In this document: positions 1-26,015 of the stretch, one piece after another | Position numbering within the stretch: position 1 is the stretch's first letter | Layout: each line of letters starts with the position of its first letter | Virus record (IMG/VR): IMGVR_UViG_3300045016_000055 | Location: 1 to 26,015 of that record | DNA: 26,015 nt | Source: a virus | Reading direction: 5' to 3' (one strand) | The notes under the pieces: model-generated | Told to the model about the DNA's origin: nothing | The model's input: only the letters and a program-made list of their open reading frames with translations | Database searches by the model: none | Position numbers and translations under genes: made by a program

Positions 1-1090
1 TCATTCCGGTATAAGGGCCGCCGCCGATATTCCCTTTCCCTCCGGTCGCGGATTCAAGGTCCTTCGAGATCACCCACCACTCCGGGGAGTTCGTGAAAGG
101 GAGCGTGAAATAAACATGGTTCAGCTTCGGGTAAAATACCGCGTTTATGTCTCTTGCGTCCGAGAGCGTCCCGATCATCTGCCGGTAATAGGGGTCCAAG
201 TGCTTTGAAACGTCGTTAAGATCCATGACATTCCGTGTCCCGACGGACGCGATCAAGGATTTATATCCTGAGTCAGACGGGAAATAGAGATCGTTCCCAA
301 CCGCTACAATCCCGTCATAACTCAGGACCGAAACATCGATTATCTGCTGAAGCGCGATATCGTTAAAAGTGGTCGGAAGATAATAGATCGCAATATGCCG
401 TTTCATCCAGATCACGAGGAAATTCTCTAGGAATGTCGAATACCCTATGATCTTGTCCCCGCCAGGTATACTCAACGAAAGATCAAGAATGATCGCGTCA
501 TCAACGGCTGTAGAAAAATCAAGTTCGTCAACTTTTGAACATGCGGTCTGAAGAGGGTTCGCATCGTCATTGACAATCAGGCGGTGGTTATGGGTGTGAA
601 CGCATGAAACTGTTGACGGCTGAGAAGCTGATGGGGTCGTGACGACATAAGCGGCGGTCATCTGCCGGAGGGTCCCTCCGTCTGCCATGTAAAGCTTCCC
701 GTTGTATTGCGCCGCCTGTCCGTAAACGTCGTTTGTTCTGCTTCCGTCAAGAGAAATAAGCGTGTCGCCAGAGAGCCGATACCATGCTGTCCCAGCGCGG
801 GCAATCAAAGTTTTTGCGCCGGCATTGGACTCATACTCGAACATTTTGCGGATCTTCGTGGTCGCGCCGATCGAACTTGCCGTGATTTTTGTGTATCCGT
901 TCCTCTGCTGAATGAAATTGTTCTTCGTCACATAAGCGTTCCGGAGCGTCCACCAATACTTGTCCGGGAGAGCGATATCCTCCGTAAGCCTTGAAACTCC
1001 GTAGTGTTCTTCAAAAGCGTAGTCCCCAAGCTTCGCGCGCTTCCCAAGATAAGGCGATCTTCTAAATGCGGACGTATCTTCTTTCGCCAT
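1..1090 (-). CDS. Beta-propeller tail protein, P22 gp10-like stabilisation/hub candidate (3' end missing)
   Basis: Open from ATG at 1090 through the left edge, 363 codons visible and no stop. The translation is beta-rich with repeated short blades, such as TLIARAGTAWYRLSGDT, AAQYNGKLYMADGG and GIVAVGNDLYFPSDSGYK. The pattern of a 'HNHRLIV' segment, an 'FLVIWMKRHIAIYYL' segment and a 'VGNDLYFPSDSG' segment resembles packaged-DNA stabilisation / tail hub proteins of podoviruses (P22 gp10 type). Its start overlaps the adaptor stop by one base (TAATG), so the two are translationally coupled, as expected for neighbours in the tail. The family name is my recognition of a pattern, not a search result. 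A different beta-propeller tail protein is the main alternative. Confidence 0.7.
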   Translation of the reverse strand, partial: MAKEDTSAFRRSPYLGKRAKLGDYAFEEHYGVSRLTEDIALPDKYWWTLRNAYVTKNNFIQQRNGYTKITASSIGATTKIRKMFEYESNAGAKTLIARAGTAWYRLSGDTLISLDGSRTNDVYGQAAQYNGKLYMADGGTLRQMTAAYVVTTPSASQPSTVSCVHTHNHRLIVNDDANPLQTACSKVDELDFSTAVDDAIILDLSLSIPGGDKIIGYSTFLENFLVIWMKRHIAIYYLPTTFNDIALQQIIDVSVLSYDGIVAVGNDLYFPSDSGYKSLIASVGTRNVMDLNDVSKHLDPYYRQMIGTLSDARDINAVFYPKLNHVYFTLPFTNSPEWWVISKDLESATGGKGNIGGGPYTGM

Positions 1091-2436
1091 TAGAAATGGT
1101 AGTCCATTGTCGGTTTGAGCGCCGGCTGACTGAACGCTCTTTTAAACCGAGAGACTTCCCCCTCCGGTTGTTTGTTCCTTGGATCCCCAAAAAGCTTGAA
1201 GTAATAATCGTTCATTTCTGGATGCCCCATATACTGCATTGTCATCCATGTCGCGTAGTCGGGGAGCACCGTCTGATCCCATCCCTCAGGCATGAAACTC
1301 GTCCCCGTCGAAGTGCTCGTGGAGAAAAGCGTCGGGATCTGGAAATACCGGTATTCGATCACCTTCCCTTTTTCCGTGACGGTCGGAATATGATCAACCT
1401 CGATCCGGCCGCGGACATAAGCGATCGAGTCCGGCCAGCCGGTCCTGTCCGATCTAACGCCCTCCGGAAGAAGCTGATCCCATTCATCCGTGGTCTTGTA
1501 GAGGATGTTCCCCTTTTGCTTTCTTTCAACGTCGATCTTTGCGCTTCCCGCCGCCGAGAAAACAAGCGCATTGGACCCGGACTCCACGATATCCACCGAG
1601 TTCTTTATGCCTTCCCCATGGAGCAAGAACTTCGTTGCGGAATCGTCCTCGTAAGGATTCGATTCCCAATCGTAGTTTGTCGTGCTCCTTGCTGAGTTCG
1701 AGAGCCGGACCTCGCGCATCCTTCCGTCAAAATACCCTTCCAGCCCGGAAACATTCAACCTCCCGATCTCGAAGTTGCCGGTGTAGAGCACGGCGCGACT
1801 CGTTTCGCTCGTGTTCCCGCTCGCGGCCTTATCTTTCCCGTCCACAAAAATGTAGAAGGTGTCCCCATTCTCAACAAGCCGGATCCTGTAATAGCGCCCG
1901 GTCGTAATAACTCCTGCCGCGGTCGCTACCGCCACGGTAAAAAGAGCGGTGTCTTTAACCCGGATCTTGATCGATCCGTCTGTATCGATATAAGCGCGAA
2001 CATAATTCAAATCATCGGTTTTTTGTCCGAAGAGGGTCCTCTCAGAGGAAAGGGAATCGACAAGAACCAGAGCGTCAAAAGTCCAGATCCCGCTTGAAAG
2101 ATCGATCGCCGGGGAAGCGGGTGTGGAAAGATAACTGTTCGTTCCGTCAAGGTCGATGTACGATTCCTCAGGATTCTTGAAAGAATCCTCCGGACCGGCG
2201 AACCTGTCAAAATCAGATGGGGTCGCGTACCTGTAAAGTTCATCTTTGAGGAATATTTTCCCCCTCTTTTCCGTGGGCTTCAGGTTGATATCTTGCGTGA
2301 GCTCGAGAAGCGCCCGGTTCAAGGATTCAAACGCTACGGTCTGGATCGTGGTAAGAGAAGTAAGAGCGGCTACGGTTCCCTCGCCGATCCTCTGAAGGAC
2401 TTTGTTTAATGCCTGAAGCGCTGTTATTTTTGCCAT
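1090..2436 (-). CDS. Head-tail adaptor (gp11/gp4-like) with an inserted LamG-like domain
   Basis: 448 aa. Residues 1-90 form a helical segment beginning MAKITALQALNKVLQRIGE and ending with 'FLKDELYRYATPSDFDRFAG', typical of podovirus tail adaptor (tail tubular A-like) proteins that sit under the portal. The C-terminal third (from about residue 305: 'ILYKTTDEWDQLLPEG', 'YRYFQIPTLFS', 'WMTMQYMGHPEMNDYYFKLF') continues the adaptor pattern. Between them, about residues 92-290 look like a concanavalin/LamG jelly roll: it starts 'YIDLDGTNSYLSTP', has 'WTFDALVLVDS', 'FYIFVDGK' and 'GYFDGRMREVRLSN', and closes with 'FLLHGEG'. Family knowledge: such domains often bind sugars. A strong Shine-Dalgarno (AGGGGGTAAC) precedes ATG 2436 and overlaps the upstream stop. 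Sure of a LamG-like insert; fairly sure of the adaptor call. Confidence 0.72.
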   Translation of the reverse strand: MAKITALQALNKVLQRIGEGTVAALTSLTTIQTVAFESLNRALLELTQDINLKPTEKRGKIFLKDELYRYATPSDFDRFAGPEDSFKNPEESYIDLDGTNSYLSTPASPAIDLSSGIWTFDALVLVDSLSSERTLFGQKTDDLNYVRAYIDTDGSIKIRVKDTALFTVAVATAAGVITTGRYYRIRLVENGDTFYIFVDGKDKAASGNTSETSRAVLYTGNFEIGRLNVSGLEGYFDGRMREVRLSNSARSTTNYDWESNPYEDDSATKFLLHGEGIKNSVDIVESGSNALVFSAAGSAKIDVERKQKGNILYKTTDEWDQLLPEGVRSDRTGWPDSIAYVRGRIEVDHIPTVTEKGKVIEYRYFQIPTLFSTSTSTGTSFMPEGWDQTVLPDYATWMTMQYMGHPEMNDYYFKLFGDPRNKQPEGEVSRFKRAFSQPALKPTMDYHF

Positions 2437-2437
2437 G

Positions 2438-3391
2438 TTACCCCCTGTAAACTCCCAAGAATTTTGTCATGTTTTTTCTGTATTCGGAAAGCTCTCCATT
2501 GGCATACGATAATGACGATTCAAGGTTCCGGATGTGTTGCCTAAGAGACTCGAGTTCGGTTCTTTCTTTTTCCCGTCTTTCCATGTCTTTCGCATGGGCT
2601 CTGATATCGGCCACCTCGCAAAGTTTTGGGAATTTCTCAAGGATCTCGTCAATGCTTTCCTTCATTTTCTGAATGACCGTGAGCATGTCCCTACTGTTCT
2701 TATCAGAGAAAGACAGAAGCGCTTTAACTACGGACGACGAGAGTTCCGAGCCCTGCCTTGAAATATGATCGTTGATTTTTGAAACCTCCGAGAACCTTTC
2801 AAGGATCGATCGGAGAATTTTGTGGGTTTCCCCAAAATCAACTTTTTCCGGGGCCGGGATCTTAATTCCAGAAACCGCGCTTTTTACATCGGAAACAGCC
2901 CTTAAAACCCCTGTAAAATCAATTTCCTGCGGCACAACCACGTTCTGCGGCGGTATCTTTATCGAACCGACAGAATCCCGCACCCCCTCCAAGATCTCTC
3001 GTTTTAGGGCATCTGTGTCGATTTCCTTGATCTTCGGAGTTTTTCGCTTTAATGCAACGTCGATATGATTTATTATCGAAGCGTTCAATCCGCGGAGAAG
3101 AGTCCTTATTTCATCGGTCGTTTGCCCAACCGTGTTCCCAACATCGGGATTTATGCTTTCCGCGGCGTATCGGATCGAAGCGTCTCCGGTATCCCAAAGC
3201 ACGAACCCTTTAAAATCTTCCGCTACGGAAATTAACGCCCGGTAAATCCCGGTGCTTGCCGCGATCTGGGCGACCCCGGACGTTGATCTTGCCTGAGAAA
3301 CGGCTCCGACAGAATCGTAGACTGTATACCCGACCGTAGAAAGCCCGGCTTTTGCGGCTCCGAAATTCGCGGTTGTTGCCAATGTTCTCAT
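2438..3391 (-). CDS. Virion-associated coiled-coil protein, unknown function
   Basis: 317 aa from ATG 3391. I chose this start because GGGGGATCAA lies just upstream and the ATG shares an ATGA junction with the upstream membrane gene; a longer form from 3433 lacks such support. Residues 1-75 form a compact beta domain ('GYTVYDSVGAVSQARSTSG', 'GIYRALISVAEDFKGFVLWDTGD') of a type often seen in phage proteins next to tail genes. The remainder is largely helical and charged, with a clear coiled coil near the C terminus ('RREKERTELESLRQHIRNLESSL'-like, about residues 270-310). No transmembrane segment. Position between membrane proteins and the adaptor suggests a virion or internal head protein, but I do not recognise a specific function. 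Confidence 0.7.
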   Translation of the reverse strand: MRTLATTANFGAAKAGLSTVGYTVYDSVGAVSQARSTSGVAQIAASTGIYRALISVAEDFKGFVLWDTGDASIRYAAESINPDVGNTVGQTTDEIRTLLRGLNASIINHIDVALKRKTPKIKEIDTDALKREILEGVRDSVGSIKIPPQNVVVPQEIDFTGVLRAVSDVKSAVSGIKIPAPEKVDFGETHKILRSILERFSEVSKINDHISRQGSELSSSVVKALLSFSDKNSRDMLTVIQKMKESIDEILEKFPKLCEVADIRAHAKDMERREKERTELESLRQHIRNLESSLSYANGELSEYRKNMTKFLGVYRG

Positions 3392-3768
3392 TTGATCCCC
3401 CAATAAATTATACCAAACGCTGTCCAGTACCAAGTGAAGCAGATTAGCCGGGTCAGAAAATCGTTCTTCAGGAGCTTAAAGAGCCATGATTCCTTCCCAT
3501 AAGAAGGCGCAATCTTGACCATAAATGGCAAAGCAAGAAAAATACAGCCCCCAACACCCATATAAAAAGCAGATAAACAAACAACAAAAGGCACGCCAGC
3601 CCATCTAAAAATCTTCGCACCATTTGACCACCCCCCAAGCCTCCAAAGAATACCGCAGACGAGCATAACGGGAAGAATCCACCATCCCACGATGAAGTAG
3701 AGCGGGAACTGTAGACAAGCCCCGATAAAAAACTCTTCTTTATTGTTCCAGAAAGAATCTTCGCTCAT
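3388..3768 (-). CDS. Small multi-pass membrane protein (126 aa)
   Basis: Start taken at ATG 3768 because it overlaps the stop of the upstream gene as ATGA; the longer upstream open frame (to 4029) only overlaps the neighbour and lacks a start signal. The protein begins MSEDSFWNNKEEFF and has three to four hydrophobic stretches: about residues 15-45 ('FPLYFIVGWWILPVMLVCGIL'-like), 55-85 ('GVPFVVCLSAFYMGVGGCIF') and 105-125 ('ICFTWYWTAFGIIYWG'). It is rich in Trp and Phe. Together with its upstream partner, also a membrane protein, it may act at the host inner membrane in lysis, superinfection exclusion or DNA entry. No specific family recognised. Confidence 0.72.
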   Translation of the reverse strand: MSEDSFWNNKEEFFIGACLQFPLYFIVGWWILPVMLVCGILWRLGGWSNGAKIFRWAGVPFVVCLSAFYMGVGGCIFLALPFMVKIAPSYGKESWLFKLLKNDFLTRLICFTWYWTAFGIIYWGIK

Positions 3769-4097
3769 ATTCGGCTTCCAAAAAAGTAGGAGGCGATCTC
3801 CCAAATAGCAACACCACCCATGATCCACGCTCCCCAAAACCAGACCCACCACCACAGGTCTTTGCTTTTGGCAATCGCCCGCCAGATAAAAAGACCTTCT
3901 AGGAGCGAGGCGAACACAATCATACAGATCAAAGCTATCCCGGTGAAAGTGCCGCTCATGAAAAAACAAAAGTGGTAACACAAACTCACAAACGAAGCAA
4001 GGAGCAACCCGACCCCAACACAAGCCCACACAGGGTCAATTCGATACCACGCTTTCCACCGATTCGTTAGCGTAACTCGTTTTCCTTCTTCTGCCAT
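3765..4097 (-). CDS. Small multi-pass membrane protein (110 aa)
   Basis: ATG 4097 follows the stop of the 42-aa Trp-rich gene by three bases and its stop overlaps the next start (ATGA), so it is part of a coupled chain. Short charged N terminus (MAEEGKRVTLTNRWKAW), then hydrophobic segments near residues 23-45 ('WACVGVGLLLASFVSLCYHF'), 48-72 ('GTFTGIALICMIVFASLLEG') and 80-105 ('WWWVWFWGAWIMGGVAIWE'). Very Trp-rich like its neighbours. Probably an inner-membrane protein made with the downstream 126-aa protein; function unknown. Confidence 0.68.
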   Translation of the reverse strand: MAEEGKRVTLTNRWKAWYRIDPVWACVGVGLLLASFVSLCYHFCFFMSGTFTGIALICMIVFASLLEGLFIWRAIAKSKDLWWWVWFWGAWIMGGVAIWEIASYFFGSRI

Positions 4098-4100
4098 AAG

Positions 4101-4229
4101 TCACCATTCCCATACCCATTTAAAGAACACCCAGCGTTCACCCTTCTCGTCCCACTCAAGCCAGATAAGAGGAAAAAACCAAGGCCGTTCCCTTATAGGA
4201 AGTTTATTTTGTACTTGTTCTTCAGCCAT
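4101..4229 (-). CDS. Trp-rich 42-aa miniprotein
   Basis: Reading frame from ATG 4229 to TGA 4101, overlapping the last 37 bases of the holin-like gene in another frame and ending three bases before the next ATG. It fills the only gap in this chain of genes. The protein starts MAEEQVQNKLPIRERPWFF and continues with seven tryptophans in 42 residues, ending KWVWEW. GAGAG lies just before the ATG, a weak ribosome-binding signal, so coupling from the overlapping upstream gene is likely. No transmembrane helix is obvious, but the aromatic surface suggests membrane interface binding. Real status is inferred from position, spacing and coupling. Confidence 0.5.
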   Translation of the reverse strand: MAEEQVQNKLPIRERPWFFPLIWLEWDEKGERWVFFKWVWEW

Positions 4230-4423
4230 GCTCTCAAAGCCTCAATCCCGCCACCGATAAGAGCCATCAAAGCAATCTCAAGTTCGGCTTTGTTGATGGT
4301 CACGCCATACTTTTGAAGTTCTGAGGCGATCACCCCGGAACAAAGAAATGCAACGACCACTCCTACCCCGGAGCGAACCGCTTTCTTTAAGATGATGTTT
4401 TGAACCCACTCTTTAATTCCCAT
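4193..4423 (-). CDS. Holin-like small membrane protein
   Basis: 76 aa with a strong Shine-Dalgarno (GGGAGGAGAAA) before ATG 4423. Layout: amphipathic basic N terminus (MGIKEWVQNIILKKAVRSG), one hydrophobic helix at about residues 18-35 (GVGVVVAFLCSGVIAS), a polar stretch, a second moderately hydrophobic helix at about 47-65 (LEIALMALIGGGIEALRAWL) and a Lys-rich C-terminal tail. Size, two helices and charged tail fit small phage holins, which form inner-membrane holes that release endolysin. The '...GGGIEALRAWLKNKY' ending is common in this type of phage protein. No endolysin is visible nearby, so the role stays a proposal. Confidence 0.55.
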   Translation of the reverse strand: MGIKEWVQNIILKKAVRSGVGVVVAFLCSGVIASELQKYGVTINKAELEIALMALIGGGIEALRAWLKNKYKINFL

Positions 4424-4580
4424 TTTCTCCTCCCTTTTCTTTTAGATTGAACCGTTCTAAAACTTCAGACAGTAAATCAAGCTCCTTTTTTACAAAGGCA
4501 ATTCTTGCTTCAAGAACCTGCAAGAAATTTATACAAGCGTGACATCCGACCTGTCTGTGACATTCTTGAAGATTTTCCAT
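4413..4580 (-). CDS. Small Cys-containing helical protein (55 aa)
   Basis: Start chosen at ATG 4580, seven bases after the upstream TGA, with GTGAG about eight bases before it; a longer in-frame form would overlap the preceding gene. N-terminal half carries Cys/His residues (ECHRQVGCHACINF, residues 6-19), followed by a charged helix (VLEARIAFVKKELDLLSEVLERF) likely to form a coiled coil. It overlaps the holin-like gene by 11 bases. The CX6CX2C spacing could bind a metal or form disulfides. Unknown function; its position in the membrane-protein cluster suggests a lysis- or envelope-related role. Confidence 0.6.
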   Translation of the reverse strand: MENLQECHRQVGCHACINFLQVLEARIAFVKKELDLLSEVLERFNLKEKGGENGN

Positions 4581-4587
4581 AACATTC

Positions 4588-4914
4588 TCACGGTTTCCAC
4601 CCATGCGTAGCAAGCCAGACAATCCCGCCAACGGCGGCTCCTGCAACCCCTATCTTGACCACCCACCAACCGATGTCCTCAATTCGCTTAATAACGTCAT
4701 CGTGGTGCATGACCTTGCCCTTAAACTCAAGGAAATAGTCTTTGATTTCCTTTAAGGTTTGACTCATCCCATTATCAATTCTACTTTTGACATGGGCAAC
4801 ATCAGCCGCAATAGCAATCTGCCGCTTCTCCATTTCATGAAGTTGGTTTTTCTTTTCTTCATGAAATTCAAAGAGCTTTTTGATGTTATCTTTTTCAGGG
4901 CAAGGTTCTGTCAT
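4588..4914 (-). CDS. Coiled-coil protein with C-terminal transmembrane anchor
   Basis: 108 aa from ATG 4914, which overlaps the stop of the 27-aa gene (ATGA). Residues 8-75 are a charged coiled coil (NIKKLFEFHEEKKNQLHEME through LKEIKDYFLEFKG). One C-terminal transmembrane helix follows at about residues 83-104 (WWVVKIGVAGAAVGGIVWLA), then a short tail. This soluble-coil-then-anchor layout is shared by XhlA-type (haemolysin XhlA) phage proteins associated with lysis. No Sec signal. Family assignment is by layout only. Confidence 0.62.
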   Translation of the reverse strand: MTEPCPEKDNIKKLFEFHEEKKNQLHEMEKRQIAIAADVAHVKSRIDNGMSQTLKEIKDYFLEFKGKVMHHDDVIKRIEDIGWWVVKIGVAGAAVGGIVWLATHGWKP

Positions 4915-4994
4915 GTCACGATTCCTACAAGCATCATTAGTTCTGTCATTCCCAAACCTAAAAGGATGAGTAATGCCGCAATAACGTATTTCAT
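4911..4994 (-). CDS. 27-aa single-pass membrane peptide
   Basis: ATG 4994 overlaps the stop of the 93-aa secreted protein as ATGA, and its own TGA (4911-4913) overlaps the next ATG in the same way. The peptide begins MKYVIAALLILLGLGMTEL and is hydrophobic nearly throughout, with one membrane-spanning helix. It exactly fills the space between two genes, and both junctions are of the same coupled type used elsewhere in this operon, which is the main support for it being translated. No function recognised; tiny membrane peptides in phages can regulate holins or alter the host membrane. Confidence 0.52.
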   Translation of the reverse strand: MKYVIAALLILLGLGMTELMMLVGIVT

Positions 4995-5272
4995 TGGACT
5001 GGTTCTACCACTTCCGCTTTTTCAAATTTTGCGCTCAAGGAGTTCGCTTTCCTGAACGAGTCGATGCTTTTCTGAGATTCAGTGACAGCTTCCTTAACCT
5101 CTTTGATTTGGTTGACTTTTGCGTTCTCCGCTCTTTCGACTAGAATGGCAACCCACTCCTGAACCTGTTGCTCAGAAATACCATCAGGCACTCCTTTGAT
5201 TGTTACATCCGCCGCAAACGCCACCTGCGACAAAAAAACCACCGCCACTACTACTGCAATCAAGACCTTCAT
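4991..5272 (-). CDS. Secreted small protein with Sec signal peptide
   Basis: 93 aa. N terminus MKVLIAVVVAVVFLSQVAFA is a classic Sec signal peptide with likely cleavage after AFA (residue 20). The mature part is about 73 aa: a short beta segment (VTIKGVPDGI), then a charged helix (EQQVQEWVAILVERAENA...QIKEVKEAVTESQKS). No lipobox. The start has an excellent Shine-Dalgarno, AGGAGGTAGTAA, before ATG 5272. It would be exported to the periplasm of a Gram-negative host. A spanin-like or envelope-interacting role is possible, but there is no clear spanin pair; I treat the function as unknown. Confidence 0.7.
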   Translation of the reverse strand: MKVLIAVVVAVVFLSQVAFAADVTIKGVPDGISEQQVQEWVAILVERAENAKVNQIKEVKEAVTESQKSIDSFRKANSLSAKFEKAEVVEPVQ

Positions 5273-5288
5273 TTACTACCTCCTGTTT

Positions 5289-8200
5289 TTATGGAACTGT
5301 TGTGTACGCCGTGATAATTCCTTCTTCTATCGTTATAGTTGCTAATTCTCCTGATGTTCCGCTGTTGTGGACGGTAATTGCACCGCCAGAGGACACGCCC
5401 GCATTATTCGTTGTTGTGGTAAAACCCCCAGACGATACCCTTGACTGACCTGATATTGTCAATGCTCCATCGGTTTCTACGTTGTTGTCCCCGAACTCCG
5501 CAGTCCCGTCAGTTGACCAGTCAAGTATTGCAGTAGTCCCATCGCTTGCATAGAGGATTCTGCTCGCCCAGTCCAACGCAGGGACAAAAGACGCACCCCA
5601 TAAACCAAACTGGCTGTTATTTACATCTATCTTTATTATATTACTGGAAGTAGAAATATACGAGGTTGATACTTCTGGAGTGCTGATTAAATAATTGCTA
5701 CTCCAGTCAAGCACAGCGGTGGACCCATCACTTGCATAGAGTTTCCTATTATTCGGGTCTATGCTCTTAAAATTAGATGTGTCGTCTATATTAGAAGATA
5801 TTACAATATCATTAGAACTAAATGACAATGGCACTAAGGCATTGAGAGTGTTTGTCCAGTCAATTACAGCGGTAGTCCCATCGCTTGCATAAAGCTTTCT
5901 GGTTGACCAGTCCAACGCAGGAACGAAGCCCTCTCCCCATGCTCCCAAATAGCTGGGATCGAGCTGAATTTTCGGAGCCCAAGTAGAGTCGTGAATATAT
6001 CCAACAGCCAATTCTGGCATAATTGCAAAATATTGATTACTGTAGTCAATTAAAACAGTTCCATCATATGAATAGATTTTTCTGGCATTTGGGTCTATGC
6101 TTAATCTTGGAGTTCCTGCGTTATCGTATATCTGATTATTCTCCCAGTCATAACGAACACTTGTCCCATCGATTGCATAAAGTTTTCTATTATATGGGTC
6201 TATACTGGTATTAGAGCCATCTTTAATTAACGCTCCAGAACCCATAACAATATCATCGGCATAAATCGTCTGGATTGTGGTATCAATATCCTTTGTAAAG
6301 TGCCACCTTGAGTCCCCGCTGTTGTAATAGAGATATGCGTTCACATTATCAGCCAAAGAGATTAACGCATTATCGGAAGCATCGGTTAAAGCTCTTGTTG
6401 ATGGAAGGAACCACCCGTCTCCGCTACTATCTTGGAGTTCTGAATAGAATCTTGCTTGACCTGTGGTTTGAATAGAAAGCCCTATGTTAGTTCCAGAACC
6501 ATTCCAGTCAAAAGTGCAAGTTGCATTACTATTAAGAAGCTGTCTGTTAAACGGGTCTATACTGGTGGCGGAGCCGTCGGTAATAGTATAACTTCCGGAA
6601 GTAAATTTCATATTAGCTGAACCCATGTCTAAGGTATGTAGCGGTGTTACATCACCATTATAATCCCAGTCTAAAGTAGGAAGTCCTGAGCTGTCGTATA
6701 AGTATCTGTTGTACGGGTCTATGCTGGTGTTGGAGCCATCTTTAATCTTACTCCCACTTTCAAATCTTAATTCTCCACCCTGCATGTTCAAATACTTGTC
6801 TGATGGTATTTTGAGAGCACTACTATCGTAGAAAAACATTAATCCGCTAGAAGAATAAAAATTAACATACCCGCTTTCATCGGCAGCGTAGAAACCAGAT
6901 GTTCCCCAATAAAGTTTCCCTGCGTCCAGATACAGATTCCCGCCGCCAGAACCTGTTCCATCTTTAAGATAAATATGCTGTCCGTTTGCGGCAAATGGGT
7001 CGGATACCAATTTAACTCCGAGATTAGCGTCGAGTTGGAGCATTTCCCATGAACCGCCAGAAACACTATCTGAAGAATACAAACTCATTACGCCATTGGC
7101 TCCTGCGGATATGTAGGCATTACCAGATGAACCTATAGTTAAGTATCCACTACTCCAACCTGCTGTCTCATTGCCTGAAGAATCGTGGAGGGTTCTGCCA
7201 TACGGATCTATACTAGTGTAGGAGTTCCCGACAATTACATCGCCAGAGGCGTTAAAATCAATGTCATACCCGCCAGTAGTATTCCCAAGAGCGAGGGTCT
7301 GGGCGAGGGTTTCACCACCACCACCGCCTCCACCGACTTCTGATTCAACCCCTGCCGAAGTAAGTTTGTATAACTTATCGTCTGACTTGAAGTATATCTT
7401 ATTGTGATTAGCGGCAGGGTTAGCAGGTGTAGTAATCTGCAAGAAGTCAACTGCTGTCGGGTCAATCTCTCCATCCACCGTCAGCTTACCTGCGAAATAT
7501 CCATCCTTGAACTTATGAGTGCTATCACCCAAGTCAATATCGTTGTTCGTGGTCGGGGCCAACTTCCCATCAGTTAAAGTAATCTGCTCTGTTGCACCAA
7601 TATTGAAATCTATTCCGTTTGTCCCGCCTCGCAAAAGAAGGCTGTCCGTTGCCGTAGTCGCATCGCTCTGTATGCTGAATATCGTGCCTGAATGTAATAT
7701 CTGCCCATCCTGCCCAGCCCCGAATGAAAGACAACCTGCCGCACCAGAGGTTCCATCAACTAAAATCTGAATTTCACCGTCCGAGACTATCTTCAGCCTT
7801 TCCGTGCCTGTGGTAGTCGTAGTATCTGCGGCTGTGTAAAAGGACATTTGAGTAGCCGTATTAAATAGAGCTGAACCGCCACCAAAAGATACACTATTTG
7901 CTGTGCTGCTACTTGTCGCAAGAAATATCCCGACTGGTTCTTCAGCGTTAGTGTAGTGGTAAGCACCCACTCTTGCTGATTTATTTGTTGCGTTAGTACG
8001 GGTTACTGCTACGTTGTTATCCGCCCCAACAACTATGCTCATTACGCCAGAAGCCACATCTAACATCGCTGAATTGGAAGGGGCTGTCGTGCCTATGCCT
8101 ACAAGACCCGCATTGGTAATCCTTACTCGTTCTGCTCTTGTTGTGGACAAGTTCGGGGTTGTTTCAAAGGTGATATAAGTTCCTGTTGCTCCAGCGTTAA

Positions 8201-9800
8201 ATGTTTCTGCGGCTAATATGCCTATGACCCCATTAGAAGAAGATGGGAATGCTGCCCCCGTATATCCCCTTCCAAAAATAGCCGATATATAATCCCCCGA
8301 TTGAACTACTGCGGGACTGGCGATTGTTCCTCTTGCTCTTCTCCCAACCGTGCCTCCTGAATAATTTGTGTTTGAATATACATCAGAATAAATGGCGACC
8401 TCATCTTGCTTAACAACATGAAGCGAACTGGTTGGACTCGTCGTTCCTATTCCAACATTGCCATCTTTTATAGTTAAAGTATCTGCCGCACCATAAGTTG
8501 AAAATGTCATTCTTGCGGTAGAACCTTCATCCATTGTATAGATTCTGCCTACTTCTGTTGAAGTGCTCTCAACGAACTTTATCTGTATGCCTGCCCCAGT
8601 GCTTGAACCTGAAGTGCGAAGTCTTAAAAATTCTTTATCAGTATTACCTGCGGCATTATAGATTTCCAATGGAGTGGAAGGACTTGTTGTTCCTATGCCA
8701 ACATTGCCTGACCCAAGAATAGTCATTAATTCTGTTGCATAGTTCTTAAATTGGAAAACAGGTTCAGTAGAACTGAGTGCTTGAGCGGCAGTTCCACTTT
8801 TCTTTGCCCCAGCAAAAACAAGGGCGGGGGCTGTAACTGTAGTATCGCCAACTGTGCCTCTAAAGTAAAATGCAGTTGCATTAGAGTCGCTCAATCCATC
8901 AATTCTTAGACCGCCTGCTGTTCCATTATAAGGGAGCACCCCACCATAAACATTTGTAGGGTAGAGGTCCGTCATACCGTGAGCAACATCAGCATCGGAG
9001 AGATAAAAACTCCCGTCCTTCAATTCCAATTTTTCTTGTGGACTTGTCGTTCCTACACCGACAAAACCAGCATTAGTAATTCTCATTCTTTCGGCAGGGG
9101 TTATAGAACCGTCGGGAGTTGTAAGGAAAGTTAGATTTCCCGGCATATCACTTGAGCCAGGTGTAGCATCTACTTGGCTTAATATTCTTGCTCCGTTTAC
9201 TCGGGAAGTTCCACTCCAGCCTTGAAAGTTAATAGCCCCAAGTGTATCTCCGCTTGATACTATCGTAGGAGACGCTATTGTTCCTCTTGCCTTCAAAAGA
9301 TTGAGTGCGGGAGCAGTAGCACCAGTATCAGATGCGGCAATAATTCTTTGAACTGTTGAAGAGTCGGTAGCAATATCAAGCGAGTCCGAAGTAGGAGCAA
9401 GAGAAACACTTGGCGAACCACTTGTTATGGTCACCTTTTTGTTCGTCGTATCAAAGATTACAAAATCTGTTCCGTCCGCTTGGGCGATATTGATTGCAGT
9501 AGTGGAATTTGCGGAGGGACGGATGTCGTTTCCCGCAGTGAGATTAAGATTGCCCGTCATCGTGTTATCGCCGTTTAAGTGGAGAGAGAGCGGATCGGTT
9601 TCCGCTGATACAATGGTCAAATTATCTATTGTATCGAGCGCTTTTTGAACATCGGTGTCCGCTGGAGAAAGATTCCCGTTAAAATTAGTCGTGTCAGTTT
9701 CTATCTCCGCGGCGAGAGAATACACCGCCTGAGAATCCGCAAACGCAGGCTGACAAGAAATGAGAAGAAAAGGAATTGCAAGAATCCAGAGTTTTTTCAT
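5289..9800 (-). CDS. Large repetitive tail fibre / receptor-binding-like protein with signal peptide
   Basis: 1503 aa, ATG 9800 with AAAGG upstream, sharing an ATGA junction with the preceding methyltransferase. Residues 1-22 (MKKLWILAIPFLLISCQPAFA) look like a Sec signal; LISC also fits a lipobox at Cys16. Residues 30-780 contain beta-rich fibre segments with four 'VGIGTT(S/A)P' type motifs, frequent in phage fibres and bacterial adhesin-like proteins. A Gly-run linker (about residue 825) leads to a second half, about residues 860-1430, made of 7-9 repeats of 'SIDPxNRxLYxSDGTxxxDW'. I see no S74 chaperone at the C terminus, which ends ITIEEGIITAYTTVP. It probably binds a receptor or decorates the virion; the signal peptide is odd for a virion protein. 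Confidence 0.68.
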   Translation of the reverse strand: MKKLWILAIPFLLISCQPAFADSQAVYSLAAEIETDTTNFNGNLSPADTDVQKALDTIDNLTIVSAETDPLSLHLNGDNTMTGNLNLTAGNDIRPSANSTTAINIAQADGTDFVIFDTTNKKVTITSGSPSVSLAPTSDSLDIATDSSTVQRIIAASDTGATAPALNLLKARGTIASPTIVSSGDTLGAINFQGWSGTSRVNGARILSQVDATPGSSDMPGNLTFLTTPDGSITPAERMRITNAGFVGVGTTSPQEKLELKDGSFYLSDADVAHGMTDLYPTNVYGGVLPYNGTAGGLRIDGLSDSNATAFYFRGTVGDTTVTAPALVFAGAKKSGTAAQALSSTEPVFQFKNYATELMTILGSGNVGIGTTSPSTPLEIYNAAGNTDKEFLRLRTSGSSTGAGIQIKFVESTSTEVGRIYTMDEGSTARMTFSTYGAADTLTIKDGNVGIGTTSPTSSLHVVKQDEVAIYSDVYSNTNYSGGTVGRRARGTIASPAVVQSGDYISAIFGRGYTGAAFPSSSNGVIGILAAETFNAGATGTYITFETTPNLSTTRAERVRITNAGLVGIGTTAPSNSAMLDVASGVMSIVVGADNNVAVTRTNATNKSARVGAYHYTNAEEPVGIFLATSSSTANSVSFGGGSALFNTATQMSFYTAADTTTTTGTERLKIVSDGEIQILVDGTSGAAGCLSFGAGQDGQILHSGTIFSIQSDATTATDSLLLRGGTNGIDFNIGATEQITLTDGKLAPTTNNDIDLGDSTHKFKDGYFAGKLTVDGEIDPTAVDFLQITTPANPAANHNKIYFKSDDKLYKLTSAGVESEVGGGGGGGETLAQTLALGNTTGGYDIDFNASGDVIVGNSYTSIDPYGRTLHDSSGNETAGWSSGYLTIGSSGNAYISAGANGVMSLYSSDSVSGGSWEMLQLDANLGVKLVSDPFAANGQHIYLKDGTGSGGGNLYLDAGKLYWGTSGFYAADESGYVNFYSSSGLMFFYDSSALKIPSDKYLNMQGGELRFESGSKIKDGSNTSIDPYNRYLYDSSGLPTLDWDYNGDVTPLHTLDMGSANMKFTSGSYTITDGSATSIDPFNRQLLNSNATCTFDWNGSGTNIGLSIQTTGQARFYSELQDSSGDGWFLPSTRALTDASDNALISLADNVNAYLYYNSGDSRWHFTKDIDTTIQTIYADDIVMGSGALIKDGSNTSIDPYNRKLYAIDGTSVRYDWENNQIYDNAGTPRLSIDPNARKIYSYDGTVLIDYSNQYFAIMPELAVGYIHDSTWAPKIQLDPSYLGAWGEGFVPALDWSTRKLYASDGTTAVIDWTNTLNALVPLSFSSNDIVISSNIDDTSNFKSIDPNNRKLYASDGSTAVLDWSSNYLISTPEVSTSYISTSSNIIKIDVNNSQFGLWGASFVPALDWASRILYASDGTTAILDWSTDGTAEFGDNNVETDGALTISGQSRVSSGGFTTTTNNAGVSSGGAITVHNSGTSGELATITIEEGIITAYTTVP
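5500..7220 (-). repeat. Coding direct repeats in the fibre gene (SIDP-x-NR-x-LY-x-SDG-x-DW units)
   Basis: Within the fibre gene a motif of about 30 codons recurs, centred on Ser-Ile-Asp-Pro, Asn-Arg, Leu-Tyr, Asp-Gly-Thr and Asp-Trp. Clear copies are near 7200, 6710, 6545, 6190, 6090, 5880, 5750 and 5540. DNA identity between copies is visible, for example 'gggtctatactggt' at about 6198, 6551 and, with one change, 6717. Spacing is irregular because other beta segments are interspersed. These are protein-level repeats of a trimeric fibre shaft or similar, not a CRISPR. Confidence 0.8.
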
Positions 9801-10519
9801 TTTAGACCTTTCCTCATGATCAAATGAAAATCGTTCTTGTAAAGAAACCGAGGAGAAAGATTCACGACCTGAGCAAGCGGCTCTCTCTCAAATCCGTTCT
9901 TAAAAAAAGAGTTTTTCATGTTTTCCAGCGAGTACATGGTCCTGTTCTCGATCCCCCAATGACCGAAGTCCTTGAACCCAGTCTCGATCGCGCTCCCGGC
10001 ATCCGGGGCCATGACGAATACCACGCCTCCCGGCTTAACGAGTGCCGCGGCCTTCTCAATCGCTTTCTCAGGATCAGAAAAGGATCCAACGACATGATGA
10101 AGGATCACGAGGTCGTACATGTCATTAAACTCGAATTTCTCGAAATCCCCGGTGATATAATCGTTTTTGATGAGATCGATCCCGTCCGAAAGCCAACCGC
10201 GATCGCGCATATTAAGAATGTTTTCCGGGAACCCGAACCCGACATCGAGAGATTCCCGGCCGTAGGTCGCTTCCTCAATGATCGGCATGTAGACGCGCCT
10301 TGGATAATCAATGCGGTCCTGAAAGAACTTCGCTTCCCGGATCTTTGCGAGATATCCCGGCGTGAACCGTTTCTGGTCCACCGGGCGATCGTGATAGATC
10401 ACCCCGCACCGGCAGAAGAAATAAACGAGGTCCGTCCCTTCCGGGCTCCGCATCGTGTACTTCTGCGCCGGGATCCTATTACAAATTCTGCATCTGGATA
10501 GCGTTTCCTGAGTGTTCAC
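9797..10519 (-). CDS. SAM-dependent methyltransferase with N-terminal Cys zinc site
   Basis: 240 aa, GTG start at 10519 preceded by GGAG. N terminus has C10xxC13 and C36xC38, a likely zinc ribbon common in sugar-pathway class I methyltransferases. SAM-binding motif I is LDVGFGFPEN (91-100), followed by 'YDLVILHHVVGSF' (135-147) and 'LVKPGGVVFVMAPD' (160-173), typical of the Methyltransf_23 type. It overlaps the upstream GT9 gene by 41 bases and the fibre gene by 4. As the last gene of the sugar cassette and directly before the fibre, it probably methylates a sugar or a modified virion component; the substrate is unknown. Confidence 0.85.
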   Translation of the reverse strand: MNTQETLSRCRICNRIPAQKYTMRSPEGTDLVYFFCRCGVIYHDRPVDQKRFTPGYLAKIREAKFFQDRIDYPRRVYMPIIEEATYGRESLDVGFGFPENILNMRDRGWLSDGIDLIKNDYITGDFEKFEFNDMYDLVILHHVVGSFSDPEKAIEKAAALVKPGGVVFVMAPDAGSAIETGFKDFGHWGIENRTMYSLENMKNSFFKNGFEREPLAQVVNLSPRFLYKNDFHLIMRKGLK

Positions 10520-11516
10520 TTTTTACTCCGAATTTTGATTTTACGGTTTCGATCTTCTCTTTTACGAGGTCTGGCCGGATCCCTTTCGACATACAGACCG
10601 GGATAAGACTGAGCCGGTCCACGGGGCATTGAGTGGACGCTTTGTAAATAAGACGGAAGCACGGGGAGCATGGCGCGAGGTGCTCATCCGCTTGTAGAGA
10701 GAAATCGTTCACGAAATGTTTCGTGAGGTTATTGAGCGTATTCGACCCGACAAGCCCGATCTTTGGAGTGACGTAACAGCCGGCGGCATGTAAAAGGCCG
10801 GTATCCGGGGCCACCACAAGATCCGCGTACTTACAGGCGAGCGCCGCTTCGCGCATGGACCAGATCCCGGACCGGTTCACGACACGCTTATCCTTGTGCT
10901 CGAGCGCCTGACAGAGCTCGTCCCCGGTCGTGATGAATACGATATCGGGATGATCCCTTAGGAGTTCAGCCATGACATAATCTGTGTAGGGGTACGCCTT
11001 ATGGAGCGCGGAACCGGATAGCCCCCAAACAATGACGAACCTGTTCCTAAACTGCTCGAACCATTTCCGCATCGAGGTCTCCTCTTCCTCGGAAAAGAAA
11101 AGTTCGGGAAGAAAGCTTTCAATATGCGTGTTTTGCTCAACGCCGGCATAAGTAAAGGTGTGCTCGTAAAAGTTCTTGTCGCACCGCGCGCGCCGCTCGT
11201 CTTTCGATAGGTTATACGCCGGGTCGATCGGATGAAGAGAGATCGCGCGCTCGAGACTCTCGCAAAGATTGATTAGTTTGTCGCACCCTAGATTATTTTT
11301 CAGCATATTCCAATGCTCGACCAACTTATCGTCTGGGACGGAGTTCGCCACATACGGAACGAACTGGTCAATGTTCGAGTTCTCTTTCAGGACTTTCATT
11401 CCGATCTCTGAAGTGTGGAGGACGATCGTATGCCCCTGCCTCTTCAGGAACCTTAAAAACGGAGTGATCACGATCGAATCACCCCACGCTCCGAGACGAA
11501 CTACGAGTATCTTCAT
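10479..11516 (-). CDS. Glycosyltransferase family 9 (heptosyltransferase-like)
   Basis: 345 aa. N terminus MKILVVRLGAWGDSIVITPFL is the donor-domain start typical of ADP-heptose:LPS heptosyltransferases (GT9). The second Rossmann domain carries 'ADLVVAPDTGLLHAAG' (231-246), the GT9 nucleotide-sugar binding signature, and 'VIVWGLSGSALHKAYP' (161-176). C-terminal to this is a four-Cys module, C283xxC286, C297P and C308, also present in the other GT9 of this cassette. Start overlaps the upstream GT2 stop as ATGA. Probable sugar transfer onto a glycan in the host cytoplasm; donor and acceptor cannot be told from sequence. Confidence 0.88.
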   Translation of the reverse strand: MKILVVRLGAWGDSIVITPFLRFLKRQGHTIVLHTSEIGMKVLKENSNIDQFVPYVANSVPDDKLVEHWNMLKNNLGCDKLINLCESLERAISLHPIDPAYNLSKDERRARCDKNFYEHTFTYAGVEQNTHIESFLPELFFSEEEETSMRKWFEQFRNRFVIVWGLSGSALHKAYPYTDYVMAELLRDHPDIVFITTGDELCQALEHKDKRVVNRSGIWSMREAALACKYADLVVAPDTGLLHAAGCYVTPKIGLVGSNTLNNLTKHFVNDFSLQADEHLAPCSPCFRLIYKASTQCPVDRLSLIPVCMSKGIRPDLVKEKIETVKSKFGVKSEHSGNAIQMQNL

Positions 11517-12322
11517 ACGATTATTTCCGGCACTTTTTCGGTTTCTTTTTCTTCATAATGAAACTCCAGTTTTCCCCATTTCCCCATCTGTTGATTGATC
11601 GGGATCGCGCCTAAAATCTCGTTCATGGCCGCCCCGAACCATTTCGAGGCGAATATCTTCTGGTCCGCGTAGGGAGTGATCCCCATCGGAAGCCATGTGC
11701 AGGACTGATGGTGGAACACCTTCGACTTCGGTTCCACGACCACCGCGAACTCCTGAAAGATAGCGCGCAGGCAATAATCGTTATCGGAGTTATGATTCCG
11801 CATTTTCTCGTCGAGAAGCCCTGTCATTTCGACGCAATCCTTGGACAGAAGCACGGAACAGAACGGAAACCACACGCATTGAACCGGTTCCTTGAACGCG
11901 TCCTTCTCCTGAGAGGCGTACACAAGCCCTGTCGTGAGGTCCGCGCCTCCGGCCGCTTCCCGGTACGGTTCCCAAGACCCGATCCTTGTCGAACCAACGA
12001 CCCCGATCCTTTTATCGGATTCCGCAAGCTCGACCAAGGATTTCACGAAATCCGGCTGTCCCTCAGCGTCATTGTTCAGGACAAGCACATAATCATAATC
12101 AAGACGGAGCGCCCTAAGCCCCTCATTCACGGCTTTTGTAAAACCCGAATTATTCGGGATTCTGATTGTCTCGGTGAGAGAGTTTGAATAGGGACGCTCG
12201 CTACCGTCATCGATCACAACGATCCTGACGGGTATTCCTGCGTTTTTAAGAACATACTCAACGCACTTATCGGTAAGATCCGCGTGGTTGAACATGGGTA
12301 TAAGAACGACAACCTTTTTCAT
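11513..12322 (-). CDS. Glycosyltransferase family 2
   Basis: 269 aa GT-A fold enzyme. Key motifs: MKKVVVLIPMFNHAD start; IDDGS (37-41) for nucleotide binding; 'IPNNSGFTKAVNEGL' (55-69); LNNDAE (82-87) in place of the usual DxD metal site; 'GLLDEKMRNHNSDNDYCLR' (168-186), the acceptor/catalytic region of rhamnosyltransferase-like GT2 enzymes; 'VFHHQS' near 203. Start and stop overlap neighbours as ATGA junctions. It likely adds one sugar in the glycan assembled by this cassette. Confidence 0.9.
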   Translation of the reverse strand: MKKVVVLIPMFNHADLTDKCVEYVLKNAGIPVRIVVIDDGSERPYSNSLTETIRIPNNSGFTKAVNEGLRALRLDYDYVLVLNNDAEGQPDFVKSLVELAESDKRIGVVGSTRIGSWEPYREAAGGADLTTGLVYASQEKDAFKEPVQCVWFPFCSVLLSKDCVEMTGLLDEKMRNHNSDNDYCLRAIFQEFAVVVEPKSKVFHHQSCTWLPMGITPYADQKIFASKWFGAAMNEILGAIPINQQMGKWGKLEFHYEEKETEKVPEIIV

Positions 12323-12696
12323 GCTACGACCCCTCTCGCTTTAAGACGCAGGAAAAGATCGTGTGCGTCACGCTCCGTTTTCTGGAACCGGCGCTTCTGT
12401 CGCTCGATAAAATTCTCTGCCCGGTATTCTGAGCTTGCGCGCATCTTCTCGACATGTTTTAGCCAACGGATATGATAATCCCAGCAAAGGGAGTTCCCAC
12501 AGTGGGACGGTTCCCCGCGCTTCTCATCCCACCGTTTCTCGAGGATATACCGCTCGATATTCTGGAGCGACCACGAGAACCATTTCCCGCAGATCGGGCA
12601 TTTCATCTCCCCGCACACGGGTTTCCCTTCCTTTCGGAACCGATATCCAAGGAAATTCCCTTTCTGTTCCTTCCAACTGTCCATGACTACCGGCAT
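12319..12696 (-). CDS. Zinc-finger-like hypothetical protein in the sugar cassette
   Basis: 125 aa from ATG 12696, with GGAGG nine bases upstream; ATG 12684 is a weaker alternative. Contains CGEMKCPICGKWF (about residues 28-40), a CX3-4CX2C site, and further Cys near 'SHCGNSLCWDYH' (64-75), giving a likely zinc-binding fold. The rest is basic and helical (EKMRASSEYRAENFIERQKRRFQKTE). No membrane segment. Coupled to both neighbours by overlaps, so it is co-expressed with the glycosyltransferases. It could be an accessory or nucleic-acid binding protein; I do not recognise a family. Confidence 0.7.
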   Translation of the reverse strand: MPVVMDSWKEQKGNFLGYRFRKEGKPVCGEMKCPICGKWFSWSLQNIERYILEKRWDEKRGEPSHCGNSLCWDYHIRWLKHVEKMRASSEYRAENFIERQKRRFQKTERDAHDLFLRLKARGVVA

Positions 12697-13172
12697 ACGA
12701 GGATCCCTCCGAGCCCGTTCTGTCTTTTGTCGTAAAAGTATTCAAGATTGTTCTCGACGCAGAAATTCGCGACCGCGATCAGGACCCCATCACAGTTCAT
12801 GTCATGGAGAAGGATCACCCCTCCCGGCCTTACTCTTGGAGCCCAAAGCATGAGTTCATTCGTGGTATGCTGAAGTTCGTGGTTCGTGTCGATGAACAGA
12901 AGATCGATCGAGTCGTTCTCCATCCCGACCATGAGACTGTCCGATTGAATAAAAACGATGTGCGGCTCGTACTCCCCTTTCATCCACTTGCACCGGGGCC
13001 GGCAATCGTCCTTATCGATCGTAATGACGCGCCCCCCTGTTTTCATGGCGGCCTGAACGAGCGTGTGCGTGGATTCCCCTTCCCGGGTCCCGAGCTCCAC
13101 GATCCGCGTCGCCTTGAGATACCGGACCCACGCCGCGAGAAGAGGAAGATGTTCGTCAATATCACTTGGCAT
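12687..13172 (-). CDS. Class I SAM methyltransferase (Methyltransf_24-like)
   Basis: 161 aa. SAM-binding motif 'RIVELGTREGESTHTL' (23-38), acidic residue in 'VITIDKDD' (49-56), 'SIDLLFIDTNHELQHTTNE' (88-106) and 'VRPGGVILLHD' (114-124), the pattern of O-methyltransferases such as the CmcI/Methyltransf_24 group. Shorter than average, close to a minimal Rossmann domain. Overlaps the upstream fusion gene by 11 bases and the downstream Cys-rich gene by 10. Likely sugar O-methylation within this cassette. Confidence 0.85.
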   Translation of the reverse strand: MPSDIDEHLPLLAAWVRYLKATRIVELGTREGESTHTLVQAAMKTGGRVITIDKDDCRPRCKWMKGEYEPHIVFIQSDSLMVGMENDSIDLLFIDTNHELQHTTNELMLWAPRVRPGGVILLHDMNCDGVLIAVANFCVENNLEYFYDKRQNGLGGILVCR

Positions 13173-14724
13173 TTAAAATTGCCTCCGTTTTATTGAACCG
13201 CGTGTCCCGCCACTTCAGGTACACTTCCCAGATCCTCGATTTCAGACGCTCTTTCGGGTGACCTTCCGAGATACAGACCGGGAGATTGAACTGTTTGTCA
13301 AGCGGACATCCTTCCGTTTCATGGACGAGCCGGTGGCAGGGATGGCACGCCGCCTCGCTTTCCAAGGAATAGTCATTCTTCCAGTATTTCGTGAGGTTCT
13401 CTTTTGAGGAATGGGTCAGGAGACAGATCTTTGGAGTATCAAACGCACTCGCGGCATTGATCACCCCGGACTCAGGGCCGATCACGAGGTCCATAACGGA
13501 CGGCATGATGATCGATTGCCGCCAGAGCCATTGTCCGATCCGGGGATGGATCTTCTTATTCTCAAAATCGAGCATCCGTATCTCAGGCCCCCCACAAAGA
13601 TAGAACTCGATCTCCGGGATCTCGTCCGCGAGCTCGAGCATGATCTCGTCGGCAAACGGATAAATCTTGTGCCATGAACTGCCGGCAAGCGCCCATTGAA
13701 CGAGGAACCGCCCTTTCTGTTTCTCTCTGAATAAATGGATCATGTGCTGTTCGTATTCCGAAAGATAAAGCTCCGGGTTCCTGCCGGTGATGTGGCCGTA
13801 CCCTCCGAGCGCGAGGATCCAGTCCGTGTAATTGATGTTGCATCGTTTCTCGCGCGCCCATTTCGGGAGATTGAATAAATGCGCGTCCTTCGGCTCAAGG
13901 AGAAGCGTCCTCTCGATCGATTCGCAGAGGTTTATGAAAAGATCGAACTTTTTCTTCAGAACCGCGTGGTATTCGTGGAGGTGCGTGGTCGGGATCGTGT
14001 ATTTCTCGATCAGAAGAAGGTCGTCCACGCACGGACTATTCTCATAAACGCATGCCGTGGCCGGAGTGCAGTTCACGGTCACATGAAACCCGTCGTTTTT
14101 AAGTGTGCGAAGGAGAGGAGTGACCTGGATCGCGTCCCCGATCGCGCCGTACCGGCACACCACCGCTGTTTTCTGTTTCGGTTTCGCTTCTTGAACCTGA
14201 AAGGGCGACAAAAATTCGGATTTTAGCTTCTTTGCCACGATCAGGAACGAATATTCGTCCCCTTCCGAGCAGGTCTCGCACCGCTCGAGGAAGAACGGGC
14301 CTATGCTTTCGAGGATTTTAATGACATCTTCGGGTAAAAAATCGTGTTTGTGCCTTGGATTTGCGTCCGGATGCCCGACATTCGGGTAAAGGTCCTTATG
14401 CGGAAGATATAAAATGAGCCGGCCGTCTATTTTGAGGACCCGGAACATGTCTCTCAGGAGTTCTTTCGGGAACGGCATGTCCTCGAGACAATGGGATGAG
14501 AACACCACATCAAAGAAATCGGAAGAAAACACTTTGAGAGGGTTCGGGCTCGAGAGATCGAGAAGAATATCAGCCGGGGCGAAGAGATCCACTCCTACCG
14601 CGGCCGGAACGATCTTCTCTGACCCGCACCCGACATCGAGAATGGACCCGCGAAGGAGTTCCGCGATCCTTGGACGGACCTTCCGTTGCTCGAACCCCTG
14701 CGAAGTTTCAGCTTTCCAAACCAT
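13162..14724 (-). CDS. Fusion of SAM methyltransferase and GT9 glycosyltransferase
   Basis: 520 aa, ATG 14724 with TTGGAG upstream. Residues 1-165 are a Methyltransf_11-type domain: 'SILDVGCGSEKIVPA' (27-41), 'FFDVVFSSHCLEDMPFP' (70-86), 'LKIDGRLILYLPH' (97-109). After a short linker, residues 185-520 are a complete GT9 domain: 'KTAVVCRYGAIGDAIQVTP' (185-203) and 'MDLVIGPESGVINAAS' (411-426). The tail carries C460xxC463, C473P and C484, as in the neighbouring single-domain GT9. No frameshift or stop between the halves. It is the first gene of the cassette, just after a hairpin. Confidence 0.88.
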   Translation of the reverse strand: MVWKAETSQGFEQRKVRPRIAELLRGSILDVGCGSEKIVPAAVGVDLFAPADILLDLSSPNPLKVFSSDFFDVVFSSHCLEDMPFPKELLRDMFRVLKIDGRLILYLPHKDLYPNVGHPDANPRHKHDFLPEDVIKILESIGPFFLERCETCSEGDEYSFLIVAKKLKSEFLSPFQVQEAKPKQKTAVVCRYGAIGDAIQVTPLLRTLKNDGFHVTVNCTPATACVYENSPCVDDLLLIEKYTIPTTHLHEYHAVLKKKFDLFINLCESIERTLLLEPKDAHLFNLPKWAREKRCNINYTDWILALGGYGHITGRNPELYLSEYEQHMIHLFREKQKGRFLVQWALAGSSWHKIYPFADEIMLELADEIPEIEFYLCGGPEIRMLDFENKKIHPRIGQWLWRQSIIMPSVMDLVIGPESGVINAASAFDTPKICLLTHSSKENLTKYWKNDYSLESEAACHPCHRLVHETEGCPLDKQFNLPVCISEGHPKERLKSRIWEVYLKWRDTRFNKTEAILNAK

Positions 14725-14746
14725 AAGATTTTCTCCAAGAGTTCCA

Positions 14747-14781
14747 CCGGGGCCTAGCGACGGAGAGCGCTAGAGCCCCGG
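14747..14781 (-). promoter_or_regulatory. Strong intergenic RNA hairpin without U-tract
   Basis: A 13-bp stem (ccggggc and ctagcg pairing with cgctag and gccccgg, one bulged base, 8-nt loop acggagag) fills the gap between the decoration-like gene and the methyltransferase-GT9 fusion. No run of U follows on either strand, so it is not a canonical intrinsic terminator. It may be an RNA processing or 3'-end protecting structure separating capsid mRNA from the sugar cassette, or a partial attenuator. Confidence 0.6.
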
Positions 14782-14794
14782 CTTCCCTCAAACC

Positions 14795-15232
14795 TTAAAC
14801 GCCCGATTCGTAGCGTTCGCCGTAGAGAACGATCAGGTTCCCTTTCGCGGAGTTCGCGTCAGAAGCGGTCGTGCGCGAGAGCGCAAGAACACGGAGATAG
14901 TCAGTTTTCGCCATCTCAATATCCAGCGCGGAGCTCGTGCAAACCGTTAATGCCGTTTCGGTCGTTACCGAAAGCGACCCGGAACTCGTTGTGTTCTTGT
15001 ACACATCGAGCGTCAGGTTGTTCCCGGCCCCCGTCTGCGCGGTTTCAACGAGGTAAAGTAGCCGTTTAATGACCACTTTACGCCCGAATACTTCCGTTTT
15101 CAGGGTGGTTGTGTGCGTCTTGGTTTCTGCTCCCGTCCCCGCCTGAGGGGTCAGAAGCAGGGTCGTTGAATCGTTGCCCTTCAGCGGAAGCTGTTGGACC
15201 GCGTTCAAACTATCATCAGCATAGTCACGCAT
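14795..15232 (-). CDS. Head decoration/cement-like protein (putative)
   Basis: 145 aa with a strong Shine-Dalgarno (AAGGAGGGCAATCACC) before ATG 15232. Directly downstream of the major capsid gene, 31 bases away. The sequence is Thr/Ser-rich and beta-strand like ('STTLLLTPQAG', 'RKVVIKRLLYLVETA', 'NLTLDVYKN', 'GNLIVLYGERYE'), with no helices of note, no signal and no membrane segment, as in capsid decoration or cement proteins with jelly-roll folds. Assigned by position and character, not by motif. A head-fibre or capsid-stabilising protein is the likely alternative. Confidence 0.5.
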   Translation of the reverse strand: MRDYADDSLNAVQQLPLKGNDSTTLLLTPQAGTGAETKTHTTTLKTEVFGRKVVIKRLLYLVETAQTGAGNNLTLDVYKNTTSSGSLSVTTETALTVCTSSALDIEMAKTDYLRVLALSRTTASDANSAKGNLIVLYGERYESGV

Positions 15233-15263
15233 GGTGATTGCCCTCCTTTCTCTCAGTTAGCGG

Positions 15264-16118
15264 TTAAGCGGAAGTCACACGCACGATTCTCTCAATCCCC
15301 TTACCGGTCGAATTGAGGTCATCGCTCGTGAGATCCCAAGTTTTCTTGAATTGCAGGATGGCGAGCCACCCCACCTTCCGGGAACGGCCCAGATCCGTGG
15401 GGACATCGGCCACCGTGTACTCCGGGACCGCGATCGCTTCGGAAAGGGCTTCATCCCCAAAGAAATACCCGTTTCCGTATGCCGCGGAAGAACCCACGCC
15501 GTCCGACAGGAAAGCGTTGTCCTCCATGAACCGGCAATCGTAATACTTCCCGACCTCGGAGTTGTAACGATACTCCGGTTCGGTGTACTGCGCGATCGCC
15601 TGAAGGTAGTCGTAAATCCCGCGACAAGACTTGATCGAGAGAATTGCGCCGTAATACCCTTTCCGGCCCCCGATCTTCGGGATCTGTTTCCCCTTCATGA
15701 AATCCACGAGATCGCGGACGTTCTTATCCGAAATGCTCGCGCTTGCGGTCGCTGTTGCTGTGCCGTTGCTCGTGAGGATCGTGGAAGCGGTGCTCGTTGC
15801 GACGGCGACAAATTTCGCCACCGTGAACGGCACGCTCGCCGCGCTATCCAGAACTTCGGCCTGATCGTCCCTGAGGCCCTTCAGGAAGATGTTGTTCGGA
15901 TCCCATTCCGCGAGATCCTCGAGCTTTTTGGTGTATTGGACTGAGTTGCCCCACTCCGCTACGACCACGGAATCTTTCACGATCTTGATGAGGTTTGACG
16001 GGACCGTGGAGGTTTCGGTGAGTGTGCCGCCCTTGGTATCGATGCGGAGCACTTTATCGAAATACACGGTATCGCCGGAATTGCGGCCTAACCCCTCATC
16101 CTTGATCTGCGCGAACTG
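15264..16118 (-). CDS. Major capsid protein, 3' exon (N4-gp56-like family)
   Basis: Exon 2, 284 codons plus stop, starting QFAQIKDEGLGRNSGDTVYF. Joined to exon 1 (16772-16870) it makes a 317-aa protein. The '(R)QFA..KDE.LGRNSGDTV.F.KV.RI' segment followed by 'WGNSVQYTKKLEDLAEW' is characteristic of N4 gp56-like capsid proteins with the HK97-type fold. An in-frame TAG lies directly upstream at 16119-16121, so this part cannot be translated from exon 1 without splicing. A GTG at 16067 is an internal codon, not the real start: 17 conserved residues precede it. It assembles the icosahedral shell with the scaffold protein encoded upstream. Confidence 0.85.
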   Translation of the reverse strand, partial: QFAQIKDEGLGRNSGDTVYFDKVLRIDTKGGTLTETSTVPSNLIKIVKDSVVVAEWGNSVQYTKKLEDLAEWDPNNIFLKGLRDDQAEVLDSAASVPFTVAKFVAVATSTASTILTSNGTATATASASISDKNVRDLVDFMKGKQIPKIGGRKGYYGAILSIKSCRGIYDYLQAIAQYTEPEYRYNSEVGKYYDCRFMEDNAFLSDGVGSSAAYGNGYFFGDEALSEAIAVPEYTVADVPTDLGRSRKVGWLAILQFKKTWDLTSDDLNSTGKGIERIVRVTSA

Positions 16119-16771
16119 CTACTCTGTTACCACGGCGTTATGCCGCGACAGCCATCGTTTCCGGGCTGTTCTTTCTGTCTCCAGAAAGTTCGGAACATAT
16201 CATCCCGTTTCCGGGGGAGGCGTATGTTCTCTGAGGATCCTTGAATCGGCTCACGATTTCAAAATCGGATTTGGTATACCATCCTCTTTTGGAAGATATC
16301 CGCTTTGTTACAAACTCGATCATAATCTTGGCCCGATGCTTTTTCTCTCCCGCTAGATTGGGTTCGAGAATTTCGAGAAGTTTCTTAATGTGTTCCATTC
16401 TCGAAATTGTTGCATACACGATCGGGCGGATTAAATGACCGTGTTGGTTCGGCATCCGTTCTACCACATACGGGTTAATACCTATCTTGCGAAGAAGATC
16501 GATATATTTCTTCACGATCCCTCCGTCGGTGTTTCCCATAGTGACCTGAACTTCAACGCCTTTTCCTTCCCACTTCCCGATTTTTTTGTGGCGATTACTC
16601 ATAATGATCGAGCCTTCGCCATCAATCAAACCAGCAAGCCATCCGATTTCTTCTTCCGTTAAAGTTTCCTGCTGATTGACACCGTGAACAGAGGATTTTT
16701 CCATTGGTAGGACCTCCGTTTTTTGATGTTGTTCCAGCATATAGTCTCCTTTTACTATCGCCAATTCGTCA
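16119..16771 (-). ncRNA. Group I self-splicing intron inside the major capsid gene (653 nt)
   Basis: Helices seen by eye, in RNA sense. P1: exon CUAUCGU (16772-16778) with guide GCGAUAG (16755-16761), U.G pair at the 5' splice site. P10: CGAAUUG (16762-16768) with exon 2 CAGUUCG (16112-16118). P3: GGAGGU (16712-16717) with GCCUCC (16216-16221). Q-like element AAUCAGCAGG (16669-16678), possibly pairing with UCUGUU (16687-16692) as P4. R-like element CUCAGAGAACAUACG (16221-16235). P7: GAACAU (16224-16229) with AUGUUC (16193-16198). P8: CCCG-GAAA-CGGG (16204-16215). P9: CUUUCUG-GAGA-CAGAAAG (16171-16188). The last intron base is G (16119), as the class requires. Carries a LAGLIDADG gene. Confidence 0.9.
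16138..16740 (-). CDS. LAGLIDADG homing endonuclease encoded in the intron
   Basis: 200 aa from ATG 16740, with AAGGAG six bases upstream; a longer form from 16782 would begin in exon 1. One LAGLIDADG motif, 'IGWLAGLIDGEGSI' (residues 32-45), so it probably works as a homodimer like I-CreI, cutting the intronless capsid gene to drive intron homing; the two acidic residues in LIDGEG are present. Then 'VQVTMGNTDGGIVKKYIDLL' and 'RMEHIKKLLEILEPNL...KIMIEFV', the expected helix/sheet pattern of the family. The last 35 codons run through intron helices P7-P9 and the stop lies 19 bases before the 3' splice site, so protein and ribozyme share sequence. Confidence 0.9.
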   Translation of the reverse strand: MLEQHQKTEVLPMEKSSVHGVNQQETLTEEEIGWLAGLIDGEGSIIMSNRHKKIGKWEGKGVEVQVTMGNTDGGIVKKYIDLLRKIGINPYVVERMPNQHGHLIRPIVYATISRMEHIKKLLEILEPNLAGEKKHRAKIMIEFVTKRISSKRGWYTKSDFEIVSRFKDPQRTYASPGNGMICSELSGDRKNSPETMAVAA

Positions 16772-16870
16772 ACGATAGACATACATCGGAAGCGCCTGAT
16801 TCCTCAGTTGCTTCGACAGTTTGTTGTTCGTCAGGTTCCCGCCAAGTGAGTTGGTTACCCAAAGTTGCAT
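16772..16870 (-). CDS. Major capsid protein, 5' exon
   Basis: 33 codons from ATG 16870 (AAAGG upstream): MQLWVTNSLGGNLTNNKLSK and on to ...ALPMYVYR. The 'WVTNSLGG....NKLSKQLRNQA' start is typical of capsid proteins of this family. Reading on without splicing hits TGA immediately after the last Arg codon, at the first three intron bases. The spliced junction ...MYVYR|QFAQIKD... restores the normal family sequence. The last seven exon bases form P1 with the intron guide sequence. Confidence 0.8.
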
Positions 16871-16884
16871 GGCGTTTTGCCTTT

Positions 16885-17619
16885 CTAGGAAGCCTGATGC
16901 GCCTTATCCCGGATCGCGTTCCGCTCTCGGATATAATCTCTTGGATCATCCTTGAGATCATCCGCTGAGCTTCCCGGTTTCCGTGCCGATTCAGAGCCGG
17001 AGGATTGATTCCCCCGCTCGCCCTGTGATCCGCTTGGCGCGCCTTGACCTCCCATTCGTTTTTTTAGAATGGCTTCTTGATCGCGCGCAACTGCGTCAGC
17101 GGCCTCGAACATGGCTTCTTTGAACGATTTCCCTTCCTGCATTAAAGGACGCGCCCTTCGCGCGATCTCTCCCTCGAATGGGCGAAGATCCGGATGCTTC
17201 TGAAAGACGGACTCGACATCGGCTTGGATCGCGGCCCTTGCCCGCGCCTCACGATCCTGTTCCGACATGACGGCCGTGGTCTGAGTTTTGACCTCGGTCT
17301 TGATCCGTTTTTGAACGACCTCACGAAGTTTCTTGGCCGCGGCTTTTGGATCCACAACCGCTTCTTCGAGCGCCGATTCAAGTTCTTTCTCGATAGCTTC
17401 CGCTTCTTCTTTGTCCTCCGCGGTCGCGTCCCCGTGGGCGATCCTCGCCTCAAGAGTCGCGAGCCGCGTTGCAAGCTCGGTGTTCTGCCTGTCCTTGTCT
17501 TGGAGCCGCGCTTGAAGCTCCTCGACACTCGGCCGGTTGCCGTCCGGACTGCCTTCGGATCCAGCGGACCCTTCAGCCCCCGTCGGGTCTTGATTATTGT
17601 CAGGATTTTCCCGTTCCAT
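16885..17619 (-). CDS. Capsid scaffolding protein (putative)
   Basis: 244 aa from ATG 17619, preceded by AAGGAGATCCAAG; upstream in-frame codons to 17676 lack a start signal and would include the hairpin. Acidic, helix-rich and low in aromatic residues: disordered Gly/Ser/Glu N terminus (1-45), coiled coil (VEELQARLQDKDRQNTELAT, about 50-85), acidic stretch (AEDKEEAEAIEKELESALEE), a conserved-looking 'VFQKHPDLRPFEGEIARRA' block (about 160), and a disordered Gly/Ser tail. Such composition immediately upstream of the capsid gene and downstream of the portal is typical of scaffold proteins that guide procapsid assembly and then leave. Confidence 0.75.
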   Translation of the reverse strand: MERENPDNNQDPTGAEGSAGSEGSPDGNRPSVEELQARLQDKDRQNTELATRLATLEARIAHGDATAEDKEEAEAIEKELESALEEAVVDPKAAAKKLREVVQKRIKTEVKTQTTAVMSEQDREARARAAIQADVESVFQKHPDLRPFEGEIARRARPLMQEGKSFKEAMFEAADAVARDQEAILKKRMGGQGAPSGSQGERGNQSSGSESARKPGSSADDLKDDPRDYIRERNAIRDKAHQAS

Positions 17620-17650
17620 CTTGGATCTCCTTCGTTGTTCGCGGACTTGT

Positions 17651-17670
17651 ACGGCCGGGGAGTCGGCCGT
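17651..17670 (-). promoter_or_regulatory. Perfect 7-bp intergenic hairpin before the scaffold gene
   Basis: acggccg and cggccgt pair with a 6-nt loop in the 59-base gap before the scaffold start. No U-run follows, so it is unlikely to terminate transcription by itself. It could be an RNA processing site or protect the 5' end of the scaffold-capsid message. A second GC-rich hairpin lies after the decoration-like gene. Confidence 0.5.
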
Positions 17671-17678
17671 CAGCAATC

Positions 17679-17942
17679 CTATTTTTGATTAACTTGTTTC
17701 TCCCAAAGCTCTTTGGTTAATGCCTCGCCAAACCGGATATCATCAAAACATTTCGAGAAGAGTCCCACGATGCCTTTGCAAACCCCTCTCGCCTCAGGAT
17801 CGTCTTTCACAAGTAAACGCTCAAGATGCGCTTTATACATATCCTCCGCGATCTCGAGGAACTCTTTGAACTCCGGGAACTGCCGGAGCGCGTTCAACCT
17901 CGAGCCGTGGTGCGCCGCTATCCGTTTCTGGTCCTCATCCAT
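17679..17942 (-). CDS. Hypothetical protein between portal and scaffold
   Basis: 87 aa, mostly helical and charged: 'LNALRQFPEFKEFLEIAEDMYKAHLERLLV' followed by 'ARGVCKGIVGLFSKCFDDIRFGEALTKELWE'. ATG 17942 overlaps the portal stop by 8 bases, so it is made together with the portal. No signal, no membrane helix, two Cys only. Small helical proteins at this spot are common in podovirus-like genomes, but I do not recognise a function; a head assembly accessory is the simplest guess. Confidence 0.7.
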   Translation of the reverse strand: MDEDQKRIAAHHGSRLNALRQFPEFKEFLEIAEDMYKAHLERLLVKDDPEARGVCKGIVGLFSKCFDDIRFGEALTKELWEKQVNQK

Positions 17943-19887
17943 TCGGCGGCCTCATTCCAGTAGGAACGCCGGGTAGAGGCGGCTGTGCCGGAACAGCGGG
18001 ACCGGGCGCGCCCGGTACAGGAGCTCCCTGCCCCGGCATACCGCCCATCCCCTGCAAAAGCCCGACCAGTTTCTTGATCTGTTCAGGGTCCTTGATCAAA
18101 TCCTCCCAATCCGGGATGTCAGACACCTGAAACAACTTTTTCCACATGAGATCCACATTCGAGAGCGCGGAAAGAAGAGGGTTGCTCAGGGCCGCCTCGA
18201 GAGCCATCTTCAGTTTCTCGAACACTTCCTTGCGAGCCGAGAACTGCATGACCCCAGCCGCGATAAAATCATGGGTCATCCTATCGTCCTCTTGGATCGG
18301 TTTTAGGATCAGCCGGGGAACCTCAAGCACGCGCCCGATATTTCCCGTGACCGGATCAGGAACAGGAACCTCTTTCATGCCGAGGATTTCGTCCGCGGCC
18401 TCCTGTGTGAAAAGGACGGGGTTCTTTATGATCTTGTAAATCGCCTCAAGCAAGCGTTTGATATGCTCTTCCTCAAACCTCTTCGCCTGAGACATGAACC
18501 GGCGGTCCACCGCCTGAAGTTTAAGCTGATACTCGCCGAGGGTGTTGTCCCCACCCTTCTTCCCATCGATCGTGGACGTTCCTTCCGCGTGCCGCGTCAC
18601 GCCCGTCACATCCTGGTGCGTCTGGTCAAGAAGAGCAACCCCGGTCATAAGATCGTTCATGGCCGAGACACCGCCCGACTGCCGCCTGAGACTCACCGCC
18701 TGATCGGGCGGCCCTTTCACGAGCCACACCGCCATCGGCTTGTACTTGATCGAGCTCTGGTCCGCGATATTATTAGCGTCCACGACCGCGATATCCATAC
18801 TCGTCATCTTCTGCGAGTCGAACCCAAGGTTCACCATCGAGTTCATGAGCTCCTGTGTGCCACGGCCGTTGAAGAGATAGCCTTTCCCGTAGAAATCGTA
18901 TTTCCTCGGTTTGATCTTCGCCGGAACAACAGGGATGAACCCGTAAGCGTTTGGATCCTTCCTGAGAAGCCACGACTTATTCACAACAGTCACCACCATT
19001 GGTTTCAAGACATATCCTTTATCGAGGTTCTCCCCGTCCCACGGCATAGGGACGAGCCCCCAAAACTCATAGAGCGTGACCGTCTTGTAATCCTTCGGGA
19101 TCTTCACGTCCGTGGTCCCGTCGATCCCGCGCACGACCGCGAGACCATCCTCACTCGAGCCGGCTCCCTCGCTCGACATGCCGTTCAGCATGGTCTGTAT
19201 CTCTTCTGGCTTGTACAGCCCTCCCGGCCGGCTCGCTTCCCGGATCAGATCCGAGATGTCTTTATTCTCGATCCTGTCAATCCAAAACCGGTGGTTCTCC
19301 CAATTATGCCCGCCCTTCGGGTCAACGAGGCAGTCGTAGCAGGAGCGCCACACGAAATCAACGCCGCTCTTGTCCGGACGCGCGATCAATTTCATGAAAC
19401 TCGTGCCGATATCAATCGCTTCTTCGAGCATAAAATCCTTCTCGTCGAAATACCCGCCCTGATCGAGAATGTTCTTGATCAGGTCCGAAAGAGCTTCCTC
19501 CTCGTCCCGGTCCCGCTTCTCCACCCCGCGCACCTCGAAGAACAGGTCATTGGGGAAGATCATGGCATCAACATTCGAGAACGCGGTCTCCGATGTCTTT
19601 GCCTGGAGTCCGACGAATACCTTGCTCTGCCACGCCTCCTTGTACTGCCAGCCCTCCGGTTCCTCTTGGCGCACCTGTTTCTCGATCTCGTCCCATGTGT
19701 TCTTGAACTTGTCGCGGTAATCCTCACCGGCTCTGATACAATCCACCACGAAGGCGAGTACCCGGTCGATCTCCCTCTGCTTAATGACCGCGGCATCGGT
19801 AGGAAGCGCGTCGTTGTTCAGTTCAGGAACGACCTCTTTCATGAGCGTTTCTTCAGGACTTATCACGATATCAGCTTTTTCGACCAT
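17935..19887 (-). CDS. Portal protein (podovirus-like)
   Basis: 650 aa from ATG 19887 (AAAAAGGGG upstream); ATG 19908 is in frame but lacks such a signal. Typical opening: 'VLAFVVDCIRAGEDYRDKFKNTWDEIEKQVR', then 'WQSKVFVGLQAKTSETAFSN' and 'FFEVRGVEK', seen in large portals that form the dodecameric DNA channel at one capsid vertex. Later 'YDFYGKGYLFNGRGTQELMNSMV' and 'LLDQTHQDVTGVTRHAEGT' match the portal stem/wing region of this group. The C-terminal 35 residues are Pro/Gly-rich (GMGGMPGQGAPVPGAPGPAV). Length is in the range of P22-like portals. Lies between terminase and scaffold, the standard order. Confidence 0.9.
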   Translation of the reverse strand: MVEKADIVISPEETLMKEVVPELNNDALPTDAAVIKQREIDRVLAFVVDCIRAGEDYRDKFKNTWDEIEKQVRQEEPEGWQYKEAWQSKVFVGLQAKTSETAFSNVDAMIFPNDLFFEVRGVEKRDRDEEEALSDLIKNILDQGGYFDEKDFMLEEAIDIGTSFMKLIARPDKSGVDFVWRSCYDCLVDPKGGHNWENHRFWIDRIENKDISDLIREASRPGGLYKPEEIQTMLNGMSSEGAGSSEDGLAVVRGIDGTTDVKIPKDYKTVTLYEFWGLVPMPWDGENLDKGYVLKPMVVTVVNKSWLLRKDPNAYGFIPVVPAKIKPRKYDFYGKGYLFNGRGTQELMNSMVNLGFDSQKMTSMDIAVVDANNIADQSSIKYKPMAVWLVKGPPDQAVSLRRQSGGVSAMNDLMTGVALLDQTHQDVTGVTRHAEGTSTIDGKKGGDNTLGEYQLKLQAVDRRFMSQAKRFEEEHIKRLLEAIYKIIKNPVLFTQEAADEILGMKEVPVPDPVTGNIGRVLEVPRLILKPIQEDDRMTHDFIAAGVMQFSARKEVFEKLKMALEAALSNPLLSALSNVDLMWKKLFQVSDIPDWEDLIKDPEQIKKLVGLLQGMGGMPGQGAPVPGAPGPAVPAQPPLPGVPTGMRPPNG

Positions 19888-20029
19888 GCTTTTTCCCCTT
19901 TTTGACATGTTCAGGAAGAGACCCGAGGTTCGGCGTATGTTGCGCCCATACCTTTGCGCGCGCTTTCATCTTCGACCCGAGCGCCCCCGAGAACGCGGCG
20001 CGGGCTTGTGCCTTAGAGACAAACGGCAT
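19871..20029 (-). CDS. Small basic protein between terminase and portal
   Basis: 52 aa from ATG 20029 with GGGAGGTGTTTA upstream; an upstream in-frame start at 20065 has no ribosome site. The sequence MPFVSKAQARAAFSGALGSK and on to 'WAQHTPNLGSLPEHVKKGKK' follows a pattern I associate with small phage proteins near terminase genes ('...SKAQ...TP....LPE.VK'). Strongly basic C-terminal tail. Ends 17 bases inside the portal gene. Function unknown; nucleic-acid binding is plausible. Confidence 0.7.
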   Translation of the reverse strand: MPFVSKAQARAAFSGALGSKMKARAKVWAQHTPNLGSLPEHVKKGKKHGRKS

Positions 20030-20076
20030 TAAACACCTCCCAAAGCTCTTGAGAAGAGGACACATCTCCCGTCATT

Positions 20077-21531
20077 TCAGTACCCTCCACGCCCGCCCCC
20101 GGCCATGATATGGTCAAAGTTGATATGAACGCGGGTGATCGAGCCATGGTTCCAGCCGTACACTGCGAGAGCAAGAGCATCGGCTCTGTCCGGGCTCTGG
20201 AACCCTTCTTTCCGGAGCTTCTCTTTTGAAATGAGTCGAATCTGACCTCTTGTGGTGTGCTCGTACTTGAGACCGGCAAGCTGACTGATGAGCTTTTCAT
20301 CTCTTGGGATTGAGATTGTTCCCATTCGGAATCGCTCCCGGAGCTCCCAATACATTTCGTCGCGCTTGGAATAATACTTCTCCGCGTCCACGGCGACAGC
20401 GTTTGCCGCAACAGGATTGACGCGATAGCCCTCGCGCTGGAGAAGATCCGTGAGACCACCGCCCACGCCGATATCGTCAACAAAGATAGGGATCTCTTTG
20501 GCGCGGAAGGACTCCACTTGTCCCTGAGCCATGAAGGCGACAATATCTCCAAAGGTATCAACGATAGATCGATCCTTACGAATGGACGGGAAGCGGGCGC
20601 GATACCCGTCAAACTCCGCAAGCACAGTCTCGCAGGATCCGTAGCGCGCGACATCAACTCCAAGAGCTTTGCGAGGGGTTGGGACTTCGATCGGCCGGTC
20701 AATCGCCGCTTCGATCCACCGGAGCGAGATGAGCGTATCGTCGGATTCCATGGGAAATTCCCCGAGCACGCGCGCTTGGTAGAACGGATGGTCCTCGCCC
20801 CACTCGAGCTTTTTCTCTTCAACCCATTCGTGGGTGACGATTCCTGGGACCTTATGACACCCTGGGCCGCCTTTGACATTCGGGGAATCGAACGCCGAGA
20901 TCTTGATCTTGTGAAAGCTTGGATCGCGGAATGAATTATAAAAATCACCGGAAGGAATAAGAGGATTACCAATGAGAAGAAGTTTTGCGTTCCCGGACGT
21001 GAGACACCCGGACGCGGCCGTGTAGATGATCGGCTTGATCCCTTGCGCTTCCGAGAAAATGATAAGGATGTTTTCATCATGGAATCCCTGGAACTGGCTC
21101 TCGTCGTCCGTCGAGAACCCTATCGCATACCACTTCGGTTCTATCTCGATCTTCAGGTTCAGGCAACGCCCACCAAGGGGCTTGGTCCAATCCGATGGAA
21201 CATTGTTCGCTTTTGCCCATTTCCTTCGGATCTCCCCCCATAAAACTTGCTCAACCTGTCTGTTGGTCGGCGCAGTCGTGATCACTACCGCCGGCTCGTG
21301 CGTGTACAAAAACCAAAGAGCGATGTTCGCCGCGGTCCAATCTTTCCCGACCCCGTTAGCTGACCGGACCGTTACCTTCTTGTGATCCCGGATCGCCTCC
21401 ATGATTTCCACTTGCTTGTCCCAAGGCGATTCTTTCAGGACTTTCTCCGAGAATAAGACCGGGTTCCGATTCAGTTCGAGGACCGTTCTCTGGCGCGGCG
21501 TTAGCCACGGCTCGAGTTCTACGTTGCTCAT
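20077..21531 (-). CDS. terL: Terminase large subunit (packaging ATPase-nuclease)
   Basis: 484 aa from ATG 21531, chosen for the strong GAAGGAGATCA upstream; a longer open frame to 21681 has no support. ATPase domain: Q-motif-like 'SPWDKQVEIMEAI' (35-47), Walker A 'RSANGVGKDW' (56-65, K63), Walker B-like 'ILIIFSEAQ' (155-163), coupling motif 'LLLIGNP' (184-190). Nuclease domain: 'LGVDVARYG' (D293), 'IFVDDIGVGGG' (D352/D353), 'SPDRADALALAV' (D448/D451), a normal RNase-H-like triad. It cuts and pumps DNA through the portal. Oddities: the usual Asp before the Walker B Glu is Ser160, and the first 58 codons overlap the small terminase gene. Confidence 0.93.
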   Translation of the reverse strand: MSNVELEPWLTPRQRTVLELNRNPVLFSEKVLKESPWDKQVEIMEAIRDHKKVTVRSANGVGKDWTAANIALWFLYTHEPAVVITTAPTNRQVEQVLWGEIRRKWAKANNVPSDWTKPLGGRCLNLKIEIEPKWYAIGFSTDDESQFQGFHDENILIIFSEAQGIKPIIYTAASGCLTSGNAKLLLIGNPLIPSGDFYNSFRDPSFHKIKISAFDSPNVKGGPGCHKVPGIVTHEWVEEKKLEWGEDHPFYQARVLGEFPMESDDTLISLRWIEAAIDRPIEVPTPRKALGVDVARYGSCETVLAEFDGYRARFPSIRKDRSIVDTFGDIVAFMAQGQVESFRAKEIPIFVDDIGVGGGLTDLLQREGYRVNPVAANAVAVDAEKYYSKRDEMYWELRERFRMGTISIPRDEKLISQLAGLKYEHTTRGQIRLISKEKLRKEGFQSPDRADALALAVYGWNHGSITRVHINFDHIMAGGGRGGY

Positions 21532-21964
21532 TGATCTCCTTCGTGATGTTATCGATCGTGGAAAAATGAAAATGTTCCTCTTTTTTCTGAGACTGATCGA
21601 TGAGCGCAGTATCTTTCCAGTCCATGAGATTCTTGGCCGCGAAAATACAAAACACGGGATTGTAGATTCCGAGAACCCCAAACTTGATCAGCATTTCATT
21701 TCTCGCGCGCACAATCCCTTTTATTGCCGCTTTTAATTCGGGATACTTTTCTTCCAAACTACTTAGCGTAGAATGATTTACATGCCTTCTCTTGCAAAAA
21801 TCCTCAATGGAAGCAATATGGGGACCAATAAGCTTCGGAGATTTTTCTGATCCGTGATCGCGGAAGGTTTCGTGGAGTTTTTCCTTGCAGTATTTTTTAA
21901 TGGTCCGGACGAGCATTTCAACGCGTTTGTCAGTCCAATAAAGCTTTCTCCCGCGTTTAGCCAT
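21356..21964 (-). CDS. terS: Terminase small subunit (DNA recognition)
   Basis: 202 aa. N terminus MAKRGRKLYWTDKRVEMLV; helix-turn-helix-like segment 'IEDFCKRRHVNHSTLSSLEEKYPELKAAI' (about 53-81), then 'FGVLGIYNPVFCIFAAKNLMDWKD' (about 95-118), a motif typical of TerS proteins that bind pac/cos sites. It precedes terL in the usual order. The final 58 codons overlap the start of terL in another frame; this tail (Gly/Pro/Ser-rich) has no conserved look. ATG 21964 overlaps the upstream zinc-finger gene by 8 bases. Confidence 0.82.
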   Translation of the reverse strand: MAKRGRKLYWTDKRVEMLVRTIKKYCKEKLHETFRDHGSEKSPKLIGPHIASIEDFCKRRHVNHSTLSSLEEKYPELKAAIKGIVRARNEMLIKFGVLGIYNPVFCIFAAKNLMDWKDTALIDQSQKKEEHFHFSTIDNITKEINEQRRTRAVANAAPENGPRTESEPGLILGESPERIALGQASGNHGGDPGSQEGNGPVS

Positions 21965-22112
21965 TCTTGTCCTCGTCCTTGTCTCGAGAAACAGTTTTTC
22001 CGCACTTATGACATTTTAAAGTCACGGTTCCTGAGTGATGCCCAGTGTCGATGATTGACATGGCGCGGCGGCAACACACGTTTTGGATAGACACAGTTTC
22101 ACCAATCCTCAT
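21957..22112 (-). CDS. Small Com-like zinc-finger protein, first gene of the packaging operon
   Basis: 51 aa: MRIGETVSIQNVCCRRAMSI, then 'HHSGTVTLKCHKCGKTVSR'. Cys13/Cys14 with CxxC at 36-39 suggest a small zinc ribbon, in the style of phage Com/regulatory fingers. ATG 22112 lies seven bases after an extended -10 box and has no Shine-Dalgarno, so a leaderless start fits. Overlaps terS by 8 bases. Role unknown; regulation of late genes or DNA binding are guesses. Confidence 0.62.
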   Translation of the reverse strand: MRIGETVSIQNVCCRRAMSIIDTGHHSGTVTLKCHKCGKTVSRDKDEDKNG

Positions 22113-22118
22113 AAAAAT

Positions 22119-22128
22119 ATTGTATCAC
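22119..22128 (-). promoter_or_regulatory. Extended -10 promoter for the packaging operon
   Basis: On the minus strand GTGATACAAT, i.e. TG-N-TACAAT, one mismatch from TATAAT with the extended TG. The -10 ends seven bases before the A of ATG 22112, so transcription would start at or next to that codon. No good -35 (TTGACA-like) is visible about 17 bases upstream, consistent with an extended -10 promoter or with a phage activator. The whole gap between genes is 46 bases. Confidence 0.5.
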
Positions 22129-22158
22129 GGGGGGTGGGATACCAGGGGTAGGACTTTT

Positions 22159-22467
22159 TTATTCTTGCGGGGATTCTTCGAGGGCTTTTTCTTCTTTAAA
22201 CGCGGCTAGGACATCTTGCTCGACCACTTCTTCGGGGAAGAAATCCTCTTTTTTGGGGAATTTCAGGGAAAAGGGGTAAGAAACGATTGCTAGGATCAGT
22301 TCAGAGCCACAATCTCCGTCCATCATGGAGCGTAACACCCTCTGCACCGCTTGGATCGCGCACTTCTTCGCTTGCTCGCTCTCGAGCGGGATCACTTGCT
22401 GATCGAGCGCCGAAAGACACCGGTTCCAGAAATCCTTCATTTCGCGGAGCGTGGCGCACCGTGGCAT
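22159..22467 (-). CDS. Hypothetical helical protein (102 aa)
   Basis: ATG 22467 with TGAGG eight bases upstream; ATG 22440 is possible. Begins MPRCATLREMKDFWNRCLSA; middle segment 'SEQAKKCAIQAVQRVLRSMMDGDCGSELILAIVSYPF', then an acidic tail (VVEQDVLAAFKEEKALEESP). No membrane helix of sufficient length, no signal. Last gene before the late promoter, so it probably ends the upstream transcription unit or is read through. Function unknown. Confidence 0.65.
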   Translation of the reverse strand: MPRCATLREMKDFWNRCLSALDQQVIPLESEQAKKCAIQAVQRVLRSMMDGDCGSELILAIVSYPFSLKFPKKEDFFPEEVVEQDVLAAFKEEKALEESPQE

Positions 22468-22476
22468 AATAAAACC

Positions 22477-22713
22477 TCAAAAGTCTTTATCTCTTAATAA
22501 ATAAAATCCTTCGGCGAGTTTTATTCCAATCGGTTTTTGCATTTCACTCACGGTGTCATAGTATCCCTCGTCATACCGATCACCGTGGTGAGCAAAACAA
22601 CAGCATTTATATCCTACTGGATGTCCACAATTCTTTTTCCCTTTTGGTTTTGGTCGTTTATAGTCGCAAGTTGAATTGGAAACCTCTGGATCATACTCTG
22701 GATCCTCTCTCAC
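22477..22713 (-). CDS. Cys/His-rich small protein
   Basis: 78 aa if it starts at GTG 22713, whose GTGA overlaps the TGA of the upstream DUF1064 gene; earlier in-frame starts would lie deep inside that gene. Contains 'STCDYKRPKPKGKKNCGHP' and 'YKCCCFAHHGDRYDE', a dense Cys/His patch that may bind zinc, followed by 'DTVSEMQKPIGIKLAEGFYLL'. The start is the least certain part. No family recognised. Confidence 0.55.
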   Translation of the reverse strand: MREDPEYDPEVSNSTCDYKRPKPKGKKNCGHPVGYKCCCFAHHGDRYDEGYYDTVSEMQKPIGIKLAEGFYLLRDKDF

Positions 22714-23066
22714 ACGATCACCATGTACGGAATTTTTGGATTGTTTGCCTCGAAGATTTTCCGTTTCAGATCCCAAAGCGCGTAGGCCGCGCCATCCTGA
22801 TACCCTTTTACCTCATGAACCTCGAGCGATCCGTCAAGGTTTTCTACGAGGAAATCGACAACGTGCGAGCAAACCTTTCGCCCATCGCAGTAAAGATCGT
22901 ATGAAACCTGTCTTTTGAATCCCTTGATCTTTTGGCTCGGGTCCTCCGCTCGACACAAAATCTTTAAAGTCTGATAATACAGCGCCTCCTTCTTCGAGTG
23001 GAACCGGATCCCGTCCACGACAGTCGTCTGCGCGTTGAACTTGTTCTGCCGCGGCATGAAAATCAT
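22710..23066 (-). CDS. DUF1064-like PD-(D/E)XK nuclease-fold protein
   Basis: 118 aa from ATG 23066, with GGAGAAGGAAC upstream; ATGs at 23096 and 23057 are alternatives. N-terminal pattern 'NKFNAQTTVVDGIRFHSKKEALYY' (8-31) and 'HVVDFLVENLDG' then 'VHEVKG' (D71...E85-x-K87) match DUF1064 phage proteins, which have a PD-(D/E)XK-type fold with D, E and K of the catalytic core in place. Expected to be a small DNA nuclease, perhaps Holliday-junction related, working in phage recombination or replication. Family length (about 110-120 aa) fits this start. Confidence 0.82.
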   Translation of the reverse strand: MIFMPRQNKFNAQTTVVDGIRFHSKKEALYYQTLKILCRAEDPSQKIKGFKRQVSYDLYCDGRKVCSHVVDFLVENLDGSLEVHEVKGYQDGAAYALWDLKRKIFEANNPKIPYMVIV

Positions 23067-23128
23067 GTTCCTTCTCCGAACCATACACCACCCCATTTTC
23101 TTTTTTAAAGCTCCCGCGCTCGATCTGC

Positions 23129-23305
23129 CTACGCCTCCGGATTGCCGGCGCGTGCGTCGGTTGCTCGATTCTCGGTTTGCATCGGTTCATTTTTAATCTC
23201 CTTGTATTCTGAAAAACGGATACACTCGTCGCAAACTTTACCCCGGGCCGCGCACTCTCTCAGGCAGATCCCAGTCCTGTAGTTCCCCCGCGTTTTAGGC
23301 CCCAT
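23129..23305 (-). CDS. 58-aa Cys4 zinc-finger-like protein
   Basis: ATG 23305 with AAAGGATAAGC upstream; overlaps the stop of the preceding gene by 11 bases. MGPKTRGNYRTGICLRECAA continues 'RGKVCDECIRFSEYKE': CX3C-X6-CX2C (Cys14, 18, 25, 28), a compact zinc-ribbon pattern, then a polar tail. It accounts for the otherwise empty stretch between 23129 and 23295. Unknown function; possibly a nucleic-acid binding or regulatory protein. Confidence 0.62.
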   Translation of the reverse strand: MGPKTRGNYRTGICLRECAARGKVCDECIRFSEYKEIKNEPMQTENRATDARAGNPEA

Positions 23306-23633
23306 GCTTATCCTTTCTGCTTTGTGATTTTCCCTTTAAGACATCCTTGAATCTCATCAAGGCTTGGGGAGGGTCATCTTTATCTCCTTTTGTTATCAGT
23401 TCGTGGATGGCATTTTCCAAGTCATCTATGGCTCGGTTATATCCAATAAGCTCCCCAAGAACTTGCTCTCCATCGTTTTCAAGAACCCAGTCTTTGATAA
23501 TTATTTTTCTTGTTAAAAGTTTTTCCAAGCTCGGCGCAATCGGCTCGTAAGAATGATTATAACCCATAGGAGATTTGCTTTCCTTTAAAACACATCTTGT
23601 ATTACATAGTGGACACTTCACGATGTCGCTCAT
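23295..23633 (-). CDS. Hypothetical protein with N-terminal zinc knuckle (112 aa)
   Basis: MSDIVKCPLCNTRCVLKESK gives CX2CX3C near the start (Cys7, 10, 14), followed by a mainly helical protein ('LEKLLTRKIIIKDWVLEND', 'GYNRAIDDLENAIHELI') and a basic C-terminal tail (KGKSQSRKDKHGA). TTGAGGAACCC precedes ATG 23633, which overlaps the stop of the 59-aa gene (ATGA). Family unknown. Confidence 0.7.
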   Translation of the reverse strand: MSDIVKCPLCNTRCVLKESKSPMGYNHSYEPIAPSLEKLLTRKIIIKDWVLENDGEQVLGELIGYNRAIDDLENAIHELITKGDKDDPPQALMRFKDVLKGKSQSRKDKHGA

Positions 23634-23809
23634 TTTGGGTTCCTCAAGATATCAAGAAGCGATTCGCACCTAGAAATCACAAGCTCATCGTCGTGCAAGA
23701 TATACCTTAAATGTTGAATTACATCTTCAACCCTTAAAAGACTTCCCTTTGGTTTTTCTTCAATTCCATAGGCAACGATTGAATATCTTTTTATGATGGG
23801 GTCGCTCAT
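23630..23809 (-). CDS. 59-aa hypothetical protein
   Basis: ATG 23809 has a very strong GGAGGAGTT five bases before it and overlaps the upstream stop (ATGA); its TGA overlaps the next ATG. Starts MSDPIIKRYSIVAYGIEEKP, then 'LLRVEDVIQHLRYILHDDELVISRCESLLDIL', a soluble, helical small protein. It shares the MSD- opening with its downstream neighbour. Unknown function. Confidence 0.65.
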   Translation of the reverse strand: MSDPIIKRYSIVAYGIEEKPKGSLLRVEDVIQHLRYILHDDELVISRCESLLDILRNPK

Positions 23810-23976
23810 AACTCCTCCAACTTTAACTTAATAATCTTAAAATGCTTTTTTGAAAATGCGCCCCGCAGGGATAAGGCAAGAAATGTTTGTGGGGCAATTC
23901 TCACAATATCTTTTTTGCGTTTATCGAAAATTGCAACTGAAGTTCCTGTCCACTTTTTCTTCTTCGTGTTAGGCAT
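23806..23976 (-). CDS. 56-aa basic hypothetical protein
   Basis: Start at ATG 23976 with GGGAGGGAAC upstream, rather than ATG 23988, which lacks one. MPNTKKKKWTGTSVAIFDKR and on to 'KDIVRIAPQTFLALSLRGAF': basic, with a predicted small beta fold. Overlaps the previous gene by 8 bases. Unknown function. Confidence 0.6.
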   Translation of the reverse strand: MPNTKKKKWTGTSVAIFDKRKKDIVRIAPQTFLALSLRGAFSKKHFKIIKLKLEEL

Positions 23977-24325
23977 GTTCCCTCCCAAGCATCATCGCTC
24001 GATAATCGGATGCGTTCTTAATCGCTTCCTCTTTTGTCTCGCCCATAGAATAATAATCACCAACAACATCTTCTCCTTTTGAATTTTCAAGCCGAGCGTC
24101 CCATTTCTTACATTCTGAAACCTTACCCGTCTTTTTATTGATTCGGCAAAACCATGAGTATACCTTTGGCTTTCCAGAGTTCAGTTCCCACTCTTCGACT
24201 TCTGCTGAATCATATCCGCCACCATTTATTGCCTTGGCGCAGAACTCAGCCGATTCTTTGTTGTCATAAATTGCTTCGATGTGATAATCTGAATATGAAC
24301 CCTTTGTTACGACATAGACTTTCAT
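23969..24325 (-). CDS. Hypothetical phage protein (MKVYVVTKGSYSDYHI type)
   Basis: 118 aa. Begins MKVYVVTKGSYSDYHIEAIY, followed by 'DNKESAEFCAKAING' and a 'VEEWELN' beta strand, then 'KTGKVSECKKW...EDVVGDYYSMGETKEEAIKNA'. This opening is familiar from small alpha/beta phage proteins of unknown role. ATG 24325 follows the 36-aa membrane ORF by 19 bases; AAGGATAAGTT upstream is a plausible ribosome site. No catalytic motif. Confidence 0.7.
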   Translation of the reverse strand: MKVYVVTKGSYSDYHIEAIYDNKESAEFCAKAINGGGYDSAEVEEWELNSGKPKVYSWFCRINKKTGKVSECKKWDARLENSKGEDVVGDYYSMGETKEEAIKNASDYRAMMLGREHA

Positions 24326-24344
24326 AACTTATCCTTTCGGTTGA

Positions 24345-24455
24345 TTAACTCCCCAAAACCTTCCACGCAATCCACGCCCCAAGCCCGAATAATCCCCCGA
24401 AAACTATCGGGAGTATCACCGCCAACAGAATGAATTTATAATCCTCTTTTTCCAT
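24345..24455 (-). CDS. 36-aa single-pass membrane peptide
   Basis: ATG 24455 with TGAGGGAACT upstream, 7 bases after the radical SAM stop. MEKEDYKFILLAVILPIVFG continues 'GLFGLGAWIAWKVLGS': short acidic N terminus, one long transmembrane helix, short basic end. It fills the gap between two genes. Unknown; may affect host membrane or lysis timing. Confidence 0.58.
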   Translation of the reverse strand: MEKEDYKFILLAVILPIVFGGLFGLGAWIAWKVLGS

Positions 24456-24462
24456 AGTTCCC

Positions 24463-25263
24463 TCATTCCTTGATTAACTTCATCATTGATTTAATTGCCG
24501 CTGGTCTTGACCATGATCTGACAAATTGCTTCCATTCCCGACTATATTGAATTGAGTTATCTCTATCCTTATACAGTTGTGCAAAAGGAAGAAATCCAAG
24601 TTCAAACACTCTTTTCAATCTCGCCTTCTCTTCAACCATGTCTTTACCACAAAGCACATAACATTGAAGATGATTCCTTGTAAAATCTTTAAGCATTGGG
24701 GCAACTCGTTCCAGCCCCTTAATTGCGTTCTTATGATCACAAGCAAAGAACATCCGTTTTAACCTAAGTGACTTTAAATCATCAACTTTTTCTTGGGTTA
24801 ATCTACTCGCTTCCATCCCCCCAGTAAACTCTACAGCCTTTTGCTTCCTAAGCATAGACATCACAAGTGACCAATGACGTTCTGAGGTGGCAAGAATATT
24901 GTTGTCCTGAATAATATTTCCTTCTGGAAACTCATCAAATTCAATTAACTCTCCCTTGTTTACTTGGCAGAAAGAACACTTATTGGGACAACCCCGGCTA
25001 GTGATTGTCACACCTTTTTTAAGGTACATTCCAGAAACGAAGGGTTCTTTGCTTTCACCATTAACAGCCACTCCGCCGACAATAACCTTTCCTTTCTCAC
25101 TCCACTCAGATGCCAATCTATCAACCTTCGGCAAATCCCAAGTAAATGTCACGCTAATATGAACCTCGTCATAATCAGGCGTGAATAGGGCAGGGGTATC
25201 AAAATAAGCGTGTTCATCTGTTGGGCTAAGACTCGTTCTTGTTGGAAAAACTCTTGCGATCAT
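24463..25263 (-). CDS. Radical SAM enzyme
   Basis: 266 aa. The 4Fe-4S/SAM motif CX3CX2C is 'SRGCPNKCSFCQV' (C92, C96, C99). The N-terminal 75 residues include 'DEVHISVTFTWDLPK' and 'GKVIVGGVAVNG', like the Rossmann-type domain preceding the radical SAM core in B12-binding-like family members, though no B12 His motif is seen. Later 'AVEFTGGMEASRLTQ' (GGE-like SAM contact region) and 'MFFACDHKN' fit the TIM barrel. Start supported by AAGGAATAAAAA. Would make a 5'-deoxyadenosyl radical; substrate unknown, nucleotide or RNA/DNA base modification being one possibility for a phage. Confidence 0.85.
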   Translation of the reverse strand: MIARVFPTRTSLSPTDEHAYFDTPALFTPDYDEVHISVTFTWDLPKVDRLASEWSEKGKVIVGGVAVNGESKEPFVSGMYLKKGVTITSRGCPNKCSFCQVNKGELIEFDEFPEGNIIQDNNILATSERHWSLVMSMLRKQKAVEFTGGMEASRLTQEKVDDLKSLRLKRMFFACDHKNAIKGLERVAPMLKDFTRNHLQCYVLCGKDMVEEKARLKRVFELGFLPFAQLYKDRDNSIQYSREWKQFVRSWSRPAAIKSMMKLIKE

Positions 25264-25266
25264 TTT

Positions 25267-25506
25267 TTATTCCTTGATTAACTTCTTGTTAATTGCGTCA
25301 ACTTCTGCGTATATCCTGTCCTTGGCTGGGTTATCCATCTTTTTCCGATGTAATTCCATGTGATGAAGTCTGCAAAGCCAGCGAACACTCAACTTCTTTG
25401 AATAATCATCGTGGTGTCCTTCCGTTTTGAGATTTCCACAAACCTCGCTCTGCTTTTTTATCGCAAAGGTCTGCGGCGTGAGAGCATTTCTTTTCCCAAT
25501 CTTCTT
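25267..25506 (-). CDS. HNH-like zinc-binding protein, 5' end unresolved
   Basis: Frame open between stops from about 25506 to TAA 25267. Contains 'SEVCGNLKTEGHHDDYSKK' and 'VRWLCRLHHMELHRK', a signature I know from small phage zinc/HNH-type proteins: Cys near the start, HHxDY, then WLCxxHHxxLH. Upstream of the motif the frame still looks like that family (ALTPQTFAIKKQ), yet no ATG, GTG or TTG occurs before it. So the gene either uses a rare start (ATT 25500), is joined by a frameshift to the overlapping upstream gene, or is 5'-damaged. An A6 run at 25454-25459 lies where a 1-base change would join the frames. Confidence 0.5.
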   Translation of the reverse strand, partial: KKIGKRNALTPQTFAIKKQSEVCGNLKTEGHHDDYSKKLSVRWLCRLHHMELHRKKMDNPAKDRIYAEVDAINKKLIKE

Positions 25507-25723
25507 TTAACCCACGCTCATATCCTTCCTTCTCCCCATGCCGATATCCTTCGTGATAAGTTTCATTGGGAGGACGGTTGAGGATTTCTTCTTTGCCACG
25601 CTCATATTGAGCGGTGAGGGCTTGCTCGATTCTGACTTTAAAATCGGTTGTTACACGAATACCCCTATAAGACACTTCATAATCCTTGATGATTTCTTCC
25701 GCAATCTCTCTTGCGCTTTTCAT
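25406..25723 (-). CDS. Hypothetical charged helical protein
   Basis: 105 aa from ATG 25723 with AAGGAGATAACTGAT upstream, five bases after the previous stop; an upstream in-frame start at 25792 has no support. MKSAREIAEEIIKDYEVSYR then 'VTTDFKVRIEQALTAQYERGKEE' is a pattern common to small phage proteins of unknown function; later 'YHEGYRHGEKEGYERGLKEDWEKKC' is charged. The last 33 codons overlap the HNH-like frame. Confidence 0.65.
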   Translation of the reverse strand: MKSAREIAEEIIKDYEVSYRGIRVTTDFKVRIEQALTAQYERGKEEILNRPPNETYHEGYRHGEKEGYERGLKEDWEKKCSHAADLCDKKAERGLWKSQNGRTPR

Positions 25724-25728
25724 ATCAG

Positions 25729-25947
25729 TTATCTCCTTGGCAAGGTCTTTGTCGCAGTAGTCCCGTTCAATCTGTCCCAAACCCATTTCCAATCACACTC
25801 CGAATCATCAAGAATCTCTTCACCATCATCCTTCACAAGCCGATGCTCAAGCCAAAGAGCATCATTATCGACACGGATGACGAACTGTTCCATACCTCGT
25901 TCCGTGTTCTCGGTTCTGATTACTTTCTCTCCAGTGATTATTCTCAT
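25729..25947 (-). CDS. Hypothetical protein (72 aa)
   Basis: AGAGGAGCGTGT precedes ATG 25947. MRIITGEKVIRTENTERGME, then 'FVIRVDNDALWLEHRLVKDDGEEILDDSECDWKWVWDRL': acidic alpha/beta, Trp-rich near the end. Stop TAA is embedded in the Shine-Dalgarno of the next gene. No family recognised. Confidence 0.65.
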   Translation of the reverse strand: MRIITGEKVIRTENTERGMEQFVIRVDNDALWLEHRLVKDDGEEILDDSECDWKWVWDRLNGTTATKTLPRR

Positions 25948-25958
25948 ACACGCTCCTC

Positions 25959-26015
25959 TCAGGTTAAAGTTGCTTCAAACTCCATTATTCTTTCCCCAAT
26001 CCACTCGACAACCTG
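25959..26015 (-). CDS. C-terminal end of a gene running off the right edge
   Basis: Eighteen codons and TGA (25959-25961) are visible: QVVEWIGERIMEFEATLT. The Shine-Dalgarno of the next gene starts within a few bases of this stop, matching the tight packing elsewhere. Too short to assign. Confidence 0.45.
   Translation of the reverse strand, partial: QVVEWIGERIMEFEATLT

Follow-up and report, generated by a model that had tools for sequence, protein, structure and literature searches.

Introns in the major capsid protein (MCP) genes of phages are precedented. In mycobacteriophage LittleE, gene 13 (the MCP gene) contains an intron whose splicing Pope et al. (2013, PMC3706429) demonstrated by RT-PCR and N-terminal sequencing, and a capsid-gene intron of Tuc2009 is mentioned, as a citation, in the same article. 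The LittleE element is a probable group I intron with a U at the exon end, a G at the intron end, and a LAGLIDADG-like ORF, so that the combination of an MCP intron with such an ORF is already described. Endonucleases within introns are also known from the T4-type introns (td, nrdB, and nrdD), of which td is described as a case in which delaying translation of the endonuclease helps splicing.

We analyzed a 26,015-nt stretch of an uncultivated viral genome (IMG/VR record IMGVR_UViG_3300045016_000055; here, the window), in which the MCP gene is very probably interrupted by a self-splicing, self-spreading group I intron. The locus shares with LittleE the host gene, the terminal bases, and the type of ORF but differs in its MCP and phage type; according to the LittleE text, the endonuclease-like ORF of that phage lies on the opposite strand, whereas that of the window lies on the sense strand, where it overlaps the ribozyme core. 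Like the T4-type introns, the element carries its endonuclease gene within the intron, but it differs from them in showing no P7.1/P7.2, in encoding a LAGLIDADG rather than a GIY-YIG or HNH enzyme, and in its host gene. The P7-P9 segment of a sister intron (L071, see below) matched introns in 370 cultured-phage records, many of them T4-like.

The interrupted capsid gene and its intronless relatives

All features of the gene are on the minus strand. Exon 1 (16772 to 16870) comprises 33 codons (MQLWVTNSLGGNLTNNKLSKQLRNQALPMYVYR; last codon, CGT) and aligns with the N termini of intronless MCPs. Exon 2 (15264 to 16118) encodes QFAQIKDEG...TSA, followed by the stop codon. The 653-nt intron between them (16119 to 16771) starts with TGACGAATTG and ends with ...GTAACAGAGTAG, the terminal omega G being position 16119. 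The initial annotation correctly stated that the unspliced gene ends after 33 codons: the first intron codon, TGA, follows exon 1 directly. Joining the two exons gives an ORF of 317 aa.

The phrog_1357 profile (major head protein) matched both exon 2 alone (E value, 3.4e-11) and the spliced protein (5.8e-14; residues 8 to 290). A search of the MCP sequence against PDB gave no match; an HK97 fold is indicated by the predicted structure of a 61%-identical orthologue (L075, modeled with its relatives), which resembles phage capsids, including that of HK97. Upstream of the MCP gene are genes for a terminase, a portal protein (SU10-like according to Pfam), and a scaffold-like protein, i.e., the usual head-gene arrangement. 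No second MCP copy was found within the window (a virus record of only 26 kb). A near-identical record (IMGVR_UViG_3300024333_000019) showed four differences over 8,852 nt, none of which was inside the intron. Between the head and tail genes, the window also contains a block of methyltransferase- and glycosyltransferase-like genes (9797 to 14724), including a 520-aa ORF (13162 to 14724) that seemingly combines methyltransferase-like and heptosyltransferase-like parts.

The spliced protein aligned end to end with intronless MCPs without a gap at residues 33/34, consistent with the proposal of the initial annotation that splicing restores the capsid reading frame. In tblastn searches, residues 2 to 317 were recovered in one piece in Vibrio phages (e.g., as a single HSP in Vibrio phage D279), and residues 2 to 284 were matched in Escherichia coli phages PTXU04 and Bas95. 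Among intronless relatives, the closest (L075; 61% identity over residues 2 to 317) reads continuously through the junction (...YVYRQFVNIK...). We fetched 80 IMG/VR relatives by best score, a selection that biases the set toward uninterrupted genes; one was the near-identical record of this phage, intron included, and the other 79 had no interruption at this position. Of these 79, 78 were continuous across the junction, with no residues encoded by the proposed intron, and the remaining one (L081) begins at residue 85. Taken as a whole, the comparative sequence evidence here and below supports the identity of the insertion as a group I intron, both of its ends, and the MCP gene as its host.

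Ribozyme core and intron-encoded endonuclease

P1 and P10 could be drawn as previously proposed. In P1 (7 bp), the exon strand CUAUCGU (16772 to 16778) pairs with the internal guide strand GCGAUAG (16755 to 16761), and the U of the U.G pair at the splice site is the last exon base. In P10 (7 bp, one G.U), the guide strand CGAAUUG (16762 to 16768) pairs with the first bases of exon 2, CAGUUCG (16118 to 16112). Downstream of the guide, the 5' strand of P3 (GGAGAC, 16744 to 16749) is followed by a P4-P5-P5a-P5'-P4' domain (16670 to 16739) that was present in the minimum free energy (MFE) fold and in a partial match to the Rfam group I model. This domain consists of P4 (16739-16734/16675-16670), P5 (16729-16725/16683-16679), and P5a (16720-16713/16694-16687), and many of the 56 loci recovered by a motif search share its core motif. 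The 3' half of the core contains P7 (GAACAUA, 16223 to 16229, with UAUGUUC, 16199 to 16193), the 3' strand of P3 (GCCUCC, 16216 to 16221), P8 (CCCG-GAAA-CGGG, 16204 to 16215), P9 (CUUUCUG-GAGA-CAGAAAG, 16171 to 16188), P9.1 (16148 to 16169; loop CGGAAACGAU, the same as in L071), and P9.2 (16131 to 16147).

Unguided folding by RNAfold recovered P1, P4, P5, and P5a (z score, -2.6) and, in the 3' part, P7, P8, P9, P9.1, and P9.2 (z score, -4.0; none of 200 shuffled sequences was as good). The P7, P8 (GAAA loop), and P9 (GAGA loop) helices of the initial annotation were thus recovered, while its P3 contains one A.C mismatch in the window. Pairing of P3 was examined across 18 introns that had been picked without using P3 and in which its two strands are mostly >400 nt apart; 95.4% of the cells were paired, versus 57.5 ± 4.4% with shuffled partners. 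Relative to the family consensus GACUA/UAGUC, P7 of the window carries two compensatory changes. No P7.1/P7.2 was seen in the window, which argues against subgroup IA2.

At the gathering score, Rfam gave no match in the window. The group I model RF00028, which had been suggested as a check on the intron, matched in two pieces (14.6 and 10.9 bits) below the cutoff of 50, since P6 is interrupted by coding sequence of about 430 nt; among relatives, the same model scored 79 bits for an intron with no ORF (L025) and 35 bits for one with an ORF (L003). We built a covariance model of the 3' core (P7 and P9) from 19 relatives, leaving out the window. This model had a single significant match in the window, at 16236-16168 on the minus strand (54 bits; E value, 9.4e-13; next best, 6.8 bits). 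In the 19 relatives, 93% of the cells were paired (70% when shuffled; 0 of 500 shuffles reached the observed value), and 53 double-sided changes were present, compared with 17 in shuffles.

The initial annotation recognized the group I element but missed an ORF within it for a LAGLIDADG homing endonuclease (16138 to 16740, minus strand; stop codon, 16140-16138). Because it carries this ORF, the intron is probably mobile. The ORF has two possible starts, AUG 16740-16738 (200 aa) and AUG 16704-16702 (188 aa). Its product matched Pfam LAGLIDADG_3 (PF14528; E value, 2.6e-6) with the motif LAGLIDGEG, and a profile of 12 endonuclease relatives matched I-MsoI, I-CreI, and I-CvuI. In an AF2 model (pLDDT, 82), for which Foldseek returned I-CreI (9e-8), the protein combines the LAGLIDADG motif, including an acidic residue, with the alpha-beta-beta fold. 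I-CreI, I-MsoI, and I-CvuI originate from algal organelle introns. The window protein shares the fold and the single LAGLIDADG motif of these homodimeric enzymes but is only about 17 to 22% identical to them, and its tail is encoded by ribozyme core. A search with the protein against cultured phages gave no match.

This tail consists of the last 29 residues (152 to 180 of the model), which are disordered. It begins at 16227, within P7, and its coding sequence (16141 to 16227) runs through P7-P3'-P8-P9-P9.1-P9.2, so that the ribozyme core itself is translated into the tail. The C termini of many relatives also read through the conserved core (e.g., SETTR from UCC UCA GAG ACU ACA CG). At the other end of the ORF, AUG 16740 is preceded by a Shine-Dalgarno-like AAGGAG (16751 to 16746) that overlaps P3, and AUG 16704 is preceded by GGAGG (16713 to 16717), which is fully paired in P5a in the MFE fold. 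The predicted structure suggests that folding of the ribozyme may hide the endonuclease start, and with the two possible ribosome-binding sites paired in P3 and P5a, folding and endonuclease synthesis are expected to compete.

Occupancy of the same site and alternative readings

The same boundary (R|QF, the bar marking the insertion site) is occupied in at least four other uncultivated viruses. Related introns with LAGLIDADG ORFs interrupt orthologous MCP genes in L067, L071, and L072 (whole introns) and L031 (5' half only). All four were recovered from IMG/VR by a core-motif search (TGCTGGAA...TCAATCAGCAGG) that was independent of the host gene. The last codon of exon 1 is CGT in all five intron carriers, while each of the six Arg codons occurs at this position among the intronless relatives (CGT, 30/79). 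P1 covaries with the exon, being UAUCGU/GCGAUA in the window and UUCCGU/GCGGAA in the other four; their guide sequence therefore differs from that of the window and matches their own exons. The 3' intron ends follow a common pattern (AACA...G|CARTTC), and the omega G is also terminal in the L067, L071, and L072 introns. P10, with 7 bp in the window and 5 bp in L072, was weak in L067 and L071, and we rejected it as a conserved requirement. Together, the same-site introns with their CGT codon, P1 covariation, and 3' pattern represent the strongest evidence for the predicted splice sites. The intron bounds proposed initially (16119 to 16771) are supported by these four contigs, P1 covariation, and the intronless orthologues.

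The four introns share the P4-P5 motif and the 3' end pattern with the window. Their MCPs are only 34 to 36% identical, and their endonucleases only 24 to 27% identical, to those of the window. The endonucleases are too divergent for us to claim homing at R|QF by one conserved enzyme, and the sequences appear compatible with both common descent and repeated entry, which they do not distinguish.

The established gene structure, RNA architecture, site homology, and endonuclease fold can be joined in one explanation that we consider highly probable, namely, a mobile MCP group I intron that would combine splicing, homing, and translational competition. In the late transcript, the ribozyme would fold, and an external guanosine would attack at 16772/16771, directly behind the U of the P1 U.G pair. 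Exon 1, once freed, would then attack after omega G 16119, with P10 aligning exon 2, to restore the frame ...YVYR|QFAQ.... In intronless phages, the I-CreI-like endonuclease would cleave at, or close to, CGT|CARTTC in the MCP gene, and the intron would be copied into the gene during repair of the break. With the possible ribosome-binding sites of the endonuclease paired in P3 and P5a, the splicing fold would compete with endonuclease synthesis and hold its output low in the capsid mRNA.

The capsid protein usually ranks among the proteins that a phage makes in the largest amounts. Ribozyme activity, and with it the dependence of the capsid on a ribozyme suggested in the initial annotation, is what we infer from these features. 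If splicing occurs as predicted, each virion would rely on an efficient ribozyme, and the mobile element would have to restrain its own endonuclease within that abundant transcript. The R|QF site, occupied in five different phages, offers a natural series for studying homing into a capsid gene.

Less probably, the insertion is a real group I intron whose endonuclease acts as a maturase or is an inactive passenger, so that the intron spread only by descent or by RNA-level reverse splicing. Some LAGLIDADG proteins are maturases (e.g., in Thermotoga, PMC3984707), the endonuclease tail has drifted into the core, and the same-site endonucleases are only about 25% identical. Given the LAGLIDGEG motif, the I-CreI-like domain modeled at high confidence, and the occupation of the same site in different phages, we regard such a history as unlikely and favor the mobile intron.

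It is far more doubtful that the intron is dead, the gene being a decaying or defective copy or its two parts being made as separate peptides. Phages are known to have split genes that are not spliced (PMC7344957, which also cites a report that the split NrdA of phage Aeh1 is made as separate peptides), and P3 has its mismatch. However, the core helices are all intact, with the two changes in P7 compensatory, the endonuclease ORF is open, and the intron is unchanged in the near-identical record IMGVR_UViG_3300024333_000019. Furthermore, exon 2 lacks a listed start codon near its beginning; the first is GTG 16067, 17 codons in.

A group II intron or IStron-like composite is highly improbable, even though group II introns are mentioned among phage elements in PMC12350094. 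No group II family was matched in Rfam, LAGLIDADG was the only family match of the intron ORF (i.e., no transposase or reverse transcriptase), and the U at the exon end, the omega G, and P1/P10/P3/P7 are group I features; we rejected this reading on the basis of the Rfam result and the ORF. LAGLIDADG domains are common in inteins, but the chance that the insertion is an intein or another in-frame element is negligible, and we rejected it because the insertion does not stay in the reading frame of the host gene (its first codon is TGA, and the endonuclease lies in another frame) and contains a group I core.

Host genes of related introns in uncultivated phages

Surveys list DNA polymerase, terminase, ribonucleotide reductase, and thymidylate synthase genes (PMC11878797) or terL, nrdD, and polymerase genes (PMC12363816) as intron hosts, and we found no report in the open-licence literature of MCP as the main intron host gene. 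In our core-motif search, the exon 2 proteins behind 15 of 20 other distinct introns matched major head families (phrog_1357, 267, 283, 2522, and 1328); the remaining five comprised one major tail protein, one portal protein, and three proteins with no match.

Given that the first motif was derived from the window, we repeated the census in IMG/VR with a 3'-core motif, which is blind to the host gene. Among the matches listed, a nonrandom sample, 82 nonidentical exon 2 ORFs of at least 90 aa were counted, and 31 of these were MCP genes (SU10-type, 9; P22/phrog_267/283-type, 9; Mu gpT-type, 7; and those of L173, L208, L221, L251, L192, and L209). Cluster members beyond the scanned representatives were assigned by phmmer linkage. 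As a control, we used 76 random ORFs from the same contigs, located at least 1.5 kb away, with intron-adjacent genes excluded. No major-head family was present among the 25 most-matched PHROGs of these ORFs; phrog_240 ("head protein") occurred twice and Phage_cap_E once in Pfam, and the total was rounded up to at most about 3/76. The difference (31/82 versus 3/76; Fisher P = 1.3e-7) refers to this nonrandom sample and to a control covering the 25 top families only. Related contigs share insertion sites, and the 31 MCP genes therefore represent a smaller number of events; when homology clusters were counted instead, the MCP share was 8/46.

These exploratory figures suggest that such elements favor MCP genes. 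We lean slightly toward the view that, in uncultivated phages, group I introns with this core reside preferentially in MCP genes and do so in several MCP families and at many sites. As speculation on the cause, RNA-level insertion perhaps finds its easiest target in the abundant late capsid mRNA, or this mRNA is the one that best tolerates introns. If upheld by proper sampling, the census would alter the picture from cultured phages, whose reported introns lie mainly in polymerase, terminase, ribonucleotide reductase, thymidylate synthase, and lysin genes. It is also a warning that virome annotation will overlook split capsid genes or cut them short.

Other insertion sites were observed in the same MCP family, one following GG (around residue 11), one immediately preceding QPLMKFRQF, one following NTIP (around residue 74), and one close to the C terminus (L037, L110, L056, and L150). 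Vibrio phage 1.232.O (MG592596; L008) likewise has a group I core in an MCP gene of this family but differs in its C-terminal site (VAW|Y) and in an HNH ORF located after exon 2. Its MCP gene seems interrupted near the 3' end (3329 to 3770; model R1, 36.6 bits at 3525 to 3617), and exon 2 (YLGGFGISHNN...) follows farther downstream; the annotation gives a truncated MCP, and no intron is among the annotated features listed. In L003 (2881 to 3513; contig shared with L016), an MCP intron has a frame-restoring junction, KIVQ|FRQR, that would set the start of exon 2 within the P9 stem, the exact splice base being ambiguous. A related intron with a LAGLIDADG ORF lies in a small cold-shock-protein-like phage gene (MARGKVKW...GYGFITGNDGKDVFCHF) of L034 (1 to 800). 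Finally, group I introns occur serially: L043 has three Rfam matches, L046 has three copies of the core motif, and the MCP gene of L026 contains two introns.
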